From the NCBI RefSeq assembly GCF_900129785.1, contig NZ_FSRC01000001.1, forward strand, positions 620,001 through 684,000: a stretch of DNA of 64,000 nucleotides, written 5' to 3'. The notes below the pieces were generated by a model. That model did no database searches and was not told where the DNA came from. It saw nothing but the letters and a program-made list of their open reading frames with translations. Each line of letters starts with the position of its first letter. The stretch's first letter is position 1. The translations under genes were made by a program, and so were the position numbers. Shown one piece after another: positions 1-64,000 of the stretch. The stretch comes from Algoriphagus halophilus (GTDB taxonomy: Bacteria > Bacteroidota > Bacteroidia > Cytophagales > Cyclobacteriaceae).

Positions 1-2066
1 TTGCCGGAGCTACTGCAGGAAAAGTGTTTGAAGGAGAACGGCAGTTTGACTTGGTACTTCGTTTTGAGAAAGATTTCAGAAAGGATATTTCAAACATTGA
101 ACAAGCTTCAATCTTACTGCCCGGAGGGGGAAGTGTTCCCTTAGGGGAGCTGGCGACGATTTCCTATACCAAGGGACCTGCCAAGATTTCCAGGGATGAT
201 ACCCAAAGAAGGATTGTGGTAGGGGTCAATGTCAGAAATAGGGATTTGCAGTCCGTGGTGGATGATATTCAGGAAATCATCCGCACCCAAATAGAAATTC
301 CAGAAGGCTACCGTGTAGATTATGGAGGTCAGTTTGAAAACCTGCAACAGGCGAGAAACCGCTTGTTGATAGCAGTTCCAATTGCCCTGATCTTGATTTT
401 TGTGCTCTTATATTTTGCTTTCTCTTCCACAAGGGATGCCATGATGATTTATTCAGCGATACCGCTTTCAGCTATAGGTGGAGTATTGTTGCTATGGGTA
501 AGAGATATGCCATTCAGTATTTCCGCCGGAGTCGGCTTTATAGCCCTGTTTGGGATTGCTGTCCTGAACGGGATTGTGTTAATAGAACATTTTAAATCCA
601 TGGAATCAAAGTATACAGATATCAAACAATTAGTATTGATTGGTGCCAAAGAACGATTGAGACCCGTATTGTTGACAGCCTCCGCAGCGGCTTTGGGATT
701 TTTGCCCATGGCAGTTTCAGGTTCTGCCGGCGCCGAGGTACAAAGACCTTTGGCGACTGTAGTGATAGGAGGTTTGATTTCAGCCACGGTTTTGACCTTG
801 GTGGTATTGCCTGTTCTGTATGTTTTATTTAAAGGGGGAGTCAAGATTTCTGTTTCAGGAGCCAAAAAGGCCGGACTCAGTCTGTTGATCTTACTTTCAT
901 TGAGTGCCGTTACCATGGCCCAGGAGCAGCAGGAAGAGCTCACATTGACCTTGGATGAAGCGGTGAACATGGCCTTGGAGCAAAACCTCAACCTACAAGC
1001 AGCCGGTAAAGGGCTGGAAGCCGCTACCGTCAACACGGGAGCAGGATGGGATATCTCAAAGATGCAGGTATTCTATTCTCGGGATGAAAACGACATCGCC
1101 GAAAATGGCTATGCCAACAACAAGTGGGGGCTTCTCCAAAGTTTTGCCTTCCCTTCCCTGTATACAGCCCAGAAAAACGTGCTAGAGGATCAGGTAGCCA
1201 TGCAGGAAAATCAATTGGCCATTCAGCAGCGGAGCCTACGTGGGGAAGTCAGCAAAGCCTATGTTACGGCAGTTCACTGGGATGAGGTGAAGAATCATTA
1301 TGCAAAGTTGGATAGTCTGTATCGGGTATTTGCGAATGCGGCAGATAGACGGTTTGAATTGGGTGAAACCAATTACCTGGAGAAATTAACCGCCTCAGGA
1401 AAGCAGCGTGAGATCGGGTTGAAGCTCACAGAAGCCGGACAGAATTTTCAGGTTGCTTTGGAAGGGTTAAAGATTTTGTTGAACTGGGAGGGAGACCTGA
1501 AGGTAGTGAGTTCAGGGATTCAACTGGAAATGGCCGAATTGGATGTGGAGTCGCATCCCGGAGTCAATTATTACCAAAGTGCATTGATGCAAGCCGATCA
1601 TCAGGTGCAGGTGGAGAAAAGGAAGTTGCTTCCGGATCTCACCTTGGAATATGCCCGAGGAACCAACGTGTATTCAGGTTCAAAAATCTATCCTTCCTAC
1701 ATGGGAGGGATCAGCGTCCCTTTATTTTTTGGTGCACAGAAGTCCCAGGTGAGAGCCAGTAAGTTCCGTAAGGAAATGATGGAGCTCGAAGCCCTGAACT
1801 ATGAGAAAAAACTGAGTTCCCGGTATAACCAAACTCAATATAAGGTAGACCAGAATTTGGAAGTCATCCGATATTATCAGGAAGAGGGGGAGCAGTTGGC
1901 TACCCAATTGATGGAACAGGCGAACCGATCCTTTCAGGAAGGAGAGATAGACTTTCTCCAATTTGTTCAACTGATGGAGAACTCCATGAATATCACGCTG
2001 CAATACCTAGAAAGCAGATACAATTACCAAATCAATGTGTTAGAATTAAACTATCTCATCAACTGA
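1..2066 (+). CDS. Heavy-metal efflux RND transporter fused to TolC-like outer membrane factor (CusA/CzcA type), 3' part
   Basis: The reading frame is open from the first bases, so the 5' part lies outside the window. The visible part begins in the periplasmic region of a CusA/CzcA proton antiporter, followed by the last membrane block (about residues 108-275 counted from base 24, rich in Leu/Ile/Val segments). After this comes a signal-peptide-like hydrophobic stretch and a roughly 380-residue OEP/TolC-like helical domain starting near 'LTLDEAVNMALEQN'. Such inner-membrane pump/outer-membrane channel fusions are known in Bacteroidota; the fusion here is seen directly as one frame. It exports metal ions such as Cu, Zn, Co or Cd; the ion cannot be read from the sequence. 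The stop overlaps the start of the adaptor gene by one base (TGATG). Confidence 0.9.
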   Translation, partial: AGATAGKVFEGERQFDLVLRFEKDFRKDISNIEQASILLPGGGSVPLGELATISYTKGPAKISRDDTQRRIVVGVNVRNRDLQSVVDDIQEIIRTQIEIPEGYRVDYGGQFENLQQARNRLLIAVPIALILIFVLLYFAFSSTRDAMMIYSAIPLSAIGGVLLLWVRDMPFSISAGVGFIALFGIAVLNGIVLIEHFKSMESKYTDIKQLVLIGAKERLRPVLLTASAAALGFLPMAVSGSAGAEVQRPLATVVIGGLISATVLTLVVLPVLYVLFKGGVKISVSGAKKAGLSLLILLSLSAVTMAQEQQEELTLTLDEAVNMALEQNLNLQAAGKGLEAATVNTGAGWDISKMQVFYSRDENDIAENGYANNKWGLLQSFAFPSLYTAQKNVLEDQVAMQENQLAIQQRSLRGEVSKAYVTAVHWDEVKNHYAKLDSLYRVFANAADRRFELGETNYLEKLTASGKQREIGLKLTEAGQNFQVALEGLKILLNWEGDLKVVSSGIQLEMAELDVESHPGVNYYQSALMQADHQVQVEKRKLLPDLTLEYARGTNVYSGSKIYPSYMGGISVPLFFGAQKSQVRASKFRKEMMELEALNYEKKLSSRYNQTQYKVDQNLEVIRYYQEEGEQLATQLMEQANRSFQEGEIDFLQFVQLMENSMNITLQYLESRYNYQINVLELNYLIN

Positions 2067-3223
2067 TGGAAGCTATAAAATCAACTATTTATAAAAGTCT
2101 TATCATCGCGTGTTCTGTAGGAGCATTGTTTCAATGCAGCTCTAAAACGGAAGACGCCTCCAGTGGCGTGGAAATCCAGTCTGTTGGAGGTAATTCGGAT
2201 CAGGTTTCTTTGACTCAGGCACAATACGATGCCATGAATATGGAGTGGGGGAACATGGTCTTAAAAACATTTTCTGAGGAACTGAAAGTCCAGGGTCAGG
2301 TGAAAATCCCTGTGGAGGGAATGCAGGATATCACGCCCTTTTTTGGAGGATATGTTTCCGGTCTCAAACTGATGGAAGGCCAAGAGGTTCGTAAAGGAGA
2401 AGTGTTATTTTACTTAGAAAGTCCGGAGTTTGTGAAATTGCAGCAGGACTATTTGGAGGCAACCAGTCAGCTGAATTACCTGAAGCAGGAGTTTGAAAGA
2501 CAAAAAACCCTTTATGGAGAGAAAATAGCTTCCCAAAAAGGATATTTAAAAGCAGAGTCAGATTACCAAAGTACTTTGGCTAGATCAGAAAGTCTGAAGA
2601 AGCAACTGGCAATGATCCATGTCAATACGGATCAGCTTACTCCAGCTACCATTCAGGCAAAAGTTCCGATTATTTCCCCCATTGCCGGATTTGTGGAAAG
2701 CGTATTCACGGTACCTGGGGCGTTTTTGCCTTCTGCTTCCAAAGCTGCCACACTGATCAGTACAGAGCACATGCATATTGAGCTGAATATTTTCGAAAAA
2801 GATGCGGTTCATGTAGCGGAAGGACAAGGAGTGATTTTCACATTGCCAGACTCACCCGGGAATGAATTCGAAGCAAAAGTGTATGTGGTAGGAAAATCGA
2901 TCAGCGAGCAACGCTTTGTTCCTGTTCATGCACATTTAGTAGATGAGAGTCAGGAGAAACGGCTGGTTCCAGGGATGTACTTGGAAGCCAGGGTCCAGTT
3001 AGCACCTCAGGAAGGATGGTCCTTACCTGTAGCCGCTGTAGTAGAATCAGAAGGGAAGAATTTCGTATTGGTTCAAAGTGGGACCAATGACCAGGGCTTT
3101 GTCCTTACTAAAGTAGAAGTTCAACTGGGAAGACAAAACGATCAATTGGTGGAAATATATCCCAATCAACAGCTGAACGAAAATTCAAAAATTTTGGTCA
3201 AAGGAGCTTTTAATATGCTCTGA
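2066..3223 (+). CDS. RND efflux periplasmic adaptor subunit (CusB/HlyD family lipoprotein)
   Basis: 385 residues. The N-terminus has a lipoprotein signal (hydrophobic segment ending GALFQC, Cys24), so the protein is probably anchored in a membrane facing the periplasm. A barrel-sandwich/biotinyl-lipoyl half (about residues 90-125, 'GLKLMEGQEVRKGEVLFYLESPE') is followed by a helical hairpin and a return half with the 'ISPIAGFVESVFTVPGAFL' signature of membrane-fusion proteins. The gene starts on the stop codon of the pump gene, so the two are translationally coupled. It bridges the inner-membrane pump and the fused outer-membrane channel. A strong terminator lies 22 bp after its stop. Confidence 0.92.
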   Translation: MEAIKSTIYKSLIIACSVGALFQCSSKTEDASSGVEIQSVGGNSDQVSLTQAQYDAMNMEWGNMVLKTFSEELKVQGQVKIPVEGMQDITPFFGGYVSGLKLMEGQEVRKGEVLFYLESPEFVKLQQDYLEATSQLNYLKQEFERQKTLYGEKIASQKGYLKAESDYQSTLARSESLKKQLAMIHVNTDQLTPATIQAKVPIISPIAGFVESVFTVPGAFLPSASKAATLISTEHMHIELNIFEKDAVHVAEGQGVIFTLPDSPGNEFEAKVYVVGKSISEQRFVPVHAHLVDESQEKRLVPGMYLEARVQLAPQEGWSLPVAAVVESEGKNFVLVQSGTNDQGFVLTKVEVQLGRQNDQLVEIYPNQQLNENSKILVKGAFNML

Positions 3224-3245
3224 TAACTCTGGAAATAAATACTTG

Positions 3246-3271
3246 AAGCCTCCTGTTGGGAGGCTTTTTTT
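3246..3271 (+). terminator. Rho-independent terminator of the efflux operon
   Basis: A perfect 8-bp stem (aagcctcc / ggaggctt, 3246-3253 and 3259-3266) with a 5-nt loop, running into seven T residues, 22 bp after the adaptor stop codon. Confidence 0.9.
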
Positions 3272-3472
3272 ATGCAATCAAAAGTTTAGCATTTATATAT
3301 TTTTTAATAACAAATCAGTAACAATTACTACATATTGAATCTCATATTAACCAACATAATCCTTGTTATTTTGTTGATTTATAAAATACTGGAACAATAA
3401 TTTGTGATTTTAACAATAAATTAATTAACTTTTTGATAAAGCACTTTTAACCTCATTTTTTTATTGGAGGTT

Positions 3473-3480
3473 TAGCTTTG
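3473..3480 (+). promoter_or_regulatory. Putative Bacteroidota -7 element upstream of susC
   Basis: TAGCTTTG matches the Bacteroidota sigma-ABfr consensus TAnnTTTG exactly and lies about 50 bp before the SusC start. No convincing -33 TTTG is at the usual spacing; a TTTG at 3432-3435 is too far upstream. The rest of the 307-bp gap (3224-3530) is AT-rich, contains the terminator and no other gene. Confidence 0.45.
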
Positions 3481-3530
3481 GTAAAATTTTTAACCAATAA
3501 AAACTCACTAATTAAAAACTCTACTTTAAA

Positions 3531-6500
3531 ATGATTGCTAAGAAAAGCATTTGGTATGGAGTGATGACAGCAATGCTGTTTTTCACACTGAGCCTCACCT
3601 TTGCCCAGGAATCCAGGGTCACAGGGAAGGTAATTGACGAGAAAAACGAGCCTTTGCCGGGAGCTTCCGTGCTGGTGAAGGGAACGACACGCGGAACGGT
3701 AACCGATATTGACGGTTCTTATTCAATTATGGCTAATTCAGGAGAAATCTTGGTTTACTCATTTGTAGGTTTTGAAACAGTGGAGGAAACTGTGGGGAAT
3801 TCCACCGTAATCAATGTGACATTGAGTGAAGGTGTTGCGTTGAGCGAGGTAGTGGTGACCGCTCTTGGAGTGGAAAGAGAAACCAAAGCACTGGGCTACT
3901 CGGTTCAGGCTGTGGACGGAGATAAGTTTACGGAGGCAAGAGAAACCAATGTGATCAATTCGTTAAGTGGTAGAGTGGCAGGCGTGCAAATCACCAATGG
4001 TTCTTCCGGAATCGGTGGATCTTCCAGGGTGACCATTCGGGGAGAATCCTCTTTGAATATCAACGCCAACCAACCACTTTTTGTAGTAGACGGGGTGCCG
4101 ATTTCCAATAATATCATTGGTTCTTCCGGTTCCGGTAACCAGGAAGTCGATTACGGGAATGCTGCGGGTGAAATCAACCCGGATGATATTGCTTCCATGA
4201 CCGTATTGAAAGGACCTGCTGCAGCGGCCCTTTATGGTTCCAGAGCAGCAAATGGTGCCATCTTGATCACCACAAAAACAGGAAAATCCAAGAAAGGGCT
4301 TGGGGTGACCATCAACTCCAATACCACTTTTGACAATCCTTTGGTATTGCCAAATTGGCAAAACAAATATGGACAGGGGAACAATGGGCAGTTTGAATTT
4401 GTAGATGGCGCGGGTTCCGGTATTGCGGATGGGGTAGATGAAAGCTGGGGTCCTGAATTGGATGCGGGTTTGATGATTCCTCAGTTTGACTCTCCAAGAT
4501 CTGTAGAAGGCTTTAGAGGAGGTGATTTGAATGCCCCTCCGGGAAGTACCATTACTCCAACCCCTTGGGTATCCAATCCCAACAACATCAAGGACTTTTT
4601 TGAAACGGGAGTGACGCTTTCCAATAATGTTTCCTTGGCTGCGGCAAATGAAAAATCAAACATCCGGCTTTCCTGGACCAATCTCGACCAAAAAGGGATC
4701 GTGCCGAATACCGATTTGAAAAGAAATACCATTGCCTTGAACGGGGGAATGAATATCACCGAGAAACTTACGGTGAATTCGGTAGTGAACTACCAAAGAA
4801 CAAACAGCGGCAACCGTCCCAGCATCAGTTATGGTACTGAAAACCTGATGTATCTGTGGATCTGGTATGGTCGTCAACTCAACACCAGAAACCTAAGAGA
4901 TTACTGGATGCCTGGACTGGAAGGTCAGCAGCAGTTTAATTACAACTACAACTATCATGACAACCCATATTTCAATGTGTATGAAAATACCAACGGTCAG
5001 TCAAAGGATAGGATCTATGGAAACATCTCTGTGAATTACAAATTCACTGATAAACTCAACTTAATGTTGAGAACAGGTTTGGATACCTACAATGAATTGA
5101 GAGATCGTAAAAGAGCCTTCAGTACACAGCGTTTTCCAAAAGGAAATTATAGGGAAGATGATGTTTTCTTCTCTGAGCAAAACTCCGATTTCTTGTTGAC
5201 CTATACAGAGCATACCAAGCCAGTTTGGTCTTACAGCATTGCTTTGGGAGGTAACTCCATGCGTCAGGAAAACAGATACGTACAAACTGTGGCTCCTCAG
5301 TTGTTGATTCCTGGAATCTACAACTTCACCAACACGGCGGTAAACCTTCAGGTGAACCAGTACACTTCTGAAAAGAGAATCAACTCCTTGTATGGATTCG
5401 GTCAAATTGGTTTCAAAAATGTATTGTTCCTGGATATAACCGGTAGAAATGACTGGTCCAGTACCTTGCCGGCAGATAACAACAGTTACTTCTATCCATC
5501 CGCGACCTTAAGTGCAGTGATTTCAGACATGGTCACCATGCCAGAAGCAATTTCGTTCTTGAAATTGAGAGCAGCCTATGCGGAAGTGGGGAATGATACC
5601 GACCCATATAGTCTATCCAATGTATACGGCTCACAAACCGCTTGGGGATCTGTTCAGGCGAAATCAGAGTCCAACAGACTTTCCAATGCAGAACTGAAAC
5701 CGGAAAGAACCGGTGCCTTTGAAGTAGGAGCAGATATTAGATTCCTGAAAGGTAGAGTAGGCTTGGACTTCACCTATTTCGACAACAGAACCAGAAACCA
5801 GATTATTCCAATTGAATTGGATATTTCAACAGGCTATGCTTCCAGAATCATCAATGCCGGTGAGATCCAAAACAAGGGGATTGAAGCAGTAGTCAATGCC
5901 AACATCCTGAACTCTGAAAGAGGATTGAACTGGAGCATTGTAGCCAACTTCACTCGAACCAGAGGTAAAGTATTGGAATTGACGGAAGGGCTGGATGCCT
6001 ATACCCTTACAGACAGAAATGGTGCGGTCATCCAGGCCAGAGTGGGTGAAAGAATGGGAAATATCTACGGGGTAGGTTTTGAAAGAGTGGAAGATGAAAA
6101 CTCTGAGTACTATGGCCAGATTGTCCATAATTCCACTGGAACCCCACTTCGTGATCCGGAATTGAAGCTTCAGGGAAATTACAATCCTGACTGGATGTTG
6201 GGGCTACAGAACAATTTCAACTATAAAGGGATCAGTTTAGGTTTCCTATTCGATTTCAGATATGGGGGAATTGTCGTGTCCAGAACAAAAACCATCGGAA
6301 GTACTTCCGGTCAATTGGAAGAAACACTGTATGGTCGTGAAAATGGATACGATTTAGAAGTGGAAGGTAACGGAATCATCAGCCCTGGAGTAGTTCAGAA
6401 TGCAGATGGGTCTTATAGCCCTAATACCTTCAAAACGACTTCTCGTAACTGGCACAACAGGTACTACGAGCGAAATAACGTAGAGGCTGCCAAGTACGAT

Positions 6501-6746
6501 GCGACATTCTTGAAGTTGAGAGAAGTGACCATCGGATACACGATTCCAAGATCTGTATTGGGTAAAATGCCAATCCAGGATGTGAAAATCTCCTTGGTAG
6601 GCAGAAACCTGGCCCTTTGGACGGAGAATCCACATTTCGATCCGGAAACACTTTCCATGTCTGGTGGTACGCTACAGCCTGGTGTTGAAAACATGGCCTT
6701 CCCTTCTACCAGAAGCATCGGCTTTAACTTGAATGTGAAATTCTAA
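3531..6746 (+). CDS. SusC/RagA family TonB-linked outer membrane receptor
   Basis: 1071 residues, normal for the family. Order: signal peptide (about 1-25, ending TFAQ), a carboxypeptidase-like regulatory domain (about 28-105, 'VTGKVIDEKNEPLPGASV'), a TonB-dependent receptor plug (about 115-240, with 'LFVVDGVPI' and 'ILKGPAAAALYGSRAANG'-like segment), then a long barrel ending in a terminal phenylalanine. It moves a substrate across the outer membrane using TonB energy. It is followed 37 bp later by its SusD-type partner. The substrate is not readable here, but the two secreted phospho-ester hydrolases downstream suggest a phosphorylated compound. Confidence 0.96.
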   Translation: MIAKKSIWYGVMTAMLFFTLSLTFAQESRVTGKVIDEKNEPLPGASVLVKGTTRGTVTDIDGSYSIMANSGEILVYSFVGFETVEETVGNSTVINVTLSEGVALSEVVVTALGVERETKALGYSVQAVDGDKFTEARETNVINSLSGRVAGVQITNGSSGIGGSSRVTIRGESSLNINANQPLFVVDGVPISNNIIGSSGSGNQEVDYGNAAGEINPDDIASMTVLKGPAAAALYGSRAANGAILITTKTGKSKKGLGVTINSNTTFDNPLVLPNWQNKYGQGNNGQFEFVDGAGSGIADGVDESWGPELDAGLMIPQFDSPRSVEGFRGGDLNAPPGSTITPTPWVSNPNNIKDFFETGVTLSNNVSLAAANEKSNIRLSWTNLDQKGIVPNTDLKRNTIALNGGMNITEKLTVNSVVNYQRTNSGNRPSISYGTENLMYLWIWYGRQLNTRNLRDYWMPGLEGQQQFNYNYNYHDNPYFNVYENTNGQSKDRIYGNISVNYKFTDKLNLMLRTGLDTYNELRDRKRAFSTQRFPKGNYREDDVFFSEQNSDFLLTYTEHTKPVWSYSIALGGNSMRQENRYVQTVAPQLLIPGIYNFTNTAVNLQVNQYTSEKRINSLYGFGQIGFKNVLFLDITGRNDWSSTLPADNNSYFYPSATLSAVISDMVTMPEAISFLKLRAAYAEVGNDTDPYSLSNVYGSQTAWGSVQAKSESNRLSNAELKPERTGAFEVGADIRFLKGRVGLDFTYFDNRTRNQIIPIELDISTGYASRIINAGEIQNKGIEAVVNANILNSERGLNWSIVANFTRTRGKVLELTEGLDAYTLTDRNGAVIQARVGERMGNIYGVGFERVEDENSEYYGQIVHNSTGTPLRDPELKLQGNYNPDWMLGLQNNFNYKGISLGFLFDFRYGGIVVSRTKTIGSTSGQLEETLYGRENGYDLEVEGNGIISPGVVQNADGSYSPNTFKTTSRNWHNRYYERNNVEAAKYDATFLKLREVTIGYTIPRSVLGKMPIQDVKISLVGRNLALWTENPHFDPETLSMSGGTLQPGVENMAFPSTRSIGFNLNVKF

Positions 6747-6783
6747 TTCCACTGAACGAATCTAAATTCAAAGACAGACAATT

Positions 6784-8331
6784 ATGAAATTTAATAGTAA
6801 CTATATAGCAGGATTAGGTTTGGCTTTCGCATTGGCGCTGACTAGCTGTGACAAAGATTTCGAAGAGATCAACATGAATCCTAACAGTCCAGAGACGGTT
6901 TCCTCCAGCTTATTGCTGCCTACCATTATTAGAAACTCTACCAATGAGATTTCCGGTAAGGCCTGGGGTTATGGCAATGTGGTCATGCAATACACTGCAA
7001 AAATCCAGTTTACCAATGAAGACCGGTACAATTGGGGGCCTGAGGGCAACCCGTATAGCACCTTTTATAACTCGCTAAGGGACATCAACAACATGATCTC
7101 CATTTCCACGGAAGCAAATCAAAACAACTACGTGGCAGTGGCGAAAATCATGAGGGCTCACATGTTCTCCTTTATGACCGATGCCTATGGAGATCTACCT
7201 TACTCCGAAGCGACCAAAGCAAAGGAAAGCATCAACTATCCGGTGTTTGACTCCCAAGAGCAAATCTACAGCAACATCCTTTCTGAATTAGAGGAGGCCA
7301 ATGAGTTGTTGGGGTCCACCAACGAAGTGATAGAGGGAGATATCCTGTTTGAAGGAGATGTGATGAGCTGGAAGAAGTTCGCGAATTCACTTCGTTTGAG
7401 AATCCTGATGAGACTTTCAGATCGAATCGATCCATCTGCAGCCATGCAGACCATTCTTTCGGATCCTACCAAATACCCTGTTTTCACCAGCTTTGAAGAT
7501 CAGGCAGCACTTCAGTATTTGCAGGACGTGCCCAATCAACATGGCCTGTACACGACTAGATCAGGTTCCTTTGATGAGTATCGATTGAGTGAGAATATGG
7601 AATCCGTATTGAAAGAGTTGAACGATCCAAGATTGTATGCCTATGCGCAACCAACCAATGATTCCGGTGCAGGAATTATCGGAGAGGTGGACGACTATCA
7701 AGGAGTGCCTAACGGATTGGCGGATGAAGAAGCTTTGGCGTATAGCCCATCAGGCGATCCTGCCAAAGGGGGCTCCAACTTCATCTCCAGAGTAGGTTTG
7801 TTATGGTCTTGTTCTGCCTGTACTTCCCTGGCAAATCCGATCGGAGCGCAGGCAATTTTGATGAGCTATGCAGAACTGCAGTTTATCTTGGCAGAAGCCA
7901 GCGAAAAAGGATATATCACAGGGGATGCCGCAACGTATTACAACAATGGCGTGAAAGCTGCATTCAACTACTATGAATCCAGATACAGAATCGTGAATCT
8001 ACCTGAGATTGCGGATCTATTGGTATTCGATGAAGCGTATTTGACTCAGCCTAAGGTGGCCTACACGGGTTCCACGGAAGAGAAATTAAGTAAAATCGGG
8101 ACACAGAAATGGCTTTCCCTGTTCTTCACTGGATTGGAAGCTTGGTATGACTGGAGAAGAACAGATTATCCTAAAATTGAGCCAGGACCTGCGGCCTACA
8201 TCAATACCGTTCCGGTGAGGTTTATGTATCCTTCCAGCATTCAGGCCTTGAATGGTGACAACTATGAAGCGGCAATTCAAAGACAAGGTCCAGATGCCAT
8301 CACCACTCGTGTATGGTGGGATGTTGATTAA
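6784..8331 (+). CDS. SusD/RagB family nutrient-binding outer membrane lipoprotein
   Basis: 515 residues with a lipoprotein signal (Cys22 in 'ALTSC') followed by 'DFEEINMNPNSPETV', typical of the SusD-like group that pairs with long SusC proteins (Pfam SusD-like_2 type). SusD proteins are surface-exposed lids that bind the substrate over the SusC barrel. Directly downstream of susC and separated from the next gene by a strong terminator, so the SusC/SusD pair makes a defined transcript. Confidence 0.95.
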   Translation: MKFNSNYIAGLGLAFALALTSCDKDFEEINMNPNSPETVSSSLLLPTIIRNSTNEISGKAWGYGNVVMQYTAKIQFTNEDRYNWGPEGNPYSTFYNSLRDINNMISISTEANQNNYVAVAKIMRAHMFSFMTDAYGDLPYSEATKAKESINYPVFDSQEQIYSNILSELEEANELLGSTNEVIEGDILFEGDVMSWKKFANSLRLRILMRLSDRIDPSAAMQTILSDPTKYPVFTSFEDQAALQYLQDVPNQHGLYTTRSGSFDEYRLSENMESVLKELNDPRLYAYAQPTNDSGAGIIGEVDDYQGVPNGLADEEALAYSPSGDPAKGGSNFISRVGLLWSCSACTSLANPIGAQAILMSYAELQFILAEASEKGYITGDAATYYNNGVKAAFNYYESRYRIVNLPEIADLLVFDEAYLTQPKVAYTGSTEEKLSKIGTQKWLSLFFTGLEAWYDWRRTDYPKIEPGPAAYINTVPVRFMYPSSIQALNGDNYEAAIQRQGPDAITTRVWWDVD

Positions 8332-8356
8332 TTGGTAACTTCTAAACGAATACTTC

Positions 8357-8389
8357 ATCCGTCAAGCCATTCGGCTTGGCGGATTTTTT
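8357..8389 (+). terminator. Rho-independent terminator after susD
   Basis: 12-bp stem with one G-T pair (8357-8368 with 8373-8384), a 4-nt loop ATTC and a T tract. It lies between the susD stop and the start of the phosphatase gene, so expression of the downstream hydrolases must use read-through or another start. Confidence 0.9.
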
Positions 8390-8412
8390 CACAACATACA
8401 ACACGCAAATTC

Positions 8413-9507
8413 ATGAAAAACCTCAAAATAACCTTCACCTGCTGTGTGATGCTGCTGGCACTTTCTTTGGAAGGAATGGCCCAGGATTACAAAACTGAAC
8501 ATGTGGTATTGATTACCCTGGACGGAATGAGATGGCAGGAAGTATTTAAAGGAGCAGATTCATTACTGGTAGATGATACGGGAATGATTGAATCTCCTGG
8601 TTCTTTACTGAAAGATTTTTGGGATAGGGACCCATTGAAAAGAAGGGAAATGCTGCTGCCGTTTTTTTGGAATACCTTAAGCAAAGAAGGGCAGATTTAT
8701 GGCAACCGGGCTTATGGTAATAAGGTAGACAACAGCAATCACATGTGGTTTTCCTATCCGGGCTACAATGAGTTTTTAAGTGGTTTCGCAGATGATGAGC
8801 GAATCAACAGCAATGATAAAATCAACAACCCCAATGTCACCTTGTTGGAATATCTGAATCAATTACCTGAGTACAAAGGAAAGGTAATGGCTTTTGGATC
8901 CTGGGATGTGTTTCCGTACATCGTCAATGAGGAGCGAAGCGGTGTTCCTGTCAATGCTGGATTTGATGTGGCAGAAGGAGATGATCTGACCCCGGAAGAA
9001 ATTCTGACAAACAAACTGCAAAGTGAAATCCGAGGTCCTTGGGGAGGAGTGAGATTGGATCCTTTTACCCATAGCTACGCGATGTCCGCTTTAAAGACCA
9101 AAAAGCCAAAAGTGCTGTATATATCATACGGAGAAACAGATGATTGGGCGCATGGCAATCACTACGACCAATATATCTGGTCCGCCAAACAAACCGATGC
9201 CTACATCAAGGAGATCTGGGATTTTATCCAATCGGATCCACAATACAAGGATAAGACAACGATGATCATTGGCGTGGATCATGGGAGAGGGATCACCAAA
9301 ACCAGTTGGAGAGGCCATGGCACCCAAATCCCGGAAGCAGGCCAGATTTGGCTGGCAGCCATCGGTCCGGATACCCCTGCCACTGGGGAAATGAAAACCA
9401 ATGGACAGTGGCATTCAGCCATGGTAGCCAGAACCGTATTCAAATTATTGGGATTGGAATACCCTGATGAAAAAGCAGCGCCAGCTATTGAAGAAATGAT
9501 CAAATGA
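8413..9507 (+). CDS. Secreted alkaline phosphatase superfamily protein
   Basis: 364 residues from the ATG at 8413. The frame is open further upstream to a TTG, but that part would run through the terminator hairpin, while ATG-8413 opens a clean signal peptide (MKNLKITFTCC...GMAQ). Metal and nucleophile motifs of the alkaline phosphatase/phosphoglyceromutase-like fold are visible: 'LITLDGMRWQEVF', 'FSYPGYNEFLSG' (probable nucleophile region), 'YGETDDWAHG', 'GVDHGRG' and 'RGHGTQIP'. Probable periplasmic phospho-monoester or diester hydrolase; substrate unknown. Its stop overlaps the start of the metallophosphoesterase gene by 4 bp (ATGA). Confidence 0.88.
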   Translation: MKNLKITFTCCVMLLALSLEGMAQDYKTEHVVLITLDGMRWQEVFKGADSLLVDDTGMIESPGSLLKDFWDRDPLKRREMLLPFFWNTLSKEGQIYGNRAYGNKVDNSNHMWFSYPGYNEFLSGFADDERINSNDKINNPNVTLLEYLNQLPEYKGKVMAFGSWDVFPYIVNEERSGVPVNAGFDVAEGDDLTPEEILTNKLQSEIRGPWGGVRLDPFTHSYAMSALKTKKPKVLYISYGETDDWAHGNHYDQYIWSAKQTDAYIKEIWDFIQSDPQYKDKTTMIIGVDHGRGITKTSWRGHGTQIPEAGQIWLAAIGPDTPATGEMKTNGQWHSAMVARTVFKLLGLEYPDEKAAPAIEEMIK

Positions 9508-11180
9508 GAATATTGATTGCCCTAGTCGGAGTGATGCTATTATTCACCACCTGTACCAATCCATCCATCAAAAATGCTTCTCCCACCTATGGAGAGGCAT
9601 TTTTTGCAAAGGAAGATTTGGTAAAAGCTCTTTTTGAACAGCAGTACCCAAGCGAAGGACTTCACCTGATCACAGAGGGCTGGGAGTTTTTAGGCGCAGA
9701 TTCATTGCCCGGGATTGATCGAAGTTTACCGGAATTTGAAAAGGGAGAGCCGCTGCAATTACCTCACCGGGTGAATCTTCCCAATCATTCCCTATGGTAC
9801 CGAACCCAAGTTGATTTGGGAAAAGGCTATCTACTAATTGACTCAGATGATGGGGCCCAACTTTGGATCAATGGGGAAAGAATTCCCAGAGAAGAAAAGT
9901 TGGAGTTGTTTCAAGTGAAGGAAATTCCACATGCGGAAGTGATCGTCCGAAGTGTGAACAATGCCATGTCAGGTGGATTGAGAAAGGTCTATTGGATCAG
10001 TGAGTCAGATTTTTCTACCTGGGAATCCCGTCAAAAAGAACTTCTTGATTCCTTGCTCTTTCAGGCAAAGATCCAATCTATAGTGGATGATCAGCTATTA
10101 CAGAAATTGGATTCCAACGTACAGCAGGACCTGTTGGTGGATTATCCCATCTTACTCACGGAACCGGTATTGTTAAGCAACCCAGGTGGAGGATATTTTA
10201 TCCGCTGGGTTTCGGAGGAGGCCAGAGGAGCAAGCTTGATTTTTGAAGATGGAAGAAAGGAATTGATCCAGTCCTATGAAGGAGTTTATACCTATGATTT
10301 GGAGGGGAAAGAGCTGGTCCGTTTTATGATCTCCCAAGGGAATTCATTGTTCGGACCCTATGAGTTTCAAAAACCCAAAGCCGATGATTCAGTGAAATTG
10401 GCCATTTGGGCAGATTCCCAAGGCGGTTGGGATACCTTCCAAGAGATCGCTCAGGGCATTGAATCACATGAGCCGGATTTGAGCATAGGTGCGGGAGATT
10501 TGGTCAACAATGGATCTGAACCTTGGGCCTTTCCCAGGTTCCTGCAAAAGCTGAGTTGGATGAAGACTGCCCAATTGCTGGTACCTGGAAATCACGATTA
10601 CGATGGGTTTTACGAGGATCTGGAACCCAGGCTCCTGCAGCAATACATTCAACAATCCGGTGTACCCAGCTATGGAATGTCCCAAATAGGACCTGCGGCG
10701 ATACTCAGTTTGGATCCTAACGTTAATTTCCCTGTTTCCATTCCTGAAGGTACCGATCAACGGGAATGGTTGGAGGCAACCATGGATTCCGAAGCATGGA
10801 ATGCAGCTCCCTGGAAAATCATCGTGTTGCATCAGCCTCCCTATTCCCAAGGTTGGCCGGGGTATCAGGGGGAAGCAGCGATTTTGGATTTGTTGGACAC
10901 CTATTTCCATCAAGGCAAGGTAGATTTGGTCATTGCGGGACATACCCATGACTATGAACGCCTGAGCAAGGAGTTCTCAGGACATTCCGTTCAGTTCCTC
11001 ATTGTAGGAGGAGCAGGTGGAGGCTTGGAGCCTGAAGGCGAAAATTCTCCAGCGCCGGTAATGGATCAGCTGATCAAAAAGCATCATTATGGGATTTTGG
11101 AACTCGATCAGCATTCCTTGAATATGGAAGTAGTTGGAAAAGGAGGAGAAGTATTGGATGCATTTCAGTTCAAGAAATAA
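9504..11180 (+). CDS. Calcineurin-like metallophosphoesterase lipoprotein
   Basis: 558 residues with lipoprotein signal (Cys17 in 'LLFTTCTNP'). The C-terminal half carries the dimetal phosphoesterase motifs in order: 'IWADSQGG', 'GAGDLVNNG', 'VPGNHDYD', 'VLHQPPY' and 'AGHTHDYE'. The N-terminal 280 residues look like a beta-rich domain with a galactose-binding-like segment ('LIDSDDGAQLWINGERI'). Overlaps the preceding phosphatase gene by 4 bp, so the two enzymes are made together, probably to release phosphate from a substrate handled by the SusC/D pair. Confidence 0.9.
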   Translation: MRILIALVGVMLLFTTCTNPSIKNASPTYGEAFFAKEDLVKALFEQQYPSEGLHLITEGWEFLGADSLPGIDRSLPEFEKGEPLQLPHRVNLPNHSLWYRTQVDLGKGYLLIDSDDGAQLWINGERIPREEKLELFQVKEIPHAEVIVRSVNNAMSGGLRKVYWISESDFSTWESRQKELLDSLLFQAKIQSIVDDQLLQKLDSNVQQDLLVDYPILLTEPVLLSNPGGGYFIRWVSEEARGASLIFEDGRKELIQSYEGVYTYDLEGKELVRFMISQGNSLFGPYEFQKPKADDSVKLAIWADSQGGWDTFQEIAQGIESHEPDLSIGAGDLVNNGSEPWAFPRFLQKLSWMKTAQLLVPGNHDYDGFYEDLEPRLLQQYIQQSGVPSYGMSQIGPAAILSLDPNVNFPVSIPEGTDQREWLEATMDSEAWNAAPWKIIVLHQPPYSQGWPGYQGEAAILDLLDTYFHQGKVDLVIAGHTHDYERLSKEFSGHSVQFLIVGGAGGGLEPEGENSPAPVMDQLIKKHHYGILELDQHSLNMEVVGKGGEVLDAFQFKK

Positions 11181-11241
11181 GAAAGGGGACTGGATGAGGT
11201 ATTTCCCTTAAAAACAGAAGAAAGAGAATGGTGGATAGGAT

Positions 11242-12282
11242 TTATTCGCCCTTCTCCCTCCTAATAATTTTGAGGATCCGACTGTAAATCAATTCCGAGA
11301 GGTTCCAGTGCATTCCCTCGAAATTGGTGGTATTGGTAAATTGAATCACCACTGCATCCAGGTCTTGGTGGTATTTTGCAATACTTTGGTAACCCGGAAT
11401 CAGTCCCGTATGATCGTAGACATAGATGGAAGAATATATTTCCTTTTCCCCCTTTTTAAACAGAGAGCCGTCATTTAAGGCCCGCAGAAAAATCCCCACA
11501 TCCTCCGCAGAGGATACCATGGAACCATATTCTGCGGTTTTGATATCCTCTTCGATGCCCTCATAATACCCACTCATCAAGTCCTCCAGCTTTGCCTCAT
11601 GGAAGGAGCCATAGGTATGTTTCAGCCCAAGAGGAGAGAGCACTTCTTCCTGAATAAATTGGAATTTGGGATAGCCCAGCTCATTTTTAATGATTCTGGA
11701 AATCAACAAATAATTCGTGTTGGAATACTCATAACCTTCTCCTGGGGCAAAACCCGCAGGCAAGTCCAAAATCAAATCCATGGTTTCTTCAAAACTGTCA
11801 GGGGGATTCTCCCAAAATCCGGGATGGTTGGTGTAGTTGGGGATGCCACTTCGATGTTGGACCAGCATACGCAAGGTGATTTGATCCGCATGCTCAATCC
11901 GGTCCGCATACTCCGGAAAATATTCCGCAAGAGATTGATCCAAAGACAGGCGTTGGGCATGGACCAATTTGGCAATGGCAACCGCATCGTACAGTTTACT
12001 GATACTGGCGATCTTGAACAAGGCTTGAGGATAGGCCGGTATTTTTTGGTCTCGATCATGCCATCCGGCCGCATAGAATTGGGGTTCCTTTCCCGCTTGG
12101 TTCACATAGACGATGATTCCTTCAAACCCTAGTTCCAATCCTTGGTTCACTTCTTCCTGAACACTGACTGAAAGGGGAGCCATCCAGGCAAATAACCAGG
12201 TCCAAGGCACATAGAACAAGGAGATTACCGTGCCTACCAACAAGAAGATTCGTAGTAAGTTTTTGGATCGAGACTTGGTCAT
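11242..12282 (-). CDS. Serine hydrolase of the beta-lactamase/DD-peptidase fold (class C type)
   Basis: 346 residues with an N-terminal hydrophobic anchor or signal (about 10-35). The catalytic triplet of class C-like serine hydrolases is visible: SxxK in 'IASISKLYD', YxN in 'YEYSNTNY', and an HTG box in 'HTGLIPGYQS'. The family includes DD-carboxypeptidases, esterases and D-amino-acid amidases; the substrate cannot be read. Convergent with the phosphoesterase gene; the 61-bp gap shows no strong terminator. Confidence 0.88.
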   Translation of the reverse strand: MTKSRSKNLLRIFLLVGTVISLFYVPWTWLFAWMAPLSVSVQEEVNQGLELGFEGIIVYVNQAGKEPQFYAAGWHDRDQKIPAYPQALFKIASISKLYDAVAIAKLVHAQRLSLDQSLAEYFPEYADRIEHADQITLRMLVQHRSGIPNYTNHPGFWENPPDSFEETMDLILDLPAGFAPGEGYEYSNTNYLLISRIIKNELGYPKFQFIQEEVLSPLGLKHTYGSFHEAKLEDLMSGYYEGIEEDIKTAEYGSMVSSAEDVGIFLRALNDGSLFKKGEKEIYSSIYVYDHTGLIPGYQSIAKYHQDLDAVVIQFTNTTNFEGMHWNLSELIYSRILKIIRREKGE

Positions 12283-12455
12283 GAGAGGTGATTTTTGGAC
12301 TTAAGATCTAGCAGATCGAATCAAAAAATGATAGTTGAAAAGCAGAATATTCAGTCAGACAATGTAATTCCCCACAAATTAACTCCATAGTTTTAAAAAT
12401 CAAGGTGAAGAACCTCTAAAACTGGATGGATCAGGATGTAGATCCTCTCTACCTA

Positions 12456-12478
12456 CTTCAGGATTACGAATCCTGAAG
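12456..12478. repeat. REP-like palindrome, copy 1
   Basis: 10-bp perfect arms (cttcaggatt / aatcctgaag) around ACG. The same core (CAGGATTAC-AATCCTG) recurs in the intergenic gaps at 16063-16081 (degenerate) and 30178-30196, so it is a dispersed palindromic repeat rather than a terminator; no T tract follows. Confidence 0.6.
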
Positions 12479-12486
12479 TGCGAAAT

Positions 12487-13218
12487 TCACTTTATAACAA
12501 ATAAGTCGATTAGAAAATTTACGATCTCTTGGCCAAAATCATTATCCAATAGTCTATAGATTCTGAGCTTTGAATAAGTAAAAGCAAACAGGAATAACAA
12601 AAGGCTCGCAAATTTTAACCTGCCGTAATATGCCAGTTCAAAAAGAACCAATGCAATCAATGGCATTAAATACAAGGCATCAACTAATGGACCGTTTGGA
12701 CCAAACCCCAGATTTCCAGAGGCACGTTGGACGGCTGCCAAGGTTAGAAAAACCAGAGATGCCAGCATCAACCGTTTGTGATAATAGGTATTTCTTCTCA
12801 AAAGAATGGAAAGAAAAACGGTCCCTACTCCCAAAGCAATTTGCGATAGATTAAAAAGGGCCTCTAACAAAGATTTGTTGCCTGTATAGGTTTTATAAAG
12901 GATGGTGTAATAGCTAGAGACAAATACTGCTGATATTAATACAATACCGAAGAACCCTGCAAGTTTATGTTTTCTGATTTGGAGGGATGCTATCATTACG
13001 TTTTGAAAACAATAAAGCAAAATCCAAGAAGAAAAGATAAGGCCGTGAAGTTGAAGGTAAGGGGCTAATGGGGGAGTATAATTTTTAAAATAAAAGGTTC
13101 TGCCAAATCCCAACAAAACCATCCCCACAAACCAGAAGGAGGTAAGGGTAAAAAATTGCCTTTCAGGATGGCGTTTTATGGAAAAGAGTAGGTTTTTGCC
13201 TATTGAATTAGCCATCAT
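12487..13218 (-). CDS. Conserved integral membrane protein, function unknown
   Basis: 243 residues with about six to seven hydrophobic segments (for example 24-44, 57-77, 85-105, 125-140, 150-165, 180-200). Phrases such as 'QLHGLIFSSWILLYCFQN' are typical of an uncharacterised Bacteroidota/Proteobacteria family of small multi-pass proteins. Starts inside the stop of the upstream NTF2-like gene (ATGATG overlap of 4 bp), so both are one transcript. No catalytic motif is evident. Confidence 0.75.
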   Translation of the reverse strand: MMANSIGKNLLFSIKRHPERQFFTLTSFWFVGMVLLGFGRTFYFKNYTPPLAPYLQLHGLIFSSWILLYCFQNVMIASLQIRKHKLAGFFGIVLISAVFVSSYYTILYKTYTGNKSLLEALFNLSQIALGVGTVFLSILLRRNTYYHKRLMLASLVFLTLAAVQRASGNLGFGPNGPLVDALYLMPLIALVLFELAYYGRLKFASLLLFLFAFTYSKLRIYRLLDNDFGQEIVNFLIDLFVIK

Positions 13219-13781
13219 TCATTTTTTTTTCTGTGGGAGAATGCATTTTTCAGAATCAGTAGAAATAGAAATAAAAAGATTCCTAATCCTATAGATGTAG
13301 CTACAAATAAAGGAAGGTTGGCTGTCATTTGGCTTCCTCGTCCTGGATTAGGCGCGTCTATAATACTGGCATATAAAATTTTTAAATCTTCCCCTTCTGT
13401 CTTCCAAATTTCTGTGATGAGAAAGGATGGTCCCCCTTCCTCTGTAAGTATATAGGAAACCAGATAATTATTGTCTACCTGTTCCAATACATTGTAATCT
13501 ATTTGAAAAGTTGTAGTTGGGATTTTGTAAGAGCCCATGTTCTTAAGAATGTTTTCTTGCCCCTCGATGCGATTCCCGAATTCATAATAAACCCCTTGTT
13601 CGGAAAACTTTTGAGCATAGGTTTGGGTGTTTCCTGTATAAAAATCCTGATAACTCTCTGTCAACTGGGTTTTAATTAGGGCAGGAATACTGTCTGTGAG
13701 TTGCCCATGGCTATGAAAGGAAATGCTTAAAAAAAGAATTGCTAGGACTGGCCAAAAAGGAAGGGATTTTGAAAATACCAT
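13215..13781 (-). CDS. NTF2/SnoaL-like secreted or membrane-anchored protein
   Basis: About 188 residues from ATG-13781, chosen because it opens a clean signal peptide (MVFSKSLPFWPVL...HGQ); an in-frame earlier ATG at 13823 would place 14 extra residues before the signal. The middle (about 30-135) has the pattern of an NTF2-like alpha+beta cone ('TYAQKFSEQGVYYEFGNRIEGQENI'), followed by a C-terminal transmembrane helix and a basic tail (HRKKNE). The family ranges from ligand binding to ketosteroid-isomerase-like activity, so the role is unknown. Overlaps the downstream membrane-protein gene by 4 bp. Confidence 0.7.
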   Translation of the reverse strand: MVFSKSLPFWPVLAILFLSISFHSHGQLTDSIPALIKTQLTESYQDFYTGNTQTYAQKFSEQGVYYEFGNRIEGQENILKNMGSYKIPTTTFQIDYNVLEQVDNNYLVSYILTEEGGPSFLITEIWKTEGEDLKILYASIIDAPNPGRGSQMTANLPLFVATSIGLGIFLFLFLLILKNAFSHRKKNE

Positions 13782-13992
13782 AAGGTTGATTCTAGACGCC
13801 CAAACCAATTGAATAGTTAACATCCTATTTCAATAGGAATGTTAAGAAGTGGGTGTAGGAGTTTAAACTATTGATAATCAAAATACTAAATCAATTTTTT
13901 TTAAACAACCTTCATATCGCTTCAGATTTCAGGTGAAGATTAATCCGAAAGCAAATTAGACTTTAGAGGCTCTCCCTTAAACTATTCGGTTT

Positions 13993-14172
13993 TTAATAAA
14001 CTTGTCTCTTTTGGAAAAGAATTGTTCGCGTACCCTCACTGCGATCCCGAGGATCGGGAAAAGCAGTTTCGTTTAAAAGCTTAAGTGCTTCATTTTCAGG
14101 ATTGCTGCGTCGTCGTACCTTTTCCTCCTCGTAATGCCGGATAAAAACCAATTTCTCCAAGCTTAATTCCAT
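13993..14172 (-). CDS. Possible small hypothetical protein
   Basis: 59 codons from ATG-14172, charged and lacking hydrophobic segments ('LEKLVFIRHYEEEKVRRR'). It fills a gap between two genes and I do not recognise it. The DNA includes the short palindrome gatcccgaggatcggga. It could be a real small protein or a chance frame. Confidence 0.3.
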   Translation of the reverse strand: MELSLEKLVFIRHYEEEKVRRRSNPENEALKLLNETAFPDPRDRSEGTRTILFQKRQVY

Positions 14173-14198
14173 CAATCAATACCTAAAAAACTCACAAA

Positions 14199-14228
14199 AA
14201 AAGGATTACAATTTCTCGTAATCCTTTT
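14199..14228 (-). terminator. Terminator of the OsmC gene
   Basis: Perfect 11-bp stem (14199-14209 with 14218-14228) and 8-nt loop; on the minus strand the stem leads into a run of seven T. It lies 35 bp after the OsmC stop codon. Confidence 0.85.
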
Positions 14229-14263
14229 CTAACACTTTGGGCCACACTATCTCTACATCCATA

Positions 14264-14821
14264 TTACTCTTTTAATGCTACCTGAACATCCATGGGATGA
14301 ATCAGGGAGTTGTAGAGAGGAGATTGCTTTGCCAGGGTCAGCAGTTCTTGCTTTTGGGCCTCATCCACACCCTCAATATCAAAGGTCACACGGATTTGCT
14401 GAAAGCCTTTGACCCCGTGTGGTGCCATACCCAGAAATCCTTTGATGTCAATATCTCCTTCCACCCGGGAAGAAACCGCTCCGATTTTGATGCCTCTGGC
14501 CGCTGCCAGTAAAACCATGGCAGTAGTCATACAACCCAGCAACCCATGCAGCAACACCTCTCCTGGATTGGCGCCTTTGTTGGTTCCCAACAGGACAGGA
14601 GGTTCATCATTGTCATAGATAAAAGGAACCGTACGGCTGGTGTCTTCTTGACCTGCTCCATAAAAATCCTGTACATAACTTCTGTTATGCGCTCCATCAA
14701 TCCATTGGTTGGTGGCACGAAGTTCAAAATTTCCGATTTCAGGGTTGTTCTGTAATGCTGCTACTACACCTGCAATTGCTTCCTGATCAAATCCGTTTAC
14801 TGTTTTTGCTAAAGTTTCCAT
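14264..14821 (-). CDS. OsmC family protein
   Basis: 185 residues matching the OsmC/YhfA fold: 'VLLHGLLGCMTTAMVLLAAARG' contains the first redox cysteine on the central helix, and 'QQIRVTFDIEG' and 'SPLYNSLIHPMDV' belong to the second half. In classical OsmC/Ohr peroxidases the last segment has a second cysteine (CPVS/CPVH type); here it is Ser-Pro, so normal two-cysteine peroxide reduction is doubtful. Downstream of the AraC regulator gene on the same strand (144 bp apart), which may control it. Ended by the hairpin at 14199-14228. Confidence 0.9.
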   Translation of the reverse strand: METLAKTVNGFDQEAIAGVVAALQNNPEIGNFELRATNQWIDGAHNRSYVQDFYGAGQEDTSRTVPFIYDNDEPPVLLGTNKGANPGEVLLHGLLGCMTTAMVLLAAARGIKIGAVSSRVEGDIDIKGFLGMAPHGVKGFQQIRVTFDIEGVDEAQKQELLTLAKQSPLYNSLIHPMDVQVALKE

Positions 14822-14965
14822 TGTTCTCTTGATTAGGTTTTAAAAATGTAACTATGCAAATGTAGAGCGGATAGAGACCCCCTGGATAGGCAGAAAAGTT
14901 CAGAAGATTGACAATTCGGTTCAATCTAACCTCTTGAAATCGAATAGAGTAGAAGGAGGGACTCC

Positions 14966-15829
14966 CTACGATCTCTCCCTGTATTGGATGGGAGTCATAT
15001 TGAATTTTGATTTAAAAGACCGGTTGAAACTGGATGCTTCTTCAAAGCCTGATTCAAAACCGATGAGGTTGGCGGGTTTGTCCGTGGTTTTCAATAAATG
15101 GGCAGCCAAATCCAATCGTTTGTTGGCCAGCCATTTGCCTGGAGAGGTATGGTAGATTTCCTGAAAGTTTCTTTTAAAAGAACTTAAACTCATGCTGCAG
15201 AGGTCGGCATATTGTTCCAGGTTCAGGCAGTAGGCAAAGTTCTGTTCCATGATTTGTTGTAACTGGGCACTTTGTTCCCGGTTGATGGAAAGCAGGTATT
15301 GGGCTAAAGTCCGATGGATGGGATTGGTGAAAATATTCAACAATAACTCCTCGAACTTCAGGTGCAACAGGTTCTTATCAGGATAGCTTGGAGAACTCAG
15401 GAAAGCGGCAAGGGATTGGATATACGCTTCCAAATAGGCATCCAATTGGATTCGTATGACCGCATCGGTATCATCCTGTTGTTGAAGCTTGTTCATTCCA
15501 GCGATGGTAGAAAAGCGTTGGATAAACTGTTTGATAAAATCATCGGGAATGAATACCATCAGGGCACAGTAATCCTCATCAAAAAACTGATGGACCAGGT
15601 TGGCTCCCTTTTTTACAAACAGGGAATCTCCTGCTTCCACTACATAATCCTTGTAAATGCTCCGCCACATTTTTTTACCGGAGGTGACAAAGACAAAGTA
15701 ATTTGCATCCGACCAAATCCCCGCTTTGACCTCATTGACCAAGCATTTGTATTCAATAAATAGCAGGTCATGGATCTGAATTTTCTTATAGTGATTGCTC
15801 GATTTTAGAAATCCATAGAGGTCCAGCAT
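14966..15829 (-). CDS. AraC family transcriptional regulator
   Basis: 287 residues. N-terminal cupin-like sensor (about 20-130, 'DYVVEAGDSLFVKKGANLVHQFF') and C-terminal double helix-turn-helix (about 190-285, 'YADLCSMSLSSFKRNFQEIYHTSPGKWL' then 'ANLIGFESGFEEASSFNRSFKSKF'). Likely regulates the OsmC gene that follows on the same strand, or its own divergent neighbours; the ligand is unknown. Confidence 0.92.
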   Translation of the reverse strand: MLDLYGFLKSSNHYKKIQIHDLLFIEYKCLVNEVKAGIWSDANYFVFVTSGKKMWRSIYKDYVVEAGDSLFVKKGANLVHQFFDEDYCALMVFIPDDFIKQFIQRFSTIAGMNKLQQQDDTDAVIRIQLDAYLEAYIQSLAAFLSSPSYPDKNLLHLKFEELLLNIFTNPIHRTLAQYLLSINREQSAQLQQIMEQNFAYCLNLEQYADLCSMSLSSFKRNFQEIYHTSPGKWLANKRLDLAAHLLKTTDKPANLIGFESGFEEASSFNRSFKSKFNMTPIQYRERS

Positions 15830-16062
15830 GGAAAAAAAGTTTAGTAGCGCTGTTTTCTCCTAAAAATTAAGATTTTTTTATGATTAAACGCTCTTGTCCA
15901 GGTAATTCCAATACAATCAGAGTCCTAATGAATAGCAGGGTAGACTTTATATAGTATTAGCGAACCCAAGAACCAGTCTCGGAAAAAAGTAAATTCTTCA
16001 ATATGGGGATTAGCATAGTGTTCCCCACAAAAAACCGGGGCAGCCTGTACCTCCTATCTATC

Positions 16063-16081
16063 TCATGATTACAAATTCTGA
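16063..16081. repeat. REP-like palindrome, degenerate copy 2
   Basis: tcatgatt-aca-aattctga, one mismatched pair, in the 277-bp gap between the AraC gene and the VOC gene. Shares its core with copies at 12456-12478 and 30178-30196. Nothing else is recognised in the gap. Confidence 0.4.
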
Positions 16082-16106
16082 ATCACAAAAAAACAAGAAT
16101 TCCCTA

Positions 16107-16541
16107 TTAAGCCTTTCCTTGGAATTTAGGATCATAATCCACCATCCATTCAATTCCATATTTATCCCGAAACATGCCAAAGTAAGAGCCCCAGGGGCTG
16201 TCGGCTATAGGAACTTCGACGGTTCCTCCAGCAGATAAACCATTAAATAAATGATCCGCTTCCTCTTTGCTTGCGGCACTGATGGAGATTTTGGATCGGT
16301 GTTCTTCTTCATTTACGGGACCCATAGATTCGGGAACATCATTTCCCATCAGGATATTTCCACCGATGGGCAGGGCAATGTGCATGATTTTATCGGCTTC
16401 CTTTTCTGAAACAGGCTCAGGGCCTGGCATATCTTTAAATCGCATAATCATGGCGAATTCGCCACCAAAGACCGATTGGTAAAAATGAAATGCTTCTTCG
16501 CAGTTTCCATTAAAGTTAATATAGGGATTAATCAGTGCCAT
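16107..16541 (-). CDS. VOC family protein, PhnB-like
   Basis: 144 residues, one vicinal-oxygen-chelate domain of the PhnB / '3-demethylubiquinone methyltransferase-like' type: 'INPYINFNGNCEEAFHFYQSVFGGEFAMIMRF', 'MHIALPIGGNILMGNDVP', and 'FGMFRDKYGIEWMVDYD'. These proteins are small metal-binding or resistance-type dimers of mostly unknown substrate. Last core gene before the accessory island. Confidence 0.9.
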   Translation of the reverse strand: MALINPYINFNGNCEEAFHFYQSVFGGEFAMIMRFKDMPGPEPVSEKEADKIMHIALPIGGNILMGNDVPESMGPVNEEEHRSKISISAASKEEADHLFNGLSAGGTVEVPIADSPWGSYFGMFRDKYGIEWMVDYDPKFQGKA

Positions 16542-16827
16542 TGGATTTGGATTATAAGTTAATACTCAAATATACCCACTTCACGGACAAAAAGCTGGGC
16601 TAAAATCCGTCAAAAAAAGGAGAGTTTGCGACAAGGGGGAGAAGGGACTGCAATGACTAAACTGTGTTTCAATACAATTTAGCTCATGATGGACTTTCAT
16701 TTATTTAGCGCCAAAGGGTAGCCATCATACCGGGCCTTAGAAGTGTTTTTCTTCCAAATTAGCATATTCAGAATTTGGAGCAATAAACTTTCAAGCTCTC
16801 ATTTCCGCTCGGTTGGGGCTAGCTGAT

Positions 16828-16837
16828 GTTGTATACC
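16828..16837 (-). other. Cassette 3' boundary (R''-like half site), left end of the array
   Basis: Plus-strand GTTGTATACC, 3 bp beyond the stop of the interrupted gene. It is complementary (9 of 10) to GGTGTACAAC at 17331-17340 before that gene's start, the end-matching expected of an integron cassette. No partner hairpin arm is found to its left, so the array seems to be truncated here. Confidence 0.5.
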
Positions 16838-16840
16838 GTT

Positions 16841-17323
16841 TTAATCAATATTTTTGTACCAAGGCACAAATTTCTTTTTGGCGAAAAGTCCCCTTTCTTT
16901 TTTCTTTTTGAGTTTACCATTCGCATTAAACTCATATAGTCTTTCCTTTTTGAAGAACAGTTTCTTTGGTACGTAATCAGGCGGTAATTGTCCTCCACTA
17001 GTAATATTGTCTATTGCAAACTGTTCATCTGATACTCGCTCGGTTGTCTTATTTAACGAACGCACTAGTGAATCAGGCTCACCCTTTCTTATCAATGTGT
17101 CCATTACCAGGGTTGGAGTAAGAATGATTGTATCACCTTTCATCTTCCAGTCATCAATTGACCATCCTGATGGCAAATCAAATTGATATTTGAACTCAAA
17201 AGTTGAATCACTGAAAAGCTCTATCTGATACCCGAAATTATCTTTTTAATTACCTGGAATGGATGTTTGAGCATCAACAAGGCTATATTGAAATAAAAAA
17301 TATAATAATATAGCTTTCTTCAT
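16841..17323 (-). pseudogene. Secreted hypothetical protein interrupted by an in-frame stop
   Basis: Read from ATG-17323 the frame gives a signal peptide (MKKAILLYFLFQYSLVDAQ), then TAA at codon 26 (17246-17248), then continues unbroken for 134 codons to the stop at 16841: 'KDNFGYQIELFSDSTFEF...WSIDDWKMKGDTIILTP', ending in a basic 'KKKKERGLFAKKKFVPWYKNID'. The frame is the same on both sides of the stop, so a single base change explains it (a tyrosine codon TAC or TAT would restore it). The intact product would be about 160 residues, exported and of unknown function, of the kind commonly carried in Bacteroidota accessory regions. A sequencing error is possible. Confidence 0.65.
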
Positions 17324-17330
17324 TTTGAAA

Positions 17331-17470
17331 GGTGTACAACGGCGTTCCTGGCTATGGCTAGTGCGGCATTTTGAAAACGTTCCGTCCTCGCCAGCAGGAT
17401 GGTTGTTGAAAGTACAAAATATCATTTTTTAGTTTCAAAGCTAGCATTAGCTATAGGCGATGTTGTGCCT
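17331..17470 (-). repeat. attC-like recombination site between the interrupted cassette and the Fic cassette
   Basis: A 140-bp imperfect inverted repeat. Outer ends are ACAAC (17336-17340) and GTTGT (17462-17466); inner arms pair 'ggctatggctagtgcgg' near 17355 with 'agctagcattagctatag' near 17440, then 'tttgaaa' with 'tttcaaa'. Arms carry unpaired extra bases, as in attC sites. Its right end (GTTGTGCCT) is complementary to the start of the Fic cassette and its left end to the far end of the interrupted cassette. Confidence 0.6.
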
Positions 17471-17479
17471 TCGTGCTTT

Positions 17480-18562
17480 TTAATTTTCAAGTATGTTCAT
17501 TAATTTCTTATTCAGATATAATTTTTCTTTACCGACTCTTATGGATGTTAGAAATCCTTCTTCTTCTAAGGCCATTAGATAGTTTCCGACTGTTTTTGGT
17601 GTTCCTAGGTCCATATCAATTAGGTTTTGTCTTTTAGTATAAGGCAGTTTGAAAATGACTTCAACTAAATCTTTGGAGTAAACTTTAGGAAGCTTTTCTT
17701 TTATTTCTAGTCCTGTTATTTCCATAAGTTGAATTATGGATTCTAATCTATTTAACCCTTTTATAGCAGTTTTTTCTACCATATCCAGCATGTATAGAAT
17801 AAAATTCGACCAATTATTTTTCTCGGTTATCGCCTTTAAACCTTTGTAGTATTTGTCTTTATTCTCTATGATGTACTCACTTAAGAAAAGGGCAGGGATG
17901 TCAAGTAGTTGCTCTAGTTTTAGCTGAAGTAAAAGAAGAATACGACCTGTTCTTCCATTACCGTCCGAAAAAGGGTGTATGGCTTCAAATTGGTAATGTG
18001 AAATGGCCATTTTAATTAGTGGGTCTAACGTATGATTTTCATTGATGAAAGCTTCAAGATTTGCCATTTTTTCTCGAATTACCTCTTCACCTGATGGTGG
18101 TGTGTAGATAATATCGCCTTTTGAATTAGAGAGAGTCGTTCCAGGAGTTGTTCTTATTCCAGCTGTATTTTGTTTGATACATTGAACAATTTCGATACAA
18201 AGGTTTGTTGTGATAAAAGGTTTTTCCTCAAGTCTTTTAAAACCTAACCAAATAGCTTCTTTGTAACTAATTACTTCCTTTGTAGCTGGGTTGTCGAATT
18301 TTTTATCTGCCACAACGGCTTGATACAAGTCGTCATTTGTTGTTACGATATTCTCAATTTCAGAACTAGCTTTTGCTTCCTGCAAATGAAGAGTGTCTAG
18401 AAATAAACTAGGATTAGGTAGGTTTCTTATTGCGCCATTTAATTGAGCTAAAGCCCTACTGGCTTTGATTGTTTTTGTAAGAATTTCTTTAGTTTCTAGA
18501 TCTGCTGTTGGTGGGAGTAGAGGCAGATTGTTAAATGGTTTGGCTTTATCGAAGCTGTTCAT
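17480..18562 (-). CDS. Fic family protein (AMPylase) with N-terminal inhibitory helix
   Basis: 360 residues. Catalytic Fic motif HPFSDGNGRTGR at 196-207 with His196; Fic enzymes transfer AMP (or other nucleotide moieties) to target hydroxyl groups. An inhibitory motif of the (S/T)xxxE(G/N) type is visible at 66-71 (SSEIEN, Glu70), marking a self-restrained class II Fic protein. A winged-helix-like C-terminus (about 290-355, 'DLGTPKTVGNYLMALEEEGFL') may bind DNA or targets. A separate antitoxin is absent, consistent with self-inhibition. It is the only gene between matching cassette ends at 17462-17470 and 18669-18677. Confidence 0.92.
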   Translation of the reverse strand: MNSFDKAKPFNNLPLLPPTADLETKEILTKTIKASRALAQLNGAIRNLPNPSLFLDTLHLQEAKASSEIENIVTTNDDLYQAVVADKKFDNPATKEVISYKEAIWLGFKRLEEKPFITTNLCIEIVQCIKQNTAGIRTTPGTTLSNSKGDIIYTPPSGEEVIREKMANLEAFINENHTLDPLIKMAISHYQFEAIHPFSDGNGRTGRILLLLQLKLEQLLDIPALFLSEYIIENKDKYYKGLKAITEKNNWSNFILYMLDMVEKTAIKGLNRLESIIQLMEITGLEIKEKLPKVYSKDLVEVIFKLPYTKRQNLIDMDLGTPKTVGNYLMALEEEGFLTSIRVGKEKLYLNKKLMNILEN

Positions 18563-18668
18563 AATCGAGAGTAATTTTTACACCTGTATTTTATTCAGAG
18601 GTAAAAATAATCAAAAATTACTCTCGTATTGTTTTGAGAAGTAAGTTTTACTCTTGTTTTTTTGCATG

Positions 18669-18677
18669 AGGCACAAC
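18669..18677 (-). other. Cassette 5' boundary upstream of fic
   Basis: Plus-strand AGGCACAAC, exact reverse complement of GTTGTGCCT at 17462-17470 on the other side of the Fic gene. On the minus strand this reads as the R'-type end of a cassette. A possible partner half (CCACAAC on the minus strand) lies near 18755, but its arms pair poorly. Confidence 0.5.
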
Positions 18678-19039
18678 GATTGTATATACCTAACTCTAAT
18701 TCTCTATTATTTAAACATTTCTGTGCACAGGAATATTCGGAGTTGTGGAAACTAAATTAAGGATTTCGGTGATTTCCGCTCCACCTCTTTAAATTTTTCT
18801 TTGAAAATTTGAAATGGACCTCATGTTGCTTTCACTTGTTGCAAATACTTAACGATGGGTAGGCATTGATTAATTGTAAAAGGCTTATAGTTCCTGGCTT
18901 TGTTTATACTTCTCATAAACCAACGTACCAGAAGTCCCATATGAAGCTATTTTGAAAAATATTTCTTCCATTTATTCTCTTGTTTCACTATGGAGTGAAC
19001 TCTTAGGAGAGTCGGAGCAAACATGCAACAACCATAACC
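18678..19039. other. Gene-free gap
   Basis: 362 bp, AT-rich, no convincing reading frame, promoter consensus or terminator. It holds only the weak half hairpin next to the Fic cassette start and probably represents decayed cassette or island DNA. Confidence 0.4.
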
Positions 19040-19351
19040 TTAATTGTTTTTTGTTGAGGATTCTTGAGACTGGCTTTTGGGAGTAATGGAGTGGGGGCAA
19101 TCTTGTTTCTGAAAGGAAGAACGAAAAGAAATAGAGCCTTGATGAATATGACTTGCCAGCAGTTCAAAAAAGTACTGCCTATTGCTCACGTCTAGGTGGG
19201 TTTGATCTCGTTGTGAAAGTTCCAGCATCCAACACTGGTACATTTCCCAGAGGTAGAGGTGGATGTCCTGGTCGCTGTAGTAATCGAACAAAGCATTTTC
19301 TAGATGGTCTAGTGGAATATGCATGGGATCATGTATTTTGATGTTCTTCAA
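19040..19351 (-). CDS. Small hypothetical protein
   Basis: 103 residues, no signal peptide, acidic/aromatic helical first part ('LDHLENALFDYYSDQDIHLYLWEMYQCWMLELSQRD') and a basic, low-complexity tail ('KSQSQESSTKNN'). The first 60 residues read like a real, helical protein of a kind common in Bacteroidota; I cannot name a family. It is not within a matched cassette pair. The facing 19352-19640 gap (289 bp) holds nothing recognised. Confidence 0.55.
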   Translation of the reverse strand: MKNIKIHDPMHIPLDHLENALFDYYSDQDIHLYLWEMYQCWMLELSQRDQTHLDVSNRQYFFELLASHIHQGSISFRSSFQKQDCPHSITPKSQSQESSTKNN

Positions 19352-19640
19352 ATTATTGAAAGATGTTGGGCTATGGTATTCTTGGATTAGGTGTTTTAGC
19401 TAAGAATTGGAATAAATTATTCGTTGTCCTAAAACAAAAAAATATTGCCGATAAAGAAGGATTTACCGGGAAACTTAAGGAGGAGGAGCAATCCTAATAA
19501 ACAAAGCCATCTTAGATGAGAAAGCAGACAATAAATGTCTGGAATTAGGTTTCCAAACTTGATTAAATCAGGTAAACAGAATAATTTAGTTAAAACTCTT
19601 TCGGAAGAATTCCTTAATTTCCCAATCTAAACTGTACAGC

Positions 19641-20045
19641 ATGAACGAGAAGATCCACCACGGCAGAAATATCAAGCGTTTTCGGGAAATGATGGGCATC
19701 AAGCAAGAGGCTTTAGCCCATGAACTGGGAGATGACTGGTCCCAGAAGAAAATCAGCTTGCTGGAACAAAAAGAAGAAGTGGAGGATGATTTACTTCGCC
19801 AAGTGGCAGCAATTTTAAAAGTACCTGCTGAGGCGATTAAGAGTTTTAATGAGGAAACCGCGATTAATTTTTTTAACTCTTCTTTTAATGGACAATTTAG
19901 CGGGGTGAATTACCATACTACATTTAATGTTAACCCTATAGAGAAATGGGTTGAAGCACTGGAAGAAAATAAAAAACTCTATGAGCGACTTTTGGAAGCG
20001 GAAAGAGAGAAAGTGGAGATTTTAAAGAAGGTGTTGGAGAAGTAA
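19641..20045 (+). CDS. XRE-type helix-turn-helix protein with C-terminal coiled coil
   Basis: 134 residues. HTH about 8-65 ('NIKRFREMMGIKQEALAHELGDDWSQKKISLLEQ'), then a linker and a charged coiled coil ('NPIEKWVEALEENKKLYERLLEAEREKVEILKKVLEK') probably for dimerisation. This is a frequent Bacteroidota small regulator. It is the only plus-strand gene in the island. The first copy of the 126-bp folded repeat begins 30 bp after its stop. Confidence 0.85.
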   Translation: MNEKIHHGRNIKRFREMMGIKQEALAHELGDDWSQKKISLLEQKEEVEDDLLRQVAAILKVPAEAIKSFNEETAINFFNSSFNGQFSGVNYHTTFNVNPIEKWVEALEENKKLYERLLEAEREKVEILKKVLEK

Positions 20046-20075
20046 ACAGCATCAGATTTATTTAAATGTAAGTGC

Positions 20076-20201
20076 GTAATGTCGGGGCTATGCACCGTTT
20101 CAATGGCTGTATAGCCATTGTTGAGAAGCCGCCCCGAAGGGCGGTTTCCAAACGGTGTGGAGTCCCGACATTGAGAAACGACCGAAGGGATGTTTCTCAA
20201 T
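20076..20201 (+). repeat. 126-bp folded direct repeat, copy 1
   Basis: 125 of 126 bases identical to 25489-25614, same orientation (the one difference is a T at about 20163 for C). It folds on itself: an outer 12-bp stem (AATGTCGGGGCT with AGtCCCGACATT), an inner CACCGTTT/AAACGGTG stem, a self-pairing AATGGCTGTATAGCCATT, a GCCGCCC/GGGCGG hairpin and a flanking TTGAGAAAC/GTTTCTCAA hairpin. Near-identity at 5.4 kb distance indicates recent duplication or active maintenance. No gene lies in it. Confidence 0.85.
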
Positions 20202-20313
20202 TCCCATGATATAATCCGGTTCGTTTTAAGGATATAACCAAAAAGAATATATCATGGACACCTCGTTTTCTTTAAAAAAACCTGACTCAATCCCCATAAG
20301 AACCTCTCCGGTT

Positions 20314-20375
20314 CCGTGCAACACCGGTTTCATCGTTCGTGCTACGCACGCGACGAAAACCTAGTTGTTGCCAGC
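20314..20375 (-). repeat. Short attC-like site after the GIY-YIG cassette
   Basis: 62-bp imperfect hairpin: 'acaccggtttcatcgttcgt' (20320-20339) pairs with 'gcacgcgacgaaaacctagt' (20346-20365) with bulged bases and a TAC loop; ends are GCAAC (left, plus strand) and GTTGC (20367-20371, right). Size, 3-nt loop, extra-helical bases and AAC/GTT ends fit an integron attC site. Its GTTGCCAGCAGTTA end matches the start of the GIY-YIG cassette at 21297-21310 (13 of 14 complementary). Confidence 0.65.
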
Positions 20376-20377
20376 AG

Positions 20378-21286
20378 TTATTTTATTTCGTTTTGTTCAA
20401 TTTCTTTAATTGATTTTCCATTTTCGTTTTTCCAGACGTTACGGCCATTAACTGAATATCCAAGTATTACAGCCGCTGCAGCAGATGGACTTGAAAAAAG
20501 GTGCTTTTTAGAAAAATACAATTTACCATTTGAATTTTTAGTGATAAACCCTTCTTCAATTAAGGATTCTCTCAAGGCTCCATATCCATAATTTTTGGTT
20601 GGATTATCTGCAACTTCTGAATTTTCCAAAACTACCAACCCTTCATTAGTCTGAATAGCCTTAGCTGTAATACCACTAACATTTAAATTCAGTTCTAGTT
20701 CGTCTTTTTTGTCAGATAATATTTCTTTCGTTTCGTCGATCAATTCTGTTGTCTCAGGAATGTGTTTGACTGAAATAGGATTTTCTAAAAATTTGTGTCC
20801 CAATGTACCAGTCAATAATTTAATATTGGTTAAAAACTCTTCCATTGCATCTCTGTCTGGTAAGGGAAGTCGATTTAGATTAGGGCTATTTCCATTTTTT
20901 AGTCTATACCTTTCCGTCTGTCTTGCAATTTCCACAATTCTACTCTCAAGATATTTAATATGAGATTTGGTTAAGTTGTCATCTTTACTTGTAAATACTA
21001 TTACTTCATTCCAAAAGTCCTTTTTCAAATCGTGATTTTTCAATCTATCCCAGACATTTTCTGCTTCTCCGATATAAACCATTGGTTTTAAAGTGTCCTG
21101 TTCGTAACCGATTAAAAAATATACACCTTGAGTATTAATGGCAATCGCAAAGTGCTTGTTTAAATCCGATATTTTAGTTCTTGGGCAAGAAAGGGATTGA
21201 ATTGTATGATTAACGAGTTCAGCAAACTTAATTCCAGTTACGCTTCCTTCTTTTAAATAAATTCTAATGCTTTTTCCTAATATCAT
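20378..21286 (-). CDS. GIY-YIG nuclease-fold protein with DUF4357 C-terminal domain
   Basis: 302 residues. GIY-YIG core at about 46-140: 'GVYFLIG' (54-60), 'YIGEAENVWDRL' (71-82, Arg81) and the conserved Glu in 'KYLESRIVE' (Glu114). The C-terminal part (about 200-290, 'AKAIQTNEGLVVLENSEVA...GYSVNGRNVWKN') resembles DUF4357, a domain often found near restriction-modification or other defence genes. It may nick or cut DNA, but the target is unknown. Sole gene of a cassette with 13/14 matched ends; its stop is 3 bp from the attC-like site. Confidence 0.9.
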   Translation of the reverse strand: MILGKSIRIYLKEGSVTGIKFAELVNHTIQSLSCPRTKISDLNKHFAIAINTQGVYFLIGYEQDTLKPMVYIGEAENVWDRLKNHDLKKDFWNEVIVFTSKDDNLTKSHIKYLESRIVEIARQTERYRLKNGNSPNLNRLPLPDRDAMEEFLTNIKLLTGTLGHKFLENPISVKHIPETTELIDETKEILSDKKDELELNLNVSGITAKAIQTNEGLVVLENSEVADNPTKNYGYGALRESLIEEGFITKNSNGKLYFSKKHLFSSPSAAAAVILGYSVNGRNVWKNENGKSIKEIEQNEIK

Positions 21287-21296
21287 TGGTCGGTTT

Positions 21297-21435
21297 TAAT
21301 TGCTGGCAACGGTTGGTGTATGAAGCGTTGGGCATTTCGAAGCACTTTCCTGTCAAGCCGCTACAAATTTTATTAAATGTAACGACCTTGAAATTAGTAC
21401 TATCCGCCCAATGATTTATACACTTTGTTACCGTT
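21297..21435 (-). repeat. attC-like site between the GIY-YIG and ATPase cassettes
   Basis: 139-bp imperfect inverted repeat: GTGTAT (near 21316) with ATACAC (near 21419), GTTGGGC with GCCCAAT, ATTTCGAAG with GAAAT. Outer ends are GGCAAC (21305-21310) and GTTACC (21427-21432). The left end matches the far end of the GIY-YIG cassette and the right end matches AACGGTAA at 25485-25492 before the ATPase gene. The 142 bp between this site and the coiled-coil gene hold no gene. Confidence 0.6.
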
Positions 21436-21577
21436 TCGTTGTTTTTTTCTTCCTCGCACTGGCAGGGCAAGCTCTTTTGCAATTTTGGATTTCAGAGTTG
21501 GCTTGTGTGAATTGCAAATGTGCTTGGCTGTGTGCAATGAGTTCACCTTTTTTGTGTATAATATTTGAAAATAGTAT

Positions 21578-22954
21578 CTAATTTTTCAAGTTGACAATCA
21601 AATCTTCTAAACTTGTCATATTAGATTTGAACTTTTCAATTGACCATTCAGCTTCTAAAGAACCATTTACAGAAATAATAAATCCCGTGATATTTTCAAT
21701 AGAAGTATGGTCGATGAAATCAAATTTTGAAATTGAATACAAACTAATTATAAGTTCTTGAAAACTATCAACCACAATATTATGGTTAAAACTATCAGCA
21801 CATTCTTTCATGCTTTTATGAACACTTTCGAGTGTTTTTACTAAATACCCTTTTTTATCTGTCACATGAATTAGCCTTGAAGAATCAATGTTTTTTAATT
21901 TACTTATAGAATTTGTTGTAATCAATAAGTTGTCAATTGATTTGCTATTTTTAATAGCTTCTTCAGATTTACTAAGAGCTTCATTTGCATTGCCTTTGGC
22001 TTGCCTAGCATCTTCTTTTGCAGCTGAAGAGTTTATTAATGCTTCTGAAATATTTTCTTCCAAAGCTTTCGCTTTCGCATCAATTTCATCAACTTTTAAC
22101 AAGATTGGCTCTGCATCGTCAATTCTTTTTTTAGCTTCCTTTGCTGTTTGGGAAGCTGCATCACTATCCTTTTTAGCAGAAATGGCACCTTCCTTTGCTT
22201 TATTTGATTCAAATATTGCAGTATTAATATTTCCTTCAAGGGTTGTTAATTTGGATTCTATTCCATCTACTTTGTCTAATGTTGGCTTTGCCGCATCAAT
22301 TTTGTTTTCTGCTTTTTCTGCTTTTGAAATCGCACTTTCCAGCTCCTTGTCAATATTTTTTGATGTTTGATAATTAAGTAGAATTGGAATAAAAATCCCC
22401 AAAAATCCAATCACCCCAATCCAAATACTCACCCACATATTTAATCTGTCGATGCTTTCAGATATTTCGTCTTTGGTTTCACGAACTGCTTTGTCAACTT
22501 GATTTGTTAAAAAGAGGGTGTTTTGTTTTAATTCTGATAATTGCTTTTCCGTTAGCCTATAGGTTCCGTCTTTTTCTTTATTTGTAGGGAAAAGAAAATA
22601 GGGTGCTGGAATAATTTTATTACTTACAGTTGAATCAGCTTGAATATATTTATCAAGCAAAACATTCTTTAAATAAGCGATAAGCGAATCTTTTATCTCT
22701 GATTTAGTAATTGTGTCGAATGATATAATGAATGTTTCAGGAATAATAATATCATTTTCAACATGAAACTTTATTGATTTTAGTACTACTTCCGATATTT
22801 TATTATCCTTTTCCTCTAAAATTCTATTTACCCTGACATCTCTTAGCATCCAAAATGCTACAGATAAAACTATGATTAGAAATATCCAACCAGTTAAGCG
22901 TAGCCAAACAGGTGTTTTATTTGACTTATGAGTCATATCTTCTTGTACTGCCAT
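21578..22954 (-). CDS. Two-TM membrane protein with long duplicated coiled coil
   Basis: 458 residues. TM1 about 18-38, a roughly 130-residue extracytoplasmic domain (about 40-168), TM2 about 172-194, then a cytoplasmic coiled coil (about 196-345) rich in Ala/Glu/Lys/Asp. The coiled coil is a tandem duplication: 'KIDAAKPTLDKVDGIESK' is echoed about 60 residues later by 'RIDDAEPILLKVDEIDAK', each followed by an Ala/Lys-rich stretch. The C-terminal 110 residues are globular. I recognise no family. Its gene starts 2 bp after the stop of the upstream ATPase gene, so the two are coupled and probably work as one complex, the ATPase in the cytoplasm and this protein at the membrane. Confidence 0.8.
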   Translation of the reverse strand: MAVQEDMTHKSNKTPVWLRLTGWIFLIIVLSVAFWMLRDVRVNRILEEKDNKISEVVLKSIKFHVENDIIIPETFIISFDTITKSEIKDSLIAYLKNVLLDKYIQADSTVSNKIIPAPYFLFPTNKEKDGTYRLTEKQLSELKQNTLFLTNQVDKAVRETKDEISESIDRLNMWVSIWIGVIGFLGIFIPILLNYQTSKNIDKELESAISKAEKAENKIDAAKPTLDKVDGIESKLTTLEGNINTAIFESNKAKEGAISAKKDSDAASQTAKEAKKRIDDAEPILLKVDEIDAKAKALEENISEALINSSAAKEDARQAKGNANEALSKSEEAIKNSKSIDNLLITTNSISKLKNIDSSRLIHVTDKKGYLVKTLESVHKSMKECADSFNHNIVVDSFQELIISLYSISKFDFIDHTSIENITGFIISVNGSLEAEWSIEKFKSNMTSLEDLIVNLKN

Positions 22955-22956
22955 TG

Positions 22957-25365
22957 TTAATAAAATTTATTATATATTTTTTGGGGCAAATATGTTGGTA
23001 TTTTATAAATGATATTTAGATAATCATTTTTCTCTTTTGAGTCAAAATGTGGGAAGAGTCGAGAAAAAGAAATGTCATTTACTTGATTTTCAGCTGCAGC
23101 ATTTATAGCACTTTCGAAAACTAATTCATCGTGTGTAAATAATATCAATTGTAAAGGTAAGTTCGGGGTAAAATCCTCGAAGATTTTAAACAGACTTTTG
23201 ATAAAATTCTGAACTGTCGTTTTGTTCTTAAAATCACTTGCATAGAAAATATCATCCAGAACTAATGGCAAATTAATTCCTGTGTTTATTCTTGATGCTA
23301 TGGCAATGCTAATACCTACCATTGTAGAGAATAGCCTGTAATGAAATGTATTAAGATATTTTTTTACAGGAAGAGGTTGAATGGTCTTATCTTTTGGAAT
23401 TGCATAAGCAGTGATGATTTCAGAAAGTACTTCACCTGTTTCTTCATCAACAGTTTCTGGTCTTTTACTTATTTCAATATGGACATCTCTGTTATCCATT
23501 GTGGTAAAATAGTATTCAAGTATTTCCTCTACAATCAGTTTTATTGGAGCAAAAGCTTTTTCAACCTCGTTATTTAATTTCTTGTGATAAAATTCCAAAT
23601 AAGCAGCTGTCTCACTTTTAATAGTATCAAATCTTGCCAATTCTTGTTGGAGTGACATAATTTCAGATTCGTTTTTTACAATGTCTTTTTCAAAATTTAC
23701 AATTTTAATGTTTAAATCATGAATGTCTTTCTTTAGTTCAATAGATTGTTCTGAGATGGATTGATTCTGAGATTTTTCAGAAATTTTCTTTTCAATGTTT
23801 GAAATAATTACATTTCTTCTTTCAAACAAGGCAGGAATATCATTCACTACATAATTGAAAAGTTGATTGTTAATAAAATCTGTATTTGACTTTAGATAAT
23901 TGAAAAGAAAACTGAATTTATCTTTAATATAATTTGGATTCTCTTCCAGATTTTGACCTTCTGAGAACATATCACTACCAACTAAACTTGAAATATTACT
24001 TAAGAACTTATTTTCAATTTCAAGAAGTTCAAGAAAATCTACTTTATCCTTAAGCGTTTTAGTTTCTTCATTTATTTTATTTCTAGCTAAATTTATTTGA
24101 TTAATTAAATTGCTCAGTTGTTCCGTTATTTGATTAAATGAGTTATTTAGCTTTTGAGTTACCTTATTAAGCGATTCTATTTTCTCTATTCTCGTTTTAA
24201 CATTTAATGAAATTGCATCAATTTCATCTTTTGAGTTTCTGCAAAATGGACAATTTTCTGATTCTTTTAAAAGTTCTAAACCCATTGATAGAAACTGGGA
24301 CTCTTTATAATCACCTTTAACTTTAATAGCAATAAATTCTTTATATGATTCACGGTAGGTTGCAATCTTGAAAATGAAGTCATCAAATTCAAAATTGAAA
24401 GAAAAATAATTTTGTTTTAGGGTATTTAGCATTTCAAATAAATCTCTGACTTTTTTTTCATCATCGTTATTTTTTTGCTTTTTGAGAACAGAATCAAGCA
24501 AATTATTTTTTTCAATTAAAGCTTTTTTTGATGTTTCAATTGATTCTTTAGACGATTTGTTTTCTTTTTGTAGTGCTGTTATTCTTCGGCTTTCAGTTTG
24601 TCGTTTATAATAAATGAAAGATTTTATATTTTTTTCAAATTCCAATAATTCTGTTAACCCTAAGCTTTTTGCAATTGTGTAATGAAATGATTTATCATTT
24701 CCGTTTTCATAATCTAATCTTCCTTTATAATATATATCAAAGTCACTAATGAAGTGAGTATCAGGATTTACTTTCTGTCTTACAATTGAGGGAATACTTT
24801 CTTCATGGATATTGAAAGGTTTAAAATCACTTTGATTTATATTTATTCGACAAATGCTTTCAGAAAAACCATAATTAAAATGGGCTAAATAGTTTTCAAA
24901 CCATTTATCATTATCAATACAATCTTTAAATGTTCTTAATTCTGCCTCACCAACTCTTCTGCAAAATGTATATTCTATTGCTTCGTAAATAGATGATTTA
25001 CCTGAGCCATTTGTTCCAAGTAAAATCATGCTCTGGGGTTCTGCTCGTTCATTGCAGAAGTCAATTCCAAATGGCTTGTTAGATTTTGGAAACCCTCTTA
25101 TAGCCGAAAGCTTAACGTCTTTAATTCGAAAGTCTTTATTCCTATATCTTTCAATTATTTCGGTTTCGTCTGTTTCAATTATTTCAAGTGCTTCCCTTTT
25201 TGTTTCTTTTAGTCTTTCGTAGAAAGGCAAAACATATTCAACGAATTTCTCTTTTTTTGAAATATCAATATTAGAATTTAAAGCAAAAACTAATGAAACT
25301 GTATTTTTCTGCAATTCAGGTTCATTAGCTAGCTCTTTGAGAAATATGTCTTTATTTTTTATCAT
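22957..25365 (-). CDS. SMC/RecF-like AAA ATPase with zinc-hook motif
   Basis: 802 residues from ATG-25365 (an in-frame ATG at 25440 would add 25 basic residues and cannot be excluded). Walker A GTNGSGKSS near residues 117-125; long coiled coils; a Cys-Pro-Phe-Cys hook near 372 ('NCPFCRNSKDE'); Walker B 'LPLVLDDIFYAS' near 699-710 and a switch segment 'LILFTHDELVF'. The layout (head, coil, CxxC hook, coil, head) is that of Rad50/RloC-like ATPases, which dimerise through zinc. No nuclease or HEPN motif is obvious, so the effector may be the coupled membrane protein. Whole cassette is about 4 kb, long for a cassette. A defence role is inferred from context only. Confidence 0.88.
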   Translation of the reverse strand: MIKNKDIFLKELANEPELQKNTVSLVFALNSNIDISKKEKFVEYVLPFYERLKETKREALEIIETDETEIIERYRNKDFRIKDVKLSAIRGFPKSNKPFGIDFCNERAEPQSMILLGTNGSGKSSIYEAIEYTFCRRVGEAELRTFKDCIDNDKWFENYLAHFNYGFSESICRININQSDFKPFNIHEESIPSIVRQKVNPDTHFISDFDIYYKGRLDYENGNDKSFHYTIAKSLGLTELLEFEKNIKSFIYYKRQTESRRITALQKENKSSKESIETSKKALIEKNNLLDSVLKKQKNNDDEKKVRDLFEMLNTLKQNYFSFNFEFDDFIFKIATYRESYKEFIAIKVKGDYKESQFLSMGLELLKESENCPFCRNSKDEIDAISLNVKTRIEKIESLNKVTQKLNNSFNQITEQLSNLINQINLARNKINEETKTLKDKVDFLELLEIENKFLSNISSLVGSDMFSEGQNLEENPNYIKDKFSFLFNYLKSNTDFINNQLFNYVVNDIPALFERRNVIISNIEKKISEKSQNQSISEQSIELKKDIHDLNIKIVNFEKDIVKNESEIMSLQQELARFDTIKSETAAYLEFYHKKLNNEVEKAFAPIKLIVEEILEYYFTTMDNRDVHIEISKRPETVDEETGEVLSEIITAYAIPKDKTIQPLPVKKYLNTFHYRLFSTMVGISIAIASRINTGINLPLVLDDIFYASDFKNKTTVQNFIKSLFKIFEDFTPNLPLQLILFTHDELVFESAINAAAENQVNDISFSRLFPHFDSKEKNDYLNIIYKIPTYLPQKIYNKFY

Positions 25366-25488
25366 TTTATGTGGTTTATATGTGCGTTTGCAAAATTTAG
25401 CTCTTTTGGTTTTTTCAACTTTTGGCTTGTGTGTCGACAAAAACCAAATGTGCTAATTGTGCGCTGGCTGTCTTTTTTACAATGAACG

Positions 25489-25614
25489 GTAATGTCGGGG
25501 CTATGCACCGTTTCAATGGCTGTATAGCCATTGTTGAGAAGCCGCCCCGAAGGGCGGTTTCCAAACGGTGTGGAGCCCCGACATTGAGAAACGACCGAAG
25601 GGATGTTTCTCAAT
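25489..25614 (+). repeat. 126-bp folded direct repeat, copy 2
   Basis: Same as 20076-20201 with one change that restores a perfect 12-bp outer stem (AATGTCGGGGCT 25491-25502 with AGCCCCGACATT 25574-25585). It sits exactly where the GTT end of the attC-like site at 25620-25744 should meet the first bases of the ATPase cassette (AACGGTAA, 25485-25492). It therefore appears inserted at the recombination point between two cassettes. Confidence 0.85.
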
Positions 25615-25619
25615 GTTCC

Positions 25620-25744
25620 CACGCTTGGCGTTCGTGCGGGATTTCGGAGCTCAAAACTGTTAACCCAGCACTAAAGCCCAATTGGAAAACTGAACTTGAA
25701 TGTAAGCACGTCACCCCGCATGACGCCAAACGTGTGTTAGGTGC
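25620..25744 (-). repeat. attC-like site after the octapeptide-repeat cassette
   Basis: Long arms: cacgcttggcgttcgtgcgg (25620-25639) pairs with cccgcatgacgccaaacgtg (25715-25734) with few mismatches and bulges. The right end GTTAGGT (25736-25742) fits the canonical integron core GTTRRRY, and GTTAGGTGC is repeated inverted at 26757-26765. The left core is disrupted by the 126-bp repeat. Confidence 0.65.
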
Positions 25745-25746
25745 TG

Positions 25747-26262
25747 TTATTTTATCTTTTCCCATCTGTCAATTAGGTCTGATTCAATAAGGTTTTTTAC
25801 CGCATGCTTGTCTATTCTTTGTCTTGAATTTTCGCAACCCTGTATTGAACAACTGTCTCCCATAAATCTAATTGGTGTATCACCATGTTTAGTACAGAAT
25901 GCTGTCAAGTCCGAAATAAATGGTCTGTCATAGTTAAAGAAAACACCCCACTTAAATAGAATACCTGTATTTGGATCAGTTGTCTTGTTGAATGATCGAA
26001 GTTTTTGTTGTTTTAAAGAGTAGTATGCTTTTTCCTTTTTGAATATTTTTCTGTACACAAATTTTAGAACCCAATAAGTTACAAGTGCAAGAATAACGTA
26101 AACAACTTCAATTTTTATTTCAAGTATTTTATTAAAGGCTTCTCTAAACGTTACTTTTTCTGTTACGCTCACAAATTTTGTATAGCCAAGAGTAAGCAAA
26201 CCAATAATGCCTACTGAAATAACTTTACTCCAAACTGGGTCTGTCCATATTTTCTTTATCAT
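25747..26262 (-). CDS. Membrane protein with Cys-rich C-terminal domain
   Basis: 171 residues. Two hydrophobic segments (about 13-31 and 50-68), then a soluble domain with four Cys and His spread over 'AFCTKHGDTPIRFMGDSCSIQGCENSRQRIDKH', possibly a metal site. No family recognised. Follows the octapeptide-repeat gene by 22 bp on the same strand and stops 2 bp from the cassette end, so both genes form one cassette and likely one transcript. Confidence 0.7.
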   Translation of the reverse strand: MIKKIWTDPVWSKVISVGIIGLLTLGYTKFVSVTEKVTFREAFNKILEIKIEVVYVILALVTYWVLKFVYRKIFKKEKAYYSLKQQKLRSFNKTTDPNTGILFKWGVFFNYDRPFISDLTAFCTKHGDTPIRFMGDSCSIQGCENSRQRIDKHAVKNLIESDLIDRWEKIK

Positions 26263-26284
26263 ATTTATTCTGTCCGTTGGAAGG

Positions 26285-26701
26285 TTAGCAATTATCTAAA
26301 AAGCCGTGTCTTAACATATATTCAACAATATCGTGCATTCCTCTTTTTTGTAGTTCTGCAATTAATACTCTTGGTGGTGGCCAATTACTCATATAGGGAT
26401 TTGCGTCTGCACCAGTGTAAAGCCCTCCGCCAACACCTTTATAAAGTCCACCGCCAACACCTGTGTAAAGTCCGCCACCAACGCCAGTATAAAGCCCTCC
26501 ACCTACACCTGTGTAAAGTCCACCGCCAACACCTGTATATAATCCACCACCTACACCAGTGTACATTCCACCACCAACGCCTGTATACATTCCACCACCA
26601 ACACCGGTATAAGCACCGCCTCCAACACCAGTATAAAGTCCGCCACCAACGCCAGTGTATAGTCCACCACCGACACCTGTATATCTATTTCTTGGCCACA
26701 T
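26285..26701 (-). CDS. Octapeptide-repeat protein (YTGVGGGx)11
   Basis: 138 residues: MWPRNR, eleven copies of Tyr-Thr-Gly-Val-Gly-Gly-Gly-(Leu/Ala/Met) (one with Lys for Thr), then 'YTGADANPYMSNWPPPRVLIAELQKRGMHDIVEYMLRHGFLDNC'. The repeat is 24 bp at DNA level with many synonymous differences, showing that the peptide is under selection. No signal peptide. I recall similar Tyr-Thr-Gly-Pro-Gly-Gly-Gly proteins in other bacteria, without known function. The NWPPR-like tail is probably the globular part. Confidence 0.75.
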   Translation of the reverse strand: MWPRNRYTGVGGGLYTGVGGGLYTGVGGGAYTGVGGGMYTGVGGGMYTGVGGGLYTGVGGGLYTGVGGGLYTGVGGGLYTGVGGGLYKGVGGGLYTGADANPYMSNWPPPRVLIAELQKRGMHDIVEYMLRHGFLDNC

Positions 26702-27080
26702 ATTTTTTTGTTTTTTAGTTTATTTATTTATGTCTGTTTAGTTGTCCACTATAATTGCACCTAACATCTATATATGCGCATTGCGCATATATCCTTTATA
26801 TTTAAAAGGTGAGATTTGTTTTTTAAGTGTATGTAAATCAGTGGCTTAATAAAACTTATCCGACAATAAATGTTTGTTGTCGTTTGTTGTCGGCTCAATC
26901 CACTTTTTGTCTAATTAAAAAATCAATCACAGTCTTATTAGTTTAGTCGACTAAGAACGTGAAATCAATTCTTTCATACAATACCCAGTACAGGGTATTT
27001 TTTTGGTGAAACTTAGAATGGGTAGTTGGATACCTGAATTGGATATGGATTCGGTTTACTTGATTATAATGGGCCTTTAT
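26702..27080. other. Right end of the island, gene-free
   Basis: 379 bp. Contains the cassette start GCACCTAAC (26757-26765, reverse complement of 25736-25744), a 23-bp near-perfect palindrome with 11-bp arms ending in TGCGCA (26770-26792), a short CCGACAA/TTGTCGG hairpin near 26870-26893, and a terminator-like hairpin at 26980-27004. No gene is evident. The other half of a final attC site is not clearly recognisable. Confidence 0.55.
26980..27004 (+). terminator. Terminator-like hairpin without an upstream gene
   Basis: 7-bp stem AATACCC/GGGTATT (26980-26986, 26993-26999), 6-nt loop and a T run on the plus strand. No plus-strand gene lies upstream, so it may be a remnant of deleted island DNA. 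Confidence 0.5.
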
Positions 27081-28163
27081 CTATTCCCGAATCTTCAAAA
27101 TATGACAAACAGTTCTGTCTTTTCCTTCTAGATTCCAACCTGAAGGAGCAAAGAGATAGGCAGGTTTCCCATTCATCATCAAGACTTTTGGACGCTCAAA
27201 CTTCGGGTCGGGACCATAGATCTTCCGAACTTGCTCTGGGTTGTATTCCTTGAAATAAGCAGGAATTAAGTCATAGGCCAAACTGGATTGATCCAGGCTA
27301 AAGTGAATCCCATCGGTGGATTCCCAAAGAATACCTCCTCCTTGAATTCCAGTATTTTCTCCATGATTATCTGTAGTGATCAAATAATGTTTCCCGTCCA
27401 TTGAAAAGGAGGAAGCATCTTCAATACTGGTTTTGTTATTGGTGATGGGCTCCCCATAAACCTGATAGGGGCCTTCTAGCTGATCCGAAATAGCAAGTCC
27501 AAATTCGCTGTGATTATTGACTCTTGCTTTAAAGTAAATATGATATTTATCGCCCACCTTCAACATGGTGGGATTCACCATGCCGTTTTGGGATTGTGCC
27601 ACCCAGCTATCAGGGAATAACTCAGGGGAAAGAATTAAACCGTTTTCCCCAACTTTTTTCCATGGACCATAGGGGGATTTGGAAACCAGCATGCCAGTCC
27701 CTTGATTTTTGGGATGGGGAGGCTGCATGTAATCTGAATTGGCAATGTACAGCAAGACATAGGTGTCCCCAAATTTCCTGATTTCAGGATTATGTGGTGC
27801 AAATCGATCCCAATCACCTTCTATCCCTGTTCCTTTGACTGCCACATCGGAAAAGGTATAGGTGCCTTCAGGACTATCTGCTACATAATGGGCGATTTCA
27901 GAGGACTTTCGCCAGGCAGGATCTACATTTTTCTCTGGCCACCTCGCTACAAATACATGGATTTTTCCATCCTCTCCCAGGATGGGAGCAGATCCCCAAA
28001 GGGTATAGTTTTCATCCTCAATCGTTGCTACGGTCCATTCCAACCTGGAAGCAAAGGAAGAGGGTTCGGCTTCTTGTACAGCAATTTTCTGGGCGTTAGT
28101 GGTGCTTCCAGCAAGAATTAGAAAACAAATGACTTGAAGCAAAATGCTTGGAGTGAACTTCAT
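27081..28163 (-). CDS. Secreted GH43-like five-bladed propeller glycosidase
   Basis: 360 residues with signal peptide (about 1-24, ending TNAQ). Internal blade-like repeats ('LWGSAPILGEDGKIHVFVARWP', 'APHNPEIRKFGDTYVLLYIAN', 'NPTMLKVGDKYHIYFKAR', 'EDASSFSMDGKHYLITTDN') fit the five-bladed beta-propeller of the GH43/GH62/GH117 clan. Acidic residues in the blades could be catalytic, but I cannot assign the substrate. Lies upstream of nothing else on its strand; the GH13 gene above is 91 bp away, possibly the same transcript. Confidence 0.8.
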   Translation of the reverse strand: MKFTPSILLQVICFLILAGSTTNAQKIAVQEAEPSSFASRLEWTVATIEDENYTLWGSAPILGEDGKIHVFVARWPEKNVDPAWRKSSEIAHYVADSPEGTYTFSDVAVKGTGIEGDWDRFAPHNPEIRKFGDTYVLLYIANSDYMQPPHPKNQGTGMLVSKSPYGPWKKVGENGLILSPELFPDSWVAQSQNGMVNPTMLKVGDKYHIYFKARVNNHSEFGLAISDQLEGPYQVYGEPITNNKTSIEDASSFSMDGKHYLITTDNHGENTGIQGGGILWESTDGIHFSLDQSSLAYDLIPAYFKEYNPEQVRKIYGPDPKFERPKVLMMNGKPAYLFAPSGWNLEGKDRTVCHILKIRE

Positions 28164-28253
28164 GAATTTGGATTACAACAGGATTTATTTCCCAGTAGGG
28201 TCAAAAACTAAATTAGTAAAGCAATTCAATTGAAGGCTAACCATTGAAGGAAA

Positions 28254-29987
28254 TTAATTGACCTGTACAATCACTGCCTGATAAGGCAACAACTCAACAG
28301 TATTTCCCGAAACCTCCAGTTCTGGATAATTATTGATGATCAGCTGATCCAAGTTTCCGGGTTCAGAAAGGGTAATGGTAGACTTTTCTTCAGAAAAGTT
28401 AAGCAGAACCAGCATCTTCTCGCCGTCGAGGGTTCTAGTAAATGCATAAACGGTAGGATGCTCTTGTTGGAGTATCTCATAGTTTCCATAAACCAACACC
28501 GGATGATCTTTTCTGACTTGGGTCATTTTTCTAAAGTGATTCAAAATGCTATTCGGGTCCTTCTCCTGGGCTGCAACATTGATTTCATGGTAGTTTTCAT
28601 TCACTCGTTTCCAAGGAGTTCCTGTGGTAAATCCAGCATTTTTGGAATCATCCCATTGCATGGGAGTCCTGCCATTTTCCCTGGAGCTGTAATTCAGGAT
28701 TTCCATAAATTCTTCCATGTCTTTTCCTGCCGCTAAGGCTGCTTTGTATTTACCTTTGGCTTCCACATCCACATATTCTTCAATGGTTGGCATATCCATA
28801 TTGGTCATCCCTATTTCATCTCCATAGTAGGTATAAGGAGTGCCCCGCATACTGAGCAAGAAGGTATTCAGCATTTGAGTGGAAGGGGTGCGGAATTTCG
28901 GGTCGGGATTTCCAAAGCGATTGACCAATCGGGCATTGTCATGGTTGGAAAGGAAAATGGCAATCCATCCCTTATCGGCGAAGGCTTTGTCCCATCGGGT
29001 GAAGACCTCTTTAAAGTCAGCCAATTCATAGCCATCCGGAGTCCTGGACATGTCCACGTATTCAAAATGGTAGGCCATCTGCAGTTCCTGACGCTCTGCA
29101 TCCACTAGTTTATGGGCATCTTCAAAAGTACTGCCAGCACCCTCTGCTACTGCGAACACATCGTATTTCTCCAGAACTTCATGGTACATTTCTTTTAAAT
29201 ACTCATGGAGTTGGGGTCGCATTCCATACCATTTAATGAAATCTTTTTCATGGCCTTCCGGAAATTCAGGCCAGGTGGTGTCTTTGCTGGCAAATTGGAA
29301 GGCATCCATTCGGAACCCATCCACCCCTTTTTCCGCCCAAAATTTCATGATGTCATACACCTCTTGTCTAAGTTTGGGATTTTCCCAATTGAGGTCCGGT
29401 TGTTCTTCCGCAAAAGTATGGAGGTAATACGCATTGCTCAGGGAATCATATTCCCAAGCTCCATCCGGATCAAATAGACTGTAGCGATAGGGTGGCTCAC
29501 CCTTTTCTGCTGGCCACCAATGGTAATAATCCCGGTATGGGTTATCCCTGGAACTTCGGGATTGTTGAAACCATTCATGTTCAATGCTGCTATGGTTGAC
29601 CACCACATCCAACACAAACTTAATCCCACGCTGGTGGAAGCCATCCAGCATTTGCTGAAAGTCTTCCATTGTACCATACCTCGGCAGAATAGCCCGATAA
29701 TCGGCCACATCATACCCATTGTCTACAAGGGGAGATTCGAAAAAAGGGTTCATCCAAACCATCGTGACCCCTAAGCTTTCTATGTAATCCAGTTTTTCAA
29801 TGACCCCTTGAAAATCCCCAAATCCATCTCCGTTCGTGTCGTTGAAGCTTTGCGGATAGATTTGGTAGAGGATGCCTTCCTTCCACCAGGTTCTTTCAGT
29901 TTCAAAGATCGGTTCTTGGGTCTGGTTTTGTTTGGTACAGCCAAAAAACAAGAGGCTTGCTAGTAATCTCCATAGATAGTTCTTCAT
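28254..29987 (-). CDS. GH13 alpha-glucosidase/alpha-amylase family lipoprotein
   Basis: 577 residues from ATG-29987, chosen because it gives a lipoprotein signal (MKNYLWRLLASLLFFGC); 28 more in-frame codons upstream do not look like a protein start. TIM-barrel motifs: 'DVVVNHSS', nucleophile Asp228 in 'GFRMDAFQF', acid/base Glu282 in 'AVAEGAG', Asp350 in 'FLSNHDNARL'. Order and length fit oligo-1,6-glucosidase/trehalose-type GH13 enzymes. Probably cleaves alpha-linked oligosaccharides in the periplasm. Confidence 0.92.
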   Translation of the reverse strand: MKNYLWRLLASLLFFGCTKQNQTQEPIFETERTWWKEGILYQIYPQSFNDTNGDGFGDFQGVIEKLDYIESLGVTMVWMNPFFESPLVDNGYDVADYRAILPRYGTMEDFQQMLDGFHQRGIKFVLDVVVNHSSIEHEWFQQSRSSRDNPYRDYYHWWPAEKGEPPYRYSLFDPDGAWEYDSLSNAYYLHTFAEEQPDLNWENPKLRQEVYDIMKFWAEKGVDGFRMDAFQFASKDTTWPEFPEGHEKDFIKWYGMRPQLHEYLKEMYHEVLEKYDVFAVAEGAGSTFEDAHKLVDAERQELQMAYHFEYVDMSRTPDGYELADFKEVFTRWDKAFADKGWIAIFLSNHDNARLVNRFGNPDPKFRTPSTQMLNTFLLSMRGTPYTYYGDEIGMTNMDMPTIEEYVDVEAKGKYKAALAAGKDMEEFMEILNYSSRENGRTPMQWDDSKNAGFTTGTPWKRVNENYHEINVAAQEKDPNSILNHFRKMTQVRKDHPVLVYGNYEILQQEHPTVYAFTRTLDGEKMLVLLNFSEEKSTITLSEPGNLDQLIINNYPELEVSGNTVELLPYQAVIVQVN

Positions 29988-30177
29988 GCTCAATTGATCT
30001 GATGGGTCCAATGTTAATTTTTCAACAGAAGTAGTTCTAATCCAATTTATTATATACTCAGGATATCTCACCTAGTTTTCATTAATTTCGCTCATACTTT
30101 TAAAAGTTACTATTTCTCAGTTATTTTCTTTTAAAATCTGTGGGGGTTAAGAAGGGGGATTTAGGTGTGATTTTTAT

Positions 30178-30196
30178 TCAGGATTACAAATCCTGA
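30178..30196. repeat. REP-like palindrome, copy 3
   Basis: tcaggatt-aca-aatcctga with 8-bp perfect arms, in the gap between the divergent GH13 and SDR genes. Related to 12456-12478 and 16063-16081. Confidence 0.55.
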
Positions 30197-30353
30197 TTTT
30201 CGGTGTGAGATTGCGTTTTTGACAGCATTAAATCTGAATTTTTCATTGAGAATCAATCCTGATATTAAAGACGAAACTTTTATGGGGGGGATTTTGGAAT
30301 CATCCACGAACTGAATTCTCCTAAAATTTGTAAAATCAAAAAAGAACAGAAAA

Positions 30354-31115
30354 ATGAATATAAATAAGATAGCCCTTGTCACCGGCGGAAGCCGAGGATT
30401 GGGTAGAGATATGGCCATTCGTTTGGCAGAAAAAGGGAATGACCTGATTATTACCTACCATACCAATCTTGCTGCTGCCCAGGAGGTAGTTTCTGAAATT
30501 GAAAAATTAGGCCAAACTGCGAAAGCTTTGCAACTCGATACCAGTGATATCAAGAGCTTTGATGCATTTTTTACCATCCTCTTTGAATACCTGCAAAGCG
30601 AGAAGGAACGCACTAGCTTTGACTTCCTGATCAACAATGCTGGGACAGGCCTATACGTGCCCTTTCTGGAAACCACGGAAGCCATGTTTGATGAGATGAT
30701 GAATATCCACTTAAAAGGGGTGTATTTCCTGACCCAAAAGGCAGTTCCGTATTTGGCGGATGGAGGTAAAATCATCAATATTTCTTCCGGCCTGGCTCGA
30801 TTCAGTTTGCCAAATTCCTCAGCCTATGGAGCCATGAAAGGTGGAGTAGATGTGTTGACCCGCTATTTGGCGAAGGAATTGGCAGGAAGAAAGATCACTG
30901 CCAATGTAGTGGCACCCGGAGCGGTTGCCACAGAGTTTGGTGGGGGAGAAAACCGGGATAATGAGAAGAAAAGAACCTTGATAGCCGGTGCCACTGCCTT
31001 GGGTAGAGTAGGAGAAGCAGAAGATATCGGTGGAGTAGTTGCCTTCTTGTGTTCGGAAGATGCCCGTTGGATCAATGGTCAGCGGATAGAAATCTCTGGT
31101 GGGATTTTTCTATAA
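30354..31115 (+). CDS. SDR family NAD(P)-dependent oxidoreductase
   Basis: 253 residues, classical SDR. Cofactor motif TGGSRGLG (about 10-17), NNAG (about 94-97), catalytic Ser in 'INISSGLA', and YxxxK in 'SAYGAMKGG'. C-terminus 'WINGQRIEISGGI' is family-typical. Substrate not predictable; many close relatives are annotated as 3-oxoacyl-ACP reductase-like. Divergent from the GH13 gene. Confidence 0.93.
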   Translation: MNINKIALVTGGSRGLGRDMAIRLAEKGNDLIITYHTNLAAAQEVVSEIEKLGQTAKALQLDTSDIKSFDAFFTILFEYLQSEKERTSFDFLINNAGTGLYVPFLETTEAMFDEMMNIHLKGVYFLTQKAVPYLADGGKIINISSGLARFSLPNSSAYGAMKGGVDVLTRYLAKELAGRKITANVVAPGAVATEFGGGENRDNEKKRTLIAGATALGRVGEAEDIGGVVAFLCSEDARWINGQRIEISGGIFL

Positions 31116-31240
31116 TTTTCTGATGTAGGAAAAGTAGGCTAAAGAAGGTGGTTGAATTACCTATTCTTGCAATACCTGTCTATCGGGAGTTTTATAGCCT
31201 TCCGATAGGCGCTTGATTGTTATGATTTGGTTTTGAAAAA

Positions 31241-31753
31241 CTATCGGTGTTGATCTATTAAAATCAAATTTCCATCTGGGTCATAAAGCATTAAACTCGC
31301 CGGGCCACTGGTATTTTCATCTGCCTCAGAAGTCAAGTCTAAATTTTCACTTTTCAGGTGTTTTTGAATCTCTCTGACATCGTGAAATTCATCTATGTTT
31401 TGGGCATTTTCATCCCAACCCGGATTGAAAGTCAATATATTTCCTTCAAACATCCCTTGAAAAAGCCCAATTAGACAGTTTTCATTTTTCATGATCAAGT
31501 AATCTTTACTCGTTTCACCACCCAATTGTTCAAAGCCTAATTTCTCATAAAAAACTCTGGAAGATTCAAGGTCTTTCACACTTAGACTGATAGAAAAAGC
31601 ACCAAGTTTCAGATTCTCTTCTGGAAGTTGGACAGGGTTTGCAGGAGCCGTGGAATTGCTTTTAGTACTCTCTTTGAAGAGGAAGGAATGGGAATAGAAC
31701 CCTAATCCAAATACCATTAAAAAGCTCAGAATTTTTACTTGCATCTTTTCCAT
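31241..31753 (-). CDS. Exported VOC (glyoxalase-like) protein
   Basis: 170 residues from ATG-31753, picked because a signal-peptide-like segment follows at once (MEKMQVKILSFLMVFGLGF); earlier in-frame ATG codons add 26 residues of unlikely sequence. The VOC domain follows: 'GAFSISLSVKDLESSRVFYEKLGFEQLGG' and 'ASLMLYDPDGNLILIDQHR'. The role is unknown; export is unusual for VOC proteins. Convergent with the SDR gene; a weak 7-bp hairpin lies between at 31180-31208. Confidence 0.82.
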   Translation of the reverse strand: MEKMQVKILSFLMVFGLGFYSHSFLFKESTKSNSTAPANPVQLPEENLKLGAFSISLSVKDLESSRVFYEKLGFEQLGGETSKDYLIMKNENCLIGLFQGMFEGNILTFNPGWDENAQNIDEFHDVREIQKHLKSENLDLTSEADENTSGPASLMLYDPDGNLILIDQHR

Positions 31754-31966
31754 TAGATATAAACTTAAGTCTGAAATAAACCCTAAAAATCGATTTGTTT
31801 CCAAAAACTGATTTAAGAAGAGAAGGTACAAAAAGTAGGATAATGTCAGTCGTTAATGTCTTAAAATGAATATGTTGTGAGAAATGAAAAAGACGAAATA
31901 AACCAAGGTTTATCAGTGGTAGGTTGGGAGTTAAATAGGGGGGATTTTAGAAGTGAGCTGGATTAA

Positions 31967-32548
31967 TTAAGAGGCTAGAATTCGCTCTGCCATTTTCTTA
32001 TAGTTCTCCAAATCCGGAAGTGGCACATGTTCTTCCTTGGCCATTTCATCCCAGGTCCTCATTTTTAGGGATACTTCAAATAAAGGGTCGTTTTCAAATG
32101 CCGCTGCCTCGGAAGCATTCATTTTCCCTCCCTGAAACTCCAAGGTCTTTCTGCTGGCTTCGGATAATTTGTCAAAGTACTCCGGGAATTTATACGTGAG
32201 GTAGCGTTTTGCCTGTACATGGTTTTCCACCAGTTTGGCTACTTTCTCTGGAAACCCCAGGTCTCTCAAAAAGTCTCCCCCGATCTTCTCATGGCTTTTG
32301 ATGCCATATCCATCCATGGATTCAAAATTGCCCAGGTGCACACAAAGATGCCCGATATCATGAAAGAATGCTGCTAGAATCACCTCTTCCTCGTATCCCT
32401 CTTTTTCCGCAATCTGGGCAGATTGACACATATGTTCGATCTGTGATACAGGCTCACCAATGTAATCCTCTTCCCCATATTTCCGGTACAGGTCAAAAAC
32501 CAGTTCAATGCGTTTGGTTTTGGATTGGTTTGAATAGGTTGGTTTCAT
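31967..32548 (-). CDS. HD-domain oxygenase of the phosphonate-degradation type (PhnZ-like)
   Basis: 193 residues. 'GEPVSQIEHMCQSAQIAEKEGYEEEVILAAFFHDIGHL' provides the early His and the HD pair that in PhnZ bind a mixed-valence di-iron site; 'ENHVQAKRYL' supplies the later His. PhnZ-type enzymes cleave the C-P bond of hydroxylated aminoethylphosphonate. The divergent neighbour is a FAD oxidoreductase of the family repeatedly found with these genes (TIGR03364 type), which supports a phosphonate link. No C-P lyase, transporter or PhnY is in the window, so the exact substrate is uncertain. Confidence 0.8.
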   Translation of the reverse strand: MKPTYSNQSKTKRIELVFDLYRKYGEEDYIGEPVSQIEHMCQSAQIAEKEGYEEEVILAAFFHDIGHLCVHLGNFESMDGYGIKSHEKIGGDFLRDLGFPEKVAKLVENHVQAKRYLTYKFPEYFDKLSEASRKTLEFQGGKMNASEAAAFENDPLFEVSLKMRTWDEMAKEEHVPLPDLENYKKMAERILAS

Positions 32549-32727
32549 GTCTTTCTAGTTTATAAATACTAAATAACCTGTTGAAGGATTGCCTGCAAAA
32601 TCTGAAAGGTTAAGTTTAAATCAAGTCTCTATTAATTTAAGATTATTCAATCCCTAAAGGTTGAATAATCCCTAGAAGATTTGAATTTCATCCCTTAAGT
32701 TAATAAATAATTAACCTTATAAATAGT

Positions 32728-32755
32728 TTTGATACTGTACAAAAGTTTAATTTTG
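32728..32755 (+). promoter_or_regulatory. Putative Bacteroidota promoter in the divergent gap
   Basis: -33 TTTG (32728-32731) and -7 TAATTTTG (32748-32755, exact TAnnTTTG match), 16 bp apart, slightly short for the usual 17-23. It points toward the FAD oxidoreductase gene, 122 bp away, and is followed by a terminator hairpin before that gene. Confidence 0.5.
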
Positions 32756-32785
32756 CTAAACAATAATTGAGTTGGTTTTGAAAAT

Positions 32786-32822
32786 AAGGGGGCAAGTGTC
32801 TTGCACGAAGCTCCCTTTTTTT
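32786..32822 (+). terminator. Intrinsic terminator in the leader before the FAD oxidoreductase gene
   Basis: 8-bp stem with one G-T pair (32786-32793 with 32810-32817) and T7 tail (32816-32822); its loop contains a second small hairpin GCAAG-TGT-CTTGC (32792-32804) that competes with the main stem. No plus-strand gene lies upstream, so transcripts from the promoter at 32728-32755 would end here after about 60 nt unless read through. Confidence 0.6.
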
Positions 32823-32877
32823 AGCAGTAGAAAAATGATTATCGAATCAACACTGAATTTTTAATAAATTAAGGGAT

Positions 32878-34005
32878 ATGAGTTCAACTTCATCAGCAAT
32901 CGTCATTGGAGCCGGGATCGTAGGCTTATCTGTTACCCGTGCTTTGCAGGCCAAAGGGTGGAAAGTTACCGTCATAGAGCGGCATCCACAGGCTCAGGGA
33001 GCCTCTGTGCGGAATTTTGGAATGATATGGCCCATCGGACAGGCCCAAGGACCAGCCTATCAACGGGCCAAAAGAGCCCGTGAAATCTGGATCGACATGA
33101 GCCAAAAGGCGGAGTTTTTTGCGGAGAAAACAGGATCTCTTCACTTGGCTTATACGGATTTGGAAATGCAGGTGGTAGAGGAATATGTAGCTGCCATGAA
33201 AGGGGTGAAGTCCGCAGAGGCATTGACCCCCGAGCAGACCCAAAAAATAAGCCCAGCCACTAAATTGGATGGGTTGAAAGGAGCTTTGTGGTCGGATGAA
33301 GAAATGATTGTAGACCCGAGGGAAGCGGTGTTTAAGACTGCGAAATACCTGGATTCCTTGCCTGGAGTGGAGTTTATTTGGAATAAAGTTATTTCCAGAA
33401 TTGAAGAGAATACGGTGTACAGTGGACAGACTTCCTGGTCTGCAGACAAGGTGTTTGTTTGCTCTGGAGCGGATTTTGAAACCTTGTATCCTGAAGTATT
33501 TGCGGGGATTCCCATCACCAAATGCAAATTGCAAATGATGCGCTTGGTACAGCAGCCGGAGAATTGGAGGATAGGACCGCCATTGTGTGCAGGGTTGAGT
33601 TTTATCCATTACAAGGGATTTGAAGTAGCAGATTCCCTGTCAAAGCTTCGTGAAGTGTACCAACAGCAATTCCCGGAATTATTGGAATTGGGCATCCATG
33701 TGATGGTATCCCAAAATGGATTGGGGGAATTGACCATCGGGGATAGCCATGAATACGGCCTGAATTTGAGTCCATTTGACCAAACCCATATCAACGAGCT
33801 CATCATCAATTTCCTGAAAACCTTTGCCCAGTTTAAGGATTGGAGAATCGGCTCGGCCTGGCATGGCATTTATCCTAAAATGACCGATGGATCCATTGAT
33901 TTTGTAAGGGAAATAGATCAATATGTGACCATTGTCAATGGAGTAGGTGGGGCAGGCATGACCTTGTCATTTGGCTTGGGAGAAGAAGTCGTTGATCAAC
34001 TTTAA
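32878..34005 (+). CDS. FAD-dependent oxidoreductase (TIGR03364 type, phosphonate-associated)
   Basis: 375 residues of the DAO/glycine-oxidase fold. Rossmann motif 'AIVIGAGIVGLSVTRALQAKGWKVTVIER' at the N-terminus and the diagnostic 'ASVRNFGMIWPIGQ' after it. This family is repeatedly found next to HD-domain phosphonate oxygenases and has been linked to oxidation of N-substituted aminoethylphosphonates. Reaction here is inferred. C-terminus 'VNGVGGAGMTLSFGLGEEV' closes the FAD site. Divergent from the HD gene (329-bp gap with promoter and terminator). Confidence 0.85.
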   Translation: MSSTSSAIVIGAGIVGLSVTRALQAKGWKVTVIERHPQAQGASVRNFGMIWPIGQAQGPAYQRAKRAREIWIDMSQKAEFFAEKTGSLHLAYTDLEMQVVEEYVAAMKGVKSAEALTPEQTQKISPATKLDGLKGALWSDEEMIVDPREAVFKTAKYLDSLPGVEFIWNKVISRIEENTVYSGQTSWSADKVFVCSGADFETLYPEVFAGIPITKCKLQMMRLVQQPENWRIGPPLCAGLSFIHYKGFEVADSLSKLREVYQQQFPELLELGIHVMVSQNGLGELTIGDSHEYGLNLSPFDQTHINELIINFLKTFAQFKDWRIGSAWHGIYPKMTDGSIDFVREIDQYVTIVNGVGGAGMTLSFGLGEEVVDQL

Positions 34006-34089
34006 TGGTCCTCAAACCCTTTTAAGTAGTTAATTTTTTTCTGGAACGTAATTAATCAGTAGTTTTCCAGTTGTTTAGACCCAAAATTT

Positions 34090-34668
34090 ATGGAGCATGA
34101 AGTAATCGTGCAGATCAGTAACAAGATCAAAAGCATCAGAAAAGAAAAAAACCTCACCCTACAGGATATCGCCGATCGAGCAGGAGTAACCAAAGGCTTG
34201 ATCTCCCAAATTGAGAACAGCAGAACTATCCCTTCCCTTTTAGTATTGATCCAGATTATCCAGGCCTTGGAAGTGGATCTGGATTCATTTTTTGCAGAGT
34301 TAAGCAGGTATAGTCAGGAGACAAAAATTATCGTCCAGCGGAAATCCGACTACGAGCGATTCGAAAAGGAGCCTGCCAGTGGCTATGAGTATTTTCGGAT
34401 TTTTACCAAGAAAATGGGGCAAAGCACCATCGACATTGTCCTGTTGGAAATCCAGCCGGGAAGCACCAGGGATTTTGTGCAGACCGAGGCTTTTGAATAC
34501 AAATTCATCATTTCTGGCTCGGTCAAATATGTGTTCCGGGATCAGGAAATTGTTTTAAATGCCGGAGATTCCTTGTTATTTGATGGCCGCCTGGAGCATA
34601 ATCCCGTGAATGAAGGGGAGGTGCCTGTCCAGATGTTGGTAGTCTATTTCTTTGAACAGAAACGCTAG
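34090..34668 (+). CDS. XRE-cupin transcriptional regulator
   Basis: 192 residues. N-terminal HTH (about 8-65, 'LTLQDIADRAGVTKGLISQIENSRTIPSLLVLI') and C-terminal cupin (about 110-185, 'EFKFIISGSVKYVFRDQEIVLNAGDSLLFDGRLEHNPVN'-like pattern). Such proteins sense small ligands, often amino or carboxylic compounds. Placed 84 bp after the FAD oxidoreductase gene, it is the likely regulator of the phosphonate-type pair. Confidence 0.92.
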   Translation: MEHEVIVQISNKIKSIRKEKNLTLQDIADRAGVTKGLISQIENSRTIPSLLVLIQIIQALEVDLDSFFAELSRYSQETKIIVQRKSDYERFEKEPASGYEYFRIFTKKMGQSTIDIVLLEIQPGSTRDFVQTEAFEYKFIISGSVKYVFRDQEIVLNAGDSLLFDGRLEHNPVNEGEVPVQMLVVYFFEQKR

Positions 34669-34669
34669 A

Positions 34670-35278
34670 ATGAAGTATTTTCTTTTCCTGATCCTCCTAT
34701 TGGCAAGCTGGACCTCCCAGGCGCAGACCAGGTATCGTGATGAATTGGGCAGGTCGGTATCCAAAGATGAATTCCAAAACAAGATTTTGAACGGTCCTTA
34801 TTTTGGGGTACCCAGTGAGGATCCGGAAGTGATGATGCTCATCTATCGTATGCCCTTCGGTAAAGTGGAACCGGGACCATTTTATGAAAAGCTGGGAAAA
34901 TCAGAGGAGTTGAAGGAAGGGAAATCACTGATCGTGATTTTTTATCCGGGGAAAGATGAATGCAATTCCACAGGGGACAATGCCAATGACCGAAGGTATT
35001 TTCAGAAAACCCATGATTATTTAATGAAGGTGGCAGCGAAAAGAAATGCTTCTGAACCGGACTACATCTTCAAAAACTCCCATGGCTTGGAAAAATACCA
35101 AGGAATTATTTCCTGGATGCCCGATCCAGATGGTGTTTTTGAGCAGGAGTTTTTTAAATTCCCTTATCCCTGCAGAAGCTTTGTGGTGATCCATCCAAGT
35201 GGGGAATACCGTTCGATTTTGGGAGAGTTTCCCAACAACCAGGTCGATCAGGCATTGAAAATATTGAACAAAAACTAA
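34670..35278 (+). CDS. Secreted hypothetical protein, possible thioredoxin-like fold
   Basis: 202 residues from ATG-34670, one base after the regulator stop; this start gives a signal peptide (MKYFLFLILLLASWTSQAQ). Segments 'SLIVIFYPGKDECNST' and 'SFVVIHPSGEYRSILGEF' resemble the core strands of thioredoxin-like proteins, but there is no CxxC (two lone Cys only). Function unknown. Probably co-transcribed with the regulator and the acetyltransferase that follows 5 bp later. Confidence 0.75.
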   Translation: MKYFLFLILLLASWTSQAQTRYRDELGRSVSKDEFQNKILNGPYFGVPSEDPEVMMLIYRMPFGKVEPGPFYEKLGKSEELKEGKSLIVIFYPGKDECNSTGDNANDRRYFQKTHDYLMKVAAKRNASEPDYIFKNSHGLEKYQGIISWMPDPDGVFEQEFFKFPYPCRSFVVIHPSGEYRSILGEFPNNQVDQALKILNKN

Positions 35279-35282
35279 CATT

Positions 35283-35801
35283 ATGAAACCCGTGGATATT
35301 CAGGAAGTAACTGCCAATGAATTAGAGGAGTTGGTACTTATGGCCAGGAAGTCGTTTTTAGAAGCTTTTACTGCCGGCAATAAAATTGAAAATGTTTACG
35401 CCTATTTGGATGAAGCATTCACTCCCGCCCAATTTGAAAAGGAATTTATCAACCCTTGTTCCAAGTTCTTTGTCGCGAAGTCAGAAGGGAAAATCATTGG
35501 CTATACCAAGGTCAATCAAGTGCCTTCCCAAACAGATATCCATGATGAAGAGAGTTTGGAGATTGCCAGATTGTATGTATTGGAAGTATACAAAGGTCAG
35601 GGTTTTGGGAAGCAGTTACTGGACTATGCTTTTGATTTTGCCCGGAAAAACTCATTGAAATATGTGTGGTTGGGAGTTTGGGAGCATAATAAACATGCCA
35701 TTCAGTTTTACGAAAAACAGGGGTTTAAAAAATTCGGGACTCACCCTTTTCCATTCGGAGATGAGGTTCAAACGGACTGGCTGATGAAAAAAGATACCTG
35801 A
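35283..35801 (+). CDS. GNAT family N-acetyltransferase
   Basis: 172 residues. Acetyl-CoA site 'LYVLEVYKGQGFGKQLLDYAFDFARK' (RxxGxG-like: QGFGK) and typical C-terminal 'VWEHNKHAIQFYEKQGFKKFGTHPF'. N-terminal region ('LEELVLMARKSFLEAFTAGN') resembles spermidine/polyamine acetyltransferase-like members of Bacteroidota. Substrate unproven. Confidence 0.92.
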   Translation: MKPVDIQEVTANELEELVLMARKSFLEAFTAGNKIENVYAYLDEAFTPAQFEKEFINPCSKFFVAKSEGKIIGYTKVNQVPSQTDIHDEESLEIARLYVLEVYKGQGFGKQLLDYAFDFARKNSLKYVWLGVWEHNKHAIQFYEKQGFKKFGTHPFPFGDEVQTDWLMKKDT

Positions 35802-35885
35802 ATCCAACAGGTAAACATTAATCAGAAGGTAAATTCTCAAAATTGAATTTAATCCTTAATTTTCGAATTAAAGAATCTAGTAAGG

Positions 35886-38264
35886 ATGAAGCAAAAACCC
35901 ATTTTTTGGATACTTTTCATTTCCCTATTGGGGGCAGCATTATACATTCATACCTTTAATTATGGGTATTCCGGAGACGACGGGATTTATGCCTACTTCA
36001 ATCGTGTCACCCAAAAAGGATTAGCCGAATGGACAGAACTGTTTCAATACGGTTCCATGAATTTTATTTCAATTAATCCCGTAAATACCAGTATTTACAG
36101 ACCTTTTACTTTATTGACCTTTGCGATAGAGTATCAGATTTTCGGGGAGTTCAATGCCACAAACGGTCACATTCTCAATGTGATTTTATATTTCTTCTTA
36201 TTGGTCATTTTGGGGAATCTTATGGTGATCCTGTCCCAAAAGAAGGCCCTTCCGATCTTTGTTCCTTTACTGGTTTTACTTCTGTATGCAGTTCACCCGA
36301 TCCATACGGAAGTGGTGGCATCGGTCAAAAGCAGGGATACTTTATTAGCTTCCTTGTTCGCTTTTTCGGCGATTCTTTACTGGGTCAAAAATGAAGGGAG
36401 CTTTACCCTTCCTAAGCAATTTTTGGTGGGAGGCTTATTTTTCCTTTCCCTGATTTCCAAAGAGGAGACCATTACCCTGATGGCTTTGGTGTTCTTAATC
36501 GCTTACTTCTTTCAGAAACGCTCCTTTGGAGCAAGTATCAAATCTGTAATTCCCTATTTGATTCCGGTCATCCTTTATTTGGTATGCCGGGCGATCGTGT
36601 TGGATGAAGCAGCCACCGTATATGATTCCAAAATCAATTCCGTGTTATATGGAGTATCAGGCGGAGAAAGACTGGCCACCAACCTATTTATTTACCTCCA
36701 GTATGTAAAATTGCTGGTAGTTCCCCATCCACTTTCCTGGGATTATTCCTTCAGCCAGATTGATGTTCAAACCTTTGCCAATCCTCTTGTTTGGGTCAGT
36801 TTGCTATTCTTCGCCGGGTTGATTTTTGTGGCAGTCAAAGGCCTGAAGTCCCGGTCATTGATCAGTTTTGGGATTCTTTTTTACCTGGCTACTTTTTCGA
36901 TTTTCGCCAACTTGACAGATTCTTTGACCATTGGATCGAATCTCGGAGAGCGGTTTCTGTTCATCCCTTCTCTGGCATTCTGTTTTTTGGTGGTATATGG
37001 ACTTTATATGCTCATGCAGCATTATCAAATCCAAAAGGCCCCTCTTATTTCCTTGTTGATTTTAATGCCGTTCTTACTTGCTTTCTCCTGGAAGACCATC
37101 GATCGCGCCAAAGTATGGAAAGACGGCCTATCACTTTCCTATTCAGGAATTGAAACTGCTCCAAAAAGTTGGAGAACACATGTGATGTATGCAGAGGAAT
37201 TACGTTTGGAAGCCGCCAAACTAAAAACAACTTCTCCAGATTCCGCCAGGGATTACTATGCCGAATCGGTGGTACATTTTGATCAGGCTTATGAGATTTT
37301 GGGAGAAGATGCCTCGGTCTCCCAATATTTGGCTGCATTAGCAGAGTCTTTACTAGGAGTGGGAGATACTACCAGAGCGTTGGTGGTGCTGGAGCAAAGC
37401 ATAGAAAAACAACCGGATTCCCATTTCGCCAAATTCAAATTGGCGGCAATTTCCTTTGAACAAGGAGACTATGAGAGGGCAAGGCGGCTGTACCTGGAAA
37501 GCCTTCAGACGAAGAAGCCTGATTTGTATGCGACCTATAAAAACTTGGGATTGACCTATATCCGTCTGAATGAAAAAGCGAATGCGGTGGCAGTTTTTGA
37601 AAAGGCACTGGAGGTACAAGAGGATCCGGAAATCAATAGAAACCTGGCTTATCTGTATACCGAATTGGGGGATTTGGAAAAGGCCAAAGCCTATGGCGCA
37701 GGAGAAGATGATTTTTCTGTGGAAGAGACCGCCTTTTTATTGGCGATGAGAGCGGGAAATACTGCCTTTGAAAATAAAAATTATGCGGAAGCAGTCCGGA
37801 ATTATTCAGAAATAGAGGCAGCGTTTGAGGACTTTGGAGGCTCAGAAAAGTATCCCTCCTATTATGCTGCTTACGGAAAAGCCTTGTTGGAGTCCAAGGA
37901 TACCCTTGCCTCAAAAGCCAGGTTTTTGAAAGCATATGAGGTTGATCCGGGCAATTCGGTGGTGTTGACCAATTTAGGTACGATCTCCTTTTTGAAGGAC
38001 AGGAATTATGCGAATGCAGAAAAGTATTTCAGGGCTGCAGTGGAGGCCGGTCATGAAGATCAGTTCTCCGCCTATACAAACCTTGGGACGGCCTTGATTG
38101 TACAGAGAAAAGAACGAGAAGCCATTGAGGCATTTGAAAAATCCCTTCAATATGGGTCTAGCAGATCTGTGCTCTCCAATTTGTACCTGCTCAATAAAGC
38201 GGTGGGGAATGAGGAACGGATGAAGTATTACCAAGAGCAATTGGCCAATACGAGTAATCAATAA
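35886..38264 (+). CDS. TMTC-like membrane glycosyltransferase with C-terminal TPR repeats
   Basis: 792 residues. About 10 hydrophobic segments in the first 400 residues, with 'YSGDDGIYAYFNRVTQKG' in the first loop (acidic pair) and 'HPIHTEVVASVKSRDTLLASLFAF', a hallmark of DUF1736/TMTC and related GT-C enzymes. Residues about 410-790 are tandem TPR units ('YATYKNLGLTYIRLNEKANAVAVFEKALEV'). In eukaryotes TMTC proteins O-mannosylate; the bacterial role is inferred as protein or envelope glycosylation from a polyprenyl donor. Confidence 0.82.
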   Translation: MKQKPIFWILFISLLGAALYIHTFNYGYSGDDGIYAYFNRVTQKGLAEWTELFQYGSMNFISINPVNTSIYRPFTLLTFAIEYQIFGEFNATNGHILNVILYFFLLVILGNLMVILSQKKALPIFVPLLVLLLYAVHPIHTEVVASVKSRDTLLASLFAFSAILYWVKNEGSFTLPKQFLVGGLFFLSLISKEETITLMALVFLIAYFFQKRSFGASIKSVIPYLIPVILYLVCRAIVLDEAATVYDSKINSVLYGVSGGERLATNLFIYLQYVKLLVVPHPLSWDYSFSQIDVQTFANPLVWVSLLFFAGLIFVAVKGLKSRSLISFGILFYLATFSIFANLTDSLTIGSNLGERFLFIPSLAFCFLVVYGLYMLMQHYQIQKAPLISLLILMPFLLAFSWKTIDRAKVWKDGLSLSYSGIETAPKSWRTHVMYAEELRLEAAKLKTTSPDSARDYYAESVVHFDQAYEILGEDASVSQYLAALAESLLGVGDTTRALVVLEQSIEKQPDSHFAKFKLAAISFEQGDYERARRLYLESLQTKKPDLYATYKNLGLTYIRLNEKANAVAVFEKALEVQEDPEINRNLAYLYTELGDLEKAKAYGAGEDDFSVEETAFLLAMRAGNTAFENKNYAEAVRNYSEIEAAFEDFGGSEKYPSYYAAYGKALLESKDTLASKARFLKAYEVDPGNSVVLTNLGTISFLKDRNYANAEKYFRAAVEAGHEDQFSAYTNLGTALIVQRKEREAIEAFEKSLQYGSSRSVLSNLYLLNKAVGNEERMKYYQEQLANTSNQ

Positions 38265-38268
38265 AAAG

Positions 38269-38293
38269 AAAGGCAACCCATTGGGTCGCCTTT
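38269..38293. terminator. Bidirectional terminator between the TPR and OmpA genes
   Basis: Stem aaaggc-accc / gggt-gccttt with one A-C mismatch. On the minus strand it is followed by a T-rich tail (tctttttatt), so it serves the OmpA gene best. Confidence 0.65.
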
Positions 38294-38319
38294 CGGATCT
38301 ATAAATAGGGTGGTAGGAC

Positions 38320-38994
38320 TTATTGTCCCAACTCACCTCGTTCAGCCATACGTTTCATTTTCTTATTGGCATAAATAGCCACTTCCACCCTTCGGTTTTG
38401 TTGTCTTCCGGCTTCGTTTTCATTCGTGGCAATCGGCTGTGATTCTCCGTATGCCGCAGTTTCCAATCGGGATCGATCAATACCCATGGCAGTCAGGTAA
38501 TCTTCTACAGAATAAGCCCTTTCCCTGGATAGGTTTAGGTTATAGTCATCAGAACCTGTGGCATCTGTGTGGCCTTCCGCTAGGATATTGGTGTCCTCGT
38601 ATTTTTTCAAGGTCTCAGAAAGTTCGGTCAAGTTTTCTCTGGAGTTGGCATTGAGATCAGATTTATCCACTGCGAACATCAATCCGGAATCAAAGGTGAT
38701 CTTAATTCCCTCACCTACTCGTTCAACGGTAGCACCTTCCAGATCTCTCTGAAGTTCTTCAGCAGCCTTATCCATTTGGTTTCCGATAATGGCACCCGCG
38801 GTACCTCCGATGGCAGAACCAATCAATACACCTGTGGCTGTATTGTCTTTTCCGGCAATTACACCACCAAGCACACCGCCGGCGGCACCGCCTATTGCAC
38901 CACCTTTGACGGCATTACTTGATTTACAACTCACAGCTCCCAGGGATACGGAAGCGATCATTACGGTATAAAGAATTTTGTTGGTCGTTTTCAT
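38320..38994 (-). CDS. OmpA family lipoprotein with glycine-zipper domain
   Basis: 224 residues. Lipoprotein signal (Cys23 in 'LGAVSC'), a glycine-zipper segment of GxxxG repeats (about 30-75, 'GGAIGGAAGGVLGGVIAG'), then an OmpA_C peptidoglycan-binding domain (about 105-215) with 'EGHTDATGSDDYNLNLSRERAYSVEDYL' and 'NRRVEVAI'. Anchors the outer membrane to peptidoglycan. Short C-terminal basic/acidic tail. Confidence 0.94.
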   Translation of the reverse strand: MKTTNKILYTVMIASVSLGAVSCKSSNAVKGGAIGGAAGGVLGGVIAGKDNTATGVLIGSAIGGTAGAIIGNQMDKAAEELQRDLEGATVERVGEGIKITFDSGLMFAVDKSDLNANSRENLTELSETLKKYEDTNILAEGHTDATGSDDYNLNLSRERAYSVEDYLTAMGIDRSRLETAAYGESQPIATNENEAGRQQNRRVEVAIYANKKMKRMAERGELGQ

Positions 38995-39246
38995 AATCTT
39001 TTTGTTTGATACCAGCAGCAGTTCAAATCATAGGCCATTGCGATTCTGGGCGATTTTGGCTGTTTTTGCGAAATTAGGATGGAAAATTATTCCCGAAAAT
39101 GGGGAGTAGTCCACAGTTTTTGACTAATCTTAATCTATAGAAGAAGGAGGTGAGGGGGCCAATCTGGATGAAAAAGCTGCAGCCATCAGAAAGGGATCCT
39201 TGGTTTCGATGCAATCCAAAAGTATTTTCATGCAAAGATTACTTTT

Positions 39247-40494
39247 ATGAGAAAGACCATTCTGTTTGTAGTAGCCTTGATGGGATTGCATTGCTATTCC
39301 TGGGCACAGGAATCCAAAAAACCAGTGGTGATTCTGATCTCCCTGGATGGATTTCGATATGATTATGTGGAGCGGTTTCAGCCTGAAAACCTAAGTAGAT
39401 TTATTGAAGGAGGGACCGCCGCTAAATCTTTAATTCCTTCTTTTCCTACCAAAACATTTCCGAATCACTACACCATCGCCACCGGGTTGAGACCGGAACA
39501 CCATGGGATTGTGGATAATGGGTTTTATGATCCGAATCGCGACGAGGAATACCATCATAACAATCCTACCTATTCAACAGATGGGTCTTGGTATGGAGGA
39601 ACGCCACTTTGGGTCTTGGCCGAACAAAATGGGTTGAAAGCGGCTAGTTATTTCTTTGTGGGGTCAGAAGCAGATGTTCAGGGAGTAAGGCCAAGCTACT
39701 ATTTTAAGTACGATGGAAGGGTCAATAACCTGACGCGGGTAAGCCAGGTATTTGAGTGGTTACAGCTTCCCGAAGAAGAAATGCCCCAGATGATTACCAT
39801 GTATTTTTCGGATATGGATGATGTAGGTCATGCCTATGGGCCGTTGAATGACCAGAAATTAAATGAAAGATTACAGCAGCTGGATCACACCTTAGGAACC
39901 TTGATGGAAGGTGTAAAAAGTTTGGACCTAGACGTCAACATTTTTATTGTTTCTGACCACGGTATGATGGAAGTGCCCTTTAAAAACTTCTTTGCGTTGG
40001 ATGAGATCACAGAGGGGCTGGATTTGAAAGTAGTAAATAATGGAGCCTTGGCACATTTGTATCTTGACAATCCCAAAAAGAAAAAAAAGGTATTGAAGAA
40101 ACTAAACAAACGTGAAGGCCCTTTTAAAGTGGTGGATGTGGAAGAATCAGAATACTATCAGGATTTATCCCGGTATGGGGATCGAATCGGTGATATTTTG
40201 ATTTTACCTGAATTGGGATTTTACATAGCCAGTAACCGGGAGGGCTTGGCCCGGGTAAAAGCCAACATGGCTAGGGCAGAGTCCGATTATTACGGAGGCC
40301 ATGGTTTTAGTCCTACCTACCAACAAATGCATGGGATATTCTATGCCAATGGACCTGAGATTAAGGAAGGGATGACCATTGAATCCTTTGAAAATATCCA
40401 TATTTACCCCTTGATCTGTCAGATTTTGGGATTACCGATTCCGGAAGGTATAGATGGGGAGTTACAGGTGTTAGCGCCAATTTTGAAAGATTAG
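39247..40494 (+). CDS. Ectonucleotide pyrophosphatase/phosphodiesterase (NPP) family, secreted
   Basis: 415 residues with signal peptide (ending YSWAQ). Metal/nucleophile motifs of the NPP branch of the alkaline phosphatase superfamily: 'LISLDGFRYDYVE', nucleophile Thr in 'FPTKTFPNHYTIATG', 'YFSDMDDVGHAYGP', 'IVSDHGMMEV' and 'GGHGFSP'. Hydrolyses nucleotide or lipid phosphodiesters in the periplasm. One base separates it from the haemoglobin gene. Confidence 0.93.
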   Translation: MRKTILFVVALMGLHCYSWAQESKKPVVILISLDGFRYDYVERFQPENLSRFIEGGTAAKSLIPSFPTKTFPNHYTIATGLRPEHHGIVDNGFYDPNRDEEYHHNNPTYSTDGSWYGGTPLWVLAEQNGLKAASYFFVGSEADVQGVRPSYYFKYDGRVNNLTRVSQVFEWLQLPEEEMPQMITMYFSDMDDVGHAYGPLNDQKLNERLQQLDHTLGTLMEGVKSLDLDVNIFIVSDHGMMEVPFKNFFALDEITEGLDLKVVNNGALAHLYLDNPKKKKKVLKKLNKREGPFKVVDVEESEYYQDLSRYGDRIGDILILPELGFYIASNREGLARVKANMARAESDYYGGHGFSPTYQQMHGIFYANGPEIKEGMTIESFENIHIYPLICQILGLPIPEGIDGELQVLAPILKD

Positions 40495-40495
40495 A

Positions 40496-40894
40496 ATGGA
40501 TAAGATTGATATTCGCAGTAGAAAAGAAGTAGACTTTCTGGTTCGAAGGTTTTATGATCAGGTACGGGTTCATGAAACCTTGGGTCCTGTGTTTAATCAG
40601 ATTGTGGAGGACTGGGAGCATCATTTGACCCATTTAAGTGATTTTTGGGAGATGATTTTACTGCAAACCGGTCCAGGGGCCGGCAAGTTTAACCCCACCA
40701 AAGTCCATCGGGAAGTGGATGCCGCAGTAGATCACAGCATAGAGCAGCAACATTTTGGGAATTGGCTGGAGTTATGGTTTACCACCATTGATCGGTATTT
40801 TGAAGGAGAAGTGGCAGCTTATGCCAAAGAGCATGCGCGAAGAATGGCTCATATGTTGTTTATGAGAATATGGGAGGGGAGACAATTGAACTGA
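40496..40894 (+). CDS. Group III truncated haemoglobin
   Basis: 132 residues, single 2/2 globin: 'VDFLVRRFYDQVRVHETLGPVFNQIVEDWEHHLTHLSDFWEMIL' and 'HFGNWLELWFTTIDRYFEGEVAAYAKEHARRMAHML' match the group III (trHb3, Ctb/HbP) pattern, with proximal His in the second segment. Such proteins act in NO or oxygen chemistry. It lies between the NPP gene and a formate/nitrite transporter gene, giving a possible nitrite/NO context. Confidence 0.9.
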   Translation: MDKIDIRSRKEVDFLVRRFYDQVRVHETLGPVFNQIVEDWEHHLTHLSDFWEMILLQTGPGAGKFNPTKVHREVDAAVDHSIEQQHFGNWLELWFTTIDRYFEGEVAAYAKEHARRMAHMLFMRIWEGRQLN

Positions 40895-40941
40895 CCTATC
40901 CTTTTTGCAAAAGAATCACCCAGGTGAAAAATCCTAGAAAT

Positions 40942-41859
40942 ATGACCGAGGAAGAAAAAAAATATGCTGCAGAACAAAAGAAGTTAGCTGCTGAAGAAAA
41001 AAAGCTGGCTGCAGAAGAGAAAAAGAAGCAGAAAGTAATAGACAAGGAAATCCAGACCACCAAAAAAACTGGGAAAGATGCCCCTAAGTCACATGGGGAG
41101 ATCCTAAGAGACCAGATTTCTGATGCCTTGGAGACCTATGAAAAAAGTCCAAGTAGTTTGTTTTTGAGCTCTATCACCGCTGGTCTGGAGATTGGGTTTA
41201 GCTACCTGATGATATGCACCGTTTTCTTTTTTGCAATGGGCAAAATGGATGAAGGTTCTATTTTTAAGCTAATTTCTTTGGTCTATCCATTGGGGTTTAT
41301 CTTGGTGGTATTGGGGCAAAGTATCCTCTTTACGGAGCAAACGGCCTTGTTGACATTGCCTGTTTTAAATAAAAAGCAAACAATTAGAGCAATGCTCAAG
41401 CTATGGGGAGTGGTGATCAGCGGAAATTTAATAGGAGGCTATATCATTGCGCTGCTCCTCAATTGGCTAGGTCCAAGGTTAGGAATATTTGATAAAGAGG
41501 TAGTGGTAACCATTGCCTTGCATGTCCTGGAAGTGAAACCAATGGTGATCTTGGTCAGTGCAATCGTCGCAGGTTGGTTGATGGGGCTGCTGTCCTGGCT
41601 CCTGGCTTCGGTCAAAGATACCATCAGTAGGATTGTCATGATCTTTTTGATTACCTCTGTCTTGGCATTCACGAGTTTGCACCACAGTATTATTGGAAGC
41701 ATTGAGGTGTTTTCAGGTATGTTGAAGTCCCCGGAAATTTCGCTTTTGGATTATTTGATGTTTCAAGGATTGGCTTTACTGGGAAATGCTTTTGGAGGAG
41801 CAATTTTCGTAGGCCTGATTAAATACCGAGCATTTGTATACAATATCGTTGGCAAGTAG
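40942..41859 (+). CDS. Formate/nitrite transporter family protein with basic-acidic N-terminal extension
   Basis: 305 residues from ATG-40942; the frame is open from 40870 but that part overlaps the haemoglobin gene. The first 60 residues are a Lys/Glu/Ala coiled-coil-like repeat ('KLAAEEKKLAAEEKKKQKV'). The rest has six hydrophobic segments with the FNT signature ('GQSILFTEQTALLTLPVLN', 'GNLIGGYIIALLLNW'). Pentameric anion channel for formate, nitrite or related monovalent anions. Confidence 0.88.
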   Translation: MTEEEKKYAAEQKKLAAEEKKLAAEEKKKQKVIDKEIQTTKKTGKDAPKSHGEILRDQISDALETYEKSPSSLFLSSITAGLEIGFSYLMICTVFFFAMGKMDEGSIFKLISLVYPLGFILVVLGQSILFTEQTALLTLPVLNKKQTIRAMLKLWGVVISGNLIGGYIIALLLNWLGPRLGIFDKEVVVTIALHVLEVKPMVILVSAIVAGWLMGLLSWLLASVKDTISRIVMIFLITSVLAFTSLHHSIIGSIEVFSGMLKSPEISLLDYLMFQGLALLGNAFGGAIFVGLIKYRAFVYNIVGK

Positions 41860-41880
41860 ACCACTCTAAAATCACTTAAA

Positions 41881-42573
41881 ATGAGGAATTTTTTATACGC
41901 TGTTTTTTCAATTGGATTGACAACCTTTTGTTTTTTTCAATGCACCAAGCCTTCTAATGCACCAATCCCCTTATTTAACGGGACTAATTTGGATGGCTGG
42001 CATATGGATGTTCCAGATTTGGAAGCTGACAGCAGTTTAAGGATTCCTTTTATTATTAGAGATGGATTGCTCGTGAGCTTGGGTACGCCAGAAGGACATT
42101 TAATTACCGATCAGGAATACGGGGATTATACCTTGGAACTGGATTACCGATTTGCCGGAGAGCCCGGGAATTGTGGAATACTGGTTCATGCATCTGAGCC
42201 CAGGGCATTGTATGAGATGTTCCCAAAATCCATTGAGGTTCAACTGATGCATAGCAATGCGGGAGATTTTTGGTGTATACAGCAGGATATAAAGGTGGAG
42301 GAGATGGAAAGTAGGAGAGGTCCAAAGGAAGATTGGGGTGTGTCGGAAGGGAAAGAAAGAAGGATTGTGAATTTGACGGATGATTCAGAAAAGCCTTTGG
42401 GTGAGTGGAACCATATAAAAATCAGGTGTTTCAATGACACGATTACCGTATGGCTCAATGGAGATTTAGTCAATGAGGGCTTTGGGGCGACTGCTACCAG
42501 AGGACAAGTGGCCCTGCAGGCGGAAGGTGCTGAAGTCGAATTTAAGAATATCTTTTTGACTGAAATAAACTGA
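41881..42573 (+). CDS. DUF1080 (3-keto-disaccharide hydrolase-like) lipoprotein
   Basis: 230 residues with lipoprotein signal ('CFFQC', Cys21). The jelly-roll core is family-typical: 'PLFNGTNLDGWHM', 'YGDYTLELDYRF', 'NCGILVHAS', 'EWNHIKIRCFNDTITVWLNGDLVNEG' and 'GQVALQAEGAEVEFKNIFL'. The family includes 3-ketoglucoside hydrolases and concanavalin-like binders. 21 bp after the FNT gene. Confidence 0.92.
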   Translation: MRNFLYAVFSIGLTTFCFFQCTKPSNAPIPLFNGTNLDGWHMDVPDLEADSSLRIPFIIRDGLLVSLGTPEGHLITDQEYGDYTLELDYRFAGEPGNCGILVHASEPRALYEMFPKSIEVQLMHSNAGDFWCIQQDIKVEEMESRRGPKEDWGVSEGKERRIVNLTDDSEKPLGEWNHIKIRCFNDTITVWLNGDLVNEGFGATATRGQVALQAEGAEVEFKNIFLTEIN

Positions 42574-42710
42574 AAAAAATCCTATATTAAAGAGTTGTAA
42601 TTCATTGTTTTTCAAATTTTTGTCAGGATTATTGATGGAAATTTTAGTTTTAAATTGAACTAATTCAATTTGATTCAAGGATTATCACCAAACAACTCAG
42701 GGTTTTTATC

Positions 42711-43457
42711 ATGGAAAAGTACCTAATCATTATTAATTGGAGGACTTTTGTAGTATTGGCAATTTCCGCGGTTACTACCCATTTGACGTTGGTAAATAAT
42801 TTTCAATACAATTTTGGTCTGACTATGATCAGTATTGCAATTATTTTTCCTTTGGTTTTTTCCATTAAAAGTGCATTTAGGCGTAGAGAAAAGGCCTTGG
42901 AACACTTAGCTAGGTTCCGTTCGGCCTTGATTACTGTCAATGCCTGTTTACAAAGTCAGCCGAAAATCAGTGAGGAAGAAAAAGAGGCAGTGCAATCAGA
43001 TATTCTGGCTGTTTCAAAAAGCTTACGAGCGTATTTAGGCCCCGATCCTATTCCATTGGAAAAAGTGAGGGCGGATGCCATTAAGGTGAGTACCTATATT
43101 CAGCAGCGATCTTCCCATATGAAGTACAATGCTTCTATGAAGATCCAAGGGTTTATGGGGGATGTATTGTCAGGGATAGAAAATACTGCAGCGATCAAAG
43201 AGCATAGAACTCCGGCTTCCATCAGAGCTTACTGCCTGATCTTTATTTACCTGTATCCGATCATTTATATTCCTTCCGTTTATTACTCCCTTCAAGAGGG
43301 TGGTTCAGAGAGTAACCCATGGATATTGTATTCTCTAGGGATGATTTCCACATTCATTCTGATTTCACTTTTTAATGTTCAGATACAATTGGAGAATCCA
43401 TTTGATCAGGTAGGGGTAGATGATGTGAAATTGGAATTGTTTGATTTGAATGAGTGA
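42711..43457 (+). CDS. Bestrophin-like membrane protein
   Basis: 248 residues, about four hydrophobic segments in two pairs (about 10-30, 38-55, 175-195, 205-225). The ending 'NVQIQLENPFDQVGVDDVKLE' resembles the conserved NPFG-like/acidic segment at the end of bestrophin channels. I see enough for a distant link to bestrophin-type ion channels, not a firm assignment. Confidence 0.6.
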   Translation: MEKYLIIINWRTFVVLAISAVTTHLTLVNNFQYNFGLTMISIAIIFPLVFSIKSAFRRREKALEHLARFRSALITVNACLQSQPKISEEEKEAVQSDILAVSKSLRAYLGPDPIPLEKVRADAIKVSTYIQQRSSHMKYNASMKIQGFMGDVLSGIENTAAIKEHRTPASIRAYCLIFIYLYPIIYIPSVYYSLQEGGSESNPWILYSLGMISTFILISLFNVQIQLENPFDQVGVDDVKLELFDLNE

Positions 43458-43509
43458 TCAGTCTGAAAGTCAGGCTGATGTTTGCTGTTTTTTATGAATT
43501 AATCGAGCT

Positions 43510-44538
43510 ATGAAAAGTTTGTTGTACGGAATAGGGACTTGTTTGGTACTGTTGCTGTTTCAATTGAATGGGTATTCCCAAGAGGAAATCGATTTGTTTT
43601 CGGATCAAGAACCCCTGGAAATCAAAATGAAGTTTTCCCTCAAAGAGCTAAGAAAACAAACGAATGACTCTACCTATATGGATCACAATCTTCAGCTGAA
43701 AAATGAAGAAACCGGAGAATGGGAAACTTTGGATATTGAGCTGCGGGTGAGAGGGAATTTTAGATTAGATAATTGTTTTTATCCTCCGCTCCGAGTGAAA
43801 GTGAAGAAAAAACAAGCCAAGGGAACCGTGTTTGATGGAAACAGGAATCTGAAATTGGTGATACCCTGTTCCAAAGCAAATGGAGCGGATAGTGATGTTA
43901 TCAAAGAATACCTTTGTTATAAGCTTTTTGAACCCATTACCCCTTATGCTTTTCAGACCAGATTAGTCAAAGTGTATTTTGATAATGAGGATGATAAGAA
44001 AGATGAGGAGGAGGAGCTGATTGGGTTTTTCATAGAAGATGATGACAATGTAGCAGATCGGTTTGGAGGAGAGATTCTGGATGGAAAAAAAATCATTGGA
44101 ACCTTACTCGAAGATACTGCAGCAGTGCGTCATGATTATTTCCAGTTAATGATTGGAAATACAGATTGGTCCACCATGTACCAGCACAATATGAAAATCC
44201 TGAAATTAGACTCTAAAACAGTAGTTCCGTTGCCCTATGATTTTGATATGACGGGCATCGTAAACCCTCCTTATTCCCAGGTGAGTAATTTGGTGAATAT
44301 TGAAATGGTGACAGAGCGACTGTATAGGGGATATTGTAGGGAGGAGTCCCTGATGCAGGCAATCAGGCAGGAATTTCTTGAATTGCAGCCGGAAATCTGG
44401 GCTAGGGTAGAAGCTCATGAAGCAATGATGGATAAGGGTGATTACAGGAATTTCAGTTCCTTTCTTCAGGAATTTTTTGACATTATAGGAAATGATCGAG
44501 CTTTTGAAAGCCAGGTTTTAATGGACTGCCGTAAATAA
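43510..44538 (+). CDS. Secreted hypothetical protein with CotH-kinase-like motifs
   Basis: 342 residues with signal peptide (about 1-23, ending NGYSQ). 'LRVRGNFRLDNCFYPPLRVKVKKK' and 'LMIGNTDWSTMYQHNMKIL...PLPYDFDMTG' are reminiscent of CotH-type spore/secretory kinases (basic substrate-binding strand, Asn-Asp and Asp-Phe-Asp). Widespread among Bacteroidota as an uncharacterised exported protein. Kinase activity is only a guess. Confidence 0.65.
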   Translation: MKSLLYGIGTCLVLLLFQLNGYSQEEIDLFSDQEPLEIKMKFSLKELRKQTNDSTYMDHNLQLKNEETGEWETLDIELRVRGNFRLDNCFYPPLRVKVKKKQAKGTVFDGNRNLKLVIPCSKANGADSDVIKEYLCYKLFEPITPYAFQTRLVKVYFDNEDDKKDEEEELIGFFIEDDDNVADRFGGEILDGKKIIGTLLEDTAAVRHDYFQLMIGNTDWSTMYQHNMKILKLDSKTVVPLPYDFDMTGIVNPPYSQVSNLVNIEMVTERLYRGYCREESLMQAIRQEFLELQPEIWARVEAHEAMMDKGDYRNFSSFLQEFFDIIGNDRAFESQVLMDCRK

Positions 44539-44595
44539 TTTATTATAAGTTAAAAGTGCTGGAGGAAGGAAAGTAAATTTGTCTTACTGATCATC

Positions 44596-45051
44596 TCATT
44601 TAATAATTCTCTGGTCGAGTTGTAAAGGGTAGGTTTTGAAAGTAACCAGATTGAATTTTTCCGAGAGCGGGTTGATCACGAAATTCAATGAAGTTGGATC
44701 TACCACAGATGGGACAGCAAAACACAACGTTTTGGAAGTTAATAGCTTGGTTCCGAATTCCTGTGAAGTTTTGGAAGGAGGGAGTTGGTTCCAGTTGGAA
44801 GGGAAACCGTCAATTTTTGGAGAAAAAATCAGTTCCTCAGGAATCTGTATTTCCATGACGGAGTACTTGATCAAACGATCAGAAGAAAATAACTCCGGGT
44901 CGATCGTCAGTCTTTCCAACAGCGAAGAAGAAATACTTGATCCGGCATAAATAGCAGGATGACCGGGTAGATTCCATCGGCCTCCAAAGAGTTTAGCTCC
45001 TGTGCCACTGGTATCGTTGTATTCGGTTAAGGCTATTCGGTAGACAATCAT
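44596..45051 (-). CDS. RES domain toxin of a RES-Xre toxin-antitoxin system
   Basis: 151 residues from ATG-45051; the frame also reaches a TTG at 45060. The RES signature residues are visible: Arg in 'YRIALTEYND', Glu in 'SSISSSLLERLTID' and Ser in 'CFAVPSVV'; 'GGRWNLPGHPAIYAGSS' is the classic first segment. RES toxins degrade NAD+. It follows the antitoxin gene by 5 bp on the same strand. Convergent with the plus-strand gene at 43510; no clear terminator between. Confidence 0.92.
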   Translation of the reverse strand: MIVYRIALTEYNDTSGTGAKLFGGRWNLPGHPAIYAGSSISSSLLERLTIDPELFSSDRLIKYSVMEIQIPEELIFSPKIDGFPSNWNQLPPSKTSQEFGTKLLTSKTLCFAVPSVVDPTSLNFVINPLSEKFNLVTFKTYPLQLDQRIIK

Positions 45052-45056
45052 GTTGA

Positions 45057-45518
45057 TCAAATGGCGATGCCATACTGAAGTCTCATGATTTCTGTTTTCA
45101 GAAGATCAATTCCCTCGGTCAGATCGATTAATTCCAATGGCTTTCTGTTTCCAAGCGTAAATAGTGGACGCTCCATCCATCTTTTAAATCCTTCTCTGCC
45201 AAAGTAATTGATCCCAATTGCATATAATTCTGCGAGGCGATAGATTTTTTCTGATTGTAGGGTGTCAAAAACTTCTTTTCGCTGAAGGGTTTTGGAGGAA
45301 ACACCCAAAGCAGTGGCTAATGTATTGTAATCCAGACCTGCCATTTCTTTGAGGGCATCAAAAGATTTTTTCTCCAAGCCATTTCTAAAAGTCTCCAAAC
45401 GGCTTAAAGGCTCATCCAATGCATTGCCGGCGACATGAAGAATGTCAGAAGCAGAAAGGTTTGCTGTTTTAGCGTAGGCTACTGCAGGCTCATTGACTTT
45501 GGAAGATTTCTTTGCCAT
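45057..45518 (-). CDS. Xre/MbcA/ParS family antitoxin (DUF2384 C-terminal)
   Basis: 153 residues. Helical N-terminus, an HTH-like middle ('LATALGVSSKTLQRKEVF') and a C-terminal DUF2384 region ('FGREGFKRWMERPLFTLGNRKPLELI') that in characterised RES-Xre complexes blocks the toxin active site. First gene of the two-gene operon. It lies just left of the displaced dnaE tail at 45590-45658. Confidence 0.92.
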   Translation of the reverse strand: MAKKSSKVNEPAVAYAKTANLSASDILHVAGNALDEPLSRLETFRNGLEKKSFDALKEMAGLDYNTLATALGVSSKTLQRKEVFDTLQSEKIYRLAELYAIGINYFGREGFKRWMERPLFTLGNRKPLELIDLTEGIDLLKTEIMRLQYGIAI

Positions 45519-45589
45519 GATCAGAAAAGGAAATTTGTCTTTTAATATAACGTAAATTGTCCAATAAAGGATTCCTTAACTACATTTTT

Positions 45590-45658
45590 TTAACCTTCTG
45601 CATTCCAATATTCCAATCGTTCTCATCTGGTAGCTTCGATGTTGTAGAAGTCAATTTC
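45590..45658 (-). pseudogene. Displaced, decayed 3' tail of dnaE
   Basis: 23 codons on the minus strand read E-I-D-F-Y-N-I-E-A-T-R-stop-E-R-L-E-Y-W-N-A-E-G-stop, against E-F-D-F-Y-S-I-E-A-T-K-C-E-R-L-E-Y-W-N-A-G-E-stop at the true dnaE end (47637 onward). Differences are mostly silent or conservative plus one Cys-to-stop, showing an old copy that has decayed. It lies 2 kb from the intact end, on the other side of the peptide/DUF4221 unit. Confidence 0.8.
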
Positions 45659-45740
45659 GGGATTCAATTGATTTTTAAAAAAAAGCAAGTATTTGAATTT
45701 GATTTGAAACTATTTTACATCATCTATTTGATTATTAGTT

Positions 45741-45783
<43 letters not shown>

Positions 45784-45812
45784 AACTAACTTATTAACAA
45801 AACCTAAAAAAA

Positions 45813-46058
45813 ATGAAAAAATTTGCCAGTATTCTTTTTGGTGTTCTTGTCCTAGTTGGCAGTTTAGTAACACATGTTTATTCTCAAGGTTTGCCACCGT
45901 GTAGTGGTGGGGTTTTGATATCAGGGACTGGAGGTCCAGGAGGTGGAGAACCTTCTGTTTATGATTTTGGCTCGTATATTCAGGTTATAAGTTCTTCTTT
46001 GCCAGGTGGAGGGTGTGCTGGTGAACATAGAGACTGTTCTTCAGCTCCACAACAATAA
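45813..46058 (+). CDS. Small secreted Cys/Gly-rich peptide precursor
   Basis: 81 residues. Signal peptide about 1-24 (ending HVYSQ), then 57 residues with three Cys ('GLPPCSGG', 'GGGCAGEHRDCSS') and many Gly/Ser. No charge-rich core. Small exported peptides like this are often found next to DUF4221 or 6-bladed-propeller lipoproteins in Bacteroidota; I infer a peptide-type signal or bacteriocin-like role. The next gene starts 9 bp later. Confidence 0.6.
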   Translation: MKKFASILFGVLVLVGSLVTHVYSQGLPPCSGGVLISGTGGPGGGEPSVYDFGSYIQVISSSLPGGGCAGEHRDCSSAPQQ

Positions 46059-46067
46059 ATTTGTTTT

Positions 46068-47222
46068 ATGAGAAAATGTTTTTTAATCTTTATTTTCGGA
46101 TTAATAGCACTTATATCTTGTCAAAATTCAAAAGAATCAGCCTCGGATTCGGGGTTGGTCTTTTTGAATTCTCAGAAATTTGAACTTGATAGTTTAGCTG
46201 TACCAAGTTTACTTTTTAATCAAGTGTCAAAAATTGAAAACAAAGAATACTTATTCAATTTAAATCAGTTAAATAATAGCTTGGATTTATATGATATAAA
46301 TTCTGGGATATTATCAAAACGAATTTCTTTTGAGAACGCAGGGCCTAATGCAATAAAGGGGATAAGTGGGTTTTATGTTCACAACTTAGACTCTATATTC
46401 TTATTCCCTAAAATGAGTTTTGTCAAAACAACACTTATCAATATAGATGGTGAAACAAAAAATATTTATAGCCCTCAAATACCATTAGAAAACGAGATTC
46501 CTCGTGTATTAAATCATGCCTCTACTAATTATTTGCCAAGTTTCTACTATAATGGCAAAGTGTTTTTTGACCAATTGACCTTAAAAAATACTACTAAGGA
46601 AGGTTCGATTAACTCTGACTTTAGGCCATTAGGTTATTTAGATTTAGAATCTGATTCTATTTTATTAGAAAATAATTCTGGATATCCTCAGTTCTACTTA
46701 AATAAAAAGTACCCAATTTATGTTTCGGTTCATTCTAGAATTTTAAATAATAATAATAAACTTGTCTATTCCTGGGGCGTTTTGGATAGTCTTATTGTAC
46801 GTGATTTAGATTGGGGATTGGAAAGGATGGTTTCTTCAAGGAGTAGGTTTCAAGATGGTGATTTTCCTCAAACTCCGAATGCAGGTTTAGTTCAGGAATT
46901 GGATGCTGTCATTAGTTCGGGGTATTATGGTAGAGTGGTTTTTGACCCCTTCCAAAAGGTATACTATAGGTTTTATCATATTGGTAGATTATATAATCCA
47001 GATCAAGACAATTCGATAACTTCTATCTTTAAGAATGATTTTAGCATTTTGGTTTATGATGAAAACTTGGAGTTACTTCATGAGTCAAAGTTTGATGGAG
47101 AGGTTTATGATTTTTATCAAGCCTTTGTAGGTGAAAATGGATTGTACTTACCTAGGCTAAACCCATTTTTAGCTGATCTAAGTGAAGATTTTATAGTTTG
47201 TGATATTTTCAGACTGAAATGA
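46068..47222 (+). CDS. DUF4221 family lipoprotein
   Basis: 384 residues, lipoprotein signal (Cys19 in 'ALISC'). Body of beta-strand-rich repeats ('LFNLNQLNNSLDLYDINSGIL', 'FYVHNLDSIFLFPKMSF', 'DFSILVYDENLELLHESKFDGEVYD') matches the DUF4221 beta-propeller-like family known almost only in Bacteroidota. AT-rich compared with the flanking dnaE and RES-Xre genes, suggesting transfer. Overlaps the downstream gene by 4 bp (ATGA). Confidence 0.8.
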   Translation: MRKCFLIFIFGLIALISCQNSKESASDSGLVFLNSQKFELDSLAVPSLLFNQVSKIENKEYLFNLNQLNNSLDLYDINSGILSKRISFENAGPNAIKGISGFYVHNLDSIFLFPKMSFVKTTLINIDGETKNIYSPQIPLENEIPRVLNHASTNYLPSFYYNGKVFFDQLTLKNTTKEGSINSDFRPLGYLDLESDSILLENNSGYPQFYLNKKYPIYVSVHSRILNNNNKLVYSWGVLDSLIVRDLDWGLERMVSSRSRFQDGDFPQTPNAGLVQELDAVISSGYYGRVVFDPFQKVYYRFYHIGRLYNPDQDNSITSIFKNDFSILVYDENLELLHESKFDGEVYDFYQAFVGENGLYLPRLNPFLADLSEDFIVCDIFRLK

Positions 47223-47635
47223 TTCGACTGTTGTTTTGCTTATTCATATTTCTGATTTCTTGTCGGAATAATTCCGTCAATCAAGAGGAGCGATTAGAAT
47301 TCTTTTTGCAAGATTTTTCGGAGGCCACATCCCCAAAACTTTTGTTTCTTTTTTTGGAAGGTTGTACAAGTTGCCATGAGTATCAAAACACACTATATCA
47401 GGAGGCACTTCTTGATCCTAATTATCAAGTTTTTCTTGTTACTAAATCAATAAAGAAAGCAAAATTGATTTTTGGAATGGTGCCAGATGGGAAAGTTTTT
47501 TTTGACAAAGAGCTTGATTCTGTAGATCTTGGTTTAGTAACTGGGGTTCCTATCGTTTATTTTTTGTCTGATTCTAGAAAACAAATTGATAGGTTCGAGA
47601 TTAGCTTTGAGCAAGTACATTTGGGGTTGCCGTAG
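47219..47635 (+). CDS. Thioredoxin-like CxxC lipoprotein
   Basis: 138 residues, lipoprotein signal (Cys15 in 'LISC'). 'LLFLFLEGCTSCHEYQNTLYQ' is a thioredoxin-type CxxC (Cys-Thr-Ser-Cys) on the expected beta-strand/helix junction, and 'VTGVPIVYFLSD' the cis-Pro segment. May form or reduce disulfides in the neighbouring Cys peptide. Its stop is one base from the convergent dnaE stop, so the unit fits exactly against dnaE. Confidence 0.75.
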   Translation: MIRLLFCLFIFLISCRNNSVNQEERLEFFLQDFSEATSPKLLFLFLEGCTSCHEYQNTLYQEALLDPNYQVFLVTKSIKKAKLIFGMVPDGKVFFDKELDSVDLGLVTGVPIVYFLSDSRKQIDRFEISFEQVHLGLP

Positions 47636-47636
47636 T

Positions 47637-50594
47637 TCATTCCCCTGCATTCCAATATTCCAATCGTTCACATTTGGTAGCCTCGATGCTGTAGAAGTCA
47701 AACTCTGCGGTGACTTTCCCTTCGATCAGGTAAATAGCTCGTCCCTTAAAAGGATATTTTTTGACCACGGGAGGGAAATGTACCGTATCGATCCATTGCC
47801 CTTCCCGATCGATGAAGGTGCCGAAATTCATGACTTCTCCCTTAACTGTTCGGGTGTACTTGACGGTTACCAGGTACCCGACGATCTGCACGGTTTTGCC
47901 CAGGTAGCTTTTGAGTTCGGCAGCACGAATGCCTCGAATGCTTTGGTCCTTGATCAGGTGAAAGGGTGAGTCCAGTGGAAATTCCAGAATGTCGATCTGG
48001 TCTACGATCTCCTGTCGGATGTCGATTTCCTCGAGTTGGGGTACTGCAGGCTGACGGAAATTGAACCCGGTATTTTGCTTGAATAGATCGGTGGGGCCAG
48101 GAATCGCTTTGCGCTTATTCAGGATGAAATGAGCTTCCCAAAGCAGTTCCTGTTTGGTTTTGCCGGTGAACCGGAAGCAATTGATCCGAATGAGAATGAG
48201 TAGCTGTTCCAGGCTGATTTCCACCCGTCCGCAGAAATCCGCCAGTCCAAGGAAGTGCCCATTTTGCCTGCGTTCGGTGAGGATTTTTTCTACCGAAGCT
48301 TTCTCCAAGTACTTGAGGTGGATGAATCCGAGATAAACCGTTTTTCCGATGATTCGGGTCAGGTATTCACTTTCGTTGATGTGGGGAGCCTGTATGTCCG
48401 CACCGTTCATTCGGAGTTCGTGCACGTAAAACTCCGTGTGATAAAAACCTCCGAAATTATTGATTACTCCCACCATAAACTCCAGTGGAAAATAAGCTTT
48501 GAGGTAGAGGCTTTGGTAGCTTTCCACCGCAAAAGAAGCGGAATGTCCCTTTGCAAAGGAATAGCCCGCAAAACTCTCGATCTGATGCCAGACTTCGGCA
48601 GCGATTTGATCGGGATGACCTTTCTCCCGGCAATTGCTGAAAAACCGGTCTTTCACACGCTGGAACTCATCTTTGGAGCGGGACTTCCCACTCATCCCTC
48701 TTCGCAGGACATCGGCTTCTCCCAGGCTCAATCCAGCAAAGTAATGCGCCACTTTGATCACATCTTCCTGGTAGACCATGATGCCGTAAGTCTCGGGCAT
48801 GATATCGGCGAGGACAGGATGGGCGATGTTGCGTCGCTCCTCATCTACATGTCGTAAGATGTATTCACGCATCATCCCTGACCTTGCCACTCCCGGACGG
48901 ATGATGGAGCTGGCGGCGACGAGCTCGAGGTAAGTATTGGCTTTCATCTTGGCCAATAGCATGCGCATGGCAGGAGACTCCACATAGAAGGCGCCGATGG
49001 TATGCCCTGTCTGCAGATGTTCGCGGATCAGCGGGTCTTTTTTAAACTCTTCCACCTTTCGGATGTCCACTTTCACCCCTTGGTTTTGGTAGATGATCTC
49101 GATCGCACTTTTGATATGTCCGAGGCCGCGCTGGCTCAGGATGTCAAATTTATGCAGCCCGATGTCTTCAGCTACATGCATGTCCACATGCGAAAGGGGG
49201 AATCCCTTGGGAGGCATTTCCGTGGCGGTATAATAATGGATGGGCTTGTGGGAAATCAGGATTCCACAGGCATGGACGGTCAGATGGGAAGGCATGTCAT
49301 GGAGTACTTGGCTGTATTTCATGATCAGCTTTCCGAACTGGTCCGGCTGGTAGCCAGGTTTGTCCGCAAAGTGGATCAGGGACTCGATTTCACTTTTGGG
49401 GAGACCAAAAACCTTTCCGAGTTCACGGAAGACGGAGTTGTATTGAAAGGTACTGTAGGCTGCCAATAGACTGACATGTTCCTGTTTGCCTTGATTGTAC
49501 TTTCTGAAAATATACTCTGTGACCTCATCCCGGTCTTTCCATGAAAAATCAATATCAAAATCGGGAGGATTTTCCCGGTATAAGTTGATGAACCGTTCAA
49601 AATATAGATCCAATTCGATGGGGTCCACATCGGTGATCCCCAGGCAATAAGCCACGATGCTATTGGCACCGGATCCTCTGCCTACATGGTAGAAGTTGCG
49701 CTGCTGGGCAAAGGTCACAATATCGTAATTGATCAGGAAATAGGAGGTGAAAGCCTTTTGCTGGATCAGTTCCAGTTCCTTTTCGATGCGTTGGGAAATC
49801 TCGGGTGTCAGATCAGGATAGCGGTAGAGCGCCCCCTTGAAGGTTTCCTGGCGTAGGAAATCGTAATCTTCCCAATCGGAGCCTAGAATATCCCGTTTGT
49901 TTTTGACCGCTTGAAAGTAAAAGGAGAACTGGCAGTGCTCCAGTAGTTTTTGGGCATTGGCCAGCAAGTAGCTATGACCTTCGGAGCGGGCGACCATATC
50001 GGCATAGCTATAGAAGCGGTCACCAGGGTCTCCCTGTTCCTCCAAAGGAAGTTTACTCAGTAGGGTGTTGAGGTCCATACTTCGCAAGAGGCGATGGGCG
50101 TTGAACTCAATTTTGGAGCTAAAAGTCGCGGGTTGCAACATGACCAGACGGTCCTTGTATTGGAACCAAGGAGAGGAGATTAATTGATTGAGTTGAGTGG
50201 GGTGTACTCCGATGTATTCATTTTCCCGCAGGGTAAAAAAGTGCTTGGGCAGGGGATAAATGATAAAGCTGTGATCGAAAGCCGGAGCCCGTTTCCCGAA
50301 TGGTTTTTTGTGTACCAGGTGCTCAGAAAGATGTGAGTTGAGTTCATAGAACCCCACCTGGTTTCTGGCCAAGCCTACGTATTGTTGTTGGGTGCCATTT
50401 CGGAAGTCAATCCCGATGACGGGGTGAATGCCCACCCGTTGGGCTGCTCGGATAAAGGGGAATACTCCTGCGGTGCAATTGATATCTGTCAGGGCAAACG
50501 CATCCAGACGTTTGCTTTTCGCTTCCCCGATGAGTGCGTCTACGGATAAGGTCCCGTATTTGAAGCTGAAGTGAGAATGACAGTTGATAAACAT
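47637..50594 (-). CDS. dnaE: DNA polymerase III alpha subunit, short DnaE type
   Basis: 985 residues. PHP domain at the start ('NCHSHFSFKYGTLSVDALI', 'ALTDINCTAGV'), polymerase core with catalytic 'ENPPDFDIDFSWKDRDE' (about 335-350) and 'GRGSGANSIVAYCLGITDVDPI', helix-hairpin-helix and OB parts after residue 780. Shorter than the about 1150-1200-residue replicative DnaE, like error-prone DnaE2 forms. It shares a promoter/operator with dinB, so translesion or SOS-type synthesis is likely. Confidence 0.9.
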   Translation of the reverse strand: MFINCHSHFSFKYGTLSVDALIGEAKSKRLDAFALTDINCTAGVFPFIRAAQRVGIHPVIGIDFRNGTQQQYVGLARNQVGFYELNSHLSEHLVHKKPFGKRAPAFDHSFIIYPLPKHFFTLRENEYIGVHPTQLNQLISSPWFQYKDRLVMLQPATFSSKIEFNAHRLLRSMDLNTLLSKLPLEEQGDPGDRFYSYADMVARSEGHSYLLANAQKLLEHCQFSFYFQAVKNKRDILGSDWEDYDFLRQETFKGALYRYPDLTPEISQRIEKELELIQQKAFTSYFLINYDIVTFAQQRNFYHVGRGSGANSIVAYCLGITDVDPIELDLYFERFINLYRENPPDFDIDFSWKDRDEVTEYIFRKYNQGKQEHVSLLAAYSTFQYNSVFRELGKVFGLPKSEIESLIHFADKPGYQPDQFGKLIMKYSQVLHDMPSHLTVHACGILISHKPIHYYTATEMPPKGFPLSHVDMHVAEDIGLHKFDILSQRGLGHIKSAIEIIYQNQGVKVDIRKVEEFKKDPLIREHLQTGHTIGAFYVESPAMRMLLAKMKANTYLELVAASSIIRPGVARSGMMREYILRHVDEERRNIAHPVLADIMPETYGIMVYQEDVIKVAHYFAGLSLGEADVLRRGMSGKSRSKDEFQRVKDRFFSNCREKGHPDQIAAEVWHQIESFAGYSFAKGHSASFAVESYQSLYLKAYFPLEFMVGVINNFGGFYHTEFYVHELRMNGADIQAPHINESEYLTRIIGKTVYLGFIHLKYLEKASVEKILTERRQNGHFLGLADFCGRVEISLEQLLILIRINCFRFTGKTKQELLWEAHFILNKRKAIPGPTDLFKQNTGFNFRQPAVPQLEEIDIRQEIVDQIDILEFPLDSPFHLIKDQSIRGIRAAELKSYLGKTVQIVGYLVTVKYTRTVKGEVMNFGTFIDREGQWIDTVHFPPVVKKYPFKGRAIYLIEGKVTAEFDFYSIEATKCERLEYWNAGE

Positions 50595-50641
50595 GTTTTA
50601 TAATATTACGCTACGCTGAAATAAGCCTTTGGCCAAATAGA

Positions 50642-50699
50642 GACGCTTCGCTCCTGAGATACAACTTTGCTGAGATAAGGTCGCTCCGCTCCAGAGATA
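50642..50699. repeat. Short degenerate repeats in the dnaE leader
   Basis: Two copies of a (C/T)CGCT-CGCTCC-GAGATA unit at 50642-50661 and 50679-50699; a third, GGTCGCTACGCTCCTGGGAT, lies at 58041-58060. The 200-bp stretch from 50595 to 50795 contains these, 'gagataaggtc' (also at about 60036) and inverted fragments around 'ccgtaggg', but no gene. Confidence 0.45.
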
Positions 50700-50795
50700 T
50701 GCATAGGGTATTATGTGCACTAGCCTATCTTAGTCTATCTTCCGTAGGGCTATCTTACGACCGTAGGGAGATATCTCCACTATACCCTTCTTAAA

Positions 50796-50828
50796 TGTCA
50801 ATTTAATTAACATTTTAATGTTTATAAT
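50796..50828 (-). promoter_or_regulatory. Promoter/operator block of dnaE (shared with dinB)
   Basis: The 17-bp near-palindrome TGTCAATTTAATTAACA (50796-50812) is the exact reverse complement of TGTTAATTAAATTGACA at 59928-59944, and both are followed on the plus strand by the identical 16-mer ttttaatgtttataat (50813-50828). Read on the minus strand, both blocks point to a gene of the same regulon: here dnaE, about 200 bp downstream, there dinB, 7 bp downstream. Confidence 0.7.
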
Positions 50829-50886
50829 GTAGTCAAAAAGTAAGTTCGAAAGCAAATAGAGGAAGTGAATTGTCGGGAATTTCTAC

Positions 50887-50988
50887 TCAGAGATACTTTA
50901 ATAAGAAGATCACAAAAGGAATCGCCAATCCAATCATAAGTATTAAAAGCTGGAAATTTGCAGATTTGGACGATTCTGGTTTTTTCAT
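50887..50988 (-). CDS. Possible 33-residue membrane peptide
   Basis: MKKPESSKSANF followed by one hydrophobic span and KYL. The frame also stays open upstream, giving a second hydrophobic span, to the (restored) toxin stop at 51064, with no ATG. May be a small membrane protein or part of a decayed gene. Confidence 0.3.
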   Translation of the reverse strand: MKKPESSKSANFQLLILMIGLAIPFVIFLLKYL

Positions 50989-51063
50989 GAGCAGGATTGA
51001 TATGACCAGAATGGTGATCGACTTTATAAAAAAATAATTGCCTATGTAAGGCAGATTAGAAAA

Positions 51064-51392
51064 TCACAGATTAATTTGATTTAATAACTCCTTCAATTCG
51101 CTATCCTTGATTGTCTCTTTGTCCGATTTATCATAAATCGAAAGTAGAAAGACTGTCGTCTCGGTGATTTTTACAAAAGTAATGATTCTTGCCCCTCCAG
51201 ACTTCCCTTTTCCCTTAGAAGAAATGGCCATTCTGATTTTAAAACAGTTTTACCTAATGGCGTTCCCTGGAAAGGATTTTTTTGAAGGGTCTGAATTAGG
51301 CTTGAAAAATCTTCTTTTAAAGAAGGATACTTTTTTGCCAATTTCTTCAGCTCCTTACCGAAATTAGGTATGGTAGCTACTTCATAGTTCAT
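51064..51392 (-). pseudogene. RelE/ParE-type toxin broken by a 1-bp frameshift
   Basis: From ATG-51392 (overlapping the antitoxin end) the frame reads 'MNYEVATIPNFGKELKKLAKKYPSLKEDF...NPFQGTPLGK' and then leaves the family pattern. Shifting by one base at the A run at 51248-51251 (four A on the minus strand, five needed) restores 'NCFKIRMAISSKGKGKSGGARIITFV' and 'TTVFLLSIYDKSDKETIKDSELKELLNQINL', the standard RelE/ParE end, stopping at 51064-51066. The original would be 109 residues. A sequencing error in the homopolymer would give the same picture. Confidence 0.75.
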
Positions 51393-51588
51393 CCAATAAA
51401 TCTTTTGCTGAGATGGCTTTGATTTTGCCTTCTTGGACAAGATTTAATTCTTCCACCGAACGTTTTAAATTTTTATAAACATTAGCTTTATAGGTAGAGA
51501 TAGGCTCAGCTTTGACAAACTTAAAGTTTTTCAAGAGCTCCATGATAAAATCAGCTTTTTGATCTTCTATGTCTAATAAAACTTTCAT
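51382..51588 (-). CDS. Antitoxin of a RelE/ParE-type module
   Basis: 68 residues: helical 'MKVLLDIEDQKADFIMELLKNFKFVKAEPIS' then a C-terminal 'ISAKDLLDEL'. This short antitoxin type is common in Bacteroidota upstream of RelE-like toxins. Overlaps the toxin start by 11 bp. It remains intact although the toxin is frameshifted. Confidence 0.75.
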   Translation of the reverse strand: MKVLLDIEDQKADFIMELLKNFKFVKAEPISTYKANVYKNLKRSVEELNLVQEGKIKAISAKDLLDEL

Positions 51589-51717
51589 CTGAAATAGGCT
51601 TTTCTCAAATATACGTTTTTCAAAAGGAATCGGCTACAATTTAAAATGAAGCTTAGTTTCTTGTTGGGAGCTGTTTTACCGCATGCCATTTCAAATCTTG
51701 ATATTTGAAATAAAAAA

Positions 51718-51738
51718 ACCGAAGCATTTGACTTCGGT
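51718..51738 (-). terminator. Terminator of the pentapeptide-repeat gene
   Basis: Stem ACCGAAG/CTTCGGT (51718-51724, 51732-51738), 7-nt loop, seven T on the minus strand. A second AT-rich hairpin (about 51688-51712) lies just downstream. Confidence 0.85.
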
Positions 51739-51756
51739 GGAGTTTGGAGAGGGGGG

Positions 51757-52317
51757 TTATCCAATCTTAATCCCATATTTTCCCAGCAAACCAGGAAGTC
51801 CGTCCAAATCAAAACGGGCTCCTTTGATGCGGTTGAGTTCTGGGTCGATGCGGTAGTTTTGAGCTTCCCGGAAATCGGCTTTTTCCAATACAGTTTGGTC
51901 AAAAATGGCTCCACTTAACTCACTCCCAGCGAAGCTGCTTCCAATCAAATTGGCCATCGTGAAGTCCGCTTCAAGTAATCGGCAAGAATTGAAAATGGTT
52001 TTTTTTACCTGGAGATTGTAAAAGCCGCAATAGTCCATTTGACAGTTTTTGAAGGAAAACTCGATTAAGAATGGGTTGCAGCTTTGGAAGTGAATCCCCA
52101 GCATTTTACAGGAATCAAAACTGACGCCACGAAAAGAAACTCCAGGAACCTTGCAATTGCTTAGGTCACAATTAGTGAAACTGCAATCCTCAAAACTAAA
52201 ACCCTGCAGGTTCATCCCCGCGAAATTGCATTGGGAAAAACTGCAGCCTTCGTATTCTCCGGGTTGGAAATTTTCTGGAATTAGATTCTGGAATTGCTGG
52301 TCAGCGTAATAGGACAT
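51757..52317 (-). CDS. Pentapeptide repeat protein
   Basis: 186 residues. From about residue 20 on, repeats of A(D/N)LXX type such as 'CSFSQCNFAGMNLQGFSFEDCSFTNCDLSNC', 'SFKNCQMDYCGFYNL' and 'FTMANLIGSSFAGSELSGAIF' form a right-handed quadrilateral helix. Some such proteins mimic DNA and protect gyrase (Qnr-like); nothing here identifies the target. Unrelated to the neighbouring toxin module. Confidence 0.92.
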   Translation of the reverse strand: MSYYADQQFQNLIPENFQPGEYEGCSFSQCNFAGMNLQGFSFEDCSFTNCDLSNCKVPGVSFRGVSFDSCKMLGIHFQSCNPFLIEFSFKNCQMDYCGFYNLQVKKTIFNSCRLLEADFTMANLIGSSFAGSELSGAIFDQTVLEKADFREAQNYRIDPELNRIKGARFDLDGLPGLLGKYGIKIG

Positions 52318-52372
52318 CTAAACAAAGTCTAAAAGCTAGAGGGTAAAGGTTGAAATGATTCAAAGATTAAGG

Positions 52373-53182
52373 TTAAAGGCCGGCCATGTCCCACTTTCGG
52401 ATGGTCTCCTTGATCAATCCAGCGATTTTTGCATTGACTTTTTGGAAGTATTCCTTGGCCTGTGCCTCATCAAAATTAGGATACCCTTGACCTTCTTGGT
52501 ACAGCCCAATGCTGGATGGGAAAGGTACTGCTGAATAGGTTCCAGCTTTAGGATATGCAGTTGCCATGTCTGCATTGTATTTTTCTTTGTGAACCAAGGT
52601 AGGATCAATGGCCTGGATGTATGCGGTCTCATTGAGTCCGGCATGTCCACCGTCTTCTTTGAAAACTTCCATGGTCACATCGGAGGCATAAGACCACCAA
52701 TTGATGACCAGGGTACGTACCCCCAGTTCATTGGAGATGTCTTCCGCTACTTTTTGTAAAACAGCAGTTTGTCCGCCTCCATGTCCGTTGAGAATGATGA
52801 TGTTTTTGAAGCCATTTCTGGCCAAACCTTTCAAAATGTCCCGGATGAAAGGGGCATAGGCTTCTTCGCTGATTTTAAAAGCGCCAGGGTAGGCAGCCAT
52901 GCTCCCTGTGATTCCATAATTGAGTGTGGGGGCGATCATGGCATTGAGTTCGTCGACAATGTCTTTGGCCATTGCAAAGGGAGCCGTATTGTCCGCTCCG
53001 TTATTGACTACACCATGGGGTTCCAAGGTGCCTGTAGGAAGCAAAACAGTGTTGATTTTTTCTGGGACAAACGCTGCAAATTCCATCCAGTTGATCCGGT
53101 CCATTTCCCGGGTAGTGATTTGTTGGGAAAAAAGAGGCATAGCCAACCATAATAGCAGTTGAAATAGAAAAAGTTTTTTCAT
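52373..53182 (-). CDS. Secreted creatininase family amidohydrolase
   Basis: 269 residues with signal peptide (ending LFSQQ). Metal motifs of the creatininase fold: 'LPTGTLEPHGVVNNGADN', 'ILNGHGGG' and 'DGGHAGLNETAYIQ'. Members open cyclic amides (creatinine, pyrrolo-quinoline or F420 related) or act on formamides; substrate not assignable. Periplasmic location is unusual for the family. Confidence 0.9.
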   Translation of the reverse strand: MKKLFLFQLLLWLAMPLFSQQITTREMDRINWMEFAAFVPEKINTVLLPTGTLEPHGVVNNGADNTAPFAMAKDIVDELNAMIAPTLNYGITGSMAAYPGAFKISEEAYAPFIRDILKGLARNGFKNIIILNGHGGGQTAVLQKVAEDISNELGVRTLVINWWSYASDVTMEVFKEDGGHAGLNETAYIQAIDPTLVHKEKYNADMATAYPKAGTYSAVPFPSSIGLYQEGQGYPNFDEAQAKEYFQKVNAKIAGLIKETIRKWDMAGL

Positions 53183-53202
53183 TGGAGAGGAAAGAATTTG
53201 GG

Positions 53203-55095
53203 TTAAGACTCGATTAGTTCTTTTGTGGTATTTATACTCTCAAAGCTAAGAATGATCTCAGTTCCTTCATTGGGTTTGCTTTGAATCCGGAGATGTCCTT
53301 GGTTTTTTTCCATAAACTGTCTCACCAACAGCAGCCCTAAGCCTGTTCCTTTCTCCTTTTGAGTACCTTCAGTAGATTTAACCCGGACCACCTGGGAAGA
53401 AATTTCTTTCATTTTTTCTTCAGAGATCCCTATTCCGTCATCTTTGATATGGAGGTTGATGAATCCGTCCTCTTCCTGGACAGAGTTCCATAGTTTGATT
53501 TGACTATCGGAATTGGAGAACTTGATGGAGTTTTGAAGACAGTTTTGCAAAATGATGCGAAGCTGCTGGGGATCCACTAGCACCTGAGCTTGATCAAAAA
53601 TCGATGAAAAATCGATGGTGATGTTTTTGGAAACTGTCTGATAATCCAATTGACCCACCTGTTCTTTTACGATTTCGGAAAGATCGGTAGCAGTTCTTTT
53701 GGTGATGATCCCATCGAGCTGCGCATGAGACCAACGAAGGAGTTTTCGGAGCATCTCATCTGTGTCTGACACTTGTTTGATGAGTAATTTCCTTACAGTT
53801 TTTTGTTCATCCTCATCCAAAAGACCATTCTCTTCCAATTCCAACAGTTGCTTGACAGAATTGATAGGGGCTTTTAGGTCATGGGAAAGGATGGAGAACA
53901 GCTTGTTTTTTTCTTCATTGATCGCTTCCAGTTTTTCATTCTGAATTTGAATTTCCTTTTGCTTTTCCAGAAGAACCTGATTTATTTTTTCTTTTTGTTT
54001 GATCACTCTTCCATATAAAATAAAGCCGATGATGAGGCCTATTAAAGCTATGACCAAAATAATTGTTAGTTTTTTATTGAACTGGGCACTGTTTTCGGCC
54101 AGCTCTTTTTCCTGAAGCAAGTTCTGGTTGTCGGCATCTGCCAAAAGTAGCTGTAGATGGCTGATTTCAGCATTTTTACTTTCATTGTATAAGCTGTCTG
54201 AATAGGCTTTATACAATTTGGCATGCTCTAATGCTAGGGCATATTGGTCAAGTTCCTCATAGATTGCCAATAATACTTTTGACAACCTTCCTTTATCCCA
54301 AAACCCTCTTGTTTTGTATACATAGTCTTTGGAAATCTCAGCATATTCCAATGCTTTTCTAGGATTTCCCTTCGCTATTTCGATTTCCGCCAAACCGGAA
54401 TAAGCAAATGTATAGGCCCAGTTGGATAGTTGCCCCGGGTAGTTCAGCACTTGTCTGTAATATTTCTCGGATTCCTCAAGTTTTCCCTCATCAAAATAAA
54501 TCTTACCAGCTCTATTAAGAGTCATGGTATAGATCACTCTGTCTTGATGATCTTTTAAGTATTCCAGAGCCAAGTCAATGGATTGATGGGCTTTGCCAAA
54601 CTGCCCTAGGTCGGACTCTCCAATACTTCTATTAAAGTAATTCTTTCCTATTCCGTAAGTGTCTCCGAGTTTCTTGCTGATTTCAATGCACCGGTTGAAT
54701 ATATCAATGGCCCTTTCTAGTTGATTTTGACTTAAGTAAATGAGCCCTCGGCCATTGAGTGCAAAGTTCAGACCGGATTCATCTTGGGTTTTGTTGAAAA
54801 TTTCGCTGGCAGTGGAGTAATACTTGATCGATTTTACGTAGTCCCCTTCCACATAGTACAAGGTTCCAAACAAATTGGCAACCTTCCCGACTTTATTGTC
54901 TTCTTCCAATAACCGGGCAAGAGAGTCCGCCTTGCTGAGGTAATAGAAAGCACTGTCCCATTCTGCATAAAGGTATTTTTCACCTTTACTGATCAGTGTA
55001 TCCAACAACACCTCTGAATCAATTTTAGTGGTACTTTCCACTTGAATAGGGGGGGTAGCCCAAATCAGGGAAATCAATAAAATTAAATTGGACAT
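53203..55095 (-). CDS. TPR-containing sensor histidine kinase
   Basis: 630 residues. Signal peptide, TPR repeats (about 30-310), one transmembrane helix (about 343-362), coiled coil, HisKA with phospho-His in 'LFSILSHDLKAPINSV' (about 402), and HATPase with 'NCLQNSIKFSNSD' (N box), 'IKDDGIGIS' (G1) and 'GTGLGLLLVRQFMEKNQGHL' (G2). Bacteroidota-type periplasmic TPR sensors are common. No response regulator gene is in the neighbourhood, so it is orphan here. Confidence 0.93.
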   Translation of the reverse strand: MSNLILLISLIWATPPIQVESTTKIDSEVLLDTLISKGEKYLYAEWDSAFYYLSKADSLARLLEEDNKVGKVANLFGTLYYVEGDYVKSIKYYSTASEIFNKTQDESGLNFALNGRGLIYLSQNQLERAIDIFNRCIEISKKLGDTYGIGKNYFNRSIGESDLGQFGKAHQSIDLALEYLKDHQDRVIYTMTLNRAGKIYFDEGKLEESEKYYRQVLNYPGQLSNWAYTFAYSGLAEIEIAKGNPRKALEYAEISKDYVYKTRGFWDKGRLSKVLLAIYEELDQYALALEHAKLYKAYSDSLYNESKNAEISHLQLLLADADNQNLLQEKELAENSAQFNKKLTIILVIALIGLIIGFILYGRVIKQKEKINQVLLEKQKEIQIQNEKLEAINEEKNKLFSILSHDLKAPINSVKQLLELEENGLLDEDEQKTVRKLLIKQVSDTDEMLRKLLRWSHAQLDGIITKRTATDLSEIVKEQVGQLDYQTVSKNITIDFSSIFDQAQVLVDPQQLRIILQNCLQNSIKFSNSDSQIKLWNSVQEEDGFINLHIKDDGIGISEEKMKEISSQVVRVKSTEGTQKEKGTGLGLLLVRQFMEKNQGHLRIQSKPNEGTEIILSFESINTTKELIES

Positions 55096-55458
55096 TAGGT
55101 GATATCTAGGACTTAATTGCTTTTACAGAACGGAAATATAATTTACTTGGGGTAAATTAAAAAAATACACGTTTGAAAATTTTAAGTGGTTATTTAGGTA
55201 AATTATTGGATTACAGTCTTCTATGCCGCTGTTTTAAGGGGGAAAATAAATTGCCGTCATGGAATATTTTTTTTTGAATAAAAAAATAGGGATTTCCAGT
55301 ATTGGAAAACGAAATTGATTTCTCTTCTCTCCCTTCAAAGTCTTCCTTTTACCATTTTGATTTAAATGCAGGAGTTTTCGAAAACGCTATTACCTGATTT
55401 ACTATTGATTTCCAGTTTGTTGTGGATTTGACTAGTCGGGTGAGAGGGTGAAAAAAAA
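55096..55458. other. Gene-free gap
   Basis: 363 bp of AT-rich DNA containing long A and T runs; no reading frame with a family pattern. The short run of A at 55451-55458 belongs to the next terminator. Confidence 0.5.
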
Positions 55459-55478
55459 GGCTCCCAAAAAAGGGAGCC
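55459..55478 (-). terminator. Terminator of the lipoprotein gene at 55486
   Basis: 7-bp GC-rich stem GGCTCCC/GGGAGCC with 6-nt loop, followed by eight T on the minus strand, 8 bp after the stop codon. Confidence 0.9.
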
Positions 55479-55485
55479 AGGTTGT

Positions 55486-56100
55486 TTACTCACAAGTGAC
55501 ATTTGGATTAAACATCGTGAATATACCATTTGGATTATGTTTCCAAACCCATACATGGAGTTGATAATTCCGGAAAGGTAGTGGAGCAGGAGGAAAAGCT
55601 TTATCAAATTCCTGCATTCCAAAATAAGGGATCATCTCATTTTCTGCATCCCAGGCATCCGCTACGATCACAAATTCTACTCCTACCAGTTTCATTTGGC
55701 CATTTTTATCCATTTCATATAATAATGCTTCTGGCATGGTAGGGTCATACTCTCCATCCAAAGCGGCGAAATTGACATAATGGTACCCCATTCCACCACT
55801 AGGGGTGGATACGCATCCAGACCCGTCAGGTAAAACATAGCCATCCTCCATTGCCACTTCTATCCGATGGTATTTAGCGGTAGCGGCTCGAAGACCTGCG
55901 AGCATTTTGTTTGTTTCAGAATCCATTCGGAGGTTCTCCAAGGAAAATGCTTCCGGATAATCTGTTGCTCTTTCGAGCGTGGTGTTTGGATCTAAAGGTT
56001 GATCAAGACTGCTTTCGTCGGTGATACAGCTTGATAGAATAATTGTCATTGTGAGCACCATTGCAAGCCCACAATACGAACCACGAAAATAATTTTTCAT
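55486..56100 (-). CDS. Conserved lipoprotein of unknown function
   Basis: 204 residues from ATG-56100, chosen for its lipoprotein signal (MKNYFRGSYCGLAMV...LSSC); an ATG 12 codons earlier is less likely. Conserved core 'ATAKYHRIEVAMEDGYVLPDGSGCVSTPSGGMGYHYVN' and 'FEFVIVADAW'-like strands, a pattern I recognise as widespread in Bacteroidota and Actinomycetota but cannot name. It lies divergently from the ferritin-like pair. Confidence 0.75.
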   Translation of the reverse strand: MKNYFRGSYCGLAMVLTMTIILSSCITDESSLDQPLDPNTTLERATDYPEAFSLENLRMDSETNKMLAGLRAATAKYHRIEVAMEDGYVLPDGSGCVSTPSGGMGYHYVNFAALDGEYDPTMPEALLYEMDKNGQMKLVGVEFVIVADAWDAENEMIPYFGMQEFDKAFPPAPLPFRNYQLHVWVWKHNPNGIFTMFNPNVTCE

Positions 56101-56432
56101 TGTTTTTTGAGTTTTTGTTTGAAAAAAGTGAATCAATAAAAATTTAAAATTTCTCTTTTGAAGAGTCCAGTCGCAAAATATTGACAGTCAGTATACTGTC
56201 CATCTAATTTATAAAAACAATTGCATTATTCTGTAATGAATTTGGTATTTTTTTAAGACTAAAGTATTGTTGCAATGACTAAAATCATCTTTTTTTCGGT
56301 CTGTTAAATCCAGTTACCCAAAACGCTTCGTAACTCCTTCCAAATCATCCGACCGAATCTGTTTTGGTCATATGGTTTCATTTTTTTCCATGGAAAACCA
56401 AAAACCGGATTATTAACCTAAACACAATTAAA

Positions 56433-57134
56433 ATGAAAAATGAACTGATCAAGCCTAAAGGACTGGTGACCAATACCAACAGAAGGAATTTTCTGAAGTT
56501 TGGAACGATGTCAGTTGCAGGGGCAGGACTTCTGCTGATGGGCTGTAATGACGATGAAGATATGATGCCTCCTATGATGAACGAGGGAGTAAGCCTTGGT
56601 TCCGGGGATATCGGTATTTTGAATTATGCCTATGCATTGGAGCAGTTAGAAGCGGCATTTTATGCCAATGTAATTGCCGGGGGATATTTCGCCAATGCAA
56701 GTGCAGAAGAAAAGACCATTATGGGGGATCTGGAGAAGCATGAAAGGGCTCACAGAGACTTTTTTAAAGCGGCATTGGGAAGCGCTGCAATAGCAGACTT
56801 GGAAGTGGATTTCAGTTCCATTGATTTTAGCAGCAGGACTTCCGTTTTGGGAGCAGCCAAGACATTTGAAGATCTAGGTGTGGCAGCATATAATGGTGCT
56901 GGACAGTTTATCGAGAATGTGGACTACTTACTGATTGCAGGGAAGATAGTTTCTGTGGAAGCAAGACATGCGGCTGCGATTCGTGACTTGATCAATCCAG
57001 GTTCAGATGATTTTGCCGGAGATGATTTGATTGACTCCAATGGTCTGGAGCGAACCTTGGGCTTTACGGAAGTATTGACAGCGGCATCTACTTATGTGAA
57101 GACGCCGATCGACTTTAGTCAATTGCCTAGCTAA
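56433..57134 (+). CDS. Secreted ferritin-like domain protein (Tat signal), first copy
   Basis: 233 residues from ATG-56433, chosen because 'RRNFLKFGTMSVAGAGLLLMGC' follows as a twin-arginine signal with a lipobox Cys. The ferritin-like four-helix bundle has Glu and His positions ('LEQLEAAFYANVI', 'LEKHERAHRDFF', 'FEDLGVAAYNGAG', 'VEARHAAAI') for a di-iron site. Iron or redox role, probably periplasmic, is inferred. Divergent from the lipoprotein gene at 55486 and 24 bp before a second copy. Confidence 0.88.
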   Translation: MKNELIKPKGLVTNTNRRNFLKFGTMSVAGAGLLLMGCNDDEDMMPPMMNEGVSLGSGDIGILNYAYALEQLEAAFYANVIAGGYFANASAEEKTIMGDLEKHERAHRDFFKAALGSAAIADLEVDFSSIDFSSRTSVLGAAKTFEDLGVAAYNGAGQFIENVDYLLIAGKIVSVEARHAAAIRDLINPGSDDFAGDDLIDSNGLERTLGFTEVLTAASTYVKTPIDFSQLPS

Positions 57135-57158
57135 TATTCACCTTAACCACAATTAGAT

Positions 57159-57977
57159 ATGAACTTATTAAAATTGCTTGATACCATGTGTCCGGACACC
57201 AATAGTCCGGAAGAAAAGGATCTATTTTTCTCCAGAAGAGAGGCTTTCCGCCAGTTTGGAGATCTCAGTAAAAAAGTAGCTATGGCTGCAGTGCCATTGG
57301 GAGTGCTTTCGGCCTTGCCAAAAGTAGCCAAAGCAGATACGGCCAGTCTGATCGATGTGCTCAATTATGCATTGACACTGGAACACCTGGAATACCGGTA
57401 CTATCAAATGGGCATTGAGTCTGGGGTAATCGAGGGAGCCGACCAGAATATTTTCTTGAAAATCAGAGATCATGAGTTGGCGCATGTCAATTTCTTGACG
57501 GAAGTAATTGGGAATGTATTGATGGGAACGCCTGTTGAAGAGCCGGAATTTGACTTTACTGCCGGGGGGAATTTTTCTCCATTTACAGATTATCCCACCT
57601 TCTTAGCGCTTTCCCAGGCATTTGAAGATACAGGTGTAAGAGCCTATAAAGGGCAGGCTGGAAATGTGATGGAATCAGATGTGGTCTTAACGGCAGCGCT
57701 TTCCATTCATTCGGTGGAGGCCAGACATGCCTCGATGGTCAGAAGACTGAGAACGAAAAAAGGTCAGGATACAGTGAAAGGTTGGATCACCAATGGGTCT
57801 ATCGGTTCCCTTCCAGCAGCTACTCAGGCGATTTATGCCGGAGAAGAGAATGTGATGCAGGGTGGAGTGGATGTGACTTCATTGACCGGGATTGATGCTG
57901 CAGCTGTCTCCGAAGGCTGGGATGAGCCATTGAGCAAAGATCAGGTACTTGGTATAGCGTCTTTATTCTTGGCGTAA
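57159..57977 (+). CDS. Secreted ferritin-like domain protein (Tat signal), second copy
   Basis: 272 residues. Twin-arginine-like 'SRREAFRQFGDLSKKVAMAAVPLGVLSAL' then a ferritin-like bundle ('LTLEHLEYRYYQMGI', 'IRDHELAHVNFLTEV', 'FEDTGVRAYKGQAG', 'VEARHASMVRRL'). Paralogue of the preceding gene; the two are cotranscribed and end at the hairpin at 58003-58036. Fused to no other domain. Confidence 0.88.
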   Translation: MNLLKLLDTMCPDTNSPEEKDLFFSRREAFRQFGDLSKKVAMAAVPLGVLSALPKVAKADTASLIDVLNYALTLEHLEYRYYQMGIESGVIEGADQNIFLKIRDHELAHVNFLTEVIGNVLMGTPVEEPEFDFTAGGNFSPFTDYPTFLALSQAFEDTGVRAYKGQAGNVMESDVVLTAALSIHSVEARHASMVRRLRTKKGQDTVKGWITNGSIGSLPAATQAIYAGEENVMQGGVDVTSLTGIDAAAVSEGWDEPLSKDQVLGIASLFLA

Positions 57978-58002
57978 TCAGAATTGTTGGGTTGGGTGGT
58001 GA

Positions 58003-58036
58003 GATGTCATTTCCATTGGAGGTGGCATCTTTTTTT
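58003..58036 (+). terminator. Terminator of the ferritin-like pair
   Basis: 13-bp stem with three G-T pairs (58003-58015 with 58019-58031), 3-nt loop, T6 tail (58031-58036). Confidence 0.88.
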
Positions 58037-58132
58037 ATTGGGTCGCTACGCTCCTGGGATGCGCCTTCGTCAATATCACCGACCATAGGGAGGTTCATTC
58101 CCATTGTGTTTCCACCATATTCCTACTGTATT

Positions 58133-58669
58133 TCAAAAAGATATTCGATACAGGCTACAGGGATTCAGGTGTTTTGACTTTTTTAGGTCCGGATGATCAA
58201 AATCCAGCCAATATTCCATTCCGATTTTTTGCATCACCCGAATGGAAGCTTTGTTGTCTGAGGAGGCCAGTGAAAGCACCTCTTTGAGTCCAAGTTCCTT
58301 TGCATAGCTCAAGCATCTTTTTGCCCCTTCGGTAGTATAGCCTTTGTTCCAAAATTCTTTTTGGATTCTCCATCCTATATCCACACAAGGAGTGAATTCC
58401 GCCTCAAAAGTTTTCCATCCTAATCCAATCATTCCCAAAAATTCGCTTGTCTCCAATCGCTCTACTGCGAAGTAACAATAACCTTTGTCTTCATATAGCT
58501 TATTCATCCGCTCCATCATGGCTTTGGATTCCTCCGTGTTCAGAGGTTTTTCAAAGTATTTCATGGTTTCCGGGTCAGAGTTCATGGCGCTGAACTGTTC
58601 CAGGTCGGAATTTATCCAGGTTCGAAAGCCAAGATGGGTAGAAGTGAAGAGATAAGAGTCTTTTTTCAA
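58133..58669 (-). CDS. GNAT family N-acetyltransferase (RimJ/RimL type)
   Basis: 178 residues. 'RTWINSDLEQFSAMNSDPETMKYFEKPLNTEES' and 'CVDIGWRIQKEFWNKGYTTEGAKRCLSYA' with acetyl-CoA loop (NKGYTTEG) and 'SIRVMQKIGMEY' are typical of RimJ/RimL-like acetyltransferases acting on protein N-termini or small molecules. Confidence 0.92.
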   Translation of the reverse strand: MKKDSYLFTSTHLGFRTWINSDLEQFSAMNSDPETMKYFEKPLNTEESKAMMERMNKLYEDKGYCYFAVERLETSEFLGMIGLGWKTFEAEFTPCVDIGWRIQKEFWNKGYTTEGAKRCLSYAKELGLKEVLSLASSDNKASIRVMQKIGMEYWLDFDHPDLKKSKHLNPCSLYRISF

Positions 58670-58730
58670 GGTAGAGTTGAGTTTAAAGCAATATCGTATA
58701 TGTGCGATTGAATTTCAAGACTTCTTTTTC

Positions 58731-59921
58731 TCATACAGCCATTCCATTGAATGGGTTGAACCTTCTTCTTCCTACGCTCATGCCTACGGCTCGGCAGATG
58801 GTTTTTTCTCCAAACTTTCCATTGATTTTGTCCATGGCCTGGTACAGGTTGATTTGCTCCTGGGTGTCTTCAAAGAGTTTGATCTGATAATTCCCATAAA
58901 CCAGCGAACTGAAACGTACTCCAATCAGGCGGATTAACATGCGGCGGCTGTAGAGCTTACGGAAAAGTTCCTTGACCAGTGGGATCAGTGTATGGTCTGC
59001 GGAAGTATAGGGGATGCGTTGCTGCACGGTGTGGGTATCAAAATCCGAATAGCGAATCTTGACACTCACACAGGCTGTTAACTGTAGGTTTTGACGCAGC
59101 TTTCCGGCGAGTTGCTCACACATGGCCACGAGCGTTGCTTCCAGCATTTTCACATCAATGGTATCCTGTTCGAAGGTGTTTTCCGTAGAGATGGACTTGG
59201 CTTCAGAGTAAGGAGTTACCGGAGACCGGTCGATGCCATTAGCCTTTTCCCAGATCATATTCCCATTTTTCCCAAAAGTAGCCTGCAGGAGTTCGGCTGG
59301 CATTTGCTGCAAGGTATGCACTTTCCGAACGCCCATATTGTAGAGCGTTTGGGAGGTTTTCTCTCCGATCATGGGGATTTTCCGTACCGAAAGAGGGGCG
59401 AGAAAAGGCTTTTCTTCCCCAAAAAGAACCTGTTTTTCATTATTGGGTTTAGCTTCACCCGTAGCTACTTTGGAGACAGTTTTGTTTTCTGAGAGTCCCA
59501 GGGAAATAGGCAGCCCGGTTTCTTTCATGATGCGTTGTCGGATTTGCTGCGAAAGCTTAAAGCAACCGAAAAAGCGATCCATTCCCGTAAGGTCGATGTA
59601 GAATTCATCGATGGAGGATTTTTCAAACAAAGGGACTTCCTCCCGGATGATCTCGGTGACCTCGTGGGATTTTTGACTGTACTTTTCGAAATCTCCTCGG
59701 ATGATCAATGCCTCGGGACAAAGTTGCCTGGCAGTACGCATGGGCATGGCAGAGTGTACCCCGAATTTTCTTGCTTCATAACTACAGGAAGCTACGACCC
59801 CACGGTCTCCTGAGCCCCCGATCAATATAGGCTTCCCGTTGAGCCTGCTGTCAAATAACCGTTCTACCGACACAAAATAGGAATCCAAATCCATGTGCAC
59901 GATGCTTCTCTTCCCTTCCAT
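58731..59921 (-). CDS. dinB: DNA polymerase IV (Y family)
   Basis: 396 residues. Catalytic Asp11 in 'HMDLDSYFVS', Asp105-Glu106 in 'SSIDEFYIDLTG', 'LGLSENKTVSKVATGEAKPN' and thumb/little-finger segments; complete for the family. Error-prone translesion synthesis. The start ATG is 7 bp after the shared operator at 59928-59960. Divergent from the LexA-like gene, which is the likely regulator. With dnaE it resembles a distributed mutasome. Confidence 0.94.
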   Translation of the reverse strand: MEGKRSIVHMDLDSYFVSVERLFDSRLNGKPILIGGSGDRGVVASCSYEARKFGVHSAMPMRTARQLCPEALIIRGDFEKYSQKSHEVTEIIREEVPLFEKSSIDEFYIDLTGMDRFFGCFKLSQQIRQRIMKETGLPISLGLSENKTVSKVATGEAKPNNEKQVLFGEEKPFLAPLSVRKIPMIGEKTSQTLYNMGVRKVHTLQQMPAELLQATFGKNGNMIWEKANGIDRSPVTPYSEAKSISTENTFEQDTIDVKMLEATLVAMCEQLAGKLRQNLQLTACVSVKIRYSDFDTHTVQQRIPYTSADHTLIPLVKELFRKLYSRRMLIRLIGVRFSSLVYGNYQIKLFEDTQEQINLYQAMDKINGKFGEKTICRAVGMSVGRRRFNPFNGMAV

Positions 59922-59927
59922 TTGTAT

Positions 59928-59960
59928 TGTTAATTAAATTGACATTTTAATGTTTATAAT
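59928..59960 (-). promoter_or_regulatory. Promoter/operator block of dinB (shared with dnaE)
   Basis: Inverted dyad TGTTAATTAAATTGACA (59928-59944) then ttttaatgtttataat (59945-59960) on the plus strand, the same block as 50796-50828 with the dyad read in the other direction. On the minus strand an upstream cttttgttt (near 59965-59973) could serve as -33. Only 7 bp separate it from the dinB start. Confidence 0.7.
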
Positions 59961-60172
59961 TTAAACAAAAGTTTTATATTTGGATACTTGGAGTGAAAGA
60001 TTGAAGGAGATTGACGGAAAGGGGGGGGCGTGGGGAGATAAGGTCATGTTGCTCCCGGGATATACCCTTCGGCTGACAAAGTATTCGGGTGACAAAGTAT
60101 ATGTGGCTTTAGTTTAACTCCCGCTTACGGGCCTTATCCCCATTTCATTTCCATTGTATTTCAGATGTAATT

Positions 60173-60868
60173 ATGACTTTAAACGCCAACATTAAGTTTC
60201 TAAGAAAGAAAAAATCGCTCACCCAAGAGATGTTAGCCTCTGCCTTGGGGATTTCCAGGTCTAAACTGGCAGGCTATGAGCTCAATGTCAATCCTCCCTT
60301 GGAAACCTTGGTGAAGCTATCGGATCATCTGGGGGTATCAGTGGATATTTTGCTTCGGGAAGATTTGACATCTTATTCGGAATATAAGCTTCGTGAATTG
60401 CTGGAAACAGACCAGTTTCTGAGAGGAAGAAAACTTCGGGTTTTGGCGACGACCGTGGATGAACAGGGGAGGGAGCTAATCGAAGTGGTTTCCCAACGTG
60501 CCAAAGCAAGTTACCTGGCCGGTTTTGCCGATCCGGAATACATTGCTGAACTGCCTCGATTTGCCTTGCCATTTCTACCCATGGATAAAAAGCATCGCGT
60601 GTTTCAGGTAGATGGAGATTCTATGCTCCCCATCCCTGATGGAGCTTGGATCGTTTGTGAATATGTAGATGATTGGCTGTCCATCAAAAATGGGGAACGC
60701 TATGTGGTGGTGACCGAACAGGATGGCGTAACTTTTAAACTGGCGTACAATCGAATCCAAAAAGAAAAGAAGTTGCTACTTTGTTCCGCCAATCCGATTT
60801 ACCCGCCTTTTGAGGTGGAGATTGAACAGGTAAGGGAGATTTGGAGGTATCGATTAGCGATGAGTTGA
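60173..60868 (+). CDS. LexA-like XRE/S24 repressor
   Basis: 231 residues. XRE helix-turn-helix (about 5-60, 'LTQEMLASALGISRSKLAGYE') and S24 peptidase domain with Ser150 in 'VDGDSMLP' and Lys189 in 'GVTFKLAYN'. An Ala116-Gly117 pair ('YLAGFAD') matches the LexA self-cleavage site. RecA-stimulated cleavage is therefore likely. Divergent from dinB; the 251-bp gap carries the operator, a run of eight G (60022-60029) and duplicated GACAAAGTAT. Confidence 0.9.
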   Translation: MTLNANIKFLRKKKSLTQEMLASALGISRSKLAGYELNVNPPLETLVKLSDHLGVSVDILLREDLTSYSEYKLRELLETDQFLRGRKLRVLATTVDEQGRELIEVVSQRAKASYLAGFADPEYIAELPRFALPFLPMDKKHRVFQVDGDSMLPIPDGAWIVCEYVDDWLSIKNGERYVVVTEQDGVTFKLAYNRIQKEKKLLLCSANPIYPPFEVEIEQVREIWRYRLAMS

Positions 60869-60966
60869 TGTCTTCACTAATGAAATGGAAATATGTCTCA
60901 TTCCGTTCGGCGAAATGCAGTTGAAATACGTTTATGTACCCTCTTTTAAAAAATACTAATTAGTCC

Positions 60967-61431
60967 ATGCCAATTATAGCCACCACCCTGGGAAACATGC
61001 TCATCGAACTAGATGAGGGGAAACTCACTTTACTTCGGTTTACCGAGGATCCGGTGAGTGATGAATCCTTAGAAGGAATGGTGAAGGAAGTAAAACATCA
61101 GCTGGATGAGTACCTCTCTGGCAAGAGAAAAGTATTTGATCTTCCTTTGGATTTAAAAGGAACAGATTTTCAAAAAAGTGTTTGGCAGGCCGTGAATGAA
61201 ATCCCTTTCGGACAAACGACTACCTATATGAAATTGTCCCAAAAACTGGGAAACCCAGCAGCAATTCGTGCGGTGGGAGCAGCTATTGGAGCCAATCCCA
61301 TTTTGGTGATTGTTCCCTGCCACAGGATTATCGGTACGAATGGTCAGCTGACAGGCTATGCAGGAGGCTTGGAAAGAAAACAAGCACTGCTGGAGTTGGA
61401 AGGTTTTCCTGTCCAACAGAGCTTGTTTTGA
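60967..61431 (+). CDS. ogt: Methylated-DNA-protein-cysteine methyltransferase
   Basis: 154 residues. Active site Pro-Cys-His-Arg in 'IVPCHRIIGTNGQLTGYAGGLERK' and 'TDFQKSVWQAVNEIPFGQTTTYMKLSQKLGNPAAIRAVG' are diagnostic of the O6-alkylguanine repair protein (Ogt/MGMT). Suicidal removal of methyl groups. Lies 98 bp after the repressor gene, on the same strand, near the other DNA-damage genes. Confidence 0.95.
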   Translation: MPIIATTLGNMLIELDEGKLTLLRFTEDPVSDESLEGMVKEVKHQLDEYLSGKRKVFDLPLDLKGTDFQKSVWQAVNEIPFGQTTTYMKLSQKLGNPAAIRAVGAAIGANPILVIVPCHRIIGTNGQLTGYAGGLERKQALLELEGFPVQQSLF

Positions 61432-61433
61432 GC

Positions 61434-61946
61434 CTAGTCTTTCAGTTCGACGATTACCTCTATTTCTACGGCAATATCATTGGGCAGTGCTGCCACACCC
61501 ACGGCAGATCTTGCATGCTTCCCCGCTTCTCCAAACACTTCTACCATCAAGTCAGAAAAACCATTGATGACTGCAGGATGCTTGGTGAAGTCAGGAGCAG
61601 AATTGACCATTCCCAATACTTTTACAAATTGTTTGATTCGGCTCAGATCCCCGCCCGTAGCAGCTTTGAGCACTGCCAGAATTTCTACGCCTGTTTCTCT
61701 AGCAGCTTGATACCCCTCTTCCACGGTTAGATCAGCTCCCACTTTGCCGTACACATCAGGTCCATTTCCGGCAAGATAAAGCACATTTCCTACTTGTCGC
61801 CATTTAACGTAAGTCCCCATAGGTGCACCGACTTCAGGTAGGTTGAGGCCTAATTCTTTGATTTTTGCTTCAGGATTTTGAGCCTGTACCATCATTGGAA
61901 GGCAAAAGATGAATGCCAATCCGAGGATTAATTGTTTCAATTTCAT
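61434..61946 (-). CDS. RidA family protein with signal peptide
   Basis: 170 residues. Signal peptide (about 1-22, ending MVQAQ) then a YjgF/YER057c/UK114 domain ('YVKWRQVGNVLYLAGNGPDVYGKVG', 'LSRIKQFVKVLGMVNSAPDFTKHPAVINGFSDLM', 'ARSAVGVAALPNDIAVEIEVIVEL'). RidA proteins deaminate reactive enamines/imines, using an Arg in the 'RSAVGVAALP' segment; export is unusual. Convergent with ogt, 2 bp apart. Confidence 0.92.
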   Translation of the reverse strand: MKLKQLILGLAFIFCLPMMVQAQNPEAKIKELGLNLPEVGAPMGTYVKWRQVGNVLYLAGNGPDVYGKVGADLTVEEGYQAARETGVEILAVLKAATGGDLSRIKQFVKVLGMVNSAPDFTKHPAVINGFSDLMVEVFGEAGKHARSAVGVAALPNDIAVEIEVIVELKD

Positions 61947-62020
61947 GCGTTGGTTGATGTTTAGTATTCCTAAGCTAAGGGTTTCTGCTTATTTTTACAG
62001 CCTGTTTAAACCCTATTTCC

Positions 62021-62485
62021 ATGAGCGATCTAAGCATAATTCCATATTCTCCTGATTACAAAGCTGATTTTGTAGCGATCACCAAAGCTTGGGTAGAAGA
62101 TTATTTTACGCTGGAACCCTTTGATATTGCTCAGCTGGAAAATCCTGAGCAGGTAATCATCCAACCTGGAGGGGATATTATTTTTGCCAAGATGGGCGAT
62201 GAAGTTGTGGGCACTGTAGGCCTTGCGAAAGCAGAAGATGGAATTTTTGAAATGGTGAAAATGGGAGTGAAGCCAGTTGCCCAAGGAAAGGGCGTAGGTA
62301 TGTTATTGGGTAAGGCCATTATTGAAAAGGCCAAAGAAATGGGAGGGAAGAAACTGGTCCTGTATAGTAGTACCAAACTTCAGCCAGCCTTACATATTTA
62401 CAAAAAACTTGGTTTTTATGAATCGGTGCCAGAAGCGGGTAAATATTGTAGATGTGATGTGAAGATGGAGTTAGACCTGGTCTAG
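62021..62485 (+). CDS. GNAT family N-acetyltransferase
   Basis: 154 residues: 'EMVKMGVKPVAQGKGVGMLLGKAIIEKAKEMG' (acetyl-CoA loop GKGVG) and 'LQPALHIYKKLGFYESV' are family-typical. Sensor-free, single domain; substrate unknown. Confidence 0.92.
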   Translation: MSDLSIIPYSPDYKADFVAITKAWVEDYFTLEPFDIAQLENPEQVIIQPGGDIIFAKMGDEVVGTVGLAKAEDGIFEMVKMGVKPVAQGKGVGMLLGKAIIEKAKEMGGKKLVLYSSTKLQPALHIYKKLGFYESVPEAGKYCRCDVKMELDLV

Positions 62486-62592
62486 GCCTGCTTTTGAAAA
62501 CAGGATTTTTATCATGTTTCTCGTTGATTTTCATTAGGATAAGTTAATAGGTTTTTAAGGATATTGAGGTTTAAGTTTTAACCCCAATAACC

Positions 62593-63417
62593 ATGAAGAC
62601 TATACTCGTTCCTTTTGATTTCTCTCCCTATGCTGTTGCCGCTTTGCAGACTGCTTATAAAATCAGTCATAAGTCAGGTGCAGAAATTTTATGTGTTACC
62701 GTGGTCCCCACCGAATTGGACTGGGAATTTTTATCTGAAGAGGCAAAAGCCAAACATTCTCAAGTTCTGGATGAATACAATGAAGCCATGGAAGTCTTGC
62801 CCTCCTATTTAAGAAATATTGCTCCTGCCAAAGCCCCGATCAAACCTATCGTGAAAATTGGTGTTCCATTTGAATCAATTCTTCAGGTTGCAAAGGAGTA
62901 TTCCACCGACTTGATTGTCTTGGGAGCTTATGGAAAAGGGAATGGGGGAGTGAATTTTATTGGGAGTACCCTTCAGAAAATCTTAAGAAATTCTCCTTAT
63001 CCTGTTCTTGCAGTCAAGGAACTATTGGATGGGAATGGGTTTCGGAAAGTAGGTTTTGCCTCAAATTTTGATCCGGCTTCCAAAACGGCATTTGAACGTA
63101 TCAAGCCATTGGTTAAACTTTTTAGAGCCAGTGTGCATCTGGTTTTTGTCAATACCCCTGCTCATTTTACCAATTCGATTGAAGTGGAGGAACGTATGAA
63201 TCATTTTATGAAGGGCTTTGAGGAGCTCACCTTCCATAAACACGTGTTTAATTATTCCGATCCTGAAACCGGACTAGAGAAATTCAGTGATTTGCATAAA
63301 ATAGGATTGATGGCTATGGTTTCCGGTCATCATGAAAAAATCCCGAATTATCAGATTGGAACGACTGAAACGCTGGTGTTTCAAAGTGACTTGGCTGTGC
63401 TCAGTATTAAAGTCTGA
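62593..63417 (+). CDS. Universal stress protein, two-domain type
   Basis: 274 residues. N-terminal USP domain with 'ILVPFDFSPYAVAALQTAYKI' and ATP loop 'LGAYGKGNGGVNFIGST' (G-2x-G-9x-G(S/T)-like); the second half is a degenerate USP domain without a clear ATP loop. Cytoplasmic stress protein. Convergent with the outer-membrane protein gene, 1 bp apart. Confidence 0.9.
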   Translation: MKTILVPFDFSPYAVAALQTAYKISHKSGAEILCVTVVPTELDWEFLSEEAKAKHSQVLDEYNEAMEVLPSYLRNIAPAKAPIKPIVKIGVPFESILQVAKEYSTDLIVLGAYGKGNGGVNFIGSTLQKILRNSPYPVLAVKELLDGNGFRKVGFASNFDPASKTAFERIKPLVKLFRASVHLVFVNTPAHFTNSIEVEERMNHFMKGFEELTFHKHVFNYSDPETGLEKFSDLHKIGLMAMVSGHHEKIPNYQIGTTETLVFQSDLAVLSIKV

Positions 63418-63418
63418 A

Positions 63419-64000
63419 TTACCAGAATCTAAATCGCTTCTCGTAGATTCGATCCCTGAAGATCCAGTTTTCGAAGATGTCTTCGGATAGGTGGATTTCC
63501 AGTCCTATGTTGATGGTCAAGTATCCATCAAAGCGGTGCCTCAATCCAGAGCCTCTTCTGATTCTGCCTCCATTTTTTAGGATTTTATCTACATCTGGCA
63601 TCCCATTGTCATCTAAAAACTGAGGGTTTCTAATGGCAAGCCTCAAGCGATCTGGATTGCTTCCATCTACATAATCTTCCACCAGATCCAGGTAAAATTC
63701 ACTGACATTGTAGGCGGAAATATCATCCATATAGTCGGTGAGCGTGAATCTATAATTCCCCTCAAACGTCAGGTCCATGTATACATTTAACTTGTATTTA
63801 AGGCCCAGTCCCATTGGGAAAGCGATGATGTAACGCTCGTAGGGGTTGTTTTCGAGTTGTAAGGGTCTTAAATCCACCCACTCTCCATCTAGCTGTGTTT
63901 CAGGATTATTGGTGGACAATGCCAATCCTGCAAAAATATAGGGGTTCCAAAGTGGTCTATGGATATTGGGTACTTTGACCGGGTGCCAATGGTATTCGAA
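63419..64000 (-). CDS. DUF6089-like outer membrane protein, C-terminal part
   Basis: The frame is open to the window edge, so the 5' part lies outside. Visible 193 codons: 'WNPYIFAGLAL', 'IAFPMGLGLKYKLNVYMDLTFEGNYRFTLTDYMDDIS', ending in 'FRF W' with a terminal aromatic residue, the pattern of Bacteroidota small beta-barrels with the DUF6089/OMP_b-brl fold. Confidence 0.75.
   Translation of the reverse strand, partial: FEYHWHPVKVPNIHRPLWNPYIFAGLALSTNNPETQLDGEWVDLRPLQLENNPYERYIIAFPMGLGLKYKLNVYMDLTFEGNYRFTLTDYMDDISAYNVSEFYLDLVEDYVDGSNPDRLRLAIRNPQFLDDNGMPDVDKILKNGGRIRRGSGLRHRFDGYLTINIGLEIHLSEDIFENWIFRDRIYEKRFRFW

Follow-up and report, generated by a model that had tools for sequence, protein, structure and literature searches.

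A cassette cluster of Algoriphagus halophilus as part of a candidate Bacteroidia integron lineage with integrases lacking the IntI insertion

Introduction

Integron surveys and the usual finder recognise integrases by a domain specific to IntI (PMC9668308, PMC8352920, in the portions drawn on here). The consulted parts of several papers list Bacteroidota among the phyla with integrons (PMC8618304, PMC9668308) and the Bacteroidetes/Chlorobi group among those with intI genes (PMC2426708). The one complete integron that the excerpted text on IntegronFinder 2.0 names for Bacteroidetes proper is that of Salinibacter (PMC9024848). The coevolution of the additional integrase domain I2 and the extrahelical bases of attC sites has been posed as a chicken-and-egg question (PMC4792948, in excerpt). 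Among the matches listed from the open-licence PMC literature, no title or abstract opening deals with integrons lacking I2 or with integrases that carry HARP.

The stretch analysed here (the window, 64,000 nucleotides of the A. halophilus genome) most probably contains a chromosomal integron cassette cluster without an integrase, belonging to a lineage of Bacteroidia, with its Xer/IntI-like integrase, which has HARP-like modules and no IntI insertion, and that integrase's own array situated 0.4 Mb away; we put the probability of this reading at roughly 0.87.

Gene content of the window array

The coordinates of the cassettes and hairpins are collected in Table 1. The protein encoded by c2 matches Pfam Fic_N, Fic and SoFic-like_C and the PADLOC SoFic model (4.2e-111), and that of c3 is the PADLOC candidate PDC-S14 (4.9e-100). 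Cassette c4 has AAA_23/SMC matches under the Pfam cut-off and an LmuB-like match at 1.3e-8; also under the cut-off are the weak DUF2663 match of the 171-aa ORF in c5 (Pfam) and the HTH_3 match (E 0.0013) of the XRE-like ORF in the unassigned stretch. The ORF of c1, for which a Pfam search gave no match, is apparently broken, as read directly off the sequence. The 126-bp unit, found genome-wide in only two copies, is perhaps an ORF-less mini-cassette. No remnant of an integrase was found in the 64-kb window by tblastn with the integrase of this genome (best E 4.2), and all PF00589 matches of the genome lie outside the window.

Table 1. Features of the window array; pairs are complementary terminal words, and R1 is a covariance model of the hairpins
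Feature	Position	Strand	Content	Complementarity or R1 match
Cassette c5	25736..26765	(-)	start GTTAGGTGC (26765), R'' AGCACCTAAC	25736-25744/26757-26765, 9/9
ORF in c5	26285-26701		138 aa, repeat-rich	
ORF in c5	25747-26262		171 aa	
Cassette c4	21427..25493	(-)	start ATTACCGTT, R'' ..CGGTAAC	21427-21435/25485-25493, 8/9
Gene in c4	22957-25440		SMC/AAA-type ATPase, 827 aa	
Gene in c4	21578-22954		coiled-coil protein, 458 aa	
Cassette c3	20367..21310	(-)	GIY-YIG/DUF4357 protein, 302 aa (20378-21286)	20367-20380/21297-21310, 13/14
Cassette c2	17462..18677	(-)	SoFic-type protein adenylyltransferase, 360 aa (17480-18562)	17462-17470/18669-18677, 9/9
Cassette c1	16828..17340	(-)	short ORF, 111 aa from TTG	16828-16837/17331-17340, 9/10
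126-bp unit, copy 1	25489..25614	(-)	own hairpin, ATT/AAT cores	
126-bp unit, copy 2	20076..20201	(-)	99% identical to copy 1	
Unassigned stretch	18678..20075		plus-strand XRE-like ORF 19641-20045	
Candidate attC after c5	25603..25747	(-)	large imperfect hairpin	E 2.0e-9, untrained
Candidate attC after c4	21299..21438	(-)	arm score 12	E 4.2e-23, training-set member
Candidate attC after c2	17329..17473	(-)	arm score 9	E 6.4e-14, training-set member
Candidate attC after c1, array end	16704..16839	(-)		E 0.0043, untrained
Short attC-like hairpin after c3	20314..20380	(-)	direct reading	

Terminal words and hairpins

All five pairs of complementary words claimed in the earlier note were recovered at the values given there, with ATT instead of GTT at the start of c4. 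Taken alone, the word pairs of the window are within chance. Between 16700 and 26900 there are seven pairs with 6/6 matches beyond GTT, where 200 shuffles give 5.7 on average and 31.5% of them reach this number, and four pairs of words beginning with A or G, against 1.7 (11%). The chain detector, as applied to relatives, gave chains of at most two in the window. A test of 60-base gene flanks returned a pair at just one of the five window genes, since the remaining pairs are beyond its reach or pattern. Words anchored at the hairpins have a partner in four of five cases, at a shuffle probability of 0.02-0.055 each, the fifth being without one because of its ATT. It is the hairpins, rather than the words, that are decisive for reading the array as cassettes.

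The R1 model, for which two hairpins of the window and 15 further ones served as training set, has 14 matches in the whole 4.98-Mb genome, with four in the window array and nine in or beside a second array 0.4 Mb off. The large hairpins proposed earlier are among these matches, at 17329-17473, 21299-21438 and 25603-25747; the short one at 20314-20375 is not. By blastn, window hairpins match assigned attC sites beside integrases of other genera (L045, L049, L052) and of the same genus (L047): hairpin 21299..21438 matches the former three and the stretch past the last R'' of L050, and hairpin 25603..25747 has matches at L044, L046 and L047. As in integrons, the hairpins are imperfect, have AAC/GTT ends and show little sequence conservation. 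Their arms, compared site by site because consensus folding of the mixed hairpins misaligns the arms and proved unusable, covary and are each matched to their own partner. An alignment of nine hairpins was exploratory only, and an Rfam search gave four matches, each below gathering.

Hairpins standing between unrelated genes could also be transcription terminators or REP-like repeats, with the word pairs arising by chance, as the shuffles of the words alone would allow. However, 13 of the 14 R1 matches in a genome of 5 Mb fall in two loci, the arms covary in the own-matched manner described, and in several genera sites of this type are situated 3' of an integrase. We therefore regard such an origin as extremely improbable, and for the large hairpins take it as refuted by the genome-wide R1 matches. 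On these comparisons, the large window hairpins are in all likelihood attC sites.

Candidate integrase, second array and relatives

No integrase had been visible to the earlier note, and none was found in the window; the genome has a candidate, a tyrosine recombinase gene at C1:1,049,322-1,050,680, some 0.4 Mb away from the array of the window. The second array begins about 100 bp past this gene and comprises 13 cassettes, the start of each being complementary to its own R'' and not to the R'' of the same hairpin, which is the integron signature. The earlier reading of the window, with starts complementary to their own R'', hairpins between units and a single gene orientation, is upheld, as is the suggestion of a divergent Bacteroidota cassette system; the same hairpin type lies beside integrases in other genera. 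Judged from sequence, the window would contain an integrase-less cassette cluster of the integrase system 0.4 Mb away, either left behind by an integron after loss of its integrase or made up of cassettes placed in trans.

In two congeneric species (G086 and G019) the sequence is identical over 95 bases, starting with the stop codon of the integrase and ending with CGTT, and is followed by different cassettes. The comparison of relatives proposed earlier thus showed, at the integrase locus, variation beginning at the G/TT point; the flank of the window units, a GH43 gene, allowed no such comparison. This gene matched in 2 of 59 genus genomes, one being that of the window and the other a 30-base match, and is useless in the search for an empty site because it is not conserved in the genus. 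Of 148 family genomes, 10 have a match to the DUF4357 gene of c3, its own genome included. Among the nine homologues elsewhere, one at a contig edge (L136) is enclosed by a 7/9 pair, GTTGGCATA, and another (L146) weakly so; the remaining ones have no enclosing pair (all nine searched with short flanks, six with 12-20 kb). In this genome and its relatives, outside the window, a tyrosine recombinase adjoins an array with a G/TT insertion site, as in integrons. Comparison establishes the cassette structure, the conservation of the hairpins, the variation border at G/TT and the position of arrays just downstream of the integrase.

Strand exchange would take place as follows. In each cassette, the attC would fold into a hairpin by its bottom strand, R'' and R' deriving in the free circle from the two ends of one cassette. 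The integrase would bind the folded attC and exchange one strand at G/TT with attI, just past its own stop codon, or with another attC, and cassettes would thereby enter and leave as units. The cut at G/TT is suggested by the point of sequence divergence, and the one-sided wobbles described below point to the bottom strand as the likely recombination substrate.

Integrase architecture and attC type

The integrase of this genome scores 215 bits against TIGR02249, for which the cut-off is 265. At the place of the IntI-specific insertion, the spacing is 74-79 residues in 39 of 39 integrases of this type and 116 in 11 of 11 IntI, and the additional domain (I2, or patch) is absent from all 39; two truncated sequences (L051, L096) and one for which the wrong ORF had been picked (L066) were left out of this comparison and of the tree. 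Surveys and the usual finder would miss these integrases, because detection uses the IntI-specific domain.

HARP is a DNA-structure-binding domain. The Pfam model PF07443 (HARP) gives E 0.13 for the genome's own integrase, exceeds the cut-off in three (P0108, P0111, P0113) of ten homologues scanned and reaches E 1 or better in 16 of 40 sequences. Among the matches listed, a fold search of the N-terminus ranked the XPB N-terminal domain first (E 0.025; 4o66 at E 0.44), neither being convincing alone, and a profile of nine integrase N-termini ranks 4o66 first in the whole PDB (E 5.1e-5). At E 0.06 or better, 36 of 41 sequences have HARP-like modules, nine of these being training sequences.

Bottom-strand T.G wobbles occur in 56 of 59 sites of this system versus 5 of 36 sites of IntI arrays (hairpins scoring under 16 or repeated were left out), and an excess of extrahelical bases is seen on the 5' arm of 15 sites out of 59 versus 34 of 36. 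Once the bottom strand is folded, most sites here lack the extrahelical bases that the IntI-specific insertion reads and that mark integron sites. Both window hairpins scored for type are of the wobble type. By an eye count, 2 of 13 core words of the integrase array fit GTTRRRY; a strict GTTRRRY core does not separate the systems, because canonical control arrays deviate too (GTTATAC etc.).

There is an even chance, in our estimate, that the HARP-like N-terminal modules have taken over the reading of the attC hairpin. Equally balanced is the wider proposal that these modules, together with the bottom-strand T.G wobbles situated roughly 10 and 15 bases away from the core, replace the I2 helix and the extrahelical bases, constituting a second kind of integron in Bacteroidia. 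Somewhat less probable, though a serious competitor, is a division of labour within the same lineage in which the modules only bind attI or oligomerise and the catalytic core reads the hairpin, as XerCD does with the CTX phage stem: XerCD is without I2 and the CTX stem without extrahelical bases (PMC4792948, in the part used), and members of the superfamily have commonly gained arm-binding domains at the N-terminus (PMC8138268, likewise in part), but the resemblance of the modules to HARP and their occurrence in 36 of 41 sequences speak against it. Natural integrases without I2, beside arrays mostly without the extrahelical-base excess, bear on the coevolution question raised in PMC4792948, as far as the excerpt states it.

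Distribution and phylogeny

Of 296 genomes from the class, 143 have homologues of the integrase and 1 has canonical IntI. The window cluster could be an ordinary CALIN derived from an integron with canonical IntI, its cassettes having been put together during the transient presence of a patch-bearing IntI; the cassette and R''/R' logic would be the same, and canonical IntI is found in 85 of 296 phylum genomes. However, 84 of these 85 lie outside the class of the window, and the window hairpins match attC sites beside patchless integrases and, where scored, are of the wobble type, which makes this origin very improbable.

The tree, from which four near-duplicate IntI rows were left out, places IntI beside L113 within the patchless group, with support of 99/97 for this grouping. 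Topologies uniting all 39 patchless rows (p-AU 0.26) or the 38 without L113 (p-AU 0.42) were not rejected; for this reason, and because of long branches, no claim is made on the root. L113 is an integrase with HARP-like matches and without the insertion, its attC sites having both extra bases and wobbles; it may be an intermediate, and suggests that extrahelical bases can precede I2. The integrase-attC system as a whole looks like an unrecognised integron branch.

Comparison with known systems

With IntI integrons (class 1 and the sedentary chromosomal ones of Vibrio) the system shares tandem cassettes, own-R'' complementarity, AAC/GTT cores, imperfect hairpin attC sites, a tyrosine recombinase adjoining the array and a variation border at G/TT. 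It differs in that the integrase is read toward the array, has HARP-like modules and has no IntI insertion, and in that most attC sites show no extrahelical-base excess, the last two differences being established by comparison. The integrase of Treponema-type integrons, set beside the present system by name rather than by sequence comparison, is called intI.

A CALIN is a cluster of attC sites without an integron integrase, defined by two or more attC spaced by less than 4 kb and no integrase nearby. Like a CALIN, the window array has several attC and no integrase match in 64 kb: judged on R1 matches, the sites at 21299, 17329 and 16704 follow one another at intervals below 4 kb, with that at 25603 about 4.2 kb from the next. 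Its attC sites are, however, of another structural type. XerCD/CTX-type integration likewise uses a hairpin without extrahelical bases and a recombinase without I2 (PMC4792948, in the portion cited), whereas here a separate recombinase gene has its own array and HARP-like modules. Finally, the N-terminal profile is closest in the PDB to the HARP domain of SMARCAL1 (4o66), which here stands inside a recombinase instead of a SMARCAL1-type protein.

Hairpins and word pairs of the window array

The earlier note had described an integron-like cassette array lacking a visible integrase, with five complementary end pairs. These pairs were re-measured and agree with that description. By themselves, the word pairs of the window are not beyond chance: 7 pairs of complementary words were counted where shuffles average 5.7 (or 4 where they average 1.7, if words have to begin with A or G), and the longest chain found by the chain detector in the window was 2. 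In a hairpin-anchored test, a partner was present for 4 of 5 window words; by chance, each of these would find one in 2-5.5% of shuffles.

It is the hairpins, rather than the words, that decide the nature of the array. A covariance model (R1; 17 sites, 2 from the window) was searched against the whole genome (4.98 Mb, 8 contigs; window at G000:C1:620001-684000) and gave 14 matches at E 1 or better: 4 in the window array, 9 at 1,032-1,049 kb of the same contig, and 1 alone on contig C4. Eight of the 14, including 2 in the window, lie outside the training set. In blastn, the window hairpins match assigned attC adjoining integrases in other genera (loci L045, L049, and L052) and in the same genus (L047). 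The stretch past the last R'' of L050 also matches, as do L044, L046, L051, and L054, which are outside the assigned-attC count. The window contains a cassette cluster without an integrase.

Coordinates of features in the window, the genome and the fetched integrase loci
Feature	Position	Remark
R1 match outside training set	window 25603-25747	E 2.0e-9
R1 match outside training set	window 16704-16839	E 0.0043
Single attC-like R1 match	C4:267320-267457	E 0.0019; apart from both arrays
24-base tandem repeats	window 26359-26708	within 138-aa ORF of cassette c5
Palindrome	window 26770-26792	just ahead of first cassette start; by direct reading, resembles stretch before first cassettes of L010 (integrase array) and L047
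Candidate integrase gene	C1:1,049,322-1,050,680	~0.4 Mb from window array
Toxin-antitoxin-like and immunity genes	L010:1041-13222	in integrase array
Two more R1 matches	C1:1032574-1034135	3-5 kb past last assigned cassette of integrase array
Contig end within 5 kb of integrase	L050, L051, L055, L062, L094-L096, L098, L102, L103, L105, L109, L112	

Candidate anti-phage genes in the window cassettes are SoFic (PADLOC, 4.2e-111), PDC-S14 (4.9e-100), and an LmuB-like ATPase (a weak match, 1.3e-8). A 126-bp unit with its own hairpin (ATT/AAT ends) occurs in two copies genome-wide, both inside the array, and may be an ORF-less cassette. Comparison with relatives through the flank gene and homologs of the DUF4357 gene did not show gain or loss of window units; one of these homologs, that of L136 at the edge of a contig, is possibly part of a cassette.

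Candidate integrase and its array

The IntI model TIGR02249 had no match in the genome above cut-off. Nearest to it was one tyrosine recombinase (215 bits vs. a cut-off of 265), whose closest named homologs are from Algoriphagus, the probable genus of the window (class Bacteroidia). An array of 13 cassettes, delimited by eye, begins ~100 bp past its gene. Here cassette starts are complementary to their own R'' at 5-8 of the 9 bases beyond GTT, against 1-5 of 9 for the R'' in the same hairpin and a mean of 2.7 (maximum 7) for the remaining pairings. Complementarity to the own R'' is the integron signature, both halves of a site coming from one circle. A Pfam scan of 10 ORFs of this array identified, among others, a WapI-type immunity protein, a Gp49/HTH pair, and a nucleotidyltransferase; 4 of the 10 had no Pfam match.

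In two congeneric species (G086 and G019) the 95 bases that run from the stop codon of the integrase to the end of CGTT are identical, whereas the first cassettes that follow differ. Genome G107 has two integrases, 93.6% identical over 1,369 bp, and the corresponding stretches behind them agree up to CGTT except for two mismatches, again with unlike first cassettes beyond. The border of variation falls at G/TT, as in integrons.

Between the KGxxDR and H.LRHSFATH motifs, all 39 sequences of the patchless type have 74-79 residues vs. 116 in all 11 IntI of the same phylum; the two other tyrosine recombinases of the genome, taken as Xer, have 81-82. Alignment of IntI4 with the candidate integrase shows the same gap. 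According to passages in PMC2426708, PMC9668308, and PMC8352920, this insertion defines IntI, and the candidate integrase is by that definition not an IntI. A passage in PMC7790495 states that the insertion docks extrahelical bases and that its deletion leads to loss of function. The chances are about even that the N-terminal HARP-like modules of this type of integrase read the hairpin.

Structure of the attC sites

The comparison of 26-base arms covered 59 distinct sites (13 loci plus the window). G.T wobble mismatches number 79 if the bottom strand is taken and 1 if the top, with 56 of the 59 sites leaning to the bottom strand; the canonical IntI arrays, with 36 sites, have 5 and 1, respectively, and 5 of these sites lean to the bottom. 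Extra bases in the 5' arm exceed those in the other arm in 15 of the 59 sites vs. 34 of the 36 canonical ones. Fisher's test gave 1.8e-16 for the wobble and 8.5e-12 for the extra-base contrast, sites of the same array being non-independent. With 34-base arms, wobbles stand at 87 to 10 and extra bases at 41 to 26; in ten more loci, at a laxer score, 22 of 27 sites lean to the bottom. The wobble A (80 cases) lies 15-16 bases past AAC in 52 and 10-12 in 22; at least one such wobble occurs in 58 of 60 sites. By predicted DNA folding, 50 of 67 sites favor the bottom strand and 16 the top. In most sites, then, the extra-base excess, which is the DNA counterpart of the protein insertion, is lacking along with the insertion itself.

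Core-to-core gaps of attC of the 13 loci (n=67) cluster ~32 bases apart: 115-118 bases in 16, 146-150 in 14, and 178-182 in 8.

Distribution in relatives

Integrase homologs (E 1e-60 or better) were found in 82 of 118 family genomes and 143 of 296 class genomes, counts which may include some plain Xer-like enzymes. From the match lists 41 integrase loci were fetched by non-random choice. Downstream of the integrase, the 28 loci with more than 5 kb there had chains of at least 4 cassettes in 14 (one of them, L110, may be spurious, with T-rich words) and of at least 3 in 20; upstream, the figures were 1 and 2 of 41. In shuffles (10 per locus, 28 loci) a chain of 4 was reached at least once in 4 loci and of 3 in 18, so that a chain of 3 is weak for a single locus and at least 4 is better. 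Among 20 control loci with canonical IntI, chains of at least 3 lay on the 5' side of intI in 11 (9 starting 219-244 bp away) and on the 3' side in 4 (two starting within 200 bp).

The contig ends at most 5 kb after the integrase in 13 of the 41 loci, as if arrays break assemblies. In G107:C1 (L052, L053), 10 chained cassettes adjoin one integrase and 2 the other.

Relation to integrons

The integrase of locus L113 lacks the insertion and has HARP-like matches (2.1e-5, 0.0034), and in the tree it groups with IntI (support 99/97). Of its 7 attC sites, 4 show extra-base excess and 6 have bottom wobbles. L113 is a possible intermediate between the patchless system and IntI; the branching order may differ, as a tree holding all patchless sequences together was not rejected (p-AU 0.26).

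The parent system of the window cluster would, as far as its sequences tell, work like an integron, with which it shares most structural criteria, strand exchange being putative. It departs from integrons in two criteria tied to recognition by IntI: IntI integrons combine an integrase carrying the insertion with sites carrying extra bases, whereas the patchless system lacks the insertion and, in most of its sites, an excess of extra bases.
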